64,000 bases of DNA from Rhodopirellula sp. SM50 (GTDB lineage: Bacteria; Planctomycetota; Planctomycetia; Pirellulales; Pirellulaceae), in NCBI RefSeq assembly GCF_002289565.1, contig NZ_NTFY01000060.1, forward strand, positions 62,001 through 126,000. Reading direction: 5' to 3'. Below, piece by piece: positions 1-64,000 of the stretch (position 1 is its first letter; each line of letters opens with the position of its first letter). Below the pieces are notes generated by a model, which saw only the letters and a program-made list of their open reading frames with translations, made no database searches and had not been told where the DNA came from. Position numbers and translations under genes: made by a program.

Positions 1-4
1 AATC

Positions 5-3000
5 TTGCCTGCGGGAGACATCAACCAAGACGGACTCGATGACTTTGTGCTCAGCGACGTTGGTGGATACGGCCGCGAGAACATGATTGTCTTCGGTGGT
101 AACCAAAGCGGGAGCGAACTGCCGCTGGTGGCCCCCTATGCGCAACGAATCGAGAATCCTGTTTCATACTCCTTCACCGAGATCGCCAGTACGAGACAAT
201 CGTTTTCTTCGTTTGACGACATCCATGTTTCGATCAATGAATTTGGCGAGGTCGCATTCAATGCGGAATTCGAAACGCGTGATCCAGTCGCACCAACCGG
301 AGCGGGCATTTTTGTTGGCGATGGAGGCCCCGCAAGACGAGTCTTTGCGACCTCATCAACGGACGTTTACCTTGATGAATGGTCGTCGATCAACGATTTG
401 GGCGACGCCGTCTACACCCAATACATAGACGTCGCCGGTTCTCGTATTGGTGCGTCGATCGATGGCGATTATGCACTGTTAGCATCTTCGTTCGAAACAA
501 GTTGGGACAGTTTTGCGTCAGCGCAGATCAACCACGATCGCTGGGTTGCGTTCTGGGCAGAATCGTGGGATGGATCAGACCTCTCGCATTATATCCTCGG
601 ACGTCCGGCCACCGAAAGCGGCGCAGCTTGGACGTACTACGCACATTCGACGACACCCGACGACCAAACCACCAATTTTAGTTGGTTCAGTCCTAACTTC
701 GCCTTGAACAACGATGGAACGGTTGCCTTTGTAGCGAACGATCACGCCAATGCAAGCGGTGTTTACATAAGCCAAGGTACTAGCGATCCAGTCAACCAAG
801 ATGCTGTCATAACGCAAATTGCACTCGAAACTAATTTCGACGTCGGGCCAACGACCCAAGTGCGCCTACGCGATCCGTCGATTAATGACCGTGGTTCCGT
901 TGTGTTCACGGCGGAACACTTCGACAATCCGGAATACTACGACACGGTGTATGCTCAATCCGACTCGTCGCTCGTTGAAGTACCGTCTCTCGAACACGGC
1001 TTCGACTCCGCTTCCGGTGCCAGCATAGACGATTTTGGAGGTGTTGCATTCGGAGCCTCAATGGATGACGGCACATGGGCTGTATTCGCCGGTGGGCACG
1101 AGACCAGGGATCGGTTATTCGTCGCGAATGGGCTTGCTCAGCATGACACAATCCAATCGTTCGCTTCACCTCTGCTTGCGATCTATAGCCTTGCGGCCAA
1201 CGATACCGGTCAGATCGCATTTGCGCTGAGGTTTGCAGACGGCGAGGTGCTCTACCGCGCGGATCCACTTGCGACGCCGTTGTTGCCACTCGGTAACATC
1301 AGTGGTCAGGGCGGGGCCGACCTTGCCAGGGTAAACGGGGAACGCTGGCGGTCCTTCACCGCCTCAGAGATCATCCCAGTTTACCGAAGCAATCAGGTTT
1401 TCTTGGCCGATGAGGGGATCCCAGATTTCGAGCAAGCCGACGCGGTGCTGAATCCCGTTCGCCGTGACGGACCCGATTCAGGGTTTGACCGCCCCTATCT
1501 AATCGGACCGGCTGGGGATGTCGATGGTGACGGGATCGCAGATTATGTCCTTGCCGATCACGGAAGCGGCAACGCCTACGTGTATTTAGGCGCCGACCTT
1601 CGAGAAGAAGTCACGCAGGATGGGAACACTCAGAGGATGCAATCACCAGAGCGTTTTTCTGTTAACGATTTTGCGACACCTCTCCCCGTGGCTGAGCAGA
1701 TTAACGTCGATTCTGATCAATTCTGGGTGACTACGAAGCTTACGGACGCACCCACATTGGAGGGAGACATTGCCGATGGCCGTTTGTCCAACTCCATGGG
1801 CATTGGTGATTTCAACGAAGACGGTTATGAAGACTTCCTGATCGCGAGCGAGACGAATAGCTATGTTTTCTTTGGCCCCGTCGCGTTGGATCGACTATCC
1901 AATATCGCCGACCGTGCTGACGTGATCGTAGATGTTCAATCGATCGGTCGCCCTGCTACGCGAATGGGAAATGTTGATGGGCTGGCCGGAGACGATCTCG
2001 TCTTTGTCAGTCCTGAATCAATCAACGTCTTCTTCGGCAGTCGTACTCTTTTCGATGGAGACAGTCCGGCACCACGCGTTTGGGATGCCTCGTTGAGTGG
2101 TGGAAATAGCTTTCGACAATCGATTGATATCGTGGATTACACATCGTCCGACTTCACGCCCGAGGTGAATTCAGCCGTACTCAACTGGGACGGGGACGGA
2201 TTCGACGATCTATTGCTGATGTTCCCCGAGGGACTTGACTACGGTATCGGAACGGTTCACGCCGCCATCGCGTCCGGCAGCGCTGTCAAGGACGGCCTGA
2301 CGGGCGAGAATTCGTACTTCCCGATTTGGGATGACATCAGCGATCTTCAGTCGCTAGGCGGGACAACATTCAACGCATATGTGAAGTACCCGGGCAACCA
2401 CCGAGTTGACGGTCTCGTTCCGGGCGACATCAATGGTGACGGTCTCGACGACGTCATCCTCGTCGATCCCGGATACGCGACGCTACAACATCCGCAGTAC
2501 ACCCAAGTCACGGTTGACTATGGGCGTGCGTACACATTCTTGGGACGCACGAGCCCAACGATCGCGGAACTCGACGAACTCTGGCTCGACCGCTCGGACA
2601 ACAACTTTCCAACATCGGACATCATCTATCAGGGACTTGATTTCGCCTCCGATGCATGGTCCTTGGGTGACTACAATCGTGATGGGTACGACGATTTCGC
2701 CATCGGCCGGGCGAACGAAGACCTGTGGGCTGATCATCCTGGTGCGTTCGTCTTCCACGGTTCCGACGACTATTCGGTGCCCACGGACGGTTCAATAACG
2801 CCCTCGTCTGAAGCAGACTTATACATCCGTCGCGTAGATCCCGCTCAACTCGCCATTGGTGTGTCTCTCAGTGGCGATCTATCGTTCACGACTGGGGACT
2901 GGAACGCCGATGGTGAAATTGATTTGGCTGTTGGTGCGCCACAGCAAATTTTGCTTAACGGTGAAGGCGATGTCTTAACAGCGAATGAGCAGGGGCAGGT

Positions 3001-6000
3001 ACATGTATTTTGGTCCATCAATGACTTGGGGCAAAATCTCGTTTTGTCCCAATCTGCCAGTTTGTCCCATTCGATATTCGCTGGCGACGAACCAACTGAA
3101 ATGGCGGGGACTCTCCCGTGGACGTCCGATATCGACGTGAATGGTGACGGAGTTTCCGATCTCTTCGTCGGGGCTGCAAATGTCGACGTCTACAGCGGCA
3201 GTCTTATCAAACAGCAAGCTGGCAAGATCTACGCACTTTCAGGTAGTCGGCTGCGAAGCAGTCTTCCGAGCGACGGTGTCATCTCGTTGGCCAACGCGAG
3301 TATTCCTGGCTTTGGTGGGATCCTGGCCGCCGATGGCCCCGCTGCAATCGTTCGTGAGGATCGCTCAGAAACGGCAGACGATTACACGCTTCGCGTCGAT
3401 GACGCGGACCGCTGGTACCGTTTCACCACGGTTGGCGACGGACTACCCGGTGATCAGATCGTGATCAGCCCGTTCCCGACACCGGCGAGCGAACTCTGGC
3501 CAACAGCTGTCACTGGTACGCTGCTGCCCGATGGCACACCGTCGCCGGGCATGTTGAACGTCGGTGGCCCCAACAACACCATCGTCGTGATGGAGTTTGA
3601 TCTGGCGACTTGGGCGCCCCCATCGGTGCTTACGAACCTGTGGAACAACCCCGATCTGCTGGAAAACGCGTGGCTGCCGCTCGACGTGCTGCTGGTCAAT
3701 CCTGGCGATTTAGCATCGCTAAAATTTGAACTGCTCGATCGGCGCGGCGACGGAACGATTGACTTCAATGATCTCGATGACGACGGCGTGATCATCGACC
3801 CGATCGACTTCACGCAAGCGATGCGTGACCGACTGCGTCATAGGCAAACCGAGTTCGTTTTTCGAATTAGTCTGGATCCAAATTCGGGGGCTGAGCTACA
3901 GATATTTGATCCAATTTATCACCCTACCTTGGGCACAGGGCTCAACCTGACGGTTTCTGAGTTCGGTGTGCTGGGCGATCTGTATGACGATCGAGGAGCG
4001 CGATTGAAACAGGGTCAATCCGTTGTCGACCTCAGAGGCGTTCCTGCGGGAACCTACTACTTGAATGTTTATAACTCAAGCAGTGGGCCAGACGACGAAC
4101 CTCTTCCGGTTTCTCAGCGGTTGCCGTTCCGACTCGAAATCATGCCGCCGAAGAGTGGTGCGACGCTGTACAAGCCGGATCGTGATGAAATTCATGGCGG
4201 ACAAGGGAATGACGTCCTGGTCGGCGACGATGACCTTGATCGCCTGTTCGGAGATGGCGGACGTGACGGATTCATCGCACAGCCGATCGAGGTCAGAGGC
4301 TACGAATCGACCATCGACTTCCAAGCCGGCGGAAATGATTGGCCGGGATCCGAAGCGGAAACACTTTCACGAAAAACCCTCGATAAGGTCGTTGATTTTG
4401 ATTCGCTCGAACCAGCGGTTGCGACGGCCGTCATCGACCAGTTGGGAATCAAGAGCACGCAGCTTGGCGTTTTTGCTAGACCCATTTACGTCAGTGATCT
4501 TGCGCAAATCGTCAGCCTAGACCTTTCGGACACAGCGGATCCGTTGGACCTGTCGTTTGGAACCGGCGCCGAGCACCTGACCAACCTGCTGAGCCTCAAT
4601 CTGTCAGACAGCAATGGAGTCAATCTCTCCGGCTTGCTGAGACAACCGTCTGCGGGAGACGAGTTTCCATACGGTGCGGGCCAACTGAAAACTCTGTTGG
4701 CGGATCGCGCCGGCTTGAGCGACGGTCACATCGCTGAGCTTGGCGTTTTGCATAACCTGGAGCACTTGAGCCTCTCCGACAACACGAGCATCACCGCGCT
4801 CCAACCGTTGGATGGACTCGAAGAACTGATGTATCTCGACGCGAGTGACAATGCAATCGTCGAACTAGGGCTGGCGTCGGGTTCTGCCAACCTGCAATAT
4901 GCCTATCTGGAAGACAACCAGATTGACGACGTCTCTCCACTCAGCAGCCTCCCTTCACTGCGGCGGCTTGACCTGCGGAACAATCAAGTCTCCGGCATCG
5001 AGGCGTTGCTCGGACAGACGATCATTGACAACGGCGATTTGGGTTTCGAGGAGCAAGGTGATGGCTGGACAGGAAATTGGAATCCGCACGCGTTCGAGTC
5101 TGACTACCGTATCTTGCCCGGACCGTTGACAATCGTGACAGACGGTCAGGGAAAACGCTCTAACCGAGTGAACTACACGCTTACGTCGCTTGCCGCAGAC
5201 ACCTACGACGTCCTGGCGACTTGGCCAATGCATGAGAGCAGGACTCGGGAAGCGAGCTACACCCTTCAGGTCACCGATGGATCGGGCGCGGACATCACGG
5301 AGAGCATCCTCCCGTTCGGCACATCAAGGACTTTCAATCAACGACTGAGACCGGACGAACAGCTGATTGGCGGAAACGATCCGCGTGAACTCGCCGGTCA
5401 TCCTTGGGTGGTTGTCACGCGAGTGACGATACCCGAAAACTCAACGCTCAGCGTCACGCTCACGGGCGAGGATGATGGGAATTTGGCGGCGGACGGGGTT
5501 CGATTGGAACGACGAGTCCTTCCCAAGCTTGATCGATTGGATCTGGGAGGAAATCCGTTGGACGCGGCAGCCCACGAATACATCATCCCAGGTTTGCAAA
5601 ATGCGTTGCACGGACGTCCCGGTGATTACCCTGCGCTTGTTGACGATCCCGCAACCCCGTTCACAGAAGGCTTGTTCTACGACACACCCATCATCTGGCT
5701 TGCCCCCTCTCAAGCGGACTCTGGGGCATCACCTTCCTTCACGGCTAGTGATGCGGTACGAAGTGATCCGGAACCCAATGTCAACTCGCACCAAGTAGAT
5801 TCTGACGCCCCAACCGTATCGCAGGCCGTGCAGACGCTTGCTCTCTATCCAGCATTGTTCATTGAGAATCAAGGGCAATGGCCAAATGATTCCGTGCGAT
5901 ATGCTTTCTTTGGATCGGGCGCCAACGTGCTGCACACCGACACCGGTCCCGTATTCCAGCTCTTCAAACCTGACGCGGAAGAAGATTCGAGCCTGTTAAC

Positions 6001-9000
6001 AGATGTCTTGGGTTCGGTGGATGTTCCAGCCGCACAGCTCGAAGGATTTGAACTGAGGGTTCAGTTCGAAGGTGCAAACGATGTCCTGCCGACGGGAATC
6101 AATCGGTCACCGGCAGTGAATCACTACTACGTTGGTGATCCGGCAAATTGGCATAGCGGCGTGTCAACTTATCAAACCGTGTCGTATCCGCAGATCTACG
6201 AAGGCATTGACCTCTTCACATGGGGGCGTCCGGACAATCTTAAGTATGAGTTCAAAGTCTCGCCCGGTGCCGATCATCGCGAAATCCAGGTCAGCTATGA
6301 AGGAAGCACGAAACTCTGGATCGATGATGATGGCGCGTTGCACATCGAAACCGAGGACGGCGAACTTGTTGACAGCGCGCCCTACGTCTACCAAACCGTT
6401 GACGGTCAGACGCGGGACATCGCCGCAGCATTTCAACTCGTTGACGACGACACCATCACCTTCCAAATCTTGGGCAGGTACGACTCCAGTGAAGAACTCA
6501 TTATTGATCCAATTCTCGACTGGTCGACATACGTGGGAGGCAGCAGTGCAGACTATGGCTATGACATTGCTGTTGATGGGGCAGGCAATGCATTTTTAAC
6601 TGGGCAAACCAACTCGGCTGGTTGGGGAACGCTGGGCTCTCACAACGGACATTACGATGCATTCGTTACAAGAGTCAGCTCCGGTGGCTCGCCGCTTTGG
6701 TCAGCGTACCTCGGAGGCACGTCTTTTGATTCCGGACGCGGCATCGCCCTGGACGCCTCCAACAATGTGTTCGTCACCGGATTCACCGGTTCAGCGGGCT
6801 GGACATCGACAGGGTCTCATGAAGGCCTCTATGACGCATTCGTGGCAAAACTCAATGAAAACGGTGGGCTTCTCTGGTCACGTTACGTCGGAGGCGATTC
6901 CGATGATTACGGCCATGACATCGCAACGGATTCCGCTGGCAATGCGTTGGTGGCGGGAGAAACGAAATCATCAGAGTGGGGCGAAAACTCTTACAAGGGA
7001 GGAACGTCTGACGGATTTGTTGCGAAGATTTCCTCAAACGGCGGGCTACTCTGGGGCAGTTACGTCGGTGGCAACTCGTTTGACGAGGCCAATGGAATTG
7101 CCGTGGATGCATCCAACAATTTGTTGGTCGCTGGAAGCACCGGTTCGTATGGTTGGACCTCGATCGGATCTCACAGCGGTGGGTCCTGGGATGCTTTCGC
7201 AAGCAAGCTCAATTCCGGCGGCGGAGTGATCTGGTCGACTTACTTGGGCGGGAGCAGCGTTGATTACGGCGAGAGCATTGCAGCGGACAGCGTGGGAAAC
7301 GTGCTGATTTCCGGCAGCACCTATTCATCGGGCTGGGTCACAGGCGGTTATGACACTCAGATTGGTGGAGGGAATGACGCCTTCGTCGTGAAGCTCAACA
7401 GTGCCGGTGGTCATGCGTGGTCTAGTTACCTTGGCGGGGAAAGTGGAGAGTTTGGCTACGACATCACAGTCGATCGCGACGACAGTGTTTTCGTGACAGG
7501 ATCCTCCAGTTCAGCTGGATGGGGAACGATCGGATCCTTCAACGGCGGGTCGAGTGACGCATTCATTGCCAAACTGGGAACCAACGGTGATCAACACTGG
7601 TCAACTTATCTTGGCGGGGCCTCGTATGACGTTGGGCATGGCATTGCCACGGACAACTCCTCAAATGCGTTCGTAACCGGGCAAACTAACTCGTCAAGTT
7701 GGGTTTCCAACGGGACATACCAAGGAGGAAATTCGGATGCATTCGTCGCGAAGATACTTGCGAACGCGGAGCCGCCTACCGACGTCTCACTGGGTAATCA
7801 GGTCATTCCAGAGGCACAGCCAGTCCAAACACTCATCGGGACGTTTTCGACCACTGACGGTGACCTGCCGTTCGACTCGCATACTTATCAACTGGTGACG
7901 GGATCTGGTGATACCGACAACGCTTTGTTTTCGATTCCCTCAGGCACCAATGAGCTGAGAAATGCAACGGTTCTCTCCTATGCAAATCAGCCGACCTACA
8001 GCATTCGTGTGCGGAGTACTGACCAGGGAGGTCTTGTCAGAGAAGAACAATTCACCATTTCGCTGCTCGCCTACCCCAACGAACTCGCACTGTCCAGCAC
8101 ATCGTTGATGGAGAGTCAACCTGCGGGGGCGATTGTCGGAAGTTTTGTGACGACTGATCCGGATAACACACCGGGATCGCACGTCATTGAATTCGTTTCT
8201 GGGGCCGGTGATGCTGACAACGCTCGGTTCGCAATCGAATCAGGCACCAACGATTTGCAGACCGCAGCGATACTGGATCACGAAACACAAGCGACGTACA
8301 GCATCCGCGTCCAGGCTACCGATCCCGACGGACTGTCGATCGAGAGGGTGTTTGCGATCGATGCAATTGATCTGGAGGGCCAGATCAGCGGCATCAAGTG
8401 GCTGGACCTTAACGGCGACGGCAACCGCAACAGCACCCTTCCGGGCAGCCAAGGCTACGAGCCGCCGCTGGAAGGTTGGGAGATTTACATTGATGAAAAT
8501 CGTGACGGTTCATTCACGACCGGCGAGCCGGTCACGGCAACCGACTACCTGGGCAACTATCGTTTCGATCCGCTTCCTCCGGTCGTGCCGCCGACGGCGT
8601 ATTGGCCGCTGGATGAAACAGTGGGCGACAAGGCATTTAGCGCCGTTGGAAACGCATTGACGGGAGACGTCTCGAACGGAACCTGGAATGAAACGGGGCA
8701 AATCGGCGGAGCCATGGAGTTCAACGGGACCGATACCTTTATCGAGATAACCGATGGAAACTTGATCGCACCGGGCGCGGACGACTGGTCCTTCTCGGCA
8801 TGGCTCAAGACGGACGAAACCTCGTTGAATCCGGGGGAATCCCTCTATCATCAGACACTCTATGCAGATCAAGGAGTGGACCCCGGTGACGCGGTGATCA
8901 TCTCCATTGTTGGTGATCGTGTGCAAACAGAATTTCGATCGAGCACTCCAGTCGGTGGCGACACTGTTGCGAGTCTAGCGGGCACGACTGTGATCCTACC

Positions 9001-12000
9001 CAACACCTGGTACCACCTGACGGTCGTCCGCAATGAGTCAACGGTAACTCAGCACGTCAACGGCGTCGTTGATGCTACCGATAGCGCCGCGGCACTCGCG
9101 AACGTGAATACGGCTGATGGCGGTTCGCCTCGCATTGGCGGCCGGGCGGATCTGGCCGACTGGTACTTCGACGGATTGATCGACGACGTACAGATCTTTC
9201 CGTATGCATTGAGCGCCACGGAGGTGTTCGCGGCCGACCACATTTGGACGGTGTCAGAAGTGCTGCTGCCTCATTCAGTCGTCAAGTCGAATAACCATCC
9301 GACGACGATGATCGGCTCAGCGGAATCCTCTTTCTCGGACGTGGAATTTGGCAACTTTCGTGTGGTCACCAATGGTGATGACAGGCGACTGAGCGTCTCG
9401 CAACTGGCTGGTCTCGGCGGAACGATTTACGATCCGGACGCGGCGGACGGACACAACCTCACCGCAAGTTGGGAGATCACCAAAGAGGGCGATGCCGGAT
9501 TTGGTACCTGGAGCGATTCACCGACGCTGGCGTTTACGGAAGATGCCGAAACGGGTGTTTGGTCGTCTGACGCATCCCCGAGCACCGACTTTAGCCCGCC
9601 CAGCCCGGGCGTGTACCTCGTTGATTTGAACGTCACCGACCATGACGATGACCAACGAACCTACAGCGACAGTTTTCGAATCTACGTTGCCGAAGATGCA
9701 GTCCACCCGATCACGCTCTCACGCGAATCCGACCAGATCCAGGAAGGCGGTGAAGCGACCTACCTGGTGAGTCTTTCGCGTCCACCAGCAACTGAGACTT
9801 CGGTGACGGTCCGGCGCGTGTCTGGCGACACGGATATCAATCTGGTGGATCCACAACCGCTCGTCTTTACATCTGACACATGGGGCACTGCGCAAACGAT
9901 TCGAATAGCCGTGGACAGGGATTCGGACACGACCAACGACACCGCGGTCTTTGAGGCCTACGCGTCGGGCTGGGAAGCTCTTCCATTCCTCGTGCGTGAG
10001 ATTGATCAACAGCGACAATTCCTCGTCAGCAAAAATTCCATTGTCGTTCCCGAAGGTGGCTTGGAAAGCTTGCAGATCAAATTGAGCGGGCCCCCCGATG
10101 CCGACGTACAGGTTGCGATTTCACCTATGGTGAGCGATATCGACTTGGTCATCGCTTCATCTCCGCTTACGATCCCGAAGGCTGAATGGGATCAGTGGCA
10201 CACCATCGAAGTTGCTTCGCCGCAAAACGATCTCAACGCCATCGACGCCGAAGTGACCTTCCTGATCACGGCCGATCAGTGGGCCACTGAATCGTTTACC
10301 GCGCGTGAAGACGACGACGACCAAATGATCCTCGCGGATGCAGCGTTTATCGAAATCGGCGAAACCGGTGAAGCGGTCTGGCGGATCAAATTGAAAGCCG
10401 AACCGGCGCAGGACGTCGAGGTGGCGATCAGCGGAATGATCCCTCCGTTCGAAATGCACGAATACGCACCGCTTACATTTACGCCCCAGGACTGGTTCGT
10501 CGAACAGGACGTTCGTTTCCGATCCCTTTCTGACGAAGACACGCGAGACAATATCGTGACCGCCACCGCATCGGCCGCTGGATGGCAATCGAGTTCCGTG
10601 CAACTGACACAACACGATGACGACAGGGTCTTATTGACTGACCTGGCAGAGTATTCCGTTGCCGAAGGAGGGGAGACTACCGTTGGCTTGCGACTGCTGG
10701 CACCACCGAATCGGGATTCCAACGTGGTCGTCTCGACATTGCTGGAAGGAGATTCGGATTTTGCAATCGTTCCGACGCCCGCGCTGACGTTCACGTCTGC
10801 CAACTGGAGCCGATTCCAGTATGTGACCATCACTGCGTCCGAAGATACCGACGCCCACGAGAGCAGCGGTACACTTCGTTTTTCGGCAACCAACTGGGAA
10901 GATGTCAGCGTCGAGCTGACAGAAGTCGATAACGATCGAATCATCGATGTATCCAGCCAGGCCATCACAGTGGGTGAAGGCGGCCAAGTCAGCTTTGATG
11001 TTTCGCTATCGGCTATGCCAGCAAACGACGTCACCGTCACCGTCGGTTGGCTGGACGGAGATGGCGACGTTGCTGTCGAAGGCGATGGCCAACTGACGTT
11101 CACGACGACCAACTACGACCTGGGGCAAGCGGTCACCATAATCGCGGCTCAAGATTCCAACATCATTGATGATCTCACCTTGCTCTCGCTATCCGCCGAT
11201 GGCTGGCAAACGACGACGATCCAAGTCACCGAACAAGATGATCGAATCGCCCTGGACGTGACGTCGGTTGAGGAACAGTTGGTTGAAAATGGGCACTTGG
11301 AAATCTCTCTACGTCTCAAGGAATCTCCACTTGGCGATACGACCGTAACAACGAGCATCTCCGCAGGACAGGAATTGGCGGAACTGATCGCGGGCGAGAC
11401 GCTTGTTTTCACTCCCGACGACTGGAGTGACTACCAGACAGTCATCATCCGCGGCATCGATGACGAAGACATCCTTGACGGAACAGCAACCTTGTCGATC
11501 AATGTCGACCTGGCCGGTGCAATTCCCCTGTCCAAAGATATTCTTGTGAAGGATGACGATTTTGGGATCGTGGTTGAGAGTGCGGAAGACGACTTAGAGG
11601 GGGGACTCGCATCCGGACGGCACGGTTCTCTGACCTCTGTTTCGGGCGAAATCGCGCTGCCGATCGAAGAAGGCCGCGAGGTGTCCTATCAGGTCCGCCT
11701 CAAAGGTAAGCCGAGCCAGCAAACGACTGTTCAATTTGTTTGGGCCGGAGGCAATCCAGCAATCACGCTGACCGAAGGAGCAACGCTGACATTTCCGGCC
11801 GAACAATGGGATTCACCCCAGATCGTTCGTTGGTTCGCGGATGCGGATTCCGATTTCCTTGATGGACAAGCCGCGTTTGAAGTGTTGTTCAATAGTGCCG
11901 CACTGCCGACCTTGGACATCACTGCAGTGGACACAGATCGGCGGCTGATGCTGAGCGCCAACTCGATATCGATCGACGAAAGCGGCAACGAGACGGTAAC

Positions 12001-15000
12001 TCTCACAATGCCGCAAGCCCCCAGCAAAGAGATTAGGGTCAACCTATCCGTCGTTGGCGATTCGGATATTCGCATCACATCCGATCCTGTCATTACGTTT
12101 TCGCCCCAAGACTGGAGTTCACCTCGAGTCATCACGCTCGCGGCGGACGAAGACTCCGACGCAGTTGACGGCAACGCGACGCTATTGGCAGAAACGGGGA
12201 TCTGGTCGGAGACCGAAGGTTGGGTCGAGACTGACGGCTGGAGAAGTGTGTGGGCAACGGTTGATGAAATCGAAAATGACCAAGCACAACTCGTCGTCAT
12301 TCCTCCGGTGGTTTCGGAAACCAGCGAGGCCGGCGTCACGGTCGAAGTCCAGGTTTCCCTTTCGAGTCAGCCCTTGAGCACGGTTACCATTCCATTACTT
12401 CTTTCCGACACCTCGGAAGGATCGCTTTCGAACTCGGTTCTGCGTTTCACGCCGACCGACTGGTCAGCGCCTCAGACGGTCCGGGTGGCTGGTCGTGACG
12501 ATCATATCGACGACGACGATGTCCCGTTCGAGCTGCAAATCGGCCCCGCAATCTCGTTGTCGCGGGAATACCATGGCCTTGTGGCGGATGCGATTTCATT
12601 CGTCAACCGCGACGACGATACAGCCGGTGCCTCTGTAAGCGGGGCGAACGGTCTTTTCACCACGGAAGCCGGTGGCGGCGCCCGATTCTATATAGCGTTG
12701 GACGCCCAGCCGATTCCGCAGCAGCTCCCAGTGATCGACGACTCCAGTGTCAGCTTTGCCACGGTCGGCGCATGGAGTTCAGTCTCTGGCGGCGGCGGTC
12801 ACTCGAACAACTACCATCGGCATGAGCCGTCGGCGCAGCCTGGCCTAGCCACATGGTCGATCGGAGGACTTGTGCCAGGAGTCTATGACGTGCTGACCAC
12901 CTGGCGTCCGGCGGACGACTTGAGCCGTAGCGCGGAGTACCGCCTGTACACATCGAGTGAAGAACTGGCAGGCAGTGATGAGCCGACGGTGGCTCGTCGC
13001 AATCAGCGACAGGTGCCCAGCGGGTCGATGATGGCCGGTGTTGCATGGAGTCGACTCGGCAGTTTCGCGATCGCGGGGGCGGACGCCAGAATCGAGCTGA
13101 CAAGCGACGACGATTCAGCAGTCGTCGCGGACGCCGTGCGCCTTGTTCGTCGTGATGTCACGATTCCGCTTTCGCTCTCCGATCACAGCGAAGCCAGCCT
13201 ATCAAAGGATTCGCTCACCTTTACCGATTCCGATTGGAACGTTCCCCAATTGGTCTCGGTGACGGGCCTTTCCGACGGCCTGGATGACGGTGACGTGGTG
13301 TATACCGTCATCACCGGAACCGCTTCTTCTGGCGATTCTGCATTTGACTCCGTCGTGAATCCCGTCGACGTGAACATCGTGAACATCGACATCAACCCGT
13401 CCAACGGAGGAGGTCGGTTGCCCGAGAATCTCACAAAAGTCGGCGATCGACTGTTCTTCTCGGCCTACGATCCTCTCCACGGGCGTGAACTTTGGATCAG
13501 CGATCGCGTGACCGGCGCACAAACCTTGAAGGACATTCATCCAGGAACGGCGAGTTCCTCGCCTCGTCATTTTCAGCAAGTTGCTGATGACGTGTACTTC
13601 TCGGCTTATCATCCACAGTACGGTCGCGAATTGTGGATCAGCGACGCGACGGAAGCCGGAACGCAACTCGTTGCGGATCTGCGAGATGGACCGGGCCACT
13701 CGAGGCCGGAAGACTTGGCCGATGTCGCTGGAGTGCTCTACTTTACCGCGGATTCTGGCGAGGGCCGCCAGCTCTGGCGTGCCGACCCCGTCAGCGGAGC
13801 AGTGCTCGTCAACCTTCCCGATGCGACAGCACCCGATCCCGCGGAATTGACAGCCGTCGGCGAAACCCTGTTCTTTATCGCTTCCAGTGACCTCTTGGGA
13901 CGCGAGCTTTGGAGGCTGTCTCCGTCCGGCTCTGCTGAAGTGATCGACATTGCGATTGGTTCCGCAAGCTCGGGTGTCGAGAGCCTTACCGCGACAGCGA
14001 ATCGATTGTTCTTCGCCGCCGACGACGGCTTCGATGGCGCGGAACTGTGGACGATCACCGTCGACGGTGGGCCGCACCAGATTGACATCAACGAAGGGAT
14101 TGCATCGTCGTCGCCACGCGACCTCGTAGCGATTGGTGAATCACTTTACTTTGCCGCTTTCGACCCACTCTCCGGTTTTGAATTGTGGACGAGTGATGGC
14201 ACTGACGAAGGAACCTTGATGGTTCACGACATCAATCCCGTCAGCAGTTCGTATCCCAATAGCATGACCTCCCTCGGCACAGACGTGTTCTTCGTCGCGG
14301 ACGACGGTGTGTCAGGTTTTGAACTTTGGGCAACTGACGGGACAGCTATCGGAACGCGACGAGTCGAGGACATCAATGCGGGCGTTGCAAGTTCCTTCCC
14401 GAATGAGCTTGTCGAATCAGGCGGTCTGATTTACTTCACCGCTTTCACCAGCGAACGCGGCGTGGAAGTCTGGTCTAGTGACGGCACATCAGCGGAAACC
14501 AAGGTGATCCGCGATATCTACGACGGCGCAAATGGTTCCATGCCGACGGATCTATTGCCGGGATCACTATTTTTCCAAGCTGACGATGGCCTGACGGGTC
14601 TCGATGTTTGGACAAACGACGAGTTGGGTACGCACCGACTCTCGATCACGAAAAATGATCAGTTCCATCTTGACGAGGAAACCCTGGAAGTCTCGCTTGA
14701 TGTCCTGGCAAACGACGATCCTGGGACGACGATCGTTGGCGTTGACCAGAACTCCAACGGCGGCAGCGTTCGAGTCGCGGCTGACGGAAAAACACTCATC
14801 TACACTCGAGAACGGAGTTTCTTTGGAACGAAAGTGATCACCTATACCGTGACTGATGGTACTGGTGTGGATCAAGCAACCGCCTATTTGAATGTCACTG
14901 CTTCGGCTGGGGTCAACGCCGCCGGCGCCGGTGAAAACGAATTTGGAATTGCAAATGTTGATGAATCACAGTTTGATAACTACCAGCTGAATCTGAGCGA

Positions 15001-17869
15001 ATTCACTATTGACCAGCCCACCTCACTCCAATCGATTTCTGTGCATTGGGGTGACGGTGGCGACACGTTGCTCACAAGCGTGCAGCAATCTGTCTTACTA
15101 AGTGGTGGAGTCGTATCGATCGGCCATGCGTACGTCGACAACGGGGCGTATCACGTTGATGTCTCGCTAGAGAAAACTTCTGGTTTCATCTTTGACGTCG
15201 GATCCGCCAATGTTCGCGTGCACAACGTTGCTCCGACAGGAGTCCCCGCCAATGGTGGCACTGTCAGCGAAGGATCAACGGGAATCGTCAGAATCGATAA
15301 CGCGTCCGACGCATCGCCCGTCGATGCCACCAATTTGCTATACAGCTTTGATTTCAATAACGACGGCGACTTCACAGACACGGGTGAGATCATTCGTTCG
15401 CCTTCGTCATCGGCAACCGTTCCGTCAGTTTATCTTTCCGATGAAATGAACCGTGCGATCCGAATGAGGGTCGAAGACAAGGATGAAGGGTTCACGGACT
15501 ATTCGACCACGCTTGTCGTCAGCAACGTCGCGCCGACAGTACTCGTTGGCGATTCTGAATCGGTACCTCCCGGTATTCCATTCTCCAGAGCAATCGAAAT
15601 CGTTGATCCAGGCGTTGACACCTGGACAGTGCTGATCGATTGGAATGGTGACAACGACTTCCTGGACACCGAGGATCAGGCGGTCATAACGAACACTCGT
15701 CAACTGACACTCTCTCACATGTTCCCCGTGACGCTCGCAGGACAGACCATCGACGTGGGGGTCCAGGTCGATGATGGTGACGGTGGTGTTTCAGCGATTG
15801 AGTCGATTAGTATCGTCGTAACTGCTCCGGAACCGGAACTGGCGGTCGAGCAGTTTATTCCGAATCCGAGCGGGTTTGAAATCGTCTTGAATCAGCCGGC
15901 GGATCTTTCGAAGTTCAATCTCTACGACAGTGCGATCGGTGACCGTCAGATCACGTCGGCGGATCTTTGGATGACGGACGCCACAGGCAAACCCGTGCGA
16001 GGTTCGGTTACCTACGACCAAGCCAAGAGTACGCTTCTATTCATTATGTCGGGTGGAGTCCTTATTGACGACACCTACGCGGTTACCCTCTTCAGCGGCG
16101 CCGACTCAATCCTGTCGCTAGATGGGGGTCTACTCGATGGCAACGGAGATCAAAACACGGGCGATGACTTCACGACGAGCTTTGTTGTCAATCACAGCGG
16201 TTCGCGAATCGTCAGTATTGGTGACATCGTTCGTGCCGCCGACCAGCAAATCGATCTGACGCCCGCCGACGTGAACGACTTGGCGTTGCCGATTCGCATC
16301 AACGACGCGAACGGAGTTTTAAAAGTTGACGTTGACGTCGTCTATGCCCCTAGTCTGCTGGTTATTGAGTCGGTCACCAAGGCCGCTACTCTTCCGGCCG
16401 ATTGGTCAATCACGGTCGACAATGCCGAACCCGGTCGCCTTCGCCTGACCGCTTCGGGAACGACCGCCCTCTCGGGCTCGGATGTCGCAATCTATTCGTT
16501 GGCAGCCAAGGTCGCCAGCGATGCACCCTATGGTGCAAGCGGCGCAATCGAACTGGATGAGGTTAAGGTCAATGAAATGCAGATTCCAGCGATCGGCGAT
16601 ACGGCAATTCAGAAAGCGGTGCTGCTTGGGGATGCGACGGGAGATCGCACCTACAGTGGGCTGGATGCCGCATTGATCTCGCGGGTCGTCGCAGAATTGG
16701 ATTCTGGCTTCGAGGCCCATCCGTTGGTGGATCCCGATATCATCGCTGCGATCACCGGCGAACCTCTGTCAGGTCTCGATGCGTCCTTGTTGTCACGCGA
16801 GGTCGTTGACTTGTTTGTGCCTGAAATCCCCGCAATCCCCGCTGGACTATCAGCACTGGTTCAATCCGGGATCGATCCGACCGTAACTCTTTCCGATGTC
16901 ACGGCTACTCCGGGAGGTAAGGCGATCGTCCAGGCTGCCGTCGACCACGCTCAGACGGGACTGCTGGCATTCGACTTCCGCATCACCTACGACACCACAA
17001 AGCTTGATCTGGCGAGTTCGGATGTTCGCCTGGCAAGTGGGTTAGACAACTGGTCGCTCACGATAAGATCCGACGATGTGAACGGCGTTTTAATGGTCTC
17101 GGCATCCTCCACAACACCGATGATGGGATCAAACAGGGCGCTGCTGGAAATCGAATTCGACGTCGATAATGCTGCGACAGGGACCGCGTTCGTGACACTC
17201 GACACAGCGGCTCAGATGCCACAAGGAGCGACGATCAGCCGTCTCAACGAGGGTCGCCTTGAACTGACCGCCGTCAACAGCACGATTACCATTGAGGCCA
17301 CCGGGCCGATACCGGCGGTTGACCAAGTGACCGTCAACGACGGCACGGCTGGACGCTCGCAGGTGACGTCAGTCGATGTCGACTTCAATACCTTAGTTGA
17401 TCACCAAATGTTGCAATCGGCATTCCGTCTCACCAACCGTGACACGGGAACCGAGGTTGGGTTGCTCAATCTTTCGGCAGCCGACATTGCAGGAAAGACG
17501 GTGGTCACCATCACTTTTGGCGGCGCTTCGACGGCGCCCCGACGGGGAGTGGGTGTTCTTGGCGACTCGCTGGTTGATGGAAATTACCGATTAGCCGTTC
17601 TTGCTAGCCAAATCCGATCAGCCGGCGGCAAGCAAATGGCAGCAGACTTTGTGTTCGGTGAACAAGCCACCGACGCATTCTTCCGTCTGTTAGGCGACAC
17701 CGATGGCGATCGCGACGTGGACGGCCAGGACTACGGTCGTTTCGGCTTGAGCTTCTTAAAGTCTTCTGATGACGAGGGCTACAACCCGCAGTTGGACTCC
17801 GATGGCGATGGAGACGTGGATGGTCAGGACTATGGGCGATTTGGTCTCAATTTCTTACGAAGACTGTGA
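5..17869 (+). CDS. Giant multi-domain secreted adhesin-like protein (5' end outside window)
   Basis: At least 5954 residues. The frame is open to the left edge, so start and signal peptide are not seen. Visible modules, approximate residues: eight FG-GAP-like Dx[DN]xDG loops (6, 505, 602, 727, 808, 889, 965, 1043); seven NxxGxxAF-type repeats (78-430); a short RTX-like GGxGND stretch (1394-1423); LRRs (1493-1676, 1838-1873); a golvesin-like domain (1673-1835); a DUF7948-like domain (1949-2169); seven SBBP propeller blades (2172-2588); two cadherin-like units (2591-2789); an SdrD-B-like unit (2794-2861); LamG (2864-3079); ten Calx-beta-like units (3235-4460) with a second golvesin-like domain; about nine ELWxxDGT repeats (4464-4879); a Tandem-95-like unit; PKD-like units; cohesin, dockerin and cohesin (5399-5756); and a C-terminal dockerin-like pair of DxDGDxDGQD loops (5896-5954). 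This is probably a surface or matrix protein for adhesion or polysaccharide contact. The domain calls are by eye. Its ligand is unknown. Confidence 0.9.
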   Translation: MPAGDINQDGLDDFVLSDVGGYGRENMIVFGGNQSGSELPLVAPYAQRIENPVSYSFTEIASTRQSFSSFDDIHVSINEFGEVAFNAEFETRDPVAPTGAGIFVGDGGPARRVFATSSTDVYLDEWSSINDLGDAVYTQYIDVAGSRIGASIDGDYALLASSFETSWDSFASAQINHDRWVAFWAESWDGSDLSHYILGRPATESGAAWTYYAHSTTPDDQTTNFSWFSPNFALNNDGTVAFVANDHANASGVYISQGTSDPVNQDAVITQIALETNFDVGPTTQVRLRDPSINDRGSVVFTAEHFDNPEYYDTVYAQSDSSLVEVPSLEHGFDSASGASIDDFGGVAFGASMDDGTWAVFAGGHETRDRLFVANGLAQHDTIQSFASPLLAIYSLAANDTGQIAFALRFADGEVLYRADPLATPLLPLGNISGQGGADLARVNGERWRSFTASEIIPVYRSNQVFLADEGIPDFEQADAVLNPVRRDGPDSGFDRPYLIGPAGDVDGDGIADYVLADHGSGNAYVYLGADLREEVTQDGNTQRMQSPERFSVNDFATPLPVAEQINVDSDQFWVTTKLTDAPTLEGDIADGRLSNSMGIGDFNEDGYEDFLIASETNSYVFFGPVALDRLSNIADRADVIVDVQSIGRPATRMGNVDGLAGDDLVFVSPESINVFFGSRTLFDGDSPAPRVWDASLSGGNSFRQSIDIVDYTSSDFTPEVNSAVLNWDGDGFDDLLLMFPEGLDYGIGTVHAAIASGSAVKDGLTGENSYFPIWDDISDLQSLGGTTFNAYVKYPGNHRVDGLVPGDINGDGLDDVILVDPGYATLQHPQYTQVTVDYGRAYTFLGRTSPTIAELDELWLDRSDNNFPTSDIIYQGLDFASDAWSLGDYNRDGYDDFAIGRANEDLWADHPGAFVFHGSDDYSVPTDGSITPSSEADLYIRRVDPAQLAIGVSLSGDLSFTTGDWNADGEIDLAVGAPQQILLNGEGDVLTANEQGQVHVFWSINDLGQNLVLSQSASLSHSIFAGDEPTEMAGTLPWTSDIDVNGDGVSDLFVGAANVDVYSGSLIKQQAGKIYALSGSRLRSSLPSDGVISLANASIPGFGGILAADGPAAIVREDRSETADDYTLRVDDADRWYRFTTVGDGLPGDQIVISPFPTPASELWPTAVTGTLLPDGTPSPGMLNVGGPNNTIVVMEFDLATWAPPSVLTNLWNNPDLLENAWLPLDVLLVNPGDLASLKFELLDRRGDGTIDFNDLDDDGVIIDPIDFTQAMRDRLRHRQTEFVFRISLDPNSGAELQIFDPIYHPTLGTGLNLTVSEFGVLGDLYDDRGARLKQGQSVVDLRGVPAGTYYLNVYNSSSGPDDEPLPVSQRLPFRLEIMPPKSGATLYKPDRDEIHGGQGNDVLVGDDDLDRLFGDGGRDGFIAQPIEVRGYESTIDFQAGGNDWPGSEAETLSRKTLDKVVDFDSLEPAVATAVIDQLGIKSTQLGVFARPIYVSDLAQIVSLDLSDTADPLDLSFGTGAEHLTNLLSLNLSDSNGVNLSGLLRQPSAGDEFPYGAGQLKTLLADRAGLSDGHIAELGVLHNLEHLSLSDNTSITALQPLDGLEELMYLDASDNAIVELGLASGSANLQYAYLEDNQIDDVSPLSSLPSLRRLDLRNNQVSGIEALLGQTIIDNGDLGFEEQGDGWTGNWNPHAFESDYRILPGPLTIVTDGQGKRSNRVNYTLTSLAADTYDVLATWPMHESRTREASYTLQVTDGSGADITESILPFGTSRTFNQRLRPDEQLIGGNDPRELAGHPWVVVTRVTIPENSTLSVTLTGEDDGNLAADGVRLERRVLPKLDRLDLGGNPLDAAAHEYIIPGLQNALHGRPGDYPALVDDPATPFTEGLFYDTPIIWLAPSQADSGASPSFTASDAVRSDPEPNVNSHQVDSDAPTVSQAVQTLALYPALFIENQGQWPNDSVRYAFFGSGANVLHTDTGPVFQLFKPDAEEDSSLLTDVLGSVDVPAAQLEGFELRVQFEGANDVLPTGINRSPAVNHYYVGDPANWHSGVSTYQTVSYPQIYEGIDLFTWGRPDNLKYEFKVSPGADHREIQVSYEGSTKLWIDDDGALHIETEDGELVDSAPYVYQTVDGQTRDIAAAFQLVDDDTITFQILGRYDSSEELIIDPILDWSTYVGGSSADYGYDIAVDGAGNAFLTGQTNSAGWGTLGSHNGHYDAFVTRVSSGGSPLWSAYLGGTSFDSGRGIALDASNNVFVTGFTGSAGWTSTGSHEGLYDAFVAKLNENGGLLWSRYVGGDSDDYGHDIATDSAGNALVAGETKSSEWGENSYKGGTSDGFVAKISSNGGLLWGSYVGGNSFDEANGIAVDASNNLLVAGSTGSYGWTSIGSHSGGSWDAFASKLNSGGGVIWSTYLGGSSVDYGESIAADSVGNVLISGSTYSSGWVTGGYDTQIGGGNDAFVVKLNSAGGHAWSSYLGGESGEFGYDITVDRDDSVFVTGSSSSAGWGTIGSFNGGSSDAFIAKLGTNGDQHWSTYLGGASYDVGHGIATDNSSNAFVTGQTNSSSWVSNGTYQGGNSDAFVAKILANAEPPTDVSLGNQVIPEAQPVQTLIGTFSTTDGDLPFDSHTYQLVTGSGDTDNALFSIPSGTNELRNATVLSYANQPTYSIRVRSTDQGGLVREEQFTISLLAYPNELALSSTSLMESQPAGAIVGSFVTTDPDNTPGSHVIEFVSGAGDADNARFAIESGTNDLQTAAILDHETQATYSIRVQATDPDGLSIERVFAIDAIDLEGQISGIKWLDLNGDGNRNSTLPGSQGYEPPLEGWEIYIDENRDGSFTTGEPVTATDYLGNYRFDPLPPVVPPTAYWPLDETVGDKAFSAVGNALTGDVSNGTWNETGQIGGAMEFNGTDTFIEITDGNLIAPGADDWSFSAWLKTDETSLNPGESLYHQTLYADQGVDPGDAVIISIVGDRVQTEFRSSTPVGGDTVASLAGTTVILPNTWYHLTVVRNESTVTQHVNGVVDATDSAAALANVNTADGGSPRIGGRADLADWYFDGLIDDVQIFPYALSATEVFAADHIWTVSEVLLPHSVVKSNNHPTTMIGSAESSFSDVEFGNFRVVTNGDDRRLSVSQLAGLGGTIYDPDAADGHNLTASWEITKEGDAGFGTWSDSPTLAFTEDAETGVWSSDASPSTDFSPPSPGVYLVDLNVTDHDDDQRTYSDSFRIYVAEDAVHPITLSRESDQIQEGGEATYLVSLSRPPATETSVTVRRVSGDTDINLVDPQPLVFTSDTWGTAQTIRIAVDRDSDTTNDTAVFEAYASGWEALPFLVREIDQQRQFLVSKNSIVVPEGGLESLQIKLSGPPDADVQVAISPMVSDIDLVIASSPLTIPKAEWDQWHTIEVASPQNDLNAIDAEVTFLITADQWATESFTAREDDDDQMILADAAFIEIGETGEAVWRIKLKAEPAQDVEVAISGMIPPFEMHEYAPLTFTPQDWFVEQDVRFRSLSDEDTRDNIVTATASAAGWQSSSVQLTQHDDDRVLLTDLAEYSVAEGGETTVGLRLLAPPNRDSNVVVSTLLEGDSDFAIVPTPALTFTSANWSRFQYVTITASEDTDAHESSGTLRFSATNWEDVSVELTEVDNDRIIDVSSQAITVGEGGQVSFDVSLSAMPANDVTVTVGWLDGDGDVAVEGDGQLTFTTTNYDLGQAVTIIAAQDSNIIDDLTLLSLSADGWQTTTIQVTEQDDRIALDVTSVEEQLVENGHLEISLRLKESPLGDTTVTTSISAGQELAELIAGETLVFTPDDWSDYQTVIIRGIDDEDILDGTATLSINVDLAGAIPLSKDILVKDDDFGIVVESAEDDLEGGLASGRHGSLTSVSGEIALPIEEGREVSYQVRLKGKPSQQTTVQFVWAGGNPAITLTEGATLTFPAEQWDSPQIVRWFADADSDFLDGQAAFEVLFNSAALPTLDITAVDTDRRLMLSANSISIDESGNETVTLTMPQAPSKEIRVNLSVVGDSDIRITSDPVITFSPQDWSSPRVITLAADEDSDAVDGNATLLAETGIWSETEGWVETDGWRSVWATVDEIENDQAQLVVIPPVVSETSEAGVTVEVQVSLSSQPLSTVTIPLLLSDTSEGSLSNSVLRFTPTDWSAPQTVRVAGRDDHIDDDDVPFELQIGPAISLSREYHGLVADAISFVNRDDDTAGASVSGANGLFTTEAGGGARFYIALDAQPIPQQLPVIDDSSVSFATVGAWSSVSGGGGHSNNYHRHEPSAQPGLATWSIGGLVPGVYDVLTTWRPADDLSRSAEYRLYTSSEELAGSDEPTVARRNQRQVPSGSMMAGVAWSRLGSFAIAGADARIELTSDDDSAVVADAVRLVRRDVTIPLSLSDHSEASLSKDSLTFTDSDWNVPQLVSVTGLSDGLDDGDVVYTVITGTASSGDSAFDSVVNPVDVNIVNIDINPSNGGGRLPENLTKVGDRLFFSAYDPLHGRELWISDRVTGAQTLKDIHPGTASSSPRHFQQVADDVYFSAYHPQYGRELWISDATEAGTQLVADLRDGPGHSRPEDLADVAGVLYFTADSGEGRQLWRADPVSGAVLVNLPDATAPDPAELTAVGETLFFIASSDLLGRELWRLSPSGSAEVIDIAIGSASSGVESLTATANRLFFAADDGFDGAELWTITVDGGPHQIDINEGIASSSPRDLVAIGESLYFAAFDPLSGFELWTSDGTDEGTLMVHDINPVSSSYPNSMTSLGTDVFFVADDGVSGFELWATDGTAIGTRRVEDINAGVASSFPNELVESGGLIYFTAFTSERGVEVWSSDGTSAETKVIRDIYDGANGSMPTDLLPGSLFFQADDGLTGLDVWTNDELGTHRLSITKNDQFHLDEETLEVSLDVLANDDPGTTIVGVDQNSNGGSVRVAADGKTLIYTRERSFFGTKVITYTVTDGTGVDQATAYLNVTASAGVNAAGAGENEFGIANVDESQFDNYQLNLSEFTIDQPTSLQSISVHWGDGGDTLLTSVQQSVLLSGGVVSIGHAYVDNGAYHVDVSLEKTSGFIFDVGSANVRVHNVAPTGVPANGGTVSEGSTGIVRIDNASDASPVDATNLLYSFDFNNDGDFTDTGEIIRSPSSSATVPSVYLSDEMNRAIRMRVEDKDEGFTDYSTTLVVSNVAPTVLVGDSESVPPGIPFSRAIEIVDPGVDTWTVLIDWNGDNDFLDTEDQAVITNTRQLTLSHMFPVTLAGQTIDVGVQVDDGDGGVSAIESISIVVTAPEPELAVEQFIPNPSGFEIVLNQPADLSKFNLYDSAIGDRQITSADLWMTDATGKPVRGSVTYDQAKSTLLFIMSGGVLIDDTYAVTLFSGADSILSLDGGLLDGNGDQNTGDDFTTSFVVNHSGSRIVSIGDIVRAADQQIDLTPADVNDLALPIRINDANGVLKVDVDVVYAPSLLVIESVTKAATLPADWSITVDNAEPGRLRLTASGTTALSGSDVAIYSLAAKVASDAPYGASGAIELDEVKVNEMQIPAIGDTAIQKAVLLGDATGDRTYSGLDAALISRVVAELDSGFEAHPLVDPDIIAAITGEPLSGLDASLLSREVVDLFVPEIPAIPAGLSALVQSGIDPTVTLSDVTATPGGKAIVQAAVDHAQTGLLAFDFRITYDTTKLDLASSDVRLASGLDNWSLTIRSDDVNGVLMVSASSTTPMMGSNRALLEIEFDVDNAATGTAFVTLDTAAQMPQGATISRLNEGRLELTAVNSTITIEATGPIPAVDQVTVNDGTAGRSQVTSVDVDFNTLVDHQMLQSAFRLTNRDTGTEVGLLNLSAADIAGKTVVTITFGGASTAPRRGVGVLGDSLVDGNYRLAVLASQIRSAGGKQMAADFVFGEQATDAFFRLLGDTDGDRDVDGQDYGRFGLSFLKSSDDEGYNPQLDSDGDGDVDGQDYGRFGLNFLRRL

Positions 17870-18237
17870 GTCTGAATCCATCGCCAGAGAGCATCCGGTC
17901 GCGCTGAATTACGAGTCACATTTGTGCTGCACGTGGATTGCAGATTTAGAGTTTCGTGCTCAATACTTCACCAACTTAGCGATCGACCGCGATGGCCAGT
18001 CAGTGGGACGATACTGGAGTACTGAAAGTAAATTTGGTTACGTTCCCAATTTCTACCAAACGCGACAGACACGCCCCTGAGTGCTTTCGAGCAGGTAGCA
18101 TTACAATTCAGGAAATTCATCAGGCAGTCGACTCCTCGCCATCGGAGTTTTGTTGACGGCGGATTGGGCTTCGGTGACAATGCAGGGCCTCTCAAGACCG
18201 CACACCGCGACGTGCTCCCCCACACAGGAACCCCACC
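17870..18237. other. Intergenic, no gene seen
   Basis: There are 368 bases between the giant gene and the sulfatase. I see no convincing gene, tRNA, strong hairpin or repeat shared with the rest of the window. The last bases contain AGGAA, seven bases before the TTG start of the sulfatase, which acts as its ribosome binding site. A promoter for the sulfatase is expected here but I cannot place boxes with confidence. Confidence 0.5.
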
Positions 18238-20130
18238 TTGTCTTCGATTCGCTTTAATTCGCTCAAACATTTTTCCACCAGATCACCCTGGGCCATCGTG
18301 TTCGCCTGCTTGCTGGCGATCGCGGGCGTCGGCGATGTCGCCGGGGCAACGGAGCGGCCGAACATCTTGTGGATCACCAGCGAGGACAACGGCATCTCCT
18401 GGGTCAGCTGCTACGGCGGCACCAACGCGCAGACGCCGGCGATCGACCAACTGGCCAAAGAAGGATTTCGCTACACGCATTGCTTTGACAACGCCGCCGT
18501 CTGCGCTCCGACCCGCTCCTGCTGGATCACCGGCATGTATGCAATCTCCAACGGCACCCAGCCGATGCGCAGCCGCAACGAAATCCCGCACGACAAGATC
18601 AAGTACTACCCCGACCTGTTACGCCAAGCCGGTTATCACACGTCCAATCCCGGCAAGACCGATTACAACATCGGCGGTCGTGGCGACAAAGAGTGCTGGG
18701 ACTTCAAAGGCGCCAAAGGCAAGTCCCAATACGGTTGGAAACATCGGAAACCGGGACAGCCGTTCTTTGCCGTCGTCAACTTTACGGACAGTCACGAAAG
18801 TCGAGCCCACGGAGGCGTCGAAAACACCAAGAACGATCCGGCTGAGATGAAGCTGTTTTCTTACCATCCGGATCTACCTGTCATCCGCAAGAATTATGCG
18901 AAGTACGCCGACGCGGTCGAGAACATGGATCGCAAGGTCCATGACACGCTCGAAGAACTCAAAAAAGACGGCCTCTACGACGACACGATCATCATTTACA
19001 ACTCCGACCACGGCGGCGTGATGGCGCGGAGCAAACGGTTCCTTTATTCCAGCGGCGTTCATTGCCCGCTGGTCGTCAGGATTCCGGAGAAATGGAAACA
19101 GTTTTATCCGGCTGAAAAACCCGGCATGACGGTGGACCGAATCGTCAGTTTCGTCGACATGCCTAAAACCTGGCTCAGTCTGGCCGGTGCGACAATTCCC
19201 GAACAATTCCAAGGCACCATCTTTCTGGGCGACGGCACCGAACCGGCGCCGAAGTATCACCTCGGTTTCCGTGAACGCGCCGACGAACGATTGGACAATG
19301 TGCGTCTGATGCGTGACGAGCGTTTCGCCTATCACAAGAACTACATGCCCTACGCACCCGCCGGACAACATCTGGCGTACCTTTGGAAAGCGCCCCTGAC
19401 ACCGGCCTGGGAACAGCACCACCGCGAAGGCAAGACCGACGCCATCACCGGGCGATTTTTCCGCCCCCGTGTCTCCGAAGAGTTTTACGACACCGAGGCC
19501 GATTTCGACAACGTCCACAACTTGATCGACGCTCCCGAGCACCAACCGAAGATCAACGAGCTGAAGCAGGCCTTGCGGGCCAAGCAATTGGAACTGCGAG
19601 ACTCGGGATTGATGCCCGAAAAAATGCGTGATCGTCGCGCCGCGGCCAACGACATGACGCTCTACGAAATGGTGCGGGACGAATCGCTGTACCCGTTGGA
19701 AAAATACTTAGACGCCGCCGACGTGGCGCTCGCCCGGGACAAAGGCCAGTTGCAAACGTTTGTCAATCAAATGACCGATTCTGACGAGGCGCTGCGTTGG
19801 TGGGCGGTCGTTGGAATCCACCTGCTGGGCGACGACGCCCGCCCCGCCGCGGCCGACTTGGAGCGTGCATTGCAAGACGATGCCCACGAAGTCCGCATGA
19901 TGGCCGCTTGGACGTTGATCAATCTGGGGCAAAAAGACCAAGGGCTCGCCTGCCTGGACGAATTGCTGTTCCAAGGTACGAACAACGAAACGATGCTCGA
20001 AAACGTCATCGACTGGATCGGCGAGCCCGCTCTTCCGCTGGTCAAGAAGTACATCGACCAGGGCAGGACGCGGCAAGGCAAATACGGCATCGGGATCTTC
20101 GGCCGCATCGCCGAACTGCAGGGCTGGTGA
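18238..20130 (+). CDS. Secreted sulfatase with C-terminal HEAT-like repeats
   Basis: A 630-residue arylsulfatase-type enzyme expected to hydrolyse sulfate esters outside the cytoplasm. A TTG start is chosen because AGGAA lies seven bases upstream and a signal peptide follows at once (hydrophobic stretch about 19-37). The sulfatase signature C-A-P-T-R is at residues 89-93, so Cys89 would become formylglycine. D50 and N51 and the later N-S-D-H-G-G stretch fit the metal site. After the sulfatase fold, the last 120 residues look like HEAT repeats, common in planctomycete sulfatases. The substrate cannot be told from sequence; neighbouring PSD1/DUF1501 genes suggest sulfated polysaccharide use. 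The last 31 codons (with stop) are duplicated downstream in a 413-bp tandem repeat. Confidence 0.92.
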   Translation: MSSIRFNSLKHFSTRSPWAIVFACLLAIAGVGDVAGATERPNILWITSEDNGISWVSCYGGTNAQTPAIDQLAKEGFRYTHCFDNAAVCAPTRSCWITGMYAISNGTQPMRSRNEIPHDKIKYYPDLLRQAGYHTSNPGKTDYNIGGRGDKECWDFKGAKGKSQYGWKHRKPGQPFFAVVNFTDSHESRAHGGVENTKNDPAEMKLFSYHPDLPVIRKNYAKYADAVENMDRKVHDTLEELKKDGLYDDTIIIYNSDHGGVMARSKRFLYSSGVHCPLVVRIPEKWKQFYPAEKPGMTVDRIVSFVDMPKTWLSLAGATIPEQFQGTIFLGDGTEPAPKYHLGFRERADERLDNVRLMRDERFAYHKNYMPYAPAGQHLAYLWKAPLTPAWEQHHREGKTDAITGRFFRPRVSEEFYDTEADFDNVHNLIDAPEHQPKINELKQALRAKQLELRDSGLMPEKMRDRRAAANDMTLYEMVRDESLYPLEKYLDAADVALARDKGQLQTFVNQMTDSDEALRWWAVVGIHLLGDDARPAAADLERALQDDAHEVRMMAAWTLINLGQKDQGLACLDELLFQGTNNETMLENVIDWIGEPALPLVKKYIDQGRTRQGKYGIGIFGRIAELQGW

Positions 20131-20446
20131 GAACGCGGAACGATGGCAGAAAAATGGTGCGTCCGTTGGACGACAGGGGATTGGTCAAAAAATTTGCTGG
20201 TCAAAAAATGAAGAGTTCCGTCAGGTGGAGGCAGATATTCTTCATCGGGAACCCCAACGAGACAATGAATCGACAACTGCGGTTCAGCACGGCCTTCGCG
20301 GTTGCCTCCCATTGATTCACTCGTACTCGGGTGCTGCGTCTCTTTTCTTATTTTTTGACCAACCAATTTTTTGACCAACGTTCTTGCTAAATCGATCGCG
20401 CCGAACAACACCGAGATCAAATAAAACCCCTTTCCCCTTTTTGAAC
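20037..20446. repeat. 413-bp tandem duplication, copy 1
   Basis: This is the first of two adjacent direct copies with a period of 413 bases. It covers the last 30 codons and stop of the sulfatase and then about 316 bases of non-coding DNA. Inside are a pair of inverted 30-base arms made of TGGTCAAAAAAT half-sites (20182-20211 and 20348-20378). At its end is the motif ACCCCTTTCCCCTTTT (20426-20441), which is also found around the transposase near 51.2-52.0 kb. I count seven differences from copy 2 in about 410 bases. Confidence 0.95.
20182..20378. repeat. Paired half-site palindrome (family A), copy 1
   Basis: The left arm holds two TGGTCAAAAAAT half-sites 16 bases apart, and the right arm holds two ATTTTTTGACCA half-sites 16 bases apart. 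The arms are inverted with about 136 bases between. The same pattern recurs at 20595-20791 (through the tandem duplication) and at 60962-61056, where the spacer is only 36 bases and unrelated. Confidence 0.8.
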
Positions 20447-20449
20447 CTC

Positions 20450-20543
20450 GCTGGTCAAGAAGTACATCGACCAGGGCAGAACGCGGCAAGGCAAATACGG
20501 CATCGGGATCTTCGGCCGCATCGCCGAACTTCAGGGCTGGTGA
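20450..20543 (+). pseudogene. Remnant of the sulfatase 3' end
   Basis: Copy 2 of the tandem repeat carries the last 30 sulfatase codons (from LVKKYIDQGR to AELQGW) plus the stop. It has no start or upstream part. Its two substitutions relative to the intact gene (AGG to AGA, CTG to CTT) are both synonymous. It is a non-functional fragment made by the duplication. Confidence 0.85.
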
Positions 20544-20594
20544 GAACGCGGAAGGATGGCAGAAAAATGGTGCGTCCGTTGGACGACAGGGGCT

Positions 20595-20791
20595 TGGTCA
20601 AAAAATTTGCTGGTCAAAAAATGAAGAGTTCCGTCAGGTGGAGGCAGATATTCTTCATCGGGAACCCCAACGAGACAATGAATCGACAACTGCGGTTCAG
20701 CACGGCCTTCGCGGTTGCCTCCCATTGATTCACTCGTACTCGGGTGCTGCGTCTCTTTTCTTATTTTTTGACCAACCAATTTTTTGACCAA
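20595..20791. repeat. Paired half-site palindrome (family A), copy 2
   Basis: This is identical in layout to 20182-20378 because it lies in the second unit of the tandem duplication. It has two TGGTCAAAAAAT half-sites and an inverted pair downstream, each pair with a 16-base period. Confidence 0.8.
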
Positions 20792-20858
20792 CGTTCTTGC
20801 TCATTTGATCGCGCCGAACAACACCGAGATCAAATAAAACCCCTTTCCCCTTTTTGAA

Positions 20859-22256
20859 CTAGCCGAGCAATTCCTTGATCAGCTGGCCGCCGAATTGGGA
20901 GAGTTGTTTGTGGCGGCCGGCGTGGAAGTAGGTCAGCCGGTTGTCGTCCAGGCCGAGCAGATGTAACAGCGTGACGTGCACGTCGCGAATGTGGTGCACG
21001 CACTCCACCGCGTTGGCACCGATCTCGTCGGTCGCGCCGATCGTGTGACCGGCGTTTGTCCCGCCGCCGGCGAACCACATCGCCATCGCCTTGGCGTTGT
21101 GATCACGGCCGTAGGATTGCCCCCCGCCGCGGAGCCCGTTGTCGGGTGTCCGGCCGAATTCACCACACCAGATCACCAGCGTGTCCTTGAGCATGTCGCG
21201 CTGCTTTAAATCTCGCAACAGCGCCGCGATGGGTTTATCGACCGAGCGAATCAACGCCCCGTGGGCTTTTTCGATGTAATCGTGGCTGTCCCAGTTTCCG
21301 GCATAGGCTTGAACAAATCGCACACCGCTTTCGACCAACCGCCGGGCCAACAAACATTTTCTCGCAAACGAATCCGTCGCCGCTTCTCCCACCCCGTAGG
21401 CATCGAGTGTCGATTGAGACTCGCCCTCCAGATCCAGCACGCCGGGGACTTCGGTCTGCATCCGGTAGGCCAATTCATAGCTGGCGATTCTCGCTTCCAA
21501 CTCACCCCGGCCGGGACGTGAGGCGAGGTGTTGGCGGTTGAGTTGCCCCAGCAGATTAAGATTTTCGCGCTGCCGCTGGGGCGACACCGCTGCCGGCGGA
21601 TTCAAATTTAGAATCGGACTGCCTTCGGGGCGTAGCGGCGTGCCTTGAAACCTGGCGGGCAGAAACCCGTTGGACCAATTCCCCGCGCCGCCCTGCGGAT
21701 AGCTCGATCGCGGCAGGACCACGAATCCGGGCAGGTTCTCGTTCATCGTGCCCAAGCCGTAGGTCACCCAGGCGCCCACTGCGGGATCGCCGCCGAACTG
21801 ATTGCCGGTATTGAGCTGGTAGCAAGCCGTCGGGTGATTGACCGATTCGACTTGCGCCCCGCGATAGAAGCAGATGTCGTCGACCATCTGGCTCAAGTGT
21901 TTCCACTCGGTGCAAATGTCCGCGCCACACTCGCCTGCCTTGGTGAATTCGAAGGGGCTTTTGACGAAGTAGCGTTTTCCCGACGACATCGCACTTTCCA
22001 TCTCGCCGCTGCGGGTAAACGCTTTGAGATGCTGCTTGGTCAGTTCGGGTTTCGGATCGAACGTGTCCAGATGCGACGGCCCGCCTTCCATCATCAGAAA
22101 GATGCAGCGCTTGGCCTTGGCCGGATGATGAGTCTGTCTCGATTCGTCGGCTTGCAAGAGTGACGTCAGCGCGACCGAACCGAGCCCCGCGCCGAGACCG
22201 TACAACGCCTCGCGGCGGGTCGGCATCGCCAGTCGATGTGGATGGTGAGCAGCCAT
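20859..22256 (-). CDS. DUF1501 secreted protein (sulfatase-like fold family)
   Basis: About 465 residues. A Tat-like N-terminus is visible: T-R-R-E-A-L-Y-G-L-G-A-G-L-G near residues 13-26. The start is taken at ATG 22256, two bases after the stop of the upstream gene; an in-frame TTG at 22262 would give a 4-base overlap. The GGPSHLDTFDPKP motif near residues 58-70 and E-F-G-R-T-P-D-N near the C-terminus are typical of DUF1501 (PF07394). The biochemical role of the family is not established. It nearly always follows a PSCyt1/DUF1549/DUF1553 gene, as here, so the two probably form a translationally coupled pair and work together at the cell envelope. Confidence 0.9.
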   Translation of the reverse strand: MAAHHPHRLAMPTRREALYGLGAGLGSVALTSLLQADESRQTHHPAKAKRCIFLMMEGGPSHLDTFDPKPELTKQHLKAFTRSGEMESAMSSGKRYFVKSPFEFTKAGECGADICTEWKHLSQMVDDICFYRGAQVESVNHPTACYQLNTGNQFGGDPAVGAWVTYGLGTMNENLPGFVVLPRSSYPQGGAGNWSNGFLPARFQGTPLRPEGSPILNLNPPAAVSPQRQRENLNLLGQLNRQHLASRPGRGELEARIASYELAYRMQTEVPGVLDLEGESQSTLDAYGVGEAATDSFARKCLLARRLVESGVRFVQAYAGNWDSHDYIEKAHGALIRSVDKPIAALLRDLKQRDMLKDTLVIWCGEFGRTPDNGLRGGGQSYGRDHNAKAMAMWFAGGGTNAGHTIGATDEIGANAVECVHHIRDVHVTLLHLLGLDDNRLTYFHAGRHKQLSQFGGQLIKELLG

Positions 22257-22258
22257 GA

Positions 22259-24964
22259 TCAATCCAGGTAGGCAAATTCGTTGAGATTAAAAATCACCAA
22301 ACAGACGTGCGCCAGTCCGCGCGATTTCGCGTCGACGTCGGCGGGCTGAAGGTCGGGTTGGTAATCGGTGTAGGCGGGCATGGTTTCGATGAAGTCGTAG
22401 GGTTGTCCCGTTTTTTCCGCCATCACGGTCCGCTCGATCTGGTCCGGCCACGTTTTGGCTTCGTAGGATCGCGCCGACTCTTCAGCGGTCGCGTCGTTCC
22501 ATTGATCCAGACACAGCGAACGTTCCTCAGCGGTCGGTGATCGCCCCAGCGCCAATTCGAAAGCACGATCGATTGTCGCATCGTCGTCGAGCTGTTCATC
22601 GACCAAACGCTTGGCGAACCCGATCGATCGGTCGAAGACCTCTTCGGAATTGAGCAGCGTCAACGCCTGGGGTGCGACCGTCGACGTCTCCCGCAACTCA
22701 CACGATTTGTCCGGTCCCGGCTGGTTGAAGGATTCGAGGAACGGATCCCGCAACCCACGGATCTTTTCGGCGTACAGGCTGCGGCGGTTGCGTTGCCGGG
22801 GAGTCGGATCGGGTTCATAAGCCGAGGCCGCCCCGCCCATGATCTGACGTGGCTGGAAAGCGACTTCCAGGTTCACATCCGGCCGCGCCGGAATCCCGCC
22901 GACGCTGCGATTGAGTTCACCGCTGGCGACCAGCATGGCATCGCGAATCTCTTCGGCGGTCAAGCGACGCGGTTGGAAGGAGGCGTAAAGATTCCCTTTC
23001 GGATCGAGAGTGGCTTGCCGTTGTGGCTGCGGATGACGGCTGCTGCGGCGATAGGCTTGGGAGGTGACGATCAGCTCATTGAGCTTCTTGATACTCCACC
23101 CCTGATCCATGAACCAGCGTGCCAGGTGGTCCAGCAACTGCGGGTGCGTCGGCAGGGCTCCGGTGCCGCCGAAATTATTCGGGTTGCCGGCCAGCCCTTT
23201 GCCGAAGTGCCACGACCAGACGCGGTTGACGATCACGCGGGCGGTCAACGGATTGTCCTCGGCGGCGATCCAGCGAGCCAACGCCAAGCGGCGTTTTCCC
23301 TTGCCGGCGGGAAACGAAGGAGGCTGCATCTGACCGAGTGCGACCGCGGCACTGAGTGGTCCCGGCTGCACCGGCTCGGTCGGTGAATAGACATTGCCGC
23401 CGGCCAGGATCGCGTCGGTTTCGAATTGCCCCTTGGCCCAAGGGTTCTCGGGCAACGTGATCCGATTGCCGACATTGTTGCGTTGGATCGTCTTTCCCGT
23501 GTAGACGGCGAATGCGATCGGCCGTGTGCGGTCGAGTTCCCAACTGTGCCGCGCGATGTTTTTTGACATCCTGGCCAACGAGGCTTCGTCGCCGGGATCC
23601 AGCCCGTTGTCGCCGACCTTCGCGTCGCCGGTTTCCTGCTTCCGTGCCTTGGCGACTTTCTGATTGAGTTCCTTTTTCTGTTGCTGGTAGGCTTCGACTT
23701 TGGCTTGGACCCAATCGTCGGACGCCTCGAAACCCGACTTGTTTTCCACCTCCAGGAACGGTGCGTCGCGTTCGGCAAACTGGGTCGTCGAAAACACCGC
23801 CATCATGCTGTAGTAGTCACGTGTCGGCACGGGATCGAATTTATGATCGTGACACTTGGCACACTGCAAGGCGTGCGCGAGAAATGTTTGGCCGACCGAA
23901 TCGGTAATGTCGTCGAGCCATTGCTGACGTGTTTCCTTGAACACACTCATGCCGGTCTGTTCCCACGGCCCCATCCGCAAGAAACCCGTCGCGATCAAAT
24001 TCTCTGGATCATCGGGGTCAATCTCATCCCCGGCGATTTGTTGTTGGATGAACTCGTCGTAGGGTTTGTCGTCGTTGAATGCGCGGACCACATAGTCGCG
24101 GTAGCGCCAAGCGTTGGGGCGGCTGTAATCGTTTGCAAACCCGGCAGTGTCGGCGTAGCGGACGACGTCCAACCAACGCAGGCCGAACTGTTCGCCGTAG
24201 TGGGGCGACGCCATCAATTGCTGCGCGAACGCACTCACGGCCACCTCGCGGTCTTTGGCGTACTCGCGGGTAAACCGTTTGACGTCACCCGGTGACGGTG
24301 GCAGCCCCGTCAAACCAAAACTCATCCGCCGCACCAGTTCGCCGGCACGGGCTGGCGGTGCGGGCGCGAGTCCTGTCGCGGACAGTTTCTGGTCGATGAA
24401 CCAGTCGACCGGGTGTTTGCCGGCGGGCACCGAGACGTGCTGCAGCGGCCGATACGCCCACAGTTTCCGGGGTTCATACCGCCGGTTCTGCCAATCGTCA
24501 GACAACGCCTTGGATGTTGCCACCTGCTCGCCTTCGGCGTATCGCTGCTGAATCCATGCGACGCGATCTTCATCCGGCCATGGCGCTCCGGCATCGATCC
24601 AATCACGAATCCACCAGGTTTGGGCTTCGGTCAGCTGGTCGGCTTCCTTGGGAGGCATTTCATAGCCTTCCTCAGATCGGCTGGCGGTCCGGTAAAGGTA
24701 GCTTTCGTTCCCCTTGCCGGGGATGAGGACTTCATCCCCGAACGAGTCACCACCGGAGATCAAGGTTTCTCGCGTCCGCAGGTCCAGCCCACCTTGGATG
24801 TCATCGGGTTCCGCCCCATGACACGCCAAGCACTTCTCGGCGATCAGCGGTTTGACATGCAACGCAAACAGTTTCTCGCCTTCGCTGACGTCATCGTTGG
24901 CGACGAGCGGTGAGAGGATCCACAACGGGAGCAAGATGATGGCGACGATGGTCCTCATGGGCAT
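22259..24964 (-). CDS. PSCyt1-DUF1549-DUF1553 planctomycete cytochrome
   Basis: A 901-residue exported protein with a signal peptide of about 22 residues. An N-terminal cytochrome-c-like domain (PSCyt1) has C45-L-A-C-H49 for heme attachment. DUF1549 follows, with a second CxxCH motif (C-A-K-C-H-D-H-K-F-D-P, about residues 366-377). DUF1553 (PSD1) fills the C-terminal part. It is first in a two-gene operon with the DUF1501 gene. Families of this type occur in large numbers in planctomycetes next to sulfatases and are thought to act in periplasmic oxidation linked to polysaccharide breakdown. The actual reaction is unknown. A second in-frame ATG at 24958 is an equally possible start. Confidence 0.92.
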   Translation of the reverse strand: MPMRTIVAIILLPLWILSPLVANDDVSEGEKLFALHVKPLIAEKCLACHGAEPDDIQGGLDLRTRETLISGGDSFGDEVLIPGKGNESYLYRTASRSEEGYEMPPKEADQLTEAQTWWIRDWIDAGAPWPDEDRVAWIQQRYAEGEQVATSKALSDDWQNRRYEPRKLWAYRPLQHVSVPAGKHPVDWFIDQKLSATGLAPAPPARAGELVRRMSFGLTGLPPSPGDVKRFTREYAKDREVAVSAFAQQLMASPHYGEQFGLRWLDVVRYADTAGFANDYSRPNAWRYRDYVVRAFNDDKPYDEFIQQQIAGDEIDPDDPENLIATGFLRMGPWEQTGMSVFKETRQQWLDDITDSVGQTFLAHALQCAKCHDHKFDPVPTRDYYSMMAVFSTTQFAERDAPFLEVENKSGFEASDDWVQAKVEAYQQQKKELNQKVAKARKQETGDAKVGDNGLDPGDEASLARMSKNIARHSWELDRTRPIAFAVYTGKTIQRNNVGNRITLPENPWAKGQFETDAILAGGNVYSPTEPVQPGPLSAAVALGQMQPPSFPAGKGKRRLALARWIAAEDNPLTARVIVNRVWSWHFGKGLAGNPNNFGGTGALPTHPQLLDHLARWFMDQGWSIKKLNELIVTSQAYRRSSRHPQPQRQATLDPKGNLYASFQPRRLTAEEIRDAMLVASGELNRSVGGIPARPDVNLEVAFQPRQIMGGAASAYEPDPTPRQRNRRSLYAEKIRGLRDPFLESFNQPGPDKSCELRETSTVAPQALTLLNSEEVFDRSIGFAKRLVDEQLDDDATIDRAFELALGRSPTAEERSLCLDQWNDATAEESARSYEAKTWPDQIERTVMAEKTGQPYDFIETMPAYTDYQPDLQPADVDAKSRGLAHVCLVIFNLNEFAYLD

Positions 24965-25241
24965 TCACCCAAGCGGGTGATCTCAAATTTGAGAGTTCGG
25001 ATTTAAAATGGCGAACGGAGTATTGTACCCCAAATCCCGTCCCCGCCACGGAGACGGCGTCTCACGGTGCAAGAGGGGAAAAGTCAGCGGCCTGTCGATT
25101 TAATCCGATCACACGTGAGATCAGCCGTTTCGCGCAAGCGTACGGGCCTGTCGCACGAAGAAAACGCACCAGGGTCCGTAGGCTCGCGCCAAACGGCTGA
25201 TGAAATCAACCAGCCGCCAGCCAATAGCGTGATGGATCCAC
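24965..25241. other. Intergenic with a REP-like palindrome
   Basis: This stretch upstream of the cytochrome gene contains a REP-like palindrome at 25120-25201 and leads into the hairpin array starting at 25242. No gene was recognised. Frames open across it are repeat-derived. Confidence 0.5.
25120..25201. repeat. REP-like palindrome, family D (arms out)
   Basis: The 29-base left arm (25120-25148) begins ATCAGCCG and ends CGGGCC. The right arm (25173-25201) begins GGTCCGTAGG and ends CGGCTGAT, so the two are imperfect inverted copies with a 24-base loop. The same arms occur at 43120-43188 in the opposite order. Confidence 0.8.
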
Positions 25242-25540
25242 GTCCGACACGCGCCGCTCGCTGACGCGTCCCGCTGGGGTGATGCATCTCAGCACGTGGC
25301 GTCAGCCAGTGGCGCATGCGGGTAGTCCGTCCGACACGCGCCGCTCGCTGACGCGTCCCGCTGGGAGGACGCATCACAGCACGTGGCGTCAGCCAGTGGC
25401 GCGTGCGGGTAGTGCGTCCGACACGCGCCGCTCGCTGACGCGTCCCGCTGGGGTGACGCATCGCAGCACGTGGCGTCAGCCAGTGGCGCGCGGGTAGTGC
25501 GTCCGACACGCGCCGCTCGCTGACGCGTCCCGCTGGGGTG
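25242..25540. repeat. Tandem array of hairpin repeats, 87-bp unit
   Basis: Copies of GTCCGACACGCGCCGCTCGC start at 25242, 25329, 25416 and 25501, giving periods of 87, 87 and 85 bases; the last copy is partial. Each full unit has two inverted arms, GCGCCGCTCGCTGACGC and GCGTCAGCCAGTGGCGC, so each can fold as a 17-bp stem. The array lies directly downstream of the esterase stop. There are no unique spacers between repeats, so it is not a CRISPR. It resembles a cluster of REP/BIME-like units. Confidence 0.9.
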
Positions 25541-25544
25541 AAGT

Positions 25545-26423
25545 TCAAAGTCGCGTTCGAAAAAATTCGACCATGTCATCGAGTGAGTTCCTGTCTTTCG
25601 GTGACACCGAGTGGCCTCCCGTTTCATAGACCCGGATCTCCGCTGCGATACCGGCATCCGTCATCGCGCGGTGCATGTCGCGTGACTGAAGCCAGGGTAC
25701 GGTGGAATCATCGCGGGAGTGCAGGAACAAGATCGGCGGATCAGATGGATCGACATGCGTGATCGCCGAAGCGGCCAACCATTCCGGATCCTCGGGCGAA
25801 AAAGCGGGGCCGACCCACTCTCCGTTGGTTTTGAGTTTATTGTTGGAGTTCGGTTGGAGTTGAAGCTGTTCTTGTTTGGTAAACCGTGAGACGAAATCGA
25901 ACACGCCGGCGAAACAAACGGCGGCTCGGATGCGGCTGTCGGGATCGTCGTCGTCGCCGGTGACCGCCAGCAGCGCGGTGAGCGTTCCGCCGGCCGACCG
26001 GCCCGTCGCGCCGAGACGCTCGGCATCAATTTGATATTTGTCGGCTACCTTGCGGATGAATCGGACGGAGGCTTTCACGTCGTCCAGGGTGTCGCGATAC
26101 CGATGCTCGGGACTGCCACGATACGAAATCAACGCGGCTGCAAAACCGTGCTTCGCCAAGTGCTCGGCAAAGGGTTTGAATCGCTGTCCGTTCTGCGGAC
26201 GAAAGCCACCGCCTTGAATAACGATGACGCAGGGCGACCGATCGGCAGACGCTTGGGGAAGGTACAGGTCCAGTGTCAGCGACGCCGCGGCCTCGCTGAA
26301 ATGCAGGCCCTGCACAACCGTGAAGTCGCCGGCTTGCGTATGACGGCCCAGGGAAACGATGACGCAGCAAGCGATCAGCATCATCGACAGGAACCGTGGT
26401 CGCATCGGAAAGGGAATTCGCAT
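25545..26423 (-). CDS. Secreted alpha/beta hydrolase (esterase, BD-FAE/acetyl-xylan-esterase type)
   Basis: 292 residues. The start at ATG 26423 is preferred over the longer frame because GGAG lies six bases upstream and a signal peptide follows (hydrophobic about 11-26). The nucleophile motif G-R-S-A-G places Ser143. Asp238 or 239 in H-S-R-D-D and His271 in G-G-H-S complete a triad. The oxyanion region is I-Q-G-G-G-F (69-74). It is expected to deacylate polysaccharides or other esters outside the cytoplasm. It is divergent from the next cytochrome gene and may share a control region with it. The substrate is not known. Confidence 0.85.
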   Translation of the reverse strand: MRIPFPMRPRFLSMMLIACCVIVSLGRHTQAGDFTVVQGLHFSEAAASLTLDLYLPQASADRSPCVIVIQGGGFRPQNGQRFKPFAEHLAKHGFAAALISYRGSPEHRYRDTLDDVKASVRFIRKVADKYQIDAERLGATGRSAGGTLTALLAVTGDDDDPDSRIRAAVCFAGVFDFVSRFTKQEQLQLQPNSNNKLKTNGEWVGPAFSPEDPEWLAASAITHVDPSDPPILFLHSRDDSTVPWLQSRDMHRAMTDAGIAAEIRVYETGGHSVSPKDRNSLDDMVEFFRTRL

Positions 26424-26538
26424 CGAAGTCTCCGAAAGGGCGTCGGTGGTGGAACAGACCAAATTCATGACCGCAGTGATTTGGAATGGGTTATACTAGC
26501 GGCCCCCCCAATCACCCGCCCACCGTTGATTCACCAAA

Positions 26539-29484
26539 ATGCGTTTTCTCGCGATCGCATTGCTACTCACCTGCATCTGGCATGACACGCCGGTCATGGC
26601 GGGAGATCCGATCGGCTGGTCGGGCGATTGGACGCGGTCGCGTTCCGGCGGGGCGGCGCAGTGGTTCGAAATCCGCGGGACCGGCGGGCGAAACAATCCG
26701 CTGCGCCGACGGCTCGATGCACCGTTTGACGGCGACCAGCTGTTCGTTCGTTTCCAGCTGCGCTACGATGCATCCAGTCTCGACACGCCTTCGAACGGAA
26801 ACGGCGAGTTTCTGGTTCTCTGGCTCGACGAGCAGGACGGAGGCGACGCGGCGGGCCACAACGGCGGTGTGCCGAACATCGGGCTGCATGTCGACGAAGA
26901 CAAAAACGCCTTCATGGCACGCTACGTCTCCTCCTCCCAGCACTTTGCCGAGATCGAACTGCAAGGCGATCGCGTCTACACGATCCTGGCGAAAGCCTCG
27001 CGATCGCGCTCGGGCAGCGGACAACCCTATGACCGGTTGAGCGTCTGGATCGATCCTGAAATCCTTGACGCGAAAGCTCCCGCCATCGAGGTCGCTGCAA
27101 AAAATGCGATTGGTTCGATCGGCTGGATTGGATTTTCGACGGGGATGAAGACCGAACGTGACGATCGAATCTTGGTCTCCGAGGTATCGTTGGCGACCAC
27201 CTGGCTGGAATCCTTCGGCTTGCCCGCCCCAGTCGCTCCCACGCCACCGACGACGAAACCAGCGACGGTGCAGACCGTCGCCGCAACGGTCAGTTTTGCC
27301 GATGACGTCTATCCGATTCTCCATCGGCATTGCTTTGAGTGTCACAGCGGCGAGGATCCAGAGTCCGGATTGCGATTGGACAGTTATGACGAAGTCTTGA
27401 ATCAATTGTCTCCCCGCGATGCCGATGCCAGCCATCTGATTGCGTTGATCGAATCATCCGATCCGGAAAAGCAGATGCCTCCGCCAGACGAGGACCACGC
27501 GCAAGTCAGCCCGGACGAAATCCGCGTGCTCCGTGCTTGGATCGATGAAGGCGTCGTCTGGGACCATCAGTTGCTGCCGACACCCGCGATGCAGTCCGAT
27601 CACTGGGCGCTACAGCCCGTCCGTCGACCTGAGATTCCTGTGGTATCGTCCACTCGGTCATTGCGGACACCCGTTGATGCGTTCATCGCCCGCAAACAAC
27701 AAGACCTGGGTACGACGCCGGCGGAAACGGCCTCGTGGTCGACGCTGCAACGTCGAATGGCATTGGACCTGACGGGGCTTCCACCCTCGGCGTTCCCAGG
27801 ACTTGAGCAAGCGACCAGCCACGAATCACTGGATCGCTGGATCGATCAATTGTTGTGTTCACCGGCTTATGCCGAACGCTGGGGACGATACTGGTTGGAT
27901 CTGGCCAGGTGGGCCGAGAGCAATGGCCATCAGCACAACCGACCGCGACCGTACGCCTGGCGTTACCGCGACTATGTGATCCAAAGTTTCCAAGACGACA
28001 AGCCGTACGACCAGTTCATCCGAGAACAAATTGCCGGCGACGAATTGCCGGAGGAATTGCGTTGTTTGGAGGCGACGGGTTTCCTGGCTGCCGCCCGATA
28101 CAGCGGCAATGAGCTGGACAAAGAGATTCAACGTCAAGACATTTTGGTGGACGTGGTCAACACCACGGCAAAGACATTCTTGGGCGTCACGCTGGAATGC
28201 GCCCAGTGTCACACGCACAAGTTCGACCCGTTCACGATTCGCGACTACTACCGATTGCAAGCGTTCTTTACGCGCGGGCAACCCGGCAACCTGTTGCTGA
28301 ACGATGCCCCCGCCGAAGCGAAGTCGTGGGTCAACGCGCGCTGGCAATTGTTCGACTCCGTTCTCTCGCGGATGGTCACCCAAAAGCGTCGTGCCGGCGT
28401 CCCCGAACCCGTCTTGGTGATTCCCAAGTCGGTGATCGGCGGAATGAATTCGCAGGAGCGCAAAGCGTTTTCCGCACTCGATTCGGCGATCGCGTCAATC
28501 CCACAAGTCTGGGGCTGGAGCGGAGGCGATGCGGGAGTGATCGTTGCGCCCCACGAGATGCGCTGGCCGTTGCCGCGTGATCTTCAATCGGTCGCGGAAA
28601 TGAAAACCTATCTGCGGTTGCGCGGTGATGCCAAGTCGATCGGCCCGGAAGTACGCGCCGGCTGGCCGGCGGTTTTCGGACCGACGCCTGACGAGGCGAC
28701 TTCACGAACCGACTTGGCCGACTGGATCGCTTCCCCGGACCATCCATTGACGGCGCGCGTCTGGGTCAATCGGATTTGGCAGTGGCATTTCGGCACCGGC
28801 CTGGTTGCGACCTCGGGCGATTTTGGGACTCAAGGTACTGCCCCGACACATCCCGAACTGCTCGATTGGCTGGCCGATGAATTGGTCGCCAGCGGCTGGA
28901 GCACGCGGCACATCCATCGACTGATCCTCGGTTCGAACACCTATCGACAATCCGCTGCGTTCTCACAGCCAAACCATGACTCGGATCCCGAGTGCCAATC
29001 CCTGTGGCGTTGGACCCCGCGACGACTGGAATCCGAAGCGATCCGGGATTCGGCGTTGTCCGTCGCCGGCCGACTGGACACGACCGTGGGAGGCCCGAGT
29101 GTAAGCGACGAGGATGCGGACGATGGCTACCGGCGCAGCGTCTACCTGCCACAGCAACGCGAACGGATCGCAGAATCGTTGACGCTGTTCGATAGCCCTG
29201 CGGCCGTGGCAACCTGTTCGCGGCGACGCGTGTCGACCGTCTCGCTGCAGCCACTGTACCTGCTCAACAGCGACTTCATGAATACGATCAGCCAACGTTT
29301 TGCCGATCGCGTCCGCAACTCGTCCACGGAAGACCAGTACGCCGCAACCGCGCTGCGACTCGCGCTCGGCAGAGACGCGTCCGACGAAGAGGCGAAGAAG
29401 ATGACACACTACCTGCGTGATCATTCGCTCGAATCGTTGTGCCTGGTCATCCTGAACTTGAGCGAGTTTTTGTACCTGAATTAG
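26539..29484 (+). CDS. LamG-like/PSCyt1-DUF1549-DUF1553 cytochrome
   Basis: 981 residues with a signal peptide (about 1-21). Residues 25-225 look like a concanavalin/LamG-type beta-sandwich, an extra domain compared with the 22259-24964 gene. A PSCyt1 heme motif, C-F-E-C-H, is near residue 266. DUF1549 follows with C-A-Q-C-H-T-H-K-F-D-P near 554-564, then DUF1553. The next gene is DUF1501, eight bases away, so the two form an operon. The added LamG-like domain could bind a glycan or place the protein on a surface. The reaction of the family is unknown. Confidence 0.9.
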   Translation: MRFLAIALLLTCIWHDTPVMAGDPIGWSGDWTRSRSGGAAQWFEIRGTGGRNNPLRRRLDAPFDGDQLFVRFQLRYDASSLDTPSNGNGEFLVLWLDEQDGGDAAGHNGGVPNIGLHVDEDKNAFMARYVSSSQHFAEIELQGDRVYTILAKASRSRSGSGQPYDRLSVWIDPEILDAKAPAIEVAAKNAIGSIGWIGFSTGMKTERDDRILVSEVSLATTWLESFGLPAPVAPTPPTTKPATVQTVAATVSFADDVYPILHRHCFECHSGEDPESGLRLDSYDEVLNQLSPRDADASHLIALIESSDPEKQMPPPDEDHAQVSPDEIRVLRAWIDEGVVWDHQLLPTPAMQSDHWALQPVRRPEIPVVSSTRSLRTPVDAFIARKQQDLGTTPAETASWSTLQRRMALDLTGLPPSAFPGLEQATSHESLDRWIDQLLCSPAYAERWGRYWLDLARWAESNGHQHNRPRPYAWRYRDYVIQSFQDDKPYDQFIREQIAGDELPEELRCLEATGFLAAARYSGNELDKEIQRQDILVDVVNTTAKTFLGVTLECAQCHTHKFDPFTIRDYYRLQAFFTRGQPGNLLLNDAPAEAKSWVNARWQLFDSVLSRMVTQKRRAGVPEPVLVIPKSVIGGMNSQERKAFSALDSAIASIPQVWGWSGGDAGVIVAPHEMRWPLPRDLQSVAEMKTYLRLRGDAKSIGPEVRAGWPAVFGPTPDEATSRTDLADWIASPDHPLTARVWVNRIWQWHFGTGLVATSGDFGTQGTAPTHPELLDWLADELVASGWSTRHIHRLILGSNTYRQSAAFSQPNHDSDPECQSLWRWTPRRLESEAIRDSALSVAGRLDTTVGGPSVSDEDADDGYRRSVYLPQQRERIAESLTLFDSPAAVATCSRRRVSTVSLQPLYLLNSDFMNTISQRFADRVRNSSTEDQYAATALRLALGRDASDEEAKKMTHYLRDHSLESLCLVILNLSEFLYLN

Positions 29485-29492
29485 AGAGACGC

Positions 29493-30878
29493 ATGACGTC
29501 ACACCCTTGGATCGACCGAAGACAATTCCTGTACGGCGGCGGGCTCGGTGCCGGTGCGATGGCGCTGCAGCTGTTACGTCACGCCGACGCGGAAGGATCC
29601 AATGCGACGCACCACACCGCCACGGCATCGAGCGTGATCTTTTTGTTCATGTCCGGCGGTCCGAGCCAAGTCGACACGTTTGACCCCAAACCGGAACTGG
29701 ACCGGCTGGCAGGCAAGGACGTTCCCGAAAGCATTGCCGAAACGATCCCCAAAATCAAACGAGCCGGGCTGAAGAACTTGATGGGTTCGCCGTGGTCGTT
29801 CAAACCGTACGGCGAAAGCGGAATTCCCGTTTCCGACTTGCTGCCCAAAACGGCGGAACATGTTGACGATTTGTGCGTCGTTCGATCGATGCAGCACAAC
29901 AATCCGGTGCACGGGCCCGGTGAATGCGTCGCGCTGACGGGCACCGCCGCCGGCGATCGCCCCAGCATCGGCAGCTGGTCGCTGTATGGTCTGGGAACGG
30001 CCAACGAGAGTCTGCCCGCATTCATCGGCATGAACCTGCACACCGACGGCATGCAGTTTCCCCAAGGTGCCGGATGGGGATCGGGCTTTTTGCCGTCGGG
30101 GTTCCAAGGCACCATCGTCGACCCGGCGAAGGGGATTCGGCATGTAAACATGCCGCAGCAGACGTCTAAGCAGCAACGACGCGATCAACTGGAACTGATT
30201 CGTTGGTTCAACCAAAGGCACTTGGATCAATCCGGAGGCCAAAGTGAACTGCGGGCGCGATTGGATTCCTATGAAACCGCGTTTCAGATGCAGACGTCGG
30301 CGCCGGAGTTATTTGACCTCGCCAAAGAAACGCAGCCGACGCGAGATCTGTATGGTTTGAATCATCCGGAAGGCAAAACCGTCGGCCGCGCGTGCCTGCT
30401 TGCCCGACGCATGGTCCAACGCGGCGTGCGGTTCGTCCAAGTCCGCGTCGGCGGCTGGGACGCCCACGGAAACATCAAGGGCAACCATTCCAAAATGGCC
30501 GCGCGGACCGATGTTCCGATCGCCGGGCTGCTGGCGGATCTCAAACAACGCGGCTTGCTTCAGTCGACGCTGGTCGTCTGGGCCGGCGAGTTCGGACGCA
30601 CGCCGACGATGGAAGGCCGAGGCAAGGGCCGCGATCATTCTCCGGCCGGCTATTCGATCTGGATGGCCGGTGGCGGGGTCCAGGGCGGGCGGGTCATCGG
30701 CGCGACCGACCCGCTGGGCTACGTGGCGACCGAGCGACCGGTGTCACCCCACGACTTTCACGCGACCATCCTGCACGCGTTGGGGATCGACGCCAACCGT
30801 TTGACCTACAACCACCACGGCCGCGATGAAGTGCCGACGGTGTTCGGCGGCGAGGCCGTTGGAGAAGTGTTTGGGTAG
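29493..30878 (+). CDS. DUF1501 secreted protein
   Basis: 461 residues from ATG 29493, preceded by the purine-rich GAGAGA. Longer frames start inside the upstream cytochrome gene and are unlikely. A Tat-like N-terminus (D-R-R-Q-F-L-Y-G-G-G, about 8-17) is followed by the family motif S-G-G-P-S-Q-V-D-T-F-D-P-K and, later, E-F-G-R-T-P. It is the second DUF1501 protein in the window and clearly paralogous to the one at 20859-22256. It is probably a partner of the cytochrome encoded just upstream. Its biochemical role is not established. Confidence 0.9.
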   Translation: MTSHPWIDRRQFLYGGGLGAGAMALQLLRHADAEGSNATHHTATASSVIFLFMSGGPSQVDTFDPKPELDRLAGKDVPESIAETIPKIKRAGLKNLMGSPWSFKPYGESGIPVSDLLPKTAEHVDDLCVVRSMQHNNPVHGPGECVALTGTAAGDRPSIGSWSLYGLGTANESLPAFIGMNLHTDGMQFPQGAGWGSGFLPSGFQGTIVDPAKGIRHVNMPQQTSKQQRRDQLELIRWFNQRHLDQSGGQSELRARLDSYETAFQMQTSAPELFDLAKETQPTRDLYGLNHPEGKTVGRACLLARRMVQRGVRFVQVRVGGWDAHGNIKGNHSKMAARTDVPIAGLLADLKQRGLLQSTLVVWAGEFGRTPTMEGRGKGRDHSPAGYSIWMAGGGVQGGRVIGATDPLGYVATERPVSPHDFHATILHALGIDANRLTYNHHGRDEVPTVFGGEAVGEVFG

Positions 30879-31207
30879 CAGAGTGTGATGCGACGCATCA
30901 CCTGCATGCGGCTCAACGCGAGCGGCCAGTTGATTGAGTGAGCCGCGACGCGTAAGCGGCCGGGCATCCGAGCACCCGCCCGAGGCCTTACGGCCAGCGG
31001 CTCACCATGGACTCAGCAAATTTCCTTATCTCGACAAGCCGCGAGCCGTTCGGTTCCGTAAGGAGGTCGAGCAGTTTTCAAATCACCCACCTGGCAGGAG
31101 AGATTGACCAAACCTCATCATTTTCAACGACTAAAAACTGCACGCCCTGTAAGACCGGAGGGCTCGCGCCCTGCCGCTAACAATCACTTCGCAATCGATT
31201 GGCGAGC
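30879..31207. other. Intergenic between convergent genes, rich in palindromes
   Basis: This 329-base convergent gap holds a GTGATGCG-A-CGCATCAC palindrome just after the DUF1501 stop, the 28-base-arm palindrome at 30938-31005, and one arm of the family seen at 55958-56020 (31153-31180). No gene was recognised. It may serve as a bidirectional terminator region. Confidence 0.6.
30938..31005. repeat. REP-like palindrome, family E
   Basis: Two 28-base arms, 30938-30965 (begins GTGAGCCGCG) and 30978-31005 (ends CAGCGGCTCAC), are imperfect inverted copies with a 12-base loop. The element lies between convergent genes, a usual place for REP or terminator hairpins. I found no full second copy in the window. 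Confidence 0.7.
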
Positions 31208-33352
31208 CTATCCCACACTGCCGATGCCGGCCAGCCAGACCAGCAGGGCGATGACGACGAAGCACACTGCGACGGAGATGGCAAATCCATACACGTCGGA
31301 TTTGCGCGGGCGCAGCGCTTCGATGTCCGTGCCGGGAAACAGTCTGCGGTCTTCGAACCGTTTCGGATTGCTGTACGACTGTTCCAGGTTGCGGCGATCG
31401 GTTTCCGGGTCGGGATCCACTTCCGTTTTCATCTTGGCGTAATAGCGATCCAACACCGACTCGCTCGTGCGGGGCGTGAGGAAGCTGGCCACGATCAGCA
31501 CCAGGAACGGCAACAGCACTCGCGTCGGCAATCGCAGGGTTTCCAGCGTCGCTTTGGAGACATTCGCCAGATCGATCCCGATGTAGTGATAGAGCACGAA
31601 ATCGAGGTTGAATTTTCCGTCGCCCTGCAACTCACCGGTGCGTCGTTGGGTCAAGATGGACGCCGCCCCGTCTTGCACCGTACTGATCATCTCCAGCGAC
31701 TCTTCGCCGACCGGTTTCACGCCGCCGCTCCAAAAAATCGAGGTGTCGCCGGAAATCAAGACGACTTCGATCTGATCTCCGACCTCGCACTGTGGCGGTT
31801 CGGCCCCGATCTTCTGACGCATCGTTTCATCATCCTTCGCCTGCTTTATCGCTTCGACCCACGCTTCATGGCGGGCCACATCGGCCGGCGTCGCCGCGCG
31901 TTTGATCGACTTGACGATGCGGTTGGTCGTCGTCGTCCATGCCGGATCGGTGCGCATCTCGGGTGAGACCATTGGAATCACGAGCGGCAGGATGAAAAAG
32001 AACAACGCCGAAAACGCGATCGTGATCCACACCGCGGTGCCATTGGCGCGGCGCCAAAACATTCCGATCCAGAACGGTGCGGCAAACAGAATCGGCAACT
32101 CGATCGCGAAGGTAAACTGAGCGAACACATCTGCCATGGTGATTGCCACGATCGACGCTCCCACGATGATAGCCAACCCCGTCACGCGGGCCACCTTCAC
32201 GCTCTCCCGGTCGGTCGCCGACGGATTCACGTAGGCCGCATACAGGTTGCGGGTGATCAGCGCGGAACTGACGATCATGTACGTGTCGGCCGAACTCATC
32301 ATCGCGGCCATCAGACAGGCCAGCATCAGACCGACCAACCCCAGATTCAGCGGCCCCAGGATCTCGCGGGCCGCGATTCCCCACACCAGATCGGGATCCA
32401 CGGCCAACTCGGGGCGACTGGCCAACAGGGCCAGTGCGATCAACGCCGTGATCGCCCAACCGACGGTGCACAGACGCTTGAGAAAGTTGCCGACCACCAG
32501 CCCGATTCGGGCTTCATTTTCACTTTTTGCCGAACCGCCACCGGTCGCGATGAAGTGCGGTTGGACGACGATTCCGACCAGGGCCAACAGCGTCAATGCG
32601 ACGATGTACTGCAGCGGAAACTCGCCCGCACTCGGTCCGGCAAACAGACTGAAATAGTCCGACGAAACCCGCTGGTGCATGATCGTGAATCCGTCCATGA
32701 ACCCCTGCGTTGACGGGTCGCCGAACTCTTTGACCAACGCCCAAAGCCCATAGGGAATCAACAACACGCTCAATAAGATGATGAAGATCCCTTGAATCAA
32801 ATCGGTCCAGTATGCCGCCGTCAGACCGCCCAACACGCCGTAGACGATCACAATTCCGGCCAAGCCCGGGATCAACACGTACTTCAAGTCCAACCCCGCG
32901 ATCTCATCGAGCCCCATCAACGGCACCGCGAATTTTGCGATCGCCGACAACATCGTCGACAGATAGAACATGTAGAAAATGATCGCAAAGACGGCGTAGG
33001 CGGCGCCCAATGCCTTGGACTCGTAACGCTCGACGAACCAGTCCCCGAGCGTCAAGTGCCGCATCCGCCGATACCACACCGCGGTGATCCAATAGACCGG
33101 GGTGACGAACAGCCACATCAGCGCCGACCACACGCCGCTGAGCCCGCTGGTCCATCCGGTCCGCCCGACCTGGATCGGTTCATGCGCCCCCGTCCCGGCG
33201 CCAAAGGCGGCGAAGGTTTGCAACAACTTGCCGAACCCACGCCCGCCCATGAAGTAGTCTTCTTGCCCTTTGACACGCCCCATCGCCCACAATCCGATGG
33301 CGATCATCACGATGAAGTAAACGGCAACAACGACGTAATCGATCCAGGTCAT
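31208..33352 (-). CDS. Sodium:solute symporter family transporter
   Basis: 714 residues from ATG 33352, which has GGAG eight bases upstream; the frame stays open farther up but that part is not protein-like. There are about 13 or more membrane segments, the first at residues 3-24. A G-x-G-x-G-A-H-E-P-I-Q-V-G-like stretch and the run of helices fit the SSS family (solute:Na+ symport across the inner membrane). Unusual for the family, about 130 soluble residues (roughly 474-604) sit between late membrane helices, before two final helices (about 607-622 and 688-714). The substrate is not identifiable; sugar, carboxylate or sialic-acid uptake are all possible. It is the only transporter in the catabolic block. 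Confidence 0.85.
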   Translation of the reverse strand: MTWIDYVVVAVYFIVMIAIGLWAMGRVKGQEDYFMGGRGFGKLLQTFAAFGAGTGAHEPIQVGRTGWTSGLSGVWSALMWLFVTPVYWITAVWYRRMRHLTLGDWFVERYESKALGAAYAVFAIIFYMFYLSTMLSAIAKFAVPLMGLDEIAGLDLKYVLIPGLAGIVIVYGVLGGLTAAYWTDLIQGIFIILLSVLLIPYGLWALVKEFGDPSTQGFMDGFTIMHQRVSSDYFSLFAGPSAGEFPLQYIVALTLLALVGIVVQPHFIATGGGSAKSENEARIGLVVGNFLKRLCTVGWAITALIALALLASRPELAVDPDLVWGIAAREILGPLNLGLVGLMLACLMAAMMSSADTYMIVSSALITRNLYAAYVNPSATDRESVKVARVTGLAIIVGASIVAITMADVFAQFTFAIELPILFAAPFWIGMFWRRANGTAVWITIAFSALFFFILPLVIPMVSPEMRTDPAWTTTTNRIVKSIKRAATPADVARHEAWVEAIKQAKDDETMRQKIGAEPPQCEVGDQIEVVLISGDTSIFWSGGVKPVGEESLEMISTVQDGAASILTQRRTGELQGDGKFNLDFVLYHYIGIDLANVSKATLETLRLPTRVLLPFLVLIVASFLTPRTSESVLDRYYAKMKTEVDPDPETDRRNLEQSYSNPKRFEDRRLFPGTDIEALRPRKSDVYGFAISVAVCFVVIALLVWLAGIGSVG

Positions 33353-33483
33353 CAACTCTACTCCGGTGGGCGTTGTCCAAACCCGTCGCGGTTGAGCAAG
33401 ACGCGAGGACGCTGGTGCCGAACCGTGAGCAATCGTTTGGAAGGGCCCACAGAATACACTCTTCCGACGCGCCGGTGCGATAC

Positions 33484-35529
33484 TCAGTGCATCACATCGA
33501 ACCGCTTGCCGCCCAACAGGCTGAATTGCGGTCCTTGAATCACCGCCCGGTGTGACAGGGCTTCGCTCAATCGCTCCATCCCGGTGCGGGAAACCCGCGT
33601 CGATTTCAGTCCGACGGCTTTCAATCCTTCCAGCGATTGCAAATGCACCAGTCCGGCGTCGTTGATCTTGCAACCGGCAAGGTCTAAACAGACCAATTCG
33701 CCAAGCCGCCCCAAACACTTGAGTCCCGAATCCGTCACTTTCGTGTGGCTGAGAAACAGTTTTTCGAGATTCGGTTGCAGCTCGACGATCGTCGCCAAGC
33801 CTTCATCGTCGATCGCGGTGTTTTCGAATGACAGCGAAATCAGCGACGGCAAGGATCGCAAGCGGGACAGATCGGCGTTCGTCACCTTGGTTCCTGATAA
33901 ATCCAATTCCCTCTGGTCATCAGTGAATGTCCCGCCGAGCTTTTGATAGGCGACGATGGTCCGATCTGCCTCGTCCGCAGCATCGGTCGGTGTGGTAGGA
34001 GCAACCGTTTCGGGCACGGACTCGACCACCGATTCGGGCGCGGTGTCCGTGGTGGCATCGTTTGACACAGCCGTGACGTGGGTGTCGACCTGGCGGACCG
34101 CCGGATCGCGGTCTGTGCTCTGCTCCACAACGGGATCGACGATGGCGGGGGTTGGTGGTTGCCGCGGCGTCACTTCGGGGTGCTCGTTCACGACAGACAC
34201 GGCGGCATCGGCAGTGTTGTCATCTGCAGCGTTGTCATCGGTGAGAAGCAGTTCGGCCGTCTCGGATTCATCGACCGGCATGGAGGCTCGGGGACTGGCG
34301 TCGACCGGCGGATGCCCCATGGCGATCGGCAGCTTGGCGTCCGCGTGGGGTTGACCTTGCACCTGGGGACCGCGCGAAACAAATTGGATGGAGAGGGCTG
34401 CGAGTGCGATCAGGGCGGCCGACGCGACCAAGCGGCCGAGGCGCCGGCGCTTGCCCGTCTTTCGTTTCCGCCAGGAACCCGTCCGTGCGACGTGCGAACC
34501 CGGCAACGGCGACACCGCTGCCAGCTCTTTCTCCTCGGCGGCCGTCGTCGACTGAAATCGCGGGTCGATCGCGGTGGCAATCGCGTCGGGATCGGCGATC
34601 GGCAATGCCGGGTCCGTAGATCTGGCAGCAGACGATTGTGCAACAGCCTGATGCAAGGCGCGAACCATCTGGCGACAGGAATCAAAACGCGCCGATGCGT
34701 CCAGGCTGGTGGCCCGCTTGAGCACCTTTTGTTCGTCAACACCGACCTTCGAAAAATCCAGCTCGCCGCTGACGTGACAATGGATCGCCGTGGCTTGATT
34801 GATCGCCTGGACCGAATGGTCGCCGGTGCGCAGGTAGTAATACGTCAGCGCCAAGGAGTATTGATCACTCGCGACCGAACCATGTCCTGAAATGCTCTCC
34901 GGTGAAATGAAGGCGGGCGAACCGATCATGCCCGTCGAGCGAATCGATTCGGCATAACAAGGTCGGGCGACGCCAAAATCGCAAAGTACCGCGGCGTCAC
35001 CGACCAGCAAGATGTTGTCGGGTTTGATGTCGCGATGGGCGATCGACACCCGTCGTCCGTCGCCGAGATCGTGACGGGGCGCATTGAGGAAATCCAATCC
35101 ACGCGCCACGTCCTCCACGTAGTCGAGCAGCTCCGCCAGGGGAATCCCCGACTGGCCTCGCGATCTATAGTCTTGCAGCACGTCGTCCAAGCTTTTCTCG
35201 CCGACCACCATCGCAATGACCAACGTCGCCGGCTCGCAGGGCGTCATTCGAAACCGGTTCGTTCGGCCATCACGGATCGGCTTTCCCGTCCGATCCAACA
35301 GCCAGTAACCGGTGATCGGCAACAAATTAGGATGGCGAACGTTTTTGATCGCCGAGATCGACTCGAATTCCTTGGCACCGCCGGCTTGGTGCAAATCGAG
35401 AAACTTGAGCGCGACACGGGTTTCGCCCGGTCCATCGGCCGCCCAGACCACGCCGAATGAACCTTCACCGAGCTTTTCAGCGAGAACGTAGCCCGGAATC
35501 GGCTCGCAGCCTTGTTGGAGAATGACCAT
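33484..35529 (-). CDS. Membrane Ser/Thr protein kinase with extracytoplasmic LRRs
   Basis: About 681 residues from ATG 35529; the frame is open to 35697, so an earlier start is possible. The cytoplasmic kinase domain (about 14-290) shows the glycine loop G-E-G-S-F-G (21-26), Lys42, H-R-D-I-K-P-D-N near 165, D-F-G near 183 and S-P-E. A basic linker and one membrane helix (about 366-384) follow, then a low-complexity acidic/Thr-rich stretch. At the C-terminus are about five LRRs (537-676) of the cysteine-containing-like L-x-x-L-x-L-x-x-T-x-V-x-D-x-G-L type. The layout is that of a one-pass receptor kinase: LRRs outside, kinase inside. The ligand and targets are unknown. Confidence 0.88.
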   Translation of the reverse strand: MVILQQGCEPIPGYVLAEKLGEGSFGVVWAADGPGETRVALKFLDLHQAGGAKEFESISAIKNVRHPNLLPITGYWLLDRTGKPIRDGRTNRFRMTPCEPATLVIAMVVGEKSLDDVLQDYRSRGQSGIPLAELLDYVEDVARGLDFLNAPRHDLGDGRRVSIAHRDIKPDNILLVGDAAVLCDFGVARPCYAESIRSTGMIGSPAFISPESISGHGSVASDQYSLALTYYYLRTGDHSVQAINQATAIHCHVSGELDFSKVGVDEQKVLKRATSLDASARFDSCRQMVRALHQAVAQSSAARSTDPALPIADPDAIATAIDPRFQSTTAAEEKELAAVSPLPGSHVARTGSWRKRKTGKRRRLGRLVASAALIALAALSIQFVSRGPQVQGQPHADAKLPIAMGHPPVDASPRASMPVDESETAELLLTDDNAADDNTADAAVSVVNEHPEVTPRQPPTPAIVDPVVEQSTDRDPAVRQVDTHVTAVSNDATTDTAPESVVESVPETVAPTTPTDAADEADRTIVAYQKLGGTFTDDQRELDLSGTKVTNADLSRLRSLPSLISLSFENTAIDDEGLATIVELQPNLEKLFLSHTKVTDSGLKCLGRLGELVCLDLAGCKINDAGLVHLQSLEGLKAVGLKSTRVSRTGMERLSEALSHRAVIQGPQFSLLGGKRFDVMH

Positions 35530-35994
35530 ATCGCCGGGCCTGCAATCGTCGGTTGGGAGAGATGAGCGTCGCCAAAACGCTCCCGTACGATGCACCAAGC
35601 GGCCAGACGACCAGGGTGTTACGAAGAATCCGTCGCGGCCGACGTGAGCGGGTACTGATACAAAACAATACAAACCGTGACGCAACAATGCATCCAACGC
35701 GACATCCGACGTTCAGTGCAGCGTCTTGATAGTGCAGAGATTGCGGGGAAAGGCTTTGATAGATCCGCAGTCGTCCGCATGGTGGCGTAAATCACTCCGC
35801 CGACGTCGCAAAACTTCGTTTCTGGTCGATTGGCAAGGGTTATCATGAATGATTGCTGATCCGTCGTCGCTGCGCGGTGGGCGAGAGGTTGAGCTGCCTG
35901 TAGGCCAAAAAGTGTGATGGCAGCCCCTATGCCACCCGGTGATTGCGGTGTGCATTTCTTTTCTCTCGAATTCATTTTTTTACTGGCTCGTCAA
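35530..35994. other. Intergenic between divergent kinase and DUF1559 genes
   Basis: This 465-base divergent gap should hold the promoters of both genes. Frames run on from both flanking genes into it, but without protein-like composition. A T-rich tract lies at 35972-35982. I saw no RNA gene, hairpin or shared repeat. Confidence 0.4.
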
Positions 35995-37203
35995 ATGAAG
36001 TACTCACAGCGCAACCGAGGTTTCACATTGGTGGAACTTCTTGTGGTCATTGCAATCATCGGCATCCTTGTCGGATTGCTCCTGCCGGCTGTTCAAGCCG
36101 CCCGCGAAGCAGCTCGGCGGATGAGCTGCAGCAACAATTTCAAACAGATTGGATTGGCCATCCACAATTACCATTCGGCCTACAAACAGATTCCGACGCA
36201 TGGGACAGGAACCAACGAGGAGCCTGCCAATAGTTACTGGCGCACCTCGGTCGTCTCCAATCGCGTTCGTCTCAGCGCACTCGTTCCAATCACGGCGTTC
36301 ATTGAACAGCAGGCGCTCTGGGATCACATTTCCAACCCCAGTCAACAACGGACCGATGGCGGCTTACAGAGCCCGCCTTGGAATGCGATGGGACCGACCG
36401 CCGATCAGATTCAGTACATCCCCTGGGTGACTGAAGTCCCGACGTTCCGTTGCCCCAGTGATCCGGGGACGGGGCTGCCAGCCTTGGGACGCACCAACTA
36501 CGCGTCTTGCCTGGGCGATTCGATCTGGAATCTTCACGTTGGTCCCTACAACACCCGTCGCACGGCAAAAACGAATGGCCGTTCACGACATGCTCAAGCG
36601 GCGCACCGCGGTTTCTTCAAGCCGGTCGACGTGTCAAAGTTTCGTGATGTACTCGATGGCCTGTCCAACACGATCGCCATGGGCGAGATCATGACCGCGT
36701 TGCAAGATGGCGACAAACGCGCCAACGGCATTGCGACAAACGGCGGGAACGCGAGCCCGATCGGCCACGCCCAAATCCGTAACAACCCATCGATCTGCCA
36801 GGACAACGGCTACGTCGATCCGGACCGACCGCGATTCTGGTTGCCCGAGTGGCAACAGCGGAACCGACGCAACTTCGCCCGTGGGCATCGCTGGGCCGAC
36901 GCGTTGCCGATCATGGCGAGCGTTGTCACGATCTTGCCTCCAAACCGCGAAGCCTGCGGACGGCACAATGCCTTGGGGACGACTCTGGTGGCAACGGTCT
37001 CAAGCCGGCACCAGGGTGGCGCCCACGTCCTGATGGGCGACGGAGCGGTTGTCTTTCTGAGCGACTCGATCGAAGCGGGCGACTCACGCGCCGCCAATAT
37101 CTGGCTGAACAATGTGCCGGGTTCCCAAAGTCCCTATGGATTGTGGGGTGCCCTCGGCACGCGCGCCTCCAGCGAGACCATCGAAGAGCAATTGAACCAA
37201 TAA
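35995..37203 (+). CDS. DUF1559 pseudopilin-like protein
   Basis: 402 residues from ATG 35995, where the prepilin leader begins (K-Y-S-Q-R-N-R-G then [14 protein letters not shown]). A type IV prepilin peptidase would cut after that Gly and N-methylate Phe. A hydrophobic helix and A-A-R-E-A-A-R-R-x-x-C follow, which is standard for DUF1559 (PF07596, SBP_bac_10). The C-terminal part contains the usual [12 protein letters not shown] motif. DUF1559 proteins form huge families in planctomycetes. They are secreted or membrane-bound pseudopilins of unknown job, often paired with a small lipoprotein, as here. Confidence 0.93.
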
Positions 37204-37223
37204 GTTCGATGAATCTTCACGCC

Positions 37224-37279
37224 GCCGCCCGTCTGGCTTCGGCCCTTTGGCTTCGGCCCTTTGGGCGGCAATTGTTTTT
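37224..37279 (+). terminator. Possible hairpin terminator or attenuator
   Basis: GCCGCCC (37224-37230) pairs with GGGCGGC (37263-37269). The loop contains two copies of CTTCGGCCCTTTGG, and AATTGTTTTT follows. It lies between the DUF1559 gene and the small lipoprotein gene. It could end the first transcript or set a lower level for the second. The stem is short, so confidence is limited. Confidence 0.4.
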
Positions 37280-37311
37280 CGAAAGTTCCCCGCAATGAGA
37301 AGTAAGAATCG

Positions 37312-37503
37312 ATGAAGTCTGTTTACGTTTGTCTGGTCGTTTTCTGTATCAGCTTTGCCCTGCCTGGTTGCGGGGACTCGACCGAAACCACGCTTGCGAC
37401 CGAGGGGGCAACCGCGGACGACTTTGCCCAGTATGAAGCGGATTTGGCTGCCGCGAACGCCGACGCGGGCTATGAAGAGGAGAATGAAGAGGGCACGGAA
37501 TAG
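37312..37503 (+). CDS. Small lipoprotein next to DUF1559 gene
   Basis: 63 residues. A signal peptide ends in a lipobox, L-P-G-C at 17-20, so Cys20 would be lipidated. The mature part is only about 44 residues, acidic (many Glu and Asp) and Ala-rich. It starts 108 bases after the DUF1559 gene on the same strand. Small lipoproteins of this form commonly follow DUF1559 genes in planctomycetes. Whether the two proteins touch is not known. Confidence 0.8.
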   Translation: MKSVYVCLVVFCISFALPGCGDSTETTLATEGATADDFAQYEADLAAANADAGYEEENEEGTE

Positions 37504-37552
37504 GCAGCAGCCGGACAAGCGATTCGCGGCCGTGCTGCGTTTCCCGTCCCGC

Positions 37553-39193
37553 TCATTTTCCTACCGCTCCATTTCCTTCCGCGCCAGCGGCGTCTTCGAT
37601 GCAAACGATCTCTTTCATCGTGTGTGCATAAAGACGCCCCTTGGCGTAGGTCAATGATGCCAGCGTCCAGGTTTCTCCGCCGGGGCCGAGGTCGTTGACG
37701 GCGACCAGGGAATCCGGCGACAGCTGCTCGACATGCGTGTCGATCACGTAGACCGTCCCCGTCACGACGGGCAAAAACAAATAACGACCAACCAATGTCG
37801 GACTGGCCGCCGAAATGTGGCCCCAGCCTGTTCCGCTGTGCCCTTTGTCGCCGACGACAAATCCAGACGCATTGGTGGGTCGATTGTTGGGATTCCCCTT
37901 TCCCCACAACAACACATCCTGCCCGCGTGACGTCGGACTGGGCATCAACTGCGCCGGCAATTCCAGATATTCCACGGCGCCGGTTTCGACGTTCACCCGC
38001 CCCAGGTAGTGAACGTTGTGAGAGAGAAACCAATGCCATTGGCCGACCGCCAGATTGGCCTGGTTCGTGTTCGGATGCCCCTTTCCGGCCTTAACCGCCA
38101 CGTCGGTTTGTTTCGTCCAGTTTCCGCTCTGCGGTTCGAACGTCCAAACCGTCGCACCGTCGTACAGGGGCTGCGTGCGGAGCAGTTGGCCGGAGGACGC
38201 ATCCATCACCAGATGATTGCCCTTTTGAAATCCAAAGACATAGCGGTCGTTCCAGTGACAGGCGAACGACGGGTCATACCCCTGAAGCTCGGTGCTCCAC
38301 AGCGTCTTTCCCGCTTCACCGGGTGCCAGGCTGGTGAGACTTTGGCCGTACGGTTTTTCCAATGGACCGTGTGGCCCACCGCGGGCATGGGCGACGGCCC
38401 ATTTTCCGTCGGCGGTCAAGCCAACCGTTGGCGTGTTGTGCACCGAGGTCCCGACCTGTTCGCGCCAAAGCACCTTGCCGGTTCGTTTGTCGATGCCGTG
38501 CAGATACGTCCAAACGTCTTTCTCATCGACGCCAGCGGGCACCGCGGTTCCGGCGGACTTTTTCCCCGGTGCGATCCATTTCTGAATCTTCGCGCCGGCC
38601 TCCTTGTTCGCCACCTCGACGTAGAAGATCGTGTCGCCCACCAGAAACGGTTCCGCTTGGCGATTGTTGTGCTTGAAACGCGGCGTCCACTCCCGCATCC
38701 AGATCTGGTTGCCCGCGAAATCGAAACACGCCATCGATCCGCATCGATTGAAAAACCAGACGTGTCGGCCATCGGTGATCGGGGCAAAGACCGTTCCGTC
38801 GGTGAATCCGCCGGCCAACGAGATGAAGACGCTGCCCGGCAACGTCGCCTGCCAAAGCTTCTCGCCCGTGTTTGCGTCCAGGCAGAAACCGATGATGTCA
38901 GTGACCGCGTTCTTCTGCTCCAACGTTTGAATCGGCACATGGGTCGTCACAAACAAACGGTCTCCCCAGACGGTGACGTTGCTCATCCCGGCCTCGGGCA
39001 GCGCGGTCCGCCAGCGAATGTTTTCCTTCCGCGTCACACTCCATCGCAGCGGTGCGCGGCCCTCGGTCTGCCAGTTGCCGTTCGGCCCGGCCGCCTGATG
39101 CCAATGGTCATCGCCCCTGAGGTCGTCGGCCCGCAGCAGGCTGCCCCCAAAAAGTAAAAGTCCAGCGAGCAGCCATCCTGATTTGACGATCAT
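37553..39193 (-). CDS. Secreted PQQ-type beta-propeller protein
   Basis: 546 residues from ATG 39193, which has AGGA six bases upstream and is followed by a signal peptide (about 6-21). Repeated W-x-x-x-L-P, D-A-x-T-G-E-x-L-W and G-D-R-L-F-V-type strands mark a PQQ-like eight-bladed propeller. Such proteins are common in planctomycetes; most do not bind PQQ and act as exported binding or dehydrogenase-like proteins. No catalytic domain is attached. It is convergent with the lipoprotein gene, so it is its own unit. Confidence 0.82.
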
Positions 39194-39441
39194 TGAAGGT
39201 CCTAGGCCAGTGAAACGTGAGTACCATCGGGGCAAGAAAAACGGGAGCAATCGATGCATTTTACAGGCCCGTGAGTCGTGCGCCGCTTTTTGCCGGCCCC
39301 TTGTTTCGACGATCGCCCGCTTTTCGTAGTGGATGCCGGACTTGCCGGGCGCCTACAATGGTGATTGGATTCTCCCCCGCCACAGGCTGCGGAAACCTAG
39401 CAGCCTCGCCCCGCCCCCCAAGACAAACCGGTAATTGAGCC

Positions 39442-39906
39442 ATGAGATCGATTTTATTGATCACTGCACTCGCGATCCTCAGCCAGGACGCATGGGCCGA
39501 GGGAGATCCACAAAAGTTTGCTGAATATCGAGCTCGGCTCCAGCAACGTCGCGAGGATGCGTTGGAAATGCGCCGGCAACAACGACTGTCCCAGCAGACG
39601 GCTCCGCAGGCCACGCAGTCGGCCCAGACCAATCGGTTTCGTCCCGCACTCGATGGCTACGTGCCGCAGCCGGCGCTGCGTGGCTATGTACCGCAACCGG
39701 CGCTCCGCGGCTACAGGCCTCGACCAGCGCTGCAAGGCTACGTACCGCGACCGGCACTGTACGGCTGGACGCCCCGACCGGCACTCTATGGTTACGCCCC
39801 CGGCCCCGCACTGCGCGGCTACACACCCCAACCCGCGCTCCGCGGTTACACGCCCCGGCCGGCCCTGCGCGGCTACACCCCCAAACCGGCACTCTCGGCC
39901 AAGTGA
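39442..39906 (+). CDS. Secreted nonapeptide-repeat protein (P-A-L-x-G-Y repeats)
   Basis: 154 residues with a signal peptide (1-19). A Gln/Arg-rich helical part (20-63) is followed by ten copies, the last partial, of a nine-residue unit [RQGK]-P-A-L-x-G-[YW]-x-P. The unit is 27 bases long in DNA. The mature protein is very basic and rich in Pro, Tyr and Arg, so it is probably extended and non-globular. I know no family with this unit. A wall-, matrix- or polyanion-binding role is only a guess. The stop overlaps the GTG of the next gene, hinting at coupling. Confidence 0.72.
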   Translation: MRSILLITALAILSQDAWAEGDPQKFAEYRARLQQRREDALEMRRQQRLSQQTAPQATQSAQTNRFRPALDGYVPQPALRGYVPQPALRGYRPRPALQGYVPRPALYGWTPRPALYGYAPGPALRGYTPQPALRGYTPRPALRGYTPKPALSAK

Positions 39907-40622
39907 CGCCGGACGGGAACCACGTGAACTCGATGCAGTGGAAAGCTGATCGACAGGCAGCACGAGGCCGTAATGCTGACCGGTACAACAGCCAGGCTGC
40001 AGAGGAATACGATCGCGTCCTTGGATTGGGAACGTTGTCCGCGGAAATGCAGTCTGCATTGCTGGCGGATTTGCAACACATCGACACGGTTTTCGAAAAC
40101 GCCGATGTCCTAGACGTGGGCGCCGGCACGGGTGCATTCTGCGTTGCATTAACCGACATGCCGGTCGCAGCGATCACCGCGTTGGAACCTTCTCCGTCGA
40201 TGTTGGAGCGGCTAAAAACGAAGCCGAAACTCAAACGTGTGAGAGCAATCGTTGGCGCCTGCGACCATGACGACGACCGAGCGCTGTTCGCCGACTCGAG
40301 TTTTGACGTCATCACTTCCAGAAAAGTGGTCAGCAGTTTGTTTGATCCGCTGACCGCGTTTCGCAACTGGCACCACTGGTTACGCCTGGGCGGTCACGTG
40401 GTGATCATCGACGGCCTGTTCGGACGCGATTCTTATGTCGGCGACTGGACCGACGAAGTCGACGTGTTGCCGTTGTCGGCTAGCCAGTCGATGGCGACGA
40501 TCCCGTATTTATTGGAAACGGTGGGGTTCACGATCGAGTCTGTTCAGATGACTCATCAGTGGAACCAGACCGCCCGGACGCCGCACTACATCGTCGTCGC
40601 GTCGAAAGCGGCAACGCAGTAG
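39903..40622 (+). CDS. Class I SAM-dependent methyltransferase
   Basis: 239 residues from GTG 39903, overlapping the previous stop as GTGA; ATG 39933 is an alternative. The SAM-binding motif V-L-D-V-G-A-G-T-G-A-F is at residues 69-79. Further Rossmann strands follow: A-L-E-P-S near 103 and the acidic end of strand 4 in F-D-V-I-T-S-R-K. Strand 5 is G-G-H-V-V-I-I-D-G. It is cytosolic and the substrate is unknown. The coupling to a secreted repeat protein is odd and may be chance. Confidence 0.82.
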   Translation: MTPDGNHVNSMQWKADRQAARGRNADRYNSQAAEEYDRVLGLGTLSAEMQSALLADLQHIDTVFENADVLDVGAGTGAFCVALTDMPVAAITALEPSPSMLERLKTKPKLKRVRAIVGACDHDDDRALFADSSFDVITSRKVVSSLFDPLTAFRNWHHWLRLGGHVVIIDGLFGRDSYVGDWTDEVDVLPLSASQSMATIPYLLETVGFTIESVQMTHQWNQTARTPHYIVVASKAATQ

Positions 40623-40636
40623 CCGTTTCATGGCAC

Positions 40637-40714
40637 TCGCAAGCGGGAAGCTTACGCCACGGATCGCAAGCGGGAAGCTTACGCCACCGATCGCAAGCTG
40701 GAAGCATACGCCAC
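40637..40714. repeat. 27-bp direct repeats, three copies
   Basis: TCGCAAGCGGGAAGCTTACG and its variants start at 40637, 40664 and 40691, with an exact 27-base period and no spacers. A single diverged copy is at 60257-60281. The array fills the convergent gap between the methyltransferase and threonine synthase genes. Confidence 0.9.
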
Positions 40715-40718
40715 TGGG

Positions 40719-42080
40719 TTAGCGACTGAGGCGTTTTTCGATTTCGGCTTTCACCGCGTCGGCGTCGGCGGGCAGGTGGACGGCGGGGTTGGCGTACTGG
40801 CTGGTCACCTCTTCGAGTCGTGATTCGTGATAAGCGACCTTGAAATCGGTGAATTTTAGACCGTGGGCGGTGCTGATCACGACCGTCTTGTCGTCCGAGT
40901 TGATCACGCCCCGCTTGATCAGCTTATTCAGCACGGCCAGTGCGACGCCGGTATGGGGGCAGGTGAACATGCCGGTCAAGTCCGCGTGGGCGGCCGCCGC
41001 GGCCAACTCGTCTTCGGTCGCTTGTTCCACGATGCCGTCGGTTTCCACGATCGCCCGTTCCGCTTTGGCGTAACTGACCGGGTCACCAATTCGGATGGCG
41101 TTGGCCAGTGTGTCCTGGGCCGTCACGCGAATCTTCTCTTTGAATCCGTTCTTGTAGGATTCATAAAACGGATTCGCCTTGGCCGCTTGGGCGGCGACCA
41201 GCCGGGGCATACGGTTGATCAACCCCAAGTCCAGCATCAGCCGAAATCCCTTGTGGAGCGCGCTGATGTTGCCCAGGTTGCCCACCGGGATCACGATCCA
41301 ATCGGGCACTTCCCAATCGAATTGCCGAACGATTTCGATGCCCACCGTCTTTTGGCCTTCAATCCGCAGACTGTTCATCGAATTGGCCAGGTAGATCGAA
41401 TTGTCCTGGGTCACCTCTTGGACGATTTTCATGCAGCCGTCAAAGTCGGTGTCCAGTGCCAGCACGTGGGCTCCGTTGGCGACCGGCTGAATCAGCTGTG
41501 CGGTGCTGACCTTGCCGGCGGGCAAGAAGATGACCGCGGGGATTCCGGCATAGGCCGCGTAGGCGGCCAGCGCGGCGCTGGTGTCCCCGGTGCTGGCGCA
41601 GGCGACCGCTTTGACCGGACTGCCCTGTGCCATCATCTGCTTGACGACGCTGACCAAGACCGTCATGCCGAGGTCTTTAAAACTTCCGGTGTGGCTGTTG
41701 CCGCACAACTTGATCCACAAGTCCGGGACGCCCAACTGCTGACCCAATCGCTCGGCCCAGAACAAATTGGAGTTTCCTTCGAACATGCTGACGACGTTTT
41801 CGTCAGCCAGCGAGGGGATCACCCACTCACGCATGCCCCAAACGCCGCTGCCGTAGGGCCAATCCGAGGTGCTGGCGCGGGAGTCGAACAGTTGCTGCCA
41901 CTGGTAGGGATTGCGTTTCCGCAGTGGCTCGCGCTCGTGATGCACCTCCAGCAGACTGCCGCAGGACGGGCAGGTATAGATGACGTCGAAGATCGAGTGC
42001 TTGGCGGAGCAACCCGCGATGCAACGAAAATAGACAGTCTGGTTCTCTAAATCCGACTTGGACTCGACAGCGGACGACAT
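40719..42080 (-). CDS. thrC: Threonine synthase
   Basis: 453 residues from ATG 42080; upstream frame extension is Arg/Pro-rich and not conserved-looking. It converts O-phosphohomoserine to threonine using PLP, in the cytosol. The PLP lysine is K135 in [13 protein letters not shown] Ser/Thr-rich phosphate loop is in A-S-T-G-D-T-S-A-A and a Gly-rich loop in P-V-G-N-L-G-N. An N-terminal zinc ribbon with C20, C24, C37 and C40 precedes the fold, as in many bacterial threonine synthases of this subgroup. It stands alone, without other threonine pathway genes. Confidence 0.95.
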
Positions 42081-42312
42081 GGTGAAATCCCGGTAAGTGC
42101 AGAATAAGACCGCATTATGTCCAAACCGACCTGGGATGGCAAAGGGCAAGCGATGCGAAAACACGTCCGCTGCGGTGATCGGACGGCGAATCGGGCGGCG
42201 AATCAGACGGCGGATCGGCTGGCACGGACAAGTCGGTACAATCCGTGGCGGCCGCCATGTCATTGAAAACCCGGCCGTCGTTGGATGTCGTCGTTTTCAT
42301 CACCGTGTTCCA

Positions 42313-42960
42313 GTGAAAAGCAGGATCCACCACGCGAAACCGCACGCCGATCAGCCCGCCCCCCCGCCGAGTTCACCCTTGCGAAAAATCGACAAAACCT
42401 ACACCGACCCGCTGGGGCTGATCTGGATTCACGCCGCCGGCCGCATGGGTATGCAGATCCAGCGGAGTGCGGAGGTGAATGCGTCATGGGACGGACAGGG
42501 AGTCCTGACGATCGGGACGCCGGAGACCCTGGACCCGGACGACTCGCTGGCGCAGATGATTCTGCACGAAATCTGCCACGCCCTCTGCGAAGGCCCCGAA
42601 TGTGTGCACCAGCCGGACTGGGGGCTGCAAAGTTTTGATCCGTCCAAAAAGTTCCACGAACACGCCTGCCTCCGGCTCCAAGCGGCCTTGGCCGACCGAT
42701 ACGGCATGCGTTCGTTCTTTGCCGCGACGACGATGTTTCGATCCTATTACGACCAGCTTCCGGCCGATCCGCTCGACGACGATGAGGACGGCGACGTTCA
42801 AGCGATCGCCTTGGCCAGGGACGCTTGGCAACGAGCCAACCACGGCCCCTGGGCCGAACCGCTGCACGACGCCCTTCGCCGCACCGCTTGCCTCGCCCGA
42901 GCCCTCTCGGGACTGACGACGGAGGATTCGCTGTGGCATGGGCAAGGGAAAAATGGTTGA
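42313..42960 (+). CDS. HExxH-containing protein of unknown function
   Basis: About 215 residues if the GTG at 42313 is used. The frame is open from 42097, but that upstream part is Arg-rich and unlikely to be translated; the start is uncertain. L-H-E-I-C-H puts an HExxH zinc-binding motif at residues 85-89, followed by E-G-P-E-C-V-H. Later H-E-H-A-C-L-R could supply a third ligand. This suggests a small metallopeptidase-like protein. No family name is offered. No signal peptide is seen with the chosen start. Confidence 0.65.
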   Translation: MKSRIHHAKPHADQPAPPPSSPLRKIDKTYTDPLGLIWIHAAGRMGMQIQRSAEVNASWDGQGVLTIGTPETLDPDDSLAQMILHEICHALCEGPECVHQPDWGLQSFDPSKKFHEHACLRLQAALADRYGMRSFFAATTMFRSYYDQLPADPLDDDEDGDVQAIALARDAWQRANHGPWAEPLHDALRRTACLARALSGLTTEDSLWHGQGKNG

Positions 42961-43080
42961 TCGATCGTAGCGCACGTTGGTGTTTAGCCTTTAGGCGATC
43001 TCCCAGTCGCTGCAAAGCAGCGACCCCCGACCGCCCGGAAGGGCCGTCGTACCCAAAGCGGCGCCCCCGAGCGGCTAAAG

Positions 43081-43219
43081 CCCAATACCGCTAAGTTAAG
43101 CGTCGTTTCTTCAGATGAGGGCCCGTAGGCTCGCGCCAAACGGCTGATATTCGTTTGAGATCAGCCGGTTCGCGCCAGCGTCCGGGCCCCCTCATTCATG
43201 TTAACTTAGCGGTATTGGG
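43081..43219. repeat. Nested palindrome with perfect 19-base arms
   Basis: CCCAATACCGCTAAGTTAA at 43081-43099 is the exact reverse complement of 43201-43219. The enclosed 101 bases contain a second, REP-like palindrome. This looks like one palindromic element inserted in another. Confidence 0.88.
43120..43188. repeat. REP-like palindrome, family D (arms in)
   Basis: The left arm 43120-43148 (GGCCCGTAGG to GGCTGAT) and right arm 43160-43188 (ATCAGCCGG to GGGCC) are imperfect inverted copies with an 11-base loop. They are the same arms as at 25120-25201, but in the reverse order. Confidence 0.82.
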
Positions 43220-43247
43220 CTAAAGCCTGGACACCAGCACATCCTAT

Positions 43248-43580
43248 TCAAACCAGCGTCTGTTTCGCGCCACCGAGCAGGTGAAAGTGCAGGTGTGGCA
43301 CTTCCTGGCCTCCCGCCTGGCCGCAGTTGACGACCATGTTGTAGCCATCGGCCAAACCTTCCTGGGCGGCAATCTTGGCGACCGCCAACACGCAGTGACC
43401 GACAATCGATTCATCTTCGTCGGACAAATGTGCCAGCGATTCAATCTCTTTCTTGGGAATCACCAAGACATGAACCGGCGCCTTGGGATTGATATCGCGA
43501 AACGCCAAGCACACGTCGTCTTCGAAAACGATGTCGGCGGGAATTTCGCGGTCGATGATTTTGCTAAAGATCGAGGGCAT
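43248..43580 (-). CDS. HIT family nucleotide hydrolase (HINT-like)
   Basis: 110 residues, full length for the family. The histidine triad H96-L-H98-F-H100 is followed by L-L-G-G, and the N-terminal F-S-K-I-I-D-R-E-I-P stretch is typical of HinT-type proteins. The enzyme would hydrolyse nucleoside phosphoramidates or related AMP conjugates in the cytosol. It lies 42 bases downstream of the FtsK-like gene on the same strand, so it may be cotranscribed, but it is a common housekeeping gene. Confidence 0.95.
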   Translation of the reverse strand: MPSIFSKIIDREIPADIVFEDDVCLAFRDINPKAPVHVLVIPKKEIESLAHLSDEDESIVGHCVLAVAKIAAQEGLADGYNMVVNCGQAGGQEVPHLHFHLLGGAKQTLV

Positions 43581-43622
43581 GGTCGACGGTGTGAAACCTG
43601 ATCTTGGGAAGTGAACGAGGAG

Positions 43623-46600
43623 CTACGATTCCAACCAAGCTTTGACGTCCATCGCATCGGCTTGATCGGGCTGGCGGAACTTGCTGATTCGGCCGGCCGG
43701 TTCATCGTACAACAGCATCGTCGCCGCGGACAGTTCGCTGGCGATCGGAGAATCGATCAACAAGGACGAATCGGACGCATTCAATTGCCCCAGCACACGC
43801 AGTTCGACATCATGCTGCGATTGCCGGGGTAACCAACGCGTCATGATTTCCACGCCGCCGCACACCAAAATACAGAAGACGTTGGCCGGCGGCCCGTCCT
43901 TGAGCACTTCGCGCATCGCCTGGCCTCCGGACATGCTGCCCTGCGTCGCATCGAGCGAAAAATTAAACGCGTCTTCGTGGCGAAAATCTCGGAATCGATC
44001 TAACGGATCAATCACGATCACGATCGGATGGACCCCCTCGGCCTCGTCACCGCGTTCCTTCACCAGCTCGGCCAACTTGCCCATTTCCGGCGCACTCTCA
44101 CGTGGCTTCACTTCCCGGACGTTGAACCCCGCCCGCTGCAGCCACGGAGACAAGGACTGGGTTTCGTTGGTTCGGTTGCCATTGAAATAGATCACTTGCA
44201 ATTCCGAGTTCGACCTCGCGAACCCGGAAAGCATCGCGGAGAGCAACCCGGGGCGGGCCTCCGGAGGCGGGATCATCACCACGTTGCGACCGGCGTTGCG
44301 CGACAATTCGATTGCAACCGGCGGACCGATTTCGACGGACTCTCCCAACAACCCGTGCAACTCTTCGCCCGGCTGAGCCCGATCGCCGATCGCGGCCGCA
44401 GCCAGCCCCGCCGACCACTTGCAGGGACGGTTGCCTTCAAACACCACCGGCGGAGGCAGTTTTTCGAGAAACACTTTGTCCCGCTGCGCGATCTTGGACA
44501 ACAACTTTCGATGCTCGTCGTTGCTTAGCCAGGCAACCTGGAACGGTTGATTGCCTTCGATCAAGCCGCCCGCATCGTTGTAAATCGCTTCACCGGGTCG
44601 CGTGATCAATCGCGCCGCGGTGTTGTCATCGGACAAGATCAACGCCGCGTCGGACTCGCTACATTGCATCGCGATTCGAACGGCCATCTGCCCCAGCGTT
44701 GCTCGCGGCAACGAGTAGGCCCCCGCCAGCGACTGGCTGCTCAGAATCACGTGGATCCCAAACGACCGCCCCTGACGAACCAGCCGGTCCAGCAACATCG
44801 AGCACTCCGCGGCCACCTTGTCGTCGCGAATGAATAACTCTTGAAATTCATCGATGATCAGCATGATTCGCGGCATCGGCTGACCGCTCGCCGATCGATA
44901 GTCTGACAACTCCTGCGTCGACTGCGCCCGGAACAGTTCTCCACGCTGTTGCAATTCCTGATCCAGCCGCTGCAACACGCTGCGGCCGAATTCTCGCTCG
45001 CTTTCGATGCCGATCACCCGTGCGTGCGGCAACGCGCTGTCGGCATACGTCTTGAATTCGACACCTTTCTTGAAATCCAACAGATAAAACTGCAGTTGGT
45101 CGGGCGTGTAATGATGTGCCCCCGAAGTGATGATGGAGTGCAGCAAGGTACTTTTGCCCGATCCGGTTTTCCCGGCGATCAACACGTGCTGGCGGACGCC
45201 CTCGCCCAAGTCCAAGGCGAGTGTCCGTTGTCCGCCCTGGCTGCCGATCGTGATCTCGATCCCCTCGTCGGTCCGCGCCTTGCCGCCTTGTGCCGGCAGG
45301 ATCGATTCCAGCGGGATTTCCACCCGCGCGGCCATGGTGGCGGCCGTCCCGATCTGGTTGGCCAGTTCCCCGCGCAGATCGGCCACGACATTCTCCGCCG
45401 GCACAAACTCCAATCGTTCCAGCCCCTCGTGCCGCACGCTCCAATGGCCGTCTTTGTCGACCGACAATTCCAGCACGCGGCTGTCGTGGGGCAACGGCAG
45501 ATCGCTGGGCCAAACTTGATCCTCCTTGCAGACCATGAAGACGAACACGCCGCAACGAACGCCACTCTCGATCAGTGCTTTGAGGTGTTTGTACCCGCCA
45601 CGGGTCAAGCCTTCGGGAAACCCGACCGCGGCGACGGCTTGATAGGGCTCGGCCATCGAACCTGCGATCAGGTTGTAGTCCTCGACTCGCTCGAACTGGT
45701 CCCGCAGACTGGACTGCAAGACATCTTCGGCGTGCTGGGCGATTTCGCCCAAACGTGTTTCGATTTGATTTTCGGTCGTCCAGACACGATGGCTGACAAG
45801 GGTGGGATCATGGTCGGCCAAGGACATGAAGGAGGTAAAGTTCTGGCCGCGACCGATCGGATCGATCAACGTCAATTTGGTTCGCCCGCCGGAGGTCCCC
45901 GAAAGCATTCGCCACAACACCTGATGCACCAGTTCGACCGCCTTGACCATCTGGTCCGGGGCGGCGTGAATGATCAAACCGCTGTGCAGCCGCCGATGGA
46001 GCGCCACCGGCATTTCGTCGGGAAGATCGCCGCTGCGAAACAGCGGTTTGACTTGATCGGAATGGTTGCCCGCCCCGTCGGGGGCATCCCCGATGCGTTC
46101 GGACGTCAGCGTCCGCGCCAGAAACTCGGTCACTTTCAGATGCCCCAGCGGCACGAAATCCAATTCGTCGCACTCGGAGTGCGGCTGGTCGGCGACCTTG
46201 TCCCACTTTGGAAACCGAATAGCGCACGCCTTTCCGGCCGACTTGATGCGTTCCAAACCGCCCCGCACGCCGTCACGCATCCGATCGGTCACCCGTTGCA
46301 ATTCCTCGTGCCGTCGCCGCGCGTTGGCTTCCCGTTGCCGGTGCAAGGCTTGGTCGGTATCGGCCAACTGTGCCGTGATGGTTGCCGCGACCTGCTCGGC
46401 ACGATGATGCATCTCCGAATTCACCTTGCCATAGCCGGACAGAAAATCGTCACCGAGCTGTTCCAATTGCTCGGTCAATTCTGCCCTGGCCGCTTCCTGC
46501 TCGGCCGCCAACTGCTGCGCCAGATGTTCCAACTGCTCTTCGCGCCATTGGTCGGCCGCTTCGAGGTGCCGATCACGGCGGTCTTCCAGTTCGGCCAACG

Positions 46601-47540
46601 CGTCGCGGGCGGTGTCTTTGGAGATCTTGCACCCGGCCGCCGCAGCTTCTTCGGCGGCCTGGCCCGTCCGAATGATCTTGGGGTACATCCGCCGGGTGTG
46701 CCGTCGCAGAGGAATCAGCAACGCCGCGTAAATGCAAAACCCGATCACGGCCGCGGCCACCACGCCGGAAATCATGTACAGCCAATACTCAGCCGGCTGG
46801 ACGACCTGCACGCCGACACACCACAACACGACCGCGACCGCGACGCCACCGGGCAAATAAAACGAATCATCGAACTTGGCCGCCGCACTGTTTTGCAGCT
46901 CGGTGACAAAGCCCCGACACTTTCGCGAAAGCCGATACACGGTGTCGACCGATTCGGCAATCGATTCCGGTGCCGGTTCGCTCATGTCGTCTTCCGGAGT
47001 CTCCGCCGGTGGGACGTTGGGCAACCGATCCAGTCGCCGAATCGTCAAATCGCGTGCCCAAGCCACGTCTTCACTGATCGGAACGAGCGAGGCATTGATT
47101 TGCTCGATCTCTTTTTTACTCTGCTCGCCGGGCTGGTGACGCCGCGCCTCGAATTGATGCAGGATGGCTTCGCGACGCGCTTCGACTTTCCGCTCGATCG
47201 CGGTTTTTCCCTCGGCAGCCTTTTTGCGATACAGCGACGCGAGACGATTGACCTCCGTTCGCAGCCGAACGGTTTCCTCTTCATAGCTGGCGAACACCTT
47301 TTCCTCGGCCGCGTCCCATTGCCCCAGGGTGATCCGCCGCTGCCGTCGACATTCGGCCGTCACGCCACTGCGATCGGACAGCAACTGCTGCTCCTCTTCG
47401 TCGCGTTGGGCGGCGTGCTGGTTGATCAGTTCCTGACGCTGGGCTTGACAGGTTTCAAACCGCGCGACCAACGCATCGATCAGGCGGCGTTGTCGCTCGG
47501 GCGAGAACAGCCCGGCGGGTGCGACCGAGAAGTCTTTCAT
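43623..47540 (-). CDS. FtsK/SpoIIIE-type ATPase, EssC/EccC-like, with coiled coils and two membrane helices
   Basis: 1305 residues from ATG 47540; ATG 47609 is an alternative and the frame is open to 47705. An N-terminal coiled coil (about 10-200) precedes two membrane helices (about 230-278), then a second coiled coil (about 300-460). Three FtsK-like modules follow. D1 (about 518-700) lacks a Walker A. D2 has Walker A G790-K-T-G-S-G-K-S-T798 and Walker B D897-E898. D3 (about 1085-1300) is degenerate, with only a Walker-B-like I-V-I-V-I-D-P near 1170. Three such modules after two membrane helices is the plan of type VII secretion ATPases, rather than of FtsK, which has one. It probably moves proteins (or DNA) through the membrane. 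No FHA domain was seen. Confidence 0.85.
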   Translation of the reverse strand: MKDFSVAPAGLFSPERQRRLIDALVARFETCQAQRQELINQHAAQRDEEEQQLLSDRSGVTAECRRQRRITLGQWDAAEEKVFASYEEETVRLRTEVNRLASLYRKKAAEGKTAIERKVEARREAILHQFEARRHQPGEQSKKEIEQINASLVPISEDVAWARDLTIRRLDRLPNVPPAETPEDDMSEPAPESIAESVDTVYRLSRKCRGFVTELQNSAAAKFDDSFYLPGGVAVAVVLWCVGVQVVQPAEYWLYMISGVVAAAVIGFCIYAALLIPLRRHTRRMYPKIIRTGQAAEEAAAAGCKISKDTARDALAELEDRRDRHLEAADQWREEQLEHLAQQLAAEQEAARAELTEQLEQLGDDFLSGYGKVNSEMHHRAEQVAATITAQLADTDQALHRQREANARRRHEELQRVTDRMRDGVRGGLERIKSAGKACAIRFPKWDKVADQPHSECDELDFVPLGHLKVTEFLARTLTSERIGDAPDGAGNHSDQVKPLFRSGDLPDEMPVALHRRLHSGLIIHAAPDQMVKAVELVHQVLWRMLSGTSGGRTKLTLIDPIGRGQNFTSFMSLADHDPTLVSHRVWTTENQIETRLGEIAQHAEDVLQSSLRDQFERVEDYNLIAGSMAEPYQAVAAVGFPEGLTRGGYKHLKALIESGVRCGVFVFMVCKEDQVWPSDLPLPHDSRVLELSVDKDGHWSVRHEGLERLEFVPAENVVADLRGELANQIGTAATMAARVEIPLESILPAQGGKARTDEGIEITIGSQGGQRTLALDLGEGVRQHVLIAGKTGSGKSTLLHSIITSGAHHYTPDQLQFYLLDFKKGVEFKTYADSALPHARVIGIESEREFGRSVLQRLDQELQQRGELFRAQSTQELSDYRSASGQPMPRIMLIIDEFQELFIRDDKVAAECSMLLDRLVRQGRSFGIHVILSSQSLAGAYSLPRATLGQMAVRIAMQCSESDAALILSDDNTAARLITRPGEAIYNDAGGLIEGNQPFQVAWLSNDEHRKLLSKIAQRDKVFLEKLPPPVVFEGNRPCKWSAGLAAAAIGDRAQPGEELHGLLGESVEIGPPVAIELSRNAGRNVVMIPPPEARPGLLSAMLSGFARSNSELQVIYFNGNRTNETQSLSPWLQRAGFNVREVKPRESAPEMGKLAELVKERGDEAEGVHPIVIVIDPLDRFRDFRHEDAFNFSLDATQGSMSGGQAMREVLKDGPPANVFCILVCGGVEIMTRWLPRQSQHDVELRVLGQLNASDSSLLIDSPIASELSAATMLLYDEPAGRISKFRQPDQADAMDVKAWLES

Positions 47541-47725
47541 GGTGCGGATCGGAATCGAGGAGAAAAGACGAGGGAGAAATCCCCAACCGGGCAGACCCGT
47601 CGCTTTCATCGCGTGGAGTCCTCTCGTCTGGGCCCCCGCCGACAGTCTGTCTGCCAAACAGGAAGAGCGTCCGAAACTCGTCGCCGGTGCCGCTACCCCA
47701 ATCATTTCAGTTCAGGAGACCGACG

Positions 47726-47992
47726 TTAGTATAGCTCGCCGGAACGCTGGTCGGTGTCGTTGACGGCGGCTTGTGATTTCCGCAATGTCTCGGTGAATTC
47801 GGCCAACGTGGACGCAAACCGCGACAGGCTCGGCCCCAGAGGGGCGAGAAACTCCCGCTCGAATTGGGCCGCGCGATCGTCTCGCCAGTCCTGTTTGGTT
47901 TCCTGCCATAACCGGGCAAAATCGTTGAATTCGCGGCGGAATCGATTCTGGGCGTCGGTCAGGGGGGCGAGGTTCAGGGGATCAAGTGGCAT
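47726..47992 (-). CDS. WXG100-like small helical protein
   Basis: 88 residues from ATG 47992, four bases after the stop of the upstream gene. The frame is open to 48067 inside that gene, so the short start is preferred. Two predicted helices flank a turn near P51-L-G-P54. Trp36 in D-W-R-D-D-R-A-A-Q-F sits near the end of helix 1, as the WXG motif does in ESX substrates, although Gly is replaced by Asp. There is no signal peptide. Size, helical hairpin and position beside an EssC-like ATPase suggest a secreted substrate or chaperone of that ATPase. Assignment is by pattern only. Confidence 0.7.
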   Translation of the reverse strand: MPLDPLNLAPLTDAQNRFRREFNDFARLWQETKQDWRDDRAAQFEREFLAPLGPSLSRFASTLAEFTETLRKSQAAVNDTDQRSGELY

Positions 47993-47996
47993 GGCT

Positions 47997-49214
47997 TCAG
48001 CGTTTGATCTGGTCGCGTGCGTGGCGGGCGAGTGTTTCCTGGTACTTCTTCTTGCCCGCTTCGACACTTTTGCGAATCGCCCGCGTGCTCTCTTCGCTCT
48101 CCTTGCGTAGTTCGGTAATCATCTCCAACGACTCGATCTGAAAATCGCTGATCGCATCGACCAGTTTCTGCACCGATTCAGGATTGATCGTGCTGCCGTA
48201 TCCGGCCTTCAACGCGGCGCGTTCGAGTTCACGCCCCAAGTTGGCGACATCTTCCAACCCCTTGTTGACGCCGTCCTTCATCGCTTCGGTCGCCTGGGTG
48301 ACTTCGTGGAGCCCGTGCTGGCTTTGATAGACCGTGCCCAGGATCGTGAAGACATGTTCGTTGGTCGTGAAAAACGTGACCGCGCGACGGTACACGCGTT
48401 CCTTGACATCGTGCGTCTGTTTCAACTTGCTGATCAATGTTTCACCGACGTCGTAACCGATCTCCAAGTTCTCGGCGATGTCTTTGAGCAGCTGGTACGT
48501 CTCGTCCTCGTCTTCATACTTCTGACGCGACTCATCACGCGCAAGCTCCAACTGGCTCTTGCCCCCTTCGTCGCTGCCGGTGTAGTTGTCCAATGCCTGT
48601 TGGGCGTCCGACAATGCCTTTTGAGCCGCTTCTAACCGTGGGGCGTGGGCATCGAGCAGCTCCCGCGCCAGCACCTCGGCTTCCTTGAGCGCAAATCGAA
48701 AGTCGATGTACGCGTCCATGATCCGGTCTTCGCTCTTGAGGGCCTCTTTGGTGTCCTTGGCGACGTCGGAATAGATTTCGACGATTTTTTCGAAGCGGTC
48801 GTTGGGCGTCCCCCGGCGGATCTTCATCCACCAGTTGGACAGTTTTTCGGTGCCGCTGATGCGACCGTCATCCAGCTGGGCGATCAACCGCTTGCTGTCT
48901 TCGCGGACGGAGTCGAATTCCTGAGAGATCTGCAGGTACCGGTTGCCGACCTCGATGCTCTCGACATTCTCTCGCACCAACGCGTTGAACGCCCCCATGT
49001 GCTGAATCACATCCGCGATCGCCAACACTTTCCCCTCGTCGAGATGCTTGACGCCTTCGAGCAGGGAAATCAATTCTTGAGGGGCTCCGCTCTTGCTGTC
49101 GACGCCAAAATCCTTCAACACCTGGACCGCATCATTGAGGTATTTTCGCATCTTGCTCGTATCGCGGGGCTGAGACTGAGATTGCGATGCAGACGCGTGA
49201 GCTTGCTGGGACAT
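47997..49214 (-). CDS. Long helical protein in the FtsK-like cluster (TelA-like at a guess)
   Basis: 405 residues, almost entirely alpha-helical, with a Ser/Gln-rich N-terminus and charged heptad-like stretches. There is no signal peptide or membrane helix. N-W-W-M-K-I-R-R near residue 126 and a long A-E-V-L-A-R-E-L-L stretch recall the all-helical TelA (toxic anion resistance) family, but the match is weak and not tested. It is first in the minus-strand operon with the WXG-like and FtsK-like genes (four-base gap to the former). It is probably a cytosolic or scaffold part of the same complex. Confidence 0.78.
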   Translation of the reverse strand: MSQQAHASASQSQSQPRDTSKMRKYLNDAVQVLKDFGVDSKSGAPQELISLLEGVKHLDEGKVLAIADVIQHMGAFNALVRENVESIEVGNRYLQISQEFDSVREDSKRLIAQLDDGRISGTEKLSNWWMKIRRGTPNDRFEKIVEIYSDVAKDTKEALKSEDRIMDAYIDFRFALKEAEVLARELLDAHAPRLEAAQKALSDAQQALDNYTGSDEGGKSQLELARDESRQKYEDEDETYQLLKDIAENLEIGYDVGETLISKLKQTHDVKERVYRRAVTFFTTNEHVFTILGTVYQSQHGLHEVTQATEAMKDGVNKGLEDVANLGRELERAALKAGYGSTINPESVQKLVDAISDFQIESLEMITELRKESEESTRAIRKSVEAGKKKYQETLARHARDQIKR

Positions 49215-49372
49215 GTTTTTGGGTCTTTGACGGATGTTTGGTTGCGAAAGAAACCGACGACGGGCGTCAACACGCCTACCAAGTTAGCGCACCGATGCCC
49301 CAGACGCAATCGAGACGGTATCTTGTATTCTCGGGCACCGCCCCCACGTCCTGTTTTCCCACACCAAACGCG
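49215..49372. promoter_or_regulatory. Divergent control region of the FtsK-like cluster
   Basis: 158 bases separate the divergent starts at 49214 and 49373. The gap should hold promoters for both arms of the cluster. A TTGTATTCTCGG-like A/T-richer stretch near 49323-49334 is the only candidate element; no boxes are claimed. Confidence 0.4.
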
Positions 49373-49756
49373 ATGAGCCGAGCACAAGCCAAACAGACGC
49401 AAATCGAAGTCCCCGGCCAACGCCTGACGCTGCAGGAAACGTTGCGGGTGATGGACGTCGCCCGGGAAATGCGGGACCAACGCGAGAAAGCCGAAGAGAT
49501 GTTTCGCCGGGATGACCTCCGCGTCGCCCTCCGCGAAAAACTGATGCGGACGGCGCGATTGTCCGGCGACACCGTGACCGAGGCTGAAATCGACGCGGCG
49601 ATCGGCCAGTACATGGAAACCCTGCACACCTACCAGGATCCCGCGCCAGGGTTGAAACGTTTTCTCGCCCACGGCTGGGTGTGGCGTGACAAGATTCTTT
49701 GGTCGCTGGCCGGCGTCGCGGGATTCGCCGGCGGCCTTTGGTACCTCTTCGGTTAG
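49373..49756 (+). CDS. Tail-anchored small protein (DUF6384-like)
   Basis: 127 residues from ATG 49373; the longer frame from 49187 overlaps the divergent gene and has no protein-like look. A helical charged part carries the stretch L-x-x-T-L-R-V-M-D-V-A-R-x-M-R. A hydrophobic helix fills the last 20 residues, so it is a C-tail anchor. The pattern R-x-K-L-M-R-T-A-x-L-x-G-x-x-V-T-E-A-E-I-D-A-A-I resembles what I recall as DUF6384, but that is from memory. It opens the plus-strand arm of the cluster and probably acts at the membrane with the ATPase. Confidence 0.75.
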   Translation: MSRAQAKQTQIEVPGQRLTLQETLRVMDVAREMRDQREKAEEMFRRDDLRVALREKLMRTARLSGDTVTEAEIDAAIGQYMETLHTYQDPAPGLKRFLAHGWVWRDKILWSLAGVAGFAGGLWYLFG

Positions 49757-49774
49757 CCCAGGATTGCGTGCAAC

Positions 49775-51196
49775 ATGACGATTTCCGGTCCGGCAATGCA
49801 CCGTCTGCTGATGGACGGGTACAGAGACGTGCAGCAACGCATCGACCAGATGCGGTCCGAGTTCTCCTCGATCGATGCCCAACGAGACCAATTGGGTGAC
49901 GATCGCAGCGACGCGCTCATCAACCTGGCGGAATACTACCTACCGGAGTTGACCCGCGAATCGATCGAATCGTCTTGGGGCGAAGTCCGCGATCGCGTGC
50001 GGCAGGTCTTGATGCGAAAAGAAGACCATCGGCGTCGCGTGTCGGCCGCCCTGGCCGAAGCCAACGAGCGGCGCGCGCTGCAGGAGGATCGCTTGCTGGA
50101 CATCAATGCCGACTATGACGAAGCGAAAACGAAACAAGACGAACTCGCCACGCAAGTCGAATCTGAATTGGCCGCCGACGAAACCTTTGTTTCACTTTCC
50201 AACCAAGCCGCGATGGCCGAAGCCGCCCTGGAGCGGGCCGAAGCCAACCTGAACGAAATCGAACAGGACGCCGCGCGAAAACTGCCGGGCTACGAAAACA
50301 GCGCCCTGTTCACCTACCTGAGAGACCGGAAGTACGGCACCGACCAGTACGGCAAACGCGGCTTCACACGCCGGATGGATCGTTGGTTGGCGCAATACAT
50401 CGATTACCACAAAGCCAGACAGAGTTACCAGTTCCTGGCCGATACTCCCGACCAGATGCGCAAACTGATCGCCGAAGACCGCGCCGCACTCGACACCGTG
50501 ATGGTGGAACTGGAAAAGCGACGCGACCTGGTCGTCAAGCGACTCGGACTGACCGCCGCCGTCTCCAAAGCCGAACAGTTGGGCGATCGCCGCGAGCGTC
50601 AACTCGTGGAACTCGACAAGCTCCGCGACGAAACTGAATCGCTCCAGCGCGAGCTGACGGACCTGGAAGACACCCGCGGAGAATACTACCGCGAGGCGGT
50701 GGCCGCGATTCGCGAACGGCTCGCCGAGATCGACGCGCGCGACCTGGCCTCCAACGCCCGCCGAACCCCTTCGCTGACCGATGATCAAATCGTCGCACGG
50801 ATCCAGGGGGTCGACCAGAAACTCGACGATCTGGACGGCGACACCCGCCGACAGCACGACGAGATTCGTGACATGCAACGCTGCATCGAAGCACTCGGCC
50901 GGCTGCTCCAACGTTTCCGCGCGGCAAAGTTCGACGCCGCGCGTTCCCATTTCGAACCCTCGCTGGACATCACGGACCTCTTGCATCGGGCCAAGAACGA
51001 ACGCGACATCGACGACGCCTGGGATCGACTCCGCCGCGCCCAGCGCTGGGGGCCGACGCTCAGCCGACAACTGGGCAACGTCGCCTCGCACCCGATGTCC
51101 CAAGTCTTGATCGGTGCGATGGCACTCGCCGCCGGAGCATCCAAAAAAGACCACACCGACCGAGCCGCCCGCCGCCGCGACCACAACCGCCACTAG
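49775..51196 (+). CDS. Coiled-coil protein in the FtsK-like cluster
   Basis: 473 residues, starting 18 bases after the tail-anchored gene, with AGGA eleven bases upstream of ATG 49775. It is dominated by Glu/Arg/Leu-rich helices with heptads (about 15-170, 225-330, 345-400), separated by a Tyr/Gly-containing part near 180-215. A short hydrophobic stretch (about 438-450) and a basic tail (R-A-A-R-R-R-D-H) end it. No known catalytic motif is seen. It is likely a structural part of a membrane-linked complex with the other four genes. Confidence 0.8.
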   Translation: MTISGPAMHRLLMDGYRDVQQRIDQMRSEFSSIDAQRDQLGDDRSDALINLAEYYLPELTRESIESSWGEVRDRVRQVLMRKEDHRRRVSAALAEANERRALQEDRLLDINADYDEAKTKQDELATQVESELAADETFVSLSNQAAMAEAALERAEANLNEIEQDAARKLPGYENSALFTYLRDRKYGTDQYGKRGFTRRMDRWLAQYIDYHKARQSYQFLADTPDQMRKLIAEDRAALDTVMVELEKRRDLVVKRLGLTAAVSKAEQLGDRRERQLVELDKLRDETESLQRELTDLEDTRGEYYREAVAAIRERLAEIDARDLASNARRTPSLTDDQIVARIQGVDQKLDDLDGDTRRQHDEIRDMQRCIEALGRLLQRFRAAKFDAARSHFEPSLDITDLLHRAKNERDIDDAWDRLRRAQRWGPTLSRQLGNVASHPMSQVLIGAMALAAGASKKDHTDRAARRRDHNRH

Positions 51197-51198
51197 CC

Positions 51199-51245
51199 AA
51201 AAAAGGGGAAGGGGGTCATTTCAAAAAGGGGAAAGGGGTCATTTT
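51199..51245. repeat. 23-bp direct repeats at the 3' side of the transposase
   Basis: Two tandem copies of AAAAAGGGGAAGGGGGTCATTT-type sequence with a 23-base period lie at 51199-51245. They reach a few bases into the 3' end of the transposase. An inverted copy is at 52002-52027. Related copies end both units of the tandem duplication (20426 and 20839). Confidence 0.85.
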
Positions 51246-51943
51246 GGCGGCGGTTGGACGGGTTTTGCTTTAGGCTTTTTGCGTGGCCGCCCCTGAGGAC
51301 GCACGGTGGACCACGTTCCGGTCCGGTCACACGTCTCTTCGATCCACTCTTCACTGCCATACGGACGTCCGCGTTGGATGCACGTGTGGATCGCATCCGT
51401 TTCGGACTTGGTCAACGCTTCATTCACACGGCCCGTCCAATTGGGAGGGCGTCGGACCGGCCAAGTCGACAGCAGTGCAGGGTCGCGGTCACACTTGTGG
51501 TGCCATCGATGAAGCGATCCGAATGTCCAGTCTTCCGCGCGTTCGACCAACTTGGCGCGTCGTGCATTGCGTTCCACATACCGGCACACCGTGAGAAAGT
51601 GGGCGTCGTCTTCAACGGGAAAGCTCCTGAAGGGACCCTGGTAGAGATGCCCGTTCCCGCGAGTCTGGTTGTGAGCGTGATAGCGAAGGGTGTGCGTCGA
51701 TGCAAGCCAACCGCAGAAGCGTCCCATACCGCCATCCTTACGCGGGCTGAGGACAAAATGCCAATGATTGGGCATCAGGCAAAACGAAAACAAGTCCAAC
51801 GGGTACTTGTCGAGCCCTTCGCGCACCGTTCGCACAAACGCTTGGTAATCCTCAGGCTTGTGAAAGATTTTCTGTCGGTTATTCCCACGATTAATCGCAT
51901 GGTAGATTCTTCCTGCCTCATCGGGCCGTACAGAACGCGGCAT
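51239..51943 (-). mobile_element. Y1/REP-associated tyrosine transposase (RAYT)
   Basis: 234 residues from ATG 51943 (two more residues if TTG 51949 is used). The HUH motif appears as N-H-W-H-F near residue 59. The R-Y-V-E-R-N-x-x-R-A-K-L stretch supplies the catalytic Tyr and is typical of TnpA_REP/RAYT rather than of IS200/IS605 TnpA. The C-terminus is basic and Pro-rich. Such enzymes nick single strands at short REP palindromes and are usually single-copy genes. Here the gene is framed by short AAAAGGGGAAGGGGGT repeats that occur elsewhere in the window, which are its likely cognate sites. No IS-type inverted-repeat pair or target duplication was seen beyond these. Confidence 0.85.
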
Positions 51944-52001
51944 GAGCAACCCCGGATTGAAGTCTCAGTTGCGAAACAACGCAATTTACCACGCCCGATC
52001 C

Positions 52002-52027
52002 CTAAAAACACCCCCTTCCCCTTTTCT
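52002..52027. repeat. Inverted copy of the transposase-linked motif
   Basis: The segment CACCCCCTTCCCCTTTTCTA is the reverse complement of the motif at 51199-51245. It lies 59 bases upstream of the transposase start, so the gene sits between inverted copies. Confidence 0.8.
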
Positions 52028-52790
52028 ATTGTTGGTCGGCGGCGATGGCGCGGAAGACGTCGTTCAGACGTTGGCGGATCAGTTTCGACCAGAGATCGTA
52101 CCCGGCCTGGCTGAGGTGCAGTTTGTCTTCGACGAATAACTCCGCGCGCGGCGTGCCATCCGATTTCAGGTAATGGCTTGCGGTCGGAATGAAATAGGTG
52201 TTGGGCGTCGAAAGTGCGATCTCGCGAAGCCGTGCATTGACCGCGCGAATCTTCCCCCAGGCGTCAAACCGCTTTTCACACGGCGTGATCTCGATCAGAA
52301 AAAACGGGGCGCCGGGCTGATGCTGGTGTGACACCGCGACGATGTGACGCGCAAGTGCCTCAATTTGGTCGGGCGTGTGATCGTCCGGGTTTCCGACCAC
52401 ACCGTTGCCGACGAACATCACGATCGCACGGTACCGGTGCGGCGACACCAAGCGATCGGCAAAGACGGCCATGTCCGTGAACTTGGCCCCCCCATAACCG
52501 CGACGGATCGTTCGGTACGGGGCCATGTCGACGCCCATCGTCGACCAGCGTCGGATGCTGCTGCTGCCGATAAACAAGATTGCGTCATCGGGATTCGATT
52601 CAGTTCGATTGAGTTCGTCAAACGCAGCGATGTCGTCCGACCATTTCTTCTCCGCCGCGGCGCGGTACGGCGCCAACAAGTTCTCGGCACTTCCCGATAC
52701 CTCCACCTGGCCGTCTTGGGCGACCAGATTCAGGGTACCGGACGAAACGGCCGCAACGAACGTCACAAACAACAGGAGCAAACGCATCAT
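52026..52790 (-). CDS. Secreted SGNH/GDSL hydrolase
   Basis: 254 residues from ATG 52790 (an ATG at 52808 is also possible); a signal peptide covers about 1-24. Block I has I-G-S-S-S (74-78), so Ser77 is the likely nucleophile. Block II Gly is in R-G-Y-G-G, and block III Asn129 is in V-G-N-G. Block V is D222-K-L-H225. It is probably an acyl-ester hydrolase working on acylated sugars outside the cytoplasm. It is divergent from the following dehydrogenase gene. No fused domain is seen. Confidence 0.9.
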   Translation of the reverse strand: MMRLLLLFVTFVAAVSSGTLNLVAQDGQVEVSGSAENLLAPYRAAAEKKWSDDIAAFDELNRTESNPDDAILFIGSSSIRRWSTMGVDMAPYRTIRRGYGGAKFTDMAVFADRLVSPHRYRAIVMFVGNGVVGNPDDHTPDQIEALARHIVAVSHQHQPGAPFFLIEITPCEKRFDAWGKIRAVNARLREIALSTPNTYFIPTASHYLKSDGTPRAELFVEDKLHLSQAGYDLWSKLIRQRLNDVFRAIAADQQ

Positions 52791-52968
52791 CAACTCGATC
52801 CCAATCATTGGCAGGTCAAACGGTAAAGTCTCTCGGTGAGCGAATCGCACATCATAGTCCAACTCGCCCCAGCCAGGCCGCCCCACGCCACCGCTGAGCC
52901 CCCATTCGTCCACGGTGCGATCGTATCGCGTATCCTATGGAGTCGTCCCACTTTGCCGAGGCGTTCCA

Positions 52969-55941
52969 TTGATTCATTCACACCCCATCGCGTTCGTCTT
53001 CGTCACCCTGACTCTCTGCGGTGGCTCATTGCTTTCCGTCGGCGAAAACGCCAGGGCCGACGAAATCGCCTTTGTCACCCCAAACGCCCGACCCGCCTGG
53101 ATCTGGGGCACCAAAGATCGCGTCGCCGGTCAGCTCGTCACGCTGTCCAAACCGTTCCAGGTCCGAGCGGCGGTCGCTCGTGCAACGATGCATCTGGCCG
53201 CCGACTTCACCCGATGCTCGGTGACCTTGAACCGACGACGGCTGGCCCAGCTGGATGAGTACGCACCCTGGATGCAATGGGACGTGACCGACCGGCTTGT
53301 GACGGGAACGAATCAGGTGTCGCTCGACTGCACCAGCGGCGACGGACCTGCCGCCATCGCCCTGAGCCTGGAAGTGGTCTACGCGGATGGATCGATCGAG
53401 ACCCTTGTCAGCGGTCAGGACTGGACGACGCACCATGGCGCCGCCGTCTCTTTAGGAAGCGTCGCAGGTGAGTTTTGGAACGTTTCCGAATTCGCCCAGA
53501 TCTCGCCTTTCGAAGACTACGAACAATGGCGTCGGGCCAGCGGAGCTGATGCGGGGACCGACCCGGCAACCTTTGTGACCCAGCCGGATTTCGAAGTCGA
53601 TCTGGTTCGCTCGGCCGAACCGGACGAAGGTTCTTGGGTCAGCATGGCATTCGACCCCCAAGGCCGAATCACCATCGCGCGTGAAGACAAGGGGCTGTTG
53701 CGGATGACTCTGTCGCGTGACGGAAAACAAATCACTGCGGTCGAGACAATCGACGACGAGCTGCGAGAATGCCGAGGCTTGCTGTACGCCTACGACGCGC
53801 TGTACGCCAACGCCAACAACTCCAAAGGCATGTATCGTCTTCGTGATACCAATGCCGACGACCAGTTCGATCAAGTCGAATTGCTGCGAGAATTCCCCGG
53901 CCAAGTCGGTCACGGAAGAAACGACTTGGCGCTCGGTCCAGACGGAATGATCTACTCGATTCATGGCGATTCGGTCGAACTGGCAACCGAGAACATTGAA
54001 GATCACACCTCGCCCCTGCGGGCGGCTCGCAAGGGGCAACGATCCGAGGAAGGCCATTTGATCCGAACCGACCGCGACGGATCACACTGGGAATTGGTCG
54101 CGTCGGGCTTGCGAAATCCTTTCGGAATCGATTTTAACGACGACGGTGAAGTGTTCACCTACGACGCGGACAACGAATACGACATGGGATCGCCCTGGTA
54201 TCGCCCAACTCGAATGGTTCAATTGGTTTCCGGCGGCGACTATGGTTGGCGACGGACCACGAACGGGCAATGGCCGCCTTCTTTCCCGGACCATAGCGAC
54301 AACGCCTTGCCGACCGTCGACGTGGGAAAAGGGTCACCGACGGCGGTCAAATCCGGGGCGAGAAGTTCATTCCCGGCGGATTACCGACGAGCCCTCTTCG
54401 CGCTCGACTGGGCCTACGGACGCATTTTGGCTTGTCACCTTTCCCCGCGTGGAGCCGGATACGCGTGTCGCGTTGAAACCTTTCTCGCCGGCCGGCCGTT
54501 GAACGTCACCGACTTGGATTTCAGCCCCGACGGCGACATGTTTGTCATCACCGGCGGGCGCAAAACACAATCCGCTCTCTACCGCATTCGCTACGTCGGC
54601 CCATCGCAAGACGCCGCCCCCCTGACCGAGCAACAAATCCGACGACAAGCGTTTTCAAATCGTTCCCGGACGCTGCGACGACAACTGGCGACGCTCCATC
54701 ACCGGAACACCGAAAGCCTGGCGGCCGCCTGGGAACACTTGGGCCATCCCGATCCGCTGATTCGCAATGCCGCACGCATCGCGGTCGAACAGCAGGACCT
54801 TACCCGCTGGCGACAGAAGGCGCTGTCGGAACCGGATCCGGAAACCCAGGCGACCGCGCTGCTGGCACTCGCCCGCGGGGGCAACATCGATGACCACGAC
54901 GCAGTGCTTCGTGCCTTAGACGCGCTCGAAATCGACAGGCTGTCGTCGTTTGGGAAACTTTCGATCCTGCACGCCTACCGCTTGATCCTATCTGCTGTGT
55001 CGACGGCCGATTCGACGGTAAGCAACAGATCCGAGCAACGTCTGATGCGTTGGCTGGAAACCGAGCCCCTTACCACGGTCGCGCCGCTGGGAAGCGGGGG
55101 CTCGGTCCGCGAAGCACTCTGCCGACTGGCTGCCGATCACCACCTCGCCGGTGTCGTCCCGCCGCTGATGGACTTATTGCGTGCCGGGCAAAACCAGCGT
55201 GATCGGATGAATGCATTGTTCATGCTGTGTCATCAACGCGACGGTTGGTCGATCGATGATCGCATCCTGTTTTTCGAAGCGCTCGGCGAATTGGAGCGGA
55301 CGGCGTTTTCCGGTGCCGGAATGCCCGGCCGGTTGAAACAAATCCGCGATCATGCGGTCGCGCATCTGACCGACGAGGAACGCGCTCAACTTGCGTCACT
55401 GATCCAACCGTTAACGTTTTCGCAAGCAGCACCGAAACAGGTGTCCCGGCCGCATGTCAGAAAATGGGAGATCGATGAGCTGGTCGCTGCGCTGGATCAG
55501 CTTTCACAACCGGGCGATGCAGAACGCGGCGAGGCCTTGTTCCGCGACGTTCTGTGTGTGTCGTGTCATCGCGTCGCCGGCCGGGGCGGGGTTCTGGGGC
55601 CCGACCTCTCTTCGTTAGCAGCCCGTTTCAGTCAACGCGACATCCTGGCATCGATCGTTTCGCCGTCGGACGTCATCGCCGAAAAGTATCGCAGCGTGCA
55701 GGTCGTGACGAAGGATGGGCAAATCGTCAGCGGCCAAGTCGTCACGGGTGGCGATTACCGATCGTCGAATCTGCAGCTCGCGACCGATCCGCTTGACCCC
55801 AGCAACGTGGTCGAAATCCCGAAAGCAAACATCCAGCTTCACCGCCCCTCAACTGTTTCACCAATGCCGGAGGGTCTGCTGGATACGCTGAGTGCACGCG
55901 ACGTCGCGGATCTACTCGCGTTCTTGACCCGGCAACGGTGA
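52969..55941 (+). CDS. PVC-type membrane-bound dehydrogenase with HEAT repeats and cytochrome c
   Basis: 990 residues from TTG 52969, which has GAGG seven bases upstream and a signal peptide next; a 1008-residue frame from 52915 is less likely. After a small beta-sandwich (about 40-185), a six-bladed soluble-glucose-dehydrogenase-like propeller spans about 195-555. HEAT-like repeats follow (560-830), then a C-terminal cytochrome domain with C863-V-S-C-H and the Met-ligand region. This matches the PVC-group heme-binding architecture (the TIGR02604/TIGR02603 type). It would oxidise a sugar or alcohol in the periplasm and pass electrons through its heme. The substrate is unknown. Confidence 0.88.
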   Translation: MIHSHPIAFVFVTLTLCGGSLLSVGENARADEIAFVTPNARPAWIWGTKDRVAGQLVTLSKPFQVRAAVARATMHLAADFTRCSVTLNRRRLAQLDEYAPWMQWDVTDRLVTGTNQVSLDCTSGDGPAAIALSLEVVYADGSIETLVSGQDWTTHHGAAVSLGSVAGEFWNVSEFAQISPFEDYEQWRRASGADAGTDPATFVTQPDFEVDLVRSAEPDEGSWVSMAFDPQGRITIAREDKGLLRMTLSRDGKQITAVETIDDELRECRGLLYAYDALYANANNSKGMYRLRDTNADDQFDQVELLREFPGQVGHGRNDLALGPDGMIYSIHGDSVELATENIEDHTSPLRAARKGQRSEEGHLIRTDRDGSHWELVASGLRNPFGIDFNDDGEVFTYDADNEYDMGSPWYRPTRMVQLVSGGDYGWRRTTNGQWPPSFPDHSDNALPTVDVGKGSPTAVKSGARSSFPADYRRALFALDWAYGRILACHLSPRGAGYACRVETFLAGRPLNVTDLDFSPDGDMFVITGGRKTQSALYRIRYVGPSQDAAPLTEQQIRRQAFSNRSRTLRRQLATLHHRNTESLAAAWEHLGHPDPLIRNAARIAVEQQDLTRWRQKALSEPDPETQATALLALARGGNIDDHDAVLRALDALEIDRLSSFGKLSILHAYRLILSAVSTADSTVSNRSEQRLMRWLETEPLTTVAPLGSGGSVREALCRLAADHHLAGVVPPLMDLLRAGQNQRDRMNALFMLCHQRDGWSIDDRILFFEALGELERTAFSGAGMPGRLKQIRDHAVAHLTDEERAQLASLIQPLTFSQAAPKQVSRPHVRKWEIDELVAALDQLSQPGDAERGEALFRDVLCVSCHRVAGRGGVLGPDLSSLAARFSQRDILASIVSPSDVIAEKYRSVQVVTKDGQIVSGQVVTGGDYRSSNLQLATDPLDPSNVVEIPKANIQLHRPSTVSPMPEGLLDTLSARDVADLLAFLTRQR

Positions 55942-55957
55942 CTCTGTGAAGCATTTC

Positions 55958-56020
55958 TTAGCGGAACGGCGCGAGCCGTCCGGTCGCGAGAGGACCGGAG
56001 GGCTCGCGCCCTGCCGCTAA
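55958..56020. repeat. Palindrome between convergent genes, possible bidirectional terminator (family G)
   Basis: The 28-base arms 55958-55985 (TTAGCGGAACGGCGCGAG...) and 55993-56020 (GACCGGAGGG to GCCGCTAA) are inverted copies with four mismatches and a seven-base loop. One arm recurs at 31153-31180. Confidence 0.8.
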
Positions 56021-56048
56021 CATCACGTCAAACAGTCGTCAGAACACG

Positions 56049-56954
56049 TCACGCAAACTCACGATCGGCTTGATTGCGAAACCCGTTCAACCGGATCGTT
56101 CCGTCTTGCTGGATCTCCATCGTTGAATAGCCATTGTTCTCGCCTCCGGAACCTTCCACCATTGCCACCAGCGTGCAGTAGTGGATGCCATGAATCTCTT
56201 TCAAGTCATTCTGATGACTGTGACCTTGGAAAACGGCCAGCACGTTTCCCGACGCCTCGAGAATCTTGCGAACGTCAGCGTTGTTCTTCACGCCGTGATT
56301 GTTGCTGACGTCCAAACGCTGGTGCGCGAACACGATCGTTCGGTTGTCGGTACCCGCCAGATCCGCCGCCAACCACTCCAGTTCTTCCTGCGGAACATTG
56401 GCGTCGGTCCAATGAAAATTCTTGCGGCCATAGGGCTGACCATCGGCGCGAAAACAAGAATCCAGGATGACGAAATGAAACCCCTGGCGATCGAAGGAGT
56501 AATACGACTTTGCTTGCCCCACGCTGCCGAGGAACTCTTCTTTTTTGAGCGTGTCGACGCAGTGATTGCCTAACACATAGTGTCGATCGTCACAGATCGC
56601 CGAGAACTCTCGATTGATGGTCGTTAGATAACGCTGCTCGGTGTCGACCGTCTCCGCCGCGTCGATCAGATCGCCGAGTTCGACCAGGCAATCGATGCCC
56701 CGGCGTTGAAATTCGGCAGCGGCTTCGGCAAGTTTGCCGCGTGTTTCCCGGTAGTGCCGAGTGCCGGCGGCAGGCTTGTCGGCGTAGTGCAGATCGGTGA
56801 CCAGCCCGACACGAAGGCGGGCAGTGTCATCCGCGGCCGACGCGGCAGCGACCGGCAGCGTTGCAGCCCCGAGCAACAGGGTCCCGTTTCGAAGCAACGC
56901 CCGGCGACCGAGTCGTTCTGTGGTCGGTGCGGCGGGGGAATGGGAATCAGCCAT
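56049..56954 (-). CDS. Exported metallophosphoesterase
   Basis: 301 residues with a Tat-like leader (R-L-G-R-R-A-L-L, 14-21). All calcineurin-like metal motifs are present: D54-x-H56, G-D95-L-I-D, G-N129-H130, H210 in F-A-H-Q, and G-H244-S-H246. It would be a phosphodiesterase or phosphatase outside the cytoplasm. It runs in the same direction as the following phosphatase gene (57764-56973) and is 18 bases from it, so the two probably form an operon for phosphate scavenging or sugar-phosphate removal. Confidence 0.9.
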   Translation of the reverse strand: MADSHSPAAPTTERLGRRALLRNGTLLLGAATLPVAAASAADDTARLRVGLVTDLHYADKPAAGTRHYRETRGKLAEAAAEFQRRGIDCLVELGDLIDAAETVDTEQRYLTTINREFSAICDDRHYVLGNHCVDTLKKEEFLGSVGQAKSYYSFDRQGFHFVILDSCFRADGQPYGRKNFHWTDANVPQEELEWLAADLAGTDNRTIVFAHQRLDVSNNHGVKNNADVRKILEASGNVLAVFQGHSHQNDLKEIHGIHYCTLVAMVEGSGGENNGYSTMEIQQDGTIRLNGFRNQADREFA

Positions 56955-56972
56955 TGGTTCTCCGTCTTCTTT

Positions 56973-57764
56973 TTAATGAATAAACTCCACCACAGAAAAA
57001 ATCGCCCGATGATCCGACGCGACGGCCTCCTCCAGAACGCGGGTTTCAATGACTCGCCATCGGTGCTCGGGACGATACAAAATGAAATCGATCTGGCGGG
57101 CCGGGCGTGCGACGGGAATGGTCGGCAGCGGCTGCCCATTGACGCTGGCCCAACGAGCCGCCAGTCGCGTCAGCGTGCGGCTACCGGAAACGTCATTCAA
57201 GTCACCCAACAACAACGCCGGCTGGTCGGCGCGATCGGAGATCAACTGCTCGATCGCTTGGGCTGAGGCGAACCGTTCCTGGTCATCGCGGCGATGATCA
57301 AAGTGGGTTGCCAACATCACGATCGGCTTCGCCGAGGATGGCAGTTGAATCTCCGCCTCGATCACGCCCCGTTGTTCACCATCATCGATGTTGGGCAACC
57401 GATGGTTTTGATGGCGAACGATCGGGAATCGAGACAGAACCGCGTTTCCGTAGTGACCGCCCTGCAGCGGGATGTTGGCACCAAACACGACGTTCATTTT
57501 CGTCAGACGTGCCAACTCAGCCGGCTGGTCGACCGACCGGCTGCGGCTGGCGTTTTGGTCAACTTCTTGCAACGCGACCAGGTCAGGTTTGACGGACAAG
57601 ATCACTTGAGCGATTCGCTCCAGATCGAGTTTCCCGTCGATACCTTCACCGTGGTGAATGTTGTAACTGAGCAGTCGCAACCGCAGCGGTTCGTCCGCAG
57701 GAGCGGCGGTGGTTACCAACAGTGCCGCGCAAACGGCAATCAGAATCAATTTGGTTTTGAGCAT
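56973..57764 (-). CDS. Secreted endonuclease/exonuclease/phosphatase (EEP) family enzyme
   Basis: 263 residues with a signal peptide (about 1-22). EEP motifs are in order: N35 in S-Y-N-I-H-H, E67 in L-Q-E-V-D, H154 in T-H-F-D-H, D188-L-N190, D226 in Q-I-D-F-I and D251-H252. It could be a nuclease, a phospholipase-like enzyme or a phosphatase. Being exported and beside a metallophosphoesterase favours extracellular phosphate release. The substrate is not defined. Confidence 0.9.
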   Translation of the reverse strand: MLKTKLILIAVCAALLVTTAAPADEPLRLRLLSYNIHHGEGIDGKLDLERIAQVILSVKPDLVALQEVDQNASRSRSVDQPAELARLTKMNVVFGANIPLQGGHYGNAVLSRFPIVRHQNHRLPNIDDGEQRGVIEAEIQLPSSAKPIVMLATHFDHRRDDQERFASAQAIEQLISDRADQPALLLGDLNDVSGSRTLTRLAARWASVNGQPLPTIPVARPARQIDFILYRPEHRWRVIETRVLEEAVASDHRAIFSVVEFIH

Positions 57765-57856
57765 ATTACTGAGTCAGGGAAAGGTGTATTAGCGGTGGGC
57801 ACGATGCGTGTGTGCCTCGTTGCATTCACTTGGGCGAGCGAAGGCAAAACGGAGGG

Positions 57857-57997
57857 GGGGCAAAACGATGCTGTGGAAAGAAAGGCAGAATGATTCGGGG
57901 CAGAATGATTCGGGGCAGAATGATCCCAGACCCGGTTCGAAGCGAGGTTGGCCGCACGAATTCACCCCATCATTCTGCCACCCCATCGTCTTGCCCC
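57857..57997. repeat. Paired half-site palindrome, family B
   Basis: The left side has GGGGCAAAACGATG (57857) and three GGCAGAATGAT copies (57884, 57899, 57914; 15-base period). The right side has CATCATTCTGCC (57968) and CATCGTCTTGCCCC (57984; 16-base period) in inverted orientation. It has the same architecture as family A: short half-sites repeated every 15-16 bases, then an inverted pair after a spacer. Confidence 0.8.
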
Positions 57998-58030
57998 TCT
58001 TTCCGAACTCTCTGGCCCCCTTCGCCGACA

Positions 58031-58801
58031 TCAGAAGTCCGTTTCGGCTTCGTCCAAAATCAGTTCTTTGATCCAGGCGTTGCGATAGCGCACATCATGG
58101 CCTTCGCATTGCAGTTTCAGGCCTTGGGGCGTGTCGGTGATCCCAAACCCGTTGTCGTTTCCGCCGTCGACACCCGAATTCGGTCCGCCCCAGACTTTGT
58201 TGATCGTTTGGTTGACATGAACTTTCTTGCCGTTGAAGTACATCGTCACCATCGGTTTCTCGACCAGTTTGCCGTCCCGGAAACGGGCGGCGCGAAAGAC
58301 CAAGTCATACGCGTTCCATTTCCCGACGCCGTTGTAGGCATGGTACGGCGATTCCGTTTCGTTGATCACCGCCCCCATGCCGTGCTTTGACTTGTCGCCG
58401 TCCAAGACTTGAATTTCGAAACGGTTTTGCAGATAGACTCCGCTGTTGCCGCCAGGCTTCATGATCAGAAACTCGATGTGCAACCGGAAATCCCGATACG
58501 GCTTTTTTGTCACGATGTCGGCCGTACCATACTTTCCTCCATCGGCGGCCCGATCGTCGGTCATCACACAGGTGCCGCCGTCGACGGGGTCCTCGACAAT
58601 CTTCCACTTGATCGGCAACGACGAACTGAAACGCGGCCCTTCCCAGTACGTCCATTTCTGGTCCAACATCTCGCGAGTCCCGTCGAGGATGACTTCCGCA
58701 CCCTCGATCGGTTTGGCTCCGACACCGACATGATCGGCAGCGGAGATGGTCACAGCGACCAAGGAAACGGACAGGAAAAGCAGGGCAGGGATCGTTTTCA
58801 T
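58031..58801 (-). CDS. DUF1080 (3-keto-disaccharide hydrolase-type) secreted protein
   Basis: 256 residues from ATG 58801, followed by a signal peptide (about 1-21). The single beta-sandwich domain has the usual G-G-N-S-G-V-Y-L-Q and N-x-x-x-I-x-x-x-W-G-G-type strands of PF06439. The family includes 3-keto-glycoside hydrolases, and many planctomycete copies bind or cleave modified sugars. No fused domain is present. It sits alone, downstream of a palindromic repeat. Confidence 0.88.
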   Translation of the reverse strand: MKTIPALLFLSVSLVAVTISAADHVGVGAKPIEGAEVILDGTREMLDQKWTYWEGPRFSSSLPIKWKIVEDPVDGGTCVMTDDRAADGGKYGTADIVTKKPYRDFRLHIEFLIMKPGGNSGVYLQNRFEIQVLDGDKSKHGMGAVINETESPYHAYNGVGKWNAYDLVFRAARFRDGKLVEKPMVTMYFNGKKVHVNQTINKVWGGPNSGVDGGNDNGFGITDTPQGLKLQCEGHDVRYRNAWIKELILDEAETDF

Positions 58802-58974
58802 GGCAGGGCGTTGGGTGGGGTCGGTGGGTGGGGAGCAACGAGGGCGCGTCATTCTACTCCGTTCCGACGGGCGGGGCATCGATTTTGCGTTCTTCTCGTC
58901 CAGCCATTAGACTCTGCCCTGGATTTTCCGGCTCTCTTGATTAGCCATGTCCCCAACCGGGTTAGAACCGTCCG

Positions 58975-60243
58975 ATGAATCGCTTTTGTGTCGCGTTTGC
59001 CTGTGTCGCCTGTTTCTCGATCCTGCTCACCCCGACGGCCGACACCACGGCCGGCGACTGGTCACAGTTTCGCGGACCGCAAGCGGACGGCGTGGCGTCG
59101 TCGGGTGACTATCCGACCAAATGGAGCGACACCGAAAACGTCCGTTGGTCCGTCGCATTGCCGCAACCCGGCAACGGCAGCCCGATTGTGGTTAACGGGA
59201 ACGTCTTCGTCTGCAGCGTCGAAGACTCCAAAGGCCTCGCCCGCAGCCTGATCTGTTTCGATGCCGACAACGGCCATCAACGCTGGTCCCGGACGGTGAC
59301 GCTGGCAGAAGAAATGCCGACGCACAAGACGAATCCTTACGCCGGTTCGACGCCCGCCTGCGATGGATCACGCGTCGTTGTTTGGCATGCCACCGGTGGA
59401 TTGCACGCCTACGATATGGACGGCGGCCCCCTCTGGTCGCGCGACCTGGGCGAGTTTCGGCATATGTGGGGTTACGGTTCCAGCCCCGTCATCGTCGGTG
59501 ATCGTGTGATCTTGAATTCCGGACCCGGCAAACAAGTCTTCGTGGCCGCATTCGACGTCGAGTCTGGCGAGACGCTTTGGCGGCACGACGAACCGGTTCC
59601 AGGCGACGGCGAGCGAAACGCGGAAGGGAAGTACATGGGCACATGGTCAACGCCGGTGCCGATCGAACGAGACGGGCGCCAACTGGCCATCGTCGCGATG
59701 CATCAACGAATCTTGGCACTGGACGTTGAAACTGGTGACATCATCTGGTTCTTCCGCGTGACCAGTGATCGAGGCGACCTGGCGTACAGTTCCCCGATGA
59801 TCGAAGGCGACCTGTGCGTGTTCAACGCCGGTTTCAAAGGGCCAACGATGGCGTTCGAAATGAACGGGCGAGGCGACATCACCGAGAATCAACGTTGGCG
59901 GATCGAAGGTAATCCCCAATCGATCGGCACCGGAATCATGCGAGACGGCTTTGTCTACCGCGTCGGCGCAGGCCCCAATCTGATCGATTGCCTGGACGCC
60001 AAAACGGGCGAGACGGTTTGGCAGGAACGCAACAAGGCCGCGTTCTGGGGATCCGTCGCAGTGGCCGGCCAGACGGCGTATGCCACCGATCAATCCGGAA
60101 CCACGATCGTGTTTCGCCTTTCGCCGGACGAGTTCACACCGATCGCCGAGTGTCCCCTGAACGATTCCAGCAACGCGACTCCAGCGCTCGCCGGCGGACG
60201 GATCTACCTCAGGACGAACCGGAAACTATGGTGCGTGGAGTGA
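58975..60243 (+). CDS. Secreted PQQ-type beta-propeller protein
   Basis: 422 residues with a signal peptide (about 1-26). It starts the mature part with D-W-S-Q-F-R-G-P, a hallmark of this planctomycete propeller group. D-x-x-T-G-E-T-V-W blade strands repeat through the protein. It is shorter than the 546-residue propeller at 37553-39193 and not a close copy. It may act as a dehydrogenase-like or binding propeller. No catalytic residues can be named. Confidence 0.85.
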   Translation: MNRFCVAFACVACFSILLTPTADTTAGDWSQFRGPQADGVASSGDYPTKWSDTENVRWSVALPQPGNGSPIVVNGNVFVCSVEDSKGLARSLICFDADNGHQRWSRTVTLAEEMPTHKTNPYAGSTPACDGSRVVVWHATGGLHAYDMDGGPLWSRDLGEFRHMWGYGSSPVIVGDRVILNSGPGKQVFVAAFDVESGETLWRHDEPVPGDGERNAEGKYMGTWSTPVPIERDGRQLAIVAMHQRILALDVETGDIIWFFRVTSDRGDLAYSSPMIEGDLCVFNAGFKGPTMAFEMNGRGDITENQRWRIEGNPQSIGTGIMRDGFVYRVGAGPNLIDCLDAKTGETVWQERNKAAFWGSVAVAGQTAYATDQSGTTIVFRLSPDEFTPIAECPLNDSSNATPALAGGRIYLRTNRKLWCVE

Positions 60244-60256
60244 TTTTGGGGACGAA

Positions 60257-60281
60257 TCGCAAGCCCCAAGCTGACGCCAAC
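60257..60281. repeat. Single copy of the 27-bp repeat
   Basis: TCGCAAGCCCCAAGCTGACGCCAAC is a diverged single unit of the three-copy array at 40637-40714. It lies just after the propeller gene stop. Confidence 0.7.
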
Positions 60282-60300
60282 TTGAGTGGGACGATTGCCG

Positions 60301-60909
60301 ATGTCCGATGACGGGAACGTCAGCCGCTGGATCGATCAAGTCAAAGACGGCGATTCGGTCGCGGCGGCCGAGCTGTGGCGCCACTACTACGATCGCCTGA
60401 TTCGAAACGTCCGCAATCATCTTCGCGGCCAAAACCGGGCAGTGGCCGATGAAGAAGACGTGGTCGTCAGCGTCTTTGAAAGTTTCTATCGGGCGGCCGA
60501 GCAGGGCCGATTCCCCGAGATGTCCGATCGCGACGACTTGTGGCGATTGTTATTAAAAATGTCGGCGCGAAAAGTCATCGACAAACGCCGACGAGACCGC
60601 CGACAGCGCCGCGGCGGCGGCCAGCGAACACTTTCCCTGGCCGGACGACCGGGCGACGAAGACGCTCTGATCGAGGTGATCGGCGACGAACCGACGCCGG
60701 ACATGGTGCTGACGTTGACCGAATCCGTCGAGGAACTTCTCTCCCATTTGGGTGACGGGCAACTGCGAGAGATCGCGGTCGGAAAAATGGAAGGCCTCTC
60801 CAACGCAGAACTCGCGCAACGATTGAGATGCTCTGAACGCACGATCGAACGACGCTTGCACCTCATCCGGGAAACCTGCCAGCAGGAACTGATGGACGCC
60901 GACGAGTAA
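60301..60909 (+). CDS. ECF-type RNA polymerase sigma factor
   Basis: 202 residues from ATG 60301. Sigma region 2 (about 15-95) shows D-E-E-D-V-V-V-S-V-F-E-S-F. Region 4 (about 150-197) carries the HTH L-S-N-A-E-L-A-Q-R-L-x-C-S-E-R-T-I-E-R-R-L. The middle part is Arg-rich. It directs RNA polymerase to a small regulon; none of its target promoters could be found here. It sits just upstream of a PSD1-type cytochrome gene on the same strand, though a repeat element separates them. No anti-sigma gene is visible next to it. Confidence 0.92.
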   Translation: MSDDGNVSRWIDQVKDGDSVAAAELWRHYYDRLIRNVRNHLRGQNRAVADEEDVVVSVFESFYRAAEQGRFPEMSDRDDLWRLLLKMSARKVIDKRRRDRRQRRGGGQRTLSLAGRPGDEDALIEVIGDEPTPDMVLTLTESVEELLSHLGDGQLREIAVGKMEGLSNAELAQRLRCSERTIERRLHLIRETCQQELMDADE

Positions 60910-60961
60910 CGGTCGCAACGAGCAGCCTGACCCGCTACGCACGCCGAGGGTGGCAAGTCAG

Positions 60962-61056
60962 TGGTCAAAACATTTGATGGTCAAAAAATGGAACGCGACC
61001 ATACCTCCCGGCAACGGGCATGCCCCCATATTTTGACCAACCCATATTTTGACCAA
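60962..61056. repeat. Paired half-site palindrome (family A), copy 3
   Basis: The left arm 60962-60990 has two TGGTCAAAA half-sites 16 bases apart. The right arm 61027-61056 has two CATATTTTGACCA half-sites 16 bases apart, inverted. The spacer (36 bases) is unrelated to that of the copies at 20.2-20.8 kb. It lies between the sigma factor and the last cytochrome gene. Confidence 0.82.
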
Positions 61057-61184
61057 CCCATCATCCCACCAGTCCCGACACCCGTCGCCGGTCATCCCCG
61101 TCCAGGTTCCAAAGCGATTATCATGTCAGATGGTTCGGCGTTCCTGTCGATGCACGCAATCCGACACGTGACGGTGATATCTTG

Positions 61185-64000
61185 ATGAGTTCACACGAGA
61201 AGCCCGATTTACGATCGGCACCTTCGCCGCGGCGCAGCCTCGTCGCCTGCTTGCTCGCCTTGCTGGTCGTGATCAGCGGGCACGCCGCTGCCGTCGACTT
61301 CGCGAAGGACATCGAACCGATCTTTCGCGAGCACTGCATCGACTGCCACGGACCCGAGGAACAGAACAGCCAGTTCCGGCTTGATCGTCTGGCGGTTTTA
61401 CTTGCCGGTGGCAACTCCGGCGAACCGGCCGTTGTGCCGGGAGATCCAGACGCCAGCTATTTGTTGCGTTTGATCAAGCACGACGAGCCCGGTTGGGAGA
61501 TGCCACCCGATGGGGAACTGTCGCCGCATGAAATCGAATCGATCGAGCAATGGATCAGCGGCGGCGCGTCGACTCCGACACGTTACGGACCGGCAAAGGA
61601 AAAAGTGGAGCTGAAGCATTGGTCGTTCCAGCCGATTCGGCGTCCTGAACTGGATGTCCGAAGCAGCGACGGAATCGACACCTTGATTCGACGCAAGCTG
61701 GCCGAGAACGGGCTGCAACCCTCACCGATCGCCGAACGCCGCGTCTTGATTCGCCGGCTTTACCTCGTGATGACCGGTCTGCCGCCGACACCCGAGCAAA
61801 CGGACGCGTTCATCCAAGACGATCGCCACGACGCCTGGCAGCGACTCGTCGAAACGGTTCTGGCTAGTCCGAATTACGGACAGCGCTGGGCCAGCCATTG
61901 GTTGGACTTGGTCCGGTTCGGCGAAACCAACGGTTTCGAAACCAATCGCGAACGCCCCAACGCCTGGTACTATCGCGACTGGGTGATCGATTCGCTGAAC
62001 CAAGACAAGCCCTATGACGACTTCATTCGCCAGCAGATCGCCGGCGACGCGTTGGAGGCACACATCGGCACCGGATTTCTGGTCGCCGGCCCACACGACA
62101 TCGTCAAGGGCCAAGACCCCAAACTCGGTTTGGTTCAACGGATGAACGAACTGGACGACATGATCAACACGACTGGGACCGCTTTTTTAGGCTTAACGAC
62201 CGGCTGTGCCCGTTGCCACAACCATAAATTTGATCCGATCAGTCAACGTGATTACTACGCCATGCAAGCCGTGTTTGCGGGGGTGCGGCATGGTGAACGA
62301 AGCTTGCCGCCGACAAAGGAAGCCGAACTGGAACTCGCCGAGACCGAAGCTGTGATCGCGGATCTGACGGACAAACTGCTGCCCTACCTTGCCGAGGAGA
62401 CCACCGCGGCGATCGCGATTGATGATTCGGATGCGCAGCCCGTGTTCCAACCCGCCGGGACCGCAGCGAAACAAGGTCGCGACGAAGCCGACTTCGGCGG
62501 CAAACATTACACGTGGTGGAAAGCTCGGCCGGGCGAAGAAGCGGTCGTGTACCAACCACATGCCGACGGTCTGCACCGCGTCTGGCTCAGCTGGGGCGCG
62601 GGCTACGCCACCCACTGCTGCGACGCGCGATACGTGTTGCGTTCCGCGACGGGCGACCGCGAAATCTGCTCCGTCGATCAACAACGGCTGGCAGACGGAT
62701 CCGGCGAGGTCGATGGAGTGGCCAGCTGGAGTGGCTTCTACGATGCCGGGGTTCATGAGTTTGCGCCGGACGATCGGCTCGTGCTGATCGCCGGAGACAG
62801 TGGTAGCGCGGTAACGGCGGATGTCGTCGTGCTACAACCGGAACCCGAAATCGAGCATCCTCCGGAGCCGCCGATGCGACGTGCGGCGGTCAATGCCATC
62901 GAGAACGAAGAACGCATCGCACCGCGTTTGGCCCGCTCGGTGCGATTTGTGATCGAACAAACCTCAGGCTCCCAAGCCTGCGTTGATGAATTGGAAATCT
63001 ACACCGGCGATCAAAACGTCGCACTGGCCAGCAGCGGTGCCAAAGCAAGTTCCTCCGGCGATTTCCAACACCCGCTGCACAAGCTCCAGCACATCAACGA
63101 CGGGCGTTACGGCAATGCCCACAGCTGGATCGTTGATTCCGTTGCCGGCGGTTGGGTGCAAATCGAACTCGCCGAGCCGACCGTGATCGATCGCATCGTC
63201 TGGGGGCGCGACCGCGAGCAAACGTACTCCGATCGCCTGGCCACGGTCTATCACATCGATGTCGCAATCGAATCCGGTAACTGGGCGCGTGTGGCATCCT
63301 CTGCCGATCGCCGGCCGCACGGTCAATCGCGGCCCGAAGAAGCACAGTATCGCTTCGAGAACGTCTCCTCAGCCGAAGCCCGGCAAGCCCGGCACTGGCT
63401 GAATCAACTCAAGCTGACCCGCCAACGAAAGGCCACACTTGAAACGTCACCCCAAGTCTACGCGGGAACATTTTCGCAACCCGGTCAAACCTATCGGCTG
63501 TATCGCGGTGAACCCGATGCCCGTCGCGAACCGGTCAGCCCGGATACGATTGAAGTATTCGGATCGTTGAACCTGAATCGGGACGCACCGGAGCAATCAC
63601 GCCGGCTTGCCCTGGCCGACTGGATTGCAAGCGCCGACAACCCGCTCACCCCACGGGTGATCGTCAATCGACTGTGGCAGTTCCATTTCGGCACGGGGAT
63701 CGTCGACACGCCCAGCGACTTCGGCCACAACGGCACGCGGCCCAGCCACCCCGAGTTGCTGGATTATCTGGCCAGCGAGTTGATCGAACATGATTGGTCG
63801 CTCAAGCACATCCATCGTTTGATTTTGAATTCCCACACCTGGCGACAAAGCAATCGGCCGCGTGAGGACGCGAGGACCATCGATGCCGATTGCCGGCTGC
63901 TGTGGCGTTTCCCACCGCGTCGGTGTGATGCCGAATCGATCCGCGATTCCATCTTGGCGGTCAGCGGTTCGCTTCGGCATGACGCCGCGGGCGGGCCCGG
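61185..64000 (+). CDS. PSCyt1-DUF1549-DUF1553 cytochrome with inserted discoidin-like domain (3' end outside window)
   Basis: At least 938 residues from ATG 61185; the frame runs off the right edge. A signal peptide (about 16-36) is followed by PSCyt1 with C51-I-D-C-H55, then DUF1549 with C-A-R-C-H-N-H-K-F-D-P near residue 341-351. Before DUF1553 (from about 805) there is an insertion of about 370 residues. It contains a beta-rich part with W-W-K-A-R-P near 445, similar to golvesin-type domains, and an F5/8 type C (discoidin)-like domain (about 584-706; A-L-A-S-S-G-A-K-A-S-S-S and G-W-V-Q-I-E-L). These could bind glycans. It is the third member of this family in the window. A DUF1501 partner is expected to follow outside. 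Confidence 0.9.
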   Translation, partial: MSSHEKPDLRSAPSPRRSLVACLLALLVVISGHAAAVDFAKDIEPIFREHCIDCHGPEEQNSQFRLDRLAVLLAGGNSGEPAVVPGDPDASYLLRLIKHDEPGWEMPPDGELSPHEIESIEQWISGGASTPTRYGPAKEKVELKHWSFQPIRRPELDVRSSDGIDTLIRRKLAENGLQPSPIAERRVLIRRLYLVMTGLPPTPEQTDAFIQDDRHDAWQRLVETVLASPNYGQRWASHWLDLVRFGETNGFETNRERPNAWYYRDWVIDSLNQDKPYDDFIRQQIAGDALEAHIGTGFLVAGPHDIVKGQDPKLGLVQRMNELDDMINTTGTAFLGLTTGCARCHNHKFDPISQRDYYAMQAVFAGVRHGERSLPPTKEAELELAETEAVIADLTDKLLPYLAEETTAAIAIDDSDAQPVFQPAGTAAKQGRDEADFGGKHYTWWKARPGEEAVVYQPHADGLHRVWLSWGAGYATHCCDARYVLRSATGDREICSVDQQRLADGSGEVDGVASWSGFYDAGVHEFAPDDRLVLIAGDSGSAVTADVVVLQPEPEIEHPPEPPMRRAAVNAIENEERIAPRLARSVRFVIEQTSGSQACVDELEIYTGDQNVALASSGAKASSSGDFQHPLHKLQHINDGRYGNAHSWIVDSVAGGWVQIELAEPTVIDRIVWGRDREQTYSDRLATVYHIDVAIESGNWARVASSADRRPHGQSRPEEAQYRFENVSSAEARQARHWLNQLKLTRQRKATLETSPQVYAGTFSQPGQTYRLYRGEPDARREPVSPDTIEVFGSLNLNRDAPEQSRRLALADWIASADNPLTPRVIVNRLWQFHFGTGIVDTPSDFGHNGTRPSHPELLDYLASELIEHDWSLKHIHRLILNSHTWRQSNRPREDARTIDADCRLLWRFPPRRCDAESIRDSILAVSGSLRHDAAGGP

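What the first reader, a model, noticed from the sequence alone, without database searches (positions are those of the whole stretch)
43623..51196. Five-gene divergent cluster that looks like a planctomycete type VII-like secretion or membrane machine
Seen: an ATPase with two membrane helices and three FtsK-like modules; an 88-residue W-x-D helical hairpin; a 405-residue all-helical protein; and, divergently, a 127-residue tail-anchored protein and a 473-residue coiled-coil protein. Known: ESX/T7SS loci pair an EccC/EssC ATPase with WXG100 proteins and extra helical membrane or cytosolic parts. Inference: this is a distant T7SS-like system in a double-membrane bacterium. Alternatively it could be a DNA-handling or defence system. 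No EccB/D, YukD or EsaA homologue was seen.
Basis: partly seen in the sequence, partly recalled or inferred. Interest (0 to 1): 0.78.

Follow-up and report, generated by a model that had tools for sequence, protein, structure and literature searches.

The report
Scattered type VII-like secretion system
This bacterium with two membranes carries the motor and a small partner protein of what looks like a stripped-down relative of the protein-export machine used by tuberculosis and staphylococcus bacteria, with its other two parts scattered elsewhere in the genome and three neighbouring genes that are probably unrelated.

Summary
The five genes are real, but they look like two modules, not one machine. 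Module 1 is the ATPase (A) plus the 88-residue W-x-D hairpin (B). It belongs to a system spread over Planctomycetota: canonical WXG100 protein (W1), a long helical-hairpin protein (X2), B and A, usually in the order W1-X2-B-A. In 294 planctomycete genomes A occurs in 54; X2 is found in all 54 and W1 in 53 of them, W1 in none of the other 240. In 36 genomes the three are clustered. In the window's genome they are scattered: A+B here, W1 and X2 on two other contigs. A is EccC/EssC-like: two membrane helices, best PDB sequence and Foldseek match EccC, three FtsK-like modules of which only the middle one keeps Walker A (70 of 70). Module 2 (helical C, DUF6384 protein D, coiled-coil E) occurs without A: C in 6 of its 14 genomes, and as its own operon on two proteobacterial plasmids examined. 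The T7SS-like inference is therefore supported for A and B, not for C, D and E. YukD is absent here; EccB/D/E and EsaA/EssA/EssB were not searched genome-wide. Secretion is undemonstrated, and plasmid relatives without a clear membrane hairpin keep an intracellular conflict role possible.

The parts
43623..47540 (-). A: EccC/EssC-like FtsK ATPase, 1305 aa, membrane hairpin plus three FtsK-like modules
   Evidence: Pfam FtsK_SpoIIIE 95.7 bits; EccCa 109.6 bits, EssC 99.4 bits, both below cut-off; EccC 4nh0 best in PDB by sequence and by Foldseek on the predicted structure
46695..46865 (-). two-helix membrane hairpin of A (residues 226-282)
   Evidence: hydropathy scan; two segments in the first 600 aa in 56 of 69 ORFs of 1200 aa or more, 11 with one, 1 with three, 1 with none
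45276..46133 (-). N-terminal FtsK-like module of A (residues 470-755), Walker A lost
   Evidence: predicted structure aligns with EccC across it; no sequence proof of homology; Walker A in 0 of 70 rows
44445..45308 (-). catalytic FtsK module of A (residues 745-1032)
   Evidence: Walker A in 70 of 70 and Walker B pattern in 66 of 70 rows; 70% mean column identity in 33 rows
45147..45173 (-). Walker A GKTGSGKST of the catalytic module (residues 790-798)
   Evidence: sequence; P-loop residues invariant in alignments
43626..44453 (-). C-terminal degenerate FtsK module of A (residues 1030-1305)
   Evidence: profile comparison with the catalytic module: 97.6%, E 3e-12 over 223 columns; Walker A in 0 of 70
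47726..47992 (-). B: 88-aa W-x-D helical hairpin, divergent WXG100-like protein paired with A
   Evidence: TIGR03930 WXG100_ESAT6 E 1.2e-4, Pfam WXG100 E 0.028, both below cut-off; profile hit directly upstream of A in 63 of 81 loci and found in 60 of 80 named loci
47997..49214 (-). C: 405-aa all-helical protein; belongs to a separate C-DUF6384-E module, not to the secretion-like system
   Evidence: found away from A or without A; C-DUF6384-hypothetical gene order on the two Proteobacterial plasmids examined of 11 with C
49373..49756 (+). D: 127-aa truncated DUF6384 protein, part of the C/D/E module
   Evidence: PF19911 31.6 bits over cut-off 25, residues 17-124 on model positions 5-112 of 308; full-length in distant loci
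49775..51196 (+). E: 473-aa coiled-coil protein, part of the C/D/E module
   Evidence: no Pfam family over cut-off; found in the same 16 of 40 relatives as C

Best explanation
A and B are two of four parts of a reduced, type VII-like (WXG100/EccC-related) protein-export system of Planctomycetota. A sits in the inner membrane by its two-helix hairpin. Its single working FtsK module uses ATP to push a folded helical-hairpin complex made of W1 (WXG100), X2 (long helical hairpin) and B across the inner membrane, and the two degenerate FtsK modules act as docking or regulatory parts. X2 is the likely cargo or targeting domain: it would play the part that LXG or PPE proteins play in known T7SS, with W1 and B as its small partners. 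C, D and E are a separate module that settled next to A and B in this genus. Shown: gene co-occurrence, gene order, motifs of A and its predicted fold. Inferred: membrane export, the W1-X2-B complex, X2 as cargo, and any route across the outer membrane.
For: A: EccC/EssC rank first by sequence (NCBIfam EccCa 1.9e-31 against FtsK 7.9e-4 and HerA 0.078; PDB profile EccC 137 bits against FtsK 41) and in Foldseek on a pLDDT 84 model (EccC 4nh0 E 1.1e-30 over 891 columns against FtsK 1.7e-16). Co-occurrence in 294 genomes: A in 54; X2 in all 54 (E 8e-12 or better) and two weak extras; PF06013 in 56, of which 53 A genomes hold up, while the matches in G230 (an A genome), G021 and G191 fail a planctomycete W1 profile. 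So W1 is in 53 of 54 A genomes and 0 of 240 others. In 40 relatives A and W1 match 30 to 30, all over the Pfam cut-off, none discordant. Clustered in 36 of 54, W1-X2 pair apart from A in 10, all apart in 7 including this genome, G230 without W1. Order W1-X2-B-A. Of five plasmid relatives of A, those of Caballeronia, Rhodococcus AH-ZY2, Helicobacter and Deinococcus lie beside a W1 homologue (E 1.5e-27, 1e-12, 1e-17, 3e-8; the fifth, R. pseudokoreensis, has none); in Helicobacter genes annotated HNH endonuclease and SMI1/KNR4 lie between, like a toxin and immunity pair.
Against: No export shown. YukD, shared by most T7SS, is absent from this genome. The YxxxD/E export motif is in 0 of 100 distinct W1 sequences. 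By crude hydropathy the Caballeronia and Deinococcus ATPases have no membrane helix, and those of Helicobacter, Rhodococcus AH-ZY2 and R. pseudokoreensis only one marginal segment each, so the wider family need not be a channel. On the catalytic module alone FtsK scores a slightly higher Z (31.3) than EccC/EssC (28-29). PADLOC defence models SspH (87.8 bits) and MADS mad8 (77.5 bits) also match the catalytic module, and a phage FtsK-like family, PHROG 1358, scores 162.5 bits there. X2's fold search gave only unspecific coiled coils. B near A is missing in 18 of 81 loci and was not surveyed genome-wide. No outer-membrane part was identified.
Confidence: 0.6

Rival explanations
1. An intracellular conflict or defence system: the FtsK-like ATPase remodels or activates a W1-X2 effector complex inside the cell, as in vWA/kinase/CARF gene clusters, without export.
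For: On the Caballeronia plasmid the A relative lies among vWA, CARF, PP2C, kinase and AAA genes; the Rhodococcus AH-ZY2 relative has an N-terminal TerD domain. Plasmid relatives lack a clear membrane hairpin. PADLOC SspH and MADS models hit the catalytic module.
Against: In Planctomycetota a membrane hairpin is usual (two segments in 56 of 69); A is present in all 14 genomes of the genus examined, unlike most mobile defence islands; sequence (PDB, NCBIfam) and Foldseek relatives are EccC/EssC first. Two plasmid loci have a one-helix membrane protein next to or near the ATPase (Deinococcus, R. pseudokoreensis).
Confidence: 0.22
2. A is a DNA translocase with a house-keeping role (chromosome, division, envelope), and W1, X2 and B are its adaptors.
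For: FtsK motor structures match the catalytic module best by VIA Z (31.3); the W1 gene lies near gyrase/topoisomerase-like ORFs in this genus (my reading of the sequences).
Against: The genome has a separate, stronger FtsK match (C105, Pfam 217 bits). The WXG100 proteins known to me are T7SS substrates or partners (recalled). A is present in only 54 of 294 genomes, so it is not essential in the phylum.
Confidence: 0.1
3. The five genes do form one machine in this genus: C, D and E were recruited as extra parts of the A/B system.
For: C ends 4 bases before B starts on the same strand. C/D/E lie beside A/B in this genome and in 10 of 12 other same-genus neighbourhoods fetched (of 13 genomes). 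A and C are associated beyond chance in the phylum draw (8 of 14 C genomes have A, p 0.001 without correction for ancestry).
Against: C and E are about 3 Mb from A in G297, present in G317 where no intact A was found, and not found in G304, which keeps A and B. 6 of 14 C genomes in the phylum have no A. The module stands apart from FtsK and WXG100 genes on the two Proteobacterial plasmids examined.
Confidence: 0.08

Closest known systems
T7SSa (ESX; EccC, EsxA/EsxB, EccB/D/E, MycP) of Actinomycetota
   Same: EccC-like membrane ATPase with serial FtsK modules; WXG100 protein with it; more than one WXG100-like protein (W1 and B)
   Different: One module with Walker A; three modules found rather than four; no EccB/D/E or MycP gene recognised beside it (no genome-wide search); no YxxxD/E motif on W1; double-membrane host
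T7SSb (Ess/Yuk; EssC, EsxA, EsaA, EssA, EssB, EsaB) of Bacillota
   Same: EssC is the second-best NCBIfam model; a single canonical WXG100 gene per genome in most; X2 with small partners resembles LXG with Lap proteins in gene order and helical build (LXG homology not tested)
   Different: No FHA domain matched in A, a coiled-coil-like N-terminus instead; no YukD/EsaB in this genome
T7SSc to T7SSj (Garrett 2024, PMC11217815; abstract and passages seen)
   Same: Core of FtsK-type ATPase plus WXG100 with otherwise lineage-specific parts; the Caballeronia relative has vWA, kinase and PP2C genes as T7SSc has vWA, kinase and PPM phosphatase
   Different: The paper places T7SSc-j only in Bacillota and Actinomycetota; not compared by sequence, and I did not identify a counterpart of X2 in the passages seen
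FtsK/SpoIIIE and TcpA DNA translocases
   Same: Catalytic module fold and motifs
   Different: A has extra degenerate modules and near-constant WXG100 and X2 partners; profile similarity much lower (41 and 34 bits against 137 for EccC)
DUF6384 operon ('cell surface protein' - DUF6384 - hypothetical) of Proteobacteria
   Same: C, D and E of the window are this module, same order in distant members
   Different: In the window D is cut to its N-terminal third and C is divergent to D and E

Membership tests
Type VII secretion system (T7SS) | Membrane-bound EccC/EssC-type ATPase (two membrane helices, serial FtsK modules) | tested here: met
   Two hydrophobic segments, EccC/EssC best by sequence and Foldseek. 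Caveat: three modules and not four, all family scores below NCBIfam cut-offs
[quoted passage not shown]
   Canonical WXG100 in 53 of 54 genomes with A and 0 of 240 without, within 8 kb of A in 36; in the window's genome unlinked, with only the divergent B adjacent
Type VII secretion system (T7SS) | Ubiquitin-like YukD/EsaB/EccD component (nearly all T7SS; T7SSd is described without it) | tested here: not met
   PF08817 not found in 33 of 40 relatives, this genome included; one of the 7 that have it (G309) lacks A
Type VII secretion system (T7SS) | Phylum-specific membrane parts (EccB/EccE/MycP or EsaA/EssA/EssB) | not tested
   Not recognised among conserved neighbours; no search was made for these families
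Type VII secretion system (T7SS) | C-terminal export motif YxxxD/E on substrate | tested here: not met
   0 of 100 distinct W1 sequences in the last 30 residues; the motif is an actinobacterial feature (recalled)
Type VII secretion system (T7SS) | ATPase-dependent export of WXG100 proteins | not testable with these tools
   Needs secretion assay
WXG100 (Pfam PF06013) | B reaches the curated family cut-off | tested here: not met
   B 15.1 bits against 27.3 and TIGR03930 22.2 against 44.85; called WXG100-like only. W1 of two relatives passes Pfam (40.2 and 35.1 bits) but not TIGR03930 (29.4 and 31.4)
DUF6384 (PF19911) | D reaches the curated cut-off | tested here: met
   31.6 bits against 25, but only model positions 5-112 of 308
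TelA (PF05816) | C or any protein of this genome matches the family | tested here: not met
   0 of 78 phylum genomes including this one at E 1e-3; fold not compared
LXG/PPE-type long helical substrate | X2 shares fold or sequence with LXG or PPE proteins | tested here: inconclusive
   X2 is two helices of 68 and 81 residues, pLDDT 93; VIA list holds only unspecific coiled coils; no LXG or PPE Pfam hit for two X2 proteins

The most novel reading that the evidence does not exclude
Double-membrane bacteria carry their own family of type VII-like secretion system, defined by W1 (WXG100), X2 (LXG-like helical carrier), usually B (mini-WXG100), and a one-engine EccC-like ATPase. It is resident in many Planctomycetota and has relatives on plasmids of Helicobacter, Caballeronia, Deinococcus and Rhodococcus, where the long helical protein in X2's place carries different C-terminal regions, in one case annotated as an HNH nuclease with an immunity-type neighbour. 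The T7SS would then not be a Gram-positive invention.
Probability: 0.38. Interest if true: 0.82.

Novelty: new variant of a known kind. Interest (0 to 1): 0.64.

Why it matters
A 2023 review (PMC10765036, passages seen) says that WXG100 genes have been seen beside FtsK/SpoIIIE genes in certain Gram-negative species but not confirmed as secretion systems, and the 2024 survey of T7SS subtypes covers only Bacillota and Actinomycetota (PMC11217815, abstract and passages seen). A near one-to-one presence of ATPase, WXG100 and a new helical partner (54 of 294 planctomycete genomes, W1 in 53 of them) turns this into a defined set of four parts that can be deleted and assayed. If it exports protein, it would ask how a T7SS engine serves a cell with an outer membrane, and would make the origin of T7SS testable.

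Tried and rejected
Five genes as one machine: rejected as the general rule.

C as a TelA protein: suggested to me by its helical pattern; no TelA match in 78 genomes and no Pfam family over cut-off for C or at E 0.01 for a distant homologue.

YukD as a missing component: in 7 of 40 relatives, one without A; not part of the set.

W1 in 54 of 54: my first count from PF06013 did not survive a check. The G230 match (24.5 bits) and the two extra genomes G021 and G191 give no hit to the planctomycete W1 profile, while the other three sub-cut-off genomes (G065, G286, G007) do. The count is 53 of 54. Odds of the main reading are unchanged by this.

X2 on plasmids: the X2 profile supports homology only in Rhodococcus AH-ZY2 (2.7e-6). 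Deinococcus (1.9e-4) is marginal, a level the profile also reaches on a W1 homologue; the Helicobacter HNH protein has no hit and the Caballeronia one only E 0.037. The short proteins in B's place have no significant B-profile hit. The likeness there is one of gene order and helical build; for this I lowered the novel reading from 0.42 to 0.38.

X2 identity by fold: only unspecific coiled coils, among them SMC arms, VIPP1 and YscO; LXG, PPE and Esp folds did not stand out among the 50 rows shown, which excludes nothing.

N-terminal module of A by sequence: no credible match in PDB (best E 0.48) and none to the catalytic module. C-terminal module against PDB: alkaline phosphatase matches at E 0.009-0.06, taken as chance, and weak EccC5 matches (E 0.027 and 0.2).

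Module register is unresolved. By sequence the working module resembles EccC ATPase 1 (71.5 bits) more than ATPase 2 (52.4), which with the shorter C-terminus would mean A lacks the last EccC module; the structural alignments instead pair A's three modules with ATPases 1-3.

Phage relatives of A cover only part of it (117 records, none at 80% coverage). PHROG 1358 matches the catalytic module (162.5 bits); not pursued.

Limits of the surveys: genome searches score only the best candidates of a first look, many assemblies are drafts (A lies at a contig edge in G201, G056 and G230), and ancestry was not corrected for.

Literature (listings unless said): DUF6384 0; WXG100+Planctomycetes 1, on calpains, passages seen; type VII secretion+Planctomycet+EssC 0; WXG100+Gram-negative+FtsK+distribution 20; 'distribution of WXG100' 13; type VII secretion+Planctomycetota 2, not opened; two of WXG100, Verrucomicrobia, Chloroflexi 3,674, 20 listed; WXG+TerD+FtsK 0; three of ESAT-6, FtsK, CARF, vWA 7; WXG100+Rhodopirellula 1, where the planctomycete is only in a reference title (passages seen). 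Sutcliffe 2011 and Unnikrishnan 2017, the two papers cited for Gram-negative cases, are not held, so an earlier mention of Planctomycetes there cannot be excluded.
Full report
Observation. The window lies in a 9.8-Mb planctomycete genome (contig C104). Among named records the closest A is that of Planctomycetes bacterium TBK1r, 98% identical (records very near the window may be left out there). The five ORFs are at the stated places. A is best taken as 1305 aa: a same-genus orthologue has an open frame of only 1302 aa. B and C are on the same strand with 4 bases between them; D and E run the other way.

What A is. Pfam gives FtsK_SpoIIIE at residues 761-938. Among NCBIfam models EccCa (109.6 bits), EssC (99.4) and EccCb (88.9) lead, all below their cut-offs, with FtsK (17.2) and HerA (11.4) far behind. 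A profile of 22 orthologues finds EccC of Thermomonospora curvata first in the PDB (137 bits), then EccC5 and YukB; FtsK reaches 41 and TcpA 34. The YukB match runs from the end of the preceding module through the catalytic one (665-944). A predicted structure of residues 432-1305 (pLDDT 84) has EccC 4nh0 as best Foldseek match over 891 columns (E 1.1e-30), against 1.7e-16 for FtsK. VIA-align pairs 745 residues with EccC (Z 28.1, rmsd 14.5) and 493 with EssC ATPases 2-3 (Z 29.1, rmsd 7.2), while FtsK aligns over 274 residues (Z 31.3, rmsd 2.5). Only the middle module is catalytic by motif: Walker A in 70 of 70 rows there and in 0 of 70 in either flanking module. The C-terminal module is a decayed copy of the same fold (97.6%, E 3e-12); the N-terminal one is supported by structure alone. 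Other libraries also match the catalytic module: PADLOC SspH (87.8 bits) and mad8 (77.5) and PHROG 1358, a phage FtsK-like family (162.5 bits).

What B is. B matches WXG100_ESAT6 at E 1.2e-4 and Pfam WXG100 at 0.028, both below cut-off. An iterative profile started from B ends with 110 ORFs in 63 of 81 loci; all 63 have a hit directly upstream of A on the same strand, and 47 have two hits, the second being the canonical WXG100 protein in the cases read. So B is a short, divergent WXG100-like protein. In 18 of 81 loci no such hit is near A (some cut by contig ends); in two of these genomes (G018, G099) the B homologue lies beside X2 instead.

The system A and B belong to. I fetched 80 neighbourhoods of A and clustered their ORFs with the window's. 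Upstream of A on the same strand are a canonical WXG100 gene W1 (47 loci), an approximately 200-aa helical gene X2 (40 loci) and B (35 loci in that blast clustering). The order is W1-X2-B-A. Two W1 representatives pass the Pfam cut-off (40.2 and 35.1 bits against 27.3).

Co-occurrence. In one fixed draw of 294 planctomycete genomes, strong A (over 390 bits; the next best is far lower) is in 54, X2 in 56 and PF06013 in 56 (50 over the cut-off). X2 is in all 54 A genomes; the two extras, G050 and G074, are weak (20.8 and 25.9 bits). PF06013 also falls in all 54 A genomes plus G021 and G191, but a check with a planctomycete W1 profile rejects the matches in G230, G021 and G191 and confirms the other three sub-cut-off ones. 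So W1 stands in 53 of 54 A genomes and in none of the other 240. In 40 close relatives A and W1 agree 30 to 30, absent together in 10. Ancestry was not corrected for; the positives fall in 16 family labels. A, W1 and X2 are clustered in 36 of 54; W1 and X2 lie together away from A in 10; all three are apart in 7, this genome included (W1 at C143:39146-39349, X2 at C106:29477-30028); G230 has X2 apart and no W1. Some of the 'apart' cases are draft assemblies with A at a contig edge (G201, G056, G230), but G018, G078, G108 and G176 show it within one contig. Parts that scatter and yet are almost never lost singly are good evidence of one functional system.

C, D and E. They behave differently. 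C is in 14 of 294 genomes, 8 with A and 6 without. In the window's genus C/D/E sit beside A/B in this genome and in 10 of 12 other neighbourhoods fetched, but G297 has them about 3 Mb from A and G304 has A and B with no C or E found; G317, outside the genus, has C and E and only a stop-bearing partial match to A (residues 56-397, 24% identity), perhaps a remnant. C is 67% identical in a genome (G290) where A is 35%. In several distant planctomycetes (L204, L205, L210-L212) and on the two plasmids examined of 11 with C (Bradyrhizobium, Pseudomonas) the order is C - DUF6384 - E in one direction, with no FtsK or WXG100 gene listed within about 6 kb on the plasmids (the plasmid gene tables are incomplete). 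D of the window is a DUF6384 protein cut to its first third. The function of this module is open; it is not TelA by sequence.

Relatives elsewhere. Five plasmids hold a relative of A at E 1e-20. Caballeronia: vWA - WXG100 (so annotated) - 436-aa protein - 113 aa - 76 aa - FtsK - CARF - vWA - PP2C - kinase - AAA. Helicobacter: 89-aa W1 homologue - 340-aa protein annotated HNH endonuclease - SMI1/KNR4 protein - 77 aa - FtsK. Rhodococcus AH-ZY2: FtsK with a TerD domain - 314-aa protein that matches X2 (E 2.7e-6) - 73 aa - W1 homologue. Deinococcus: FtsK - W1 homologue (E 3e-8) - 94 aa - 326-aa protein (X2 E 1.9e-4, marginal) - 144 aa. R. pseudokoreensis: Hsp70, TPR, GrpE and FtsK, no W1 hit. In the Helicobacter and Caballeronia loci the long protein has no significant X2-profile hit, so it stands in X2's place by gene order and helical look only. 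Still, this is the layout of a polymorphic toxin-type system: small helical partners, a long helical carrier with a variable C-terminus, sometimes a neighbour of immunity type. SMI1/KNR4 as an immunity family is recalled, as is my reading of nuclease-like motifs in the Caballeronia and Rhodococcus C-termini; Pfam found nothing in those two proteins. In planctomycetes X2 mostly ends in a short variable tail; some have an extension, which in the one searched matches Imm33-like (28.9 bits against 27).

Mechanism. Most likely A is an inner-membrane ATPase that exports a W1-X2-B helical complex with one working motor module. The membrane hairpin is seen in most orthologues (two segments in 56 of 69). 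X2 as a pair of long helices is modelled with high confidence (pLDDT 93), but such a hairpin is too plain for fold search to place. Against export stand the absence of YukD, the lack of YxxxD/E on W1 (0 of 100), no known outer-membrane part, and plasmid relatives of A with no clear membrane hairpin, though two of those loci have a one-helix membrane protein nearby. An intracellular conflict role therefore keeps about one chance in five.

Known or new. T7SS subtypes a-j are described from Actinomycetota and Bacillota (PMC11217815, abstract and passages seen). A review notes WXG100 with FtsK in certain Gram-negatives, unconfirmed, citing two papers not held here (PMC10765036, passages seen). A 2014 survey of 940 genomes found WXG100 proteins almost only in Actinobacteria and Firmicutes, a few in Chloroflexi (PMC3935865, passages seen); it harvested on W-x-G, whereas W1 here has W-x-D (W-R-D-Q matched 77 times in 103 rows), which may be why such genes were passed over. 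I file this as a new variant of a known kind: it works like a T7SS as far as sequence shows, but one near-universal part is missing and secretion is untested, so it is not claimed as a full member.

Noticed in passing
51239-51949 (-): ORF directly after E that reads like a REP-associated (Y1-type) transposase; recognised by eye from the sequence, not searched.
   Followed up: no
43248-43580 (-): Small protein just downstream of A that looks like a HIT-family protein (by eye); a homologue lies at the same offset in 12 loci, the window included, so the A/B site itself is stable in the genus.
   Followed up: partly
L136 (G303) 7604-7774 with 3915-5606: A second, partial copy of the C-terminal end of C lies between C and B in this same-genus genome, a trace of rearrangement at the junction of the two modules.
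   Followed up: no
L133 (G317 C1:553960-554982): A stop-bearing partial match to the N-terminal part of A, perhaps a remnant or only coiled-coil similarity, in a genome without W1 that keeps C and E.
   Followed up: partly
L333 7174-8398 (G000 C143): In this genus and G312 W1 follows a gene of a TPR-protein cluster (15 members in 18 loci) and often lies near ORFs that look like topoisomerase/gyrase genes (the latter by eye).
   Followed up: partly
L077, L076, L062, L265, L267, L274, L256: X2 proteins with a C-terminal extension sharing a DSGW-type motif; the one searched (L077) matches Imm33-like PF24719 just over cut-off.
   Followed up: partly
L213 12338-14095 and L217 4971-6848: Two loci of the C/D/E kind have a membrane protein of one cluster beside them that resembles carbon-starvation protein CstA (by eye).
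   Followed up: no
L325-L332 (YukD hits): Seven of 40 relatives carry a YukD-type ubiquitin-like gene, one of them without A; in G313 it lies about 15 kb from A. Probably a different system.
   Followed up: partly
L379 (Rhodococcus pseudokoreensis plasmid): An A relative beside Hsp70, GrpE and TPR genes and without a W1 hit, another gene setting for this ATPase family.
   Followed up: no
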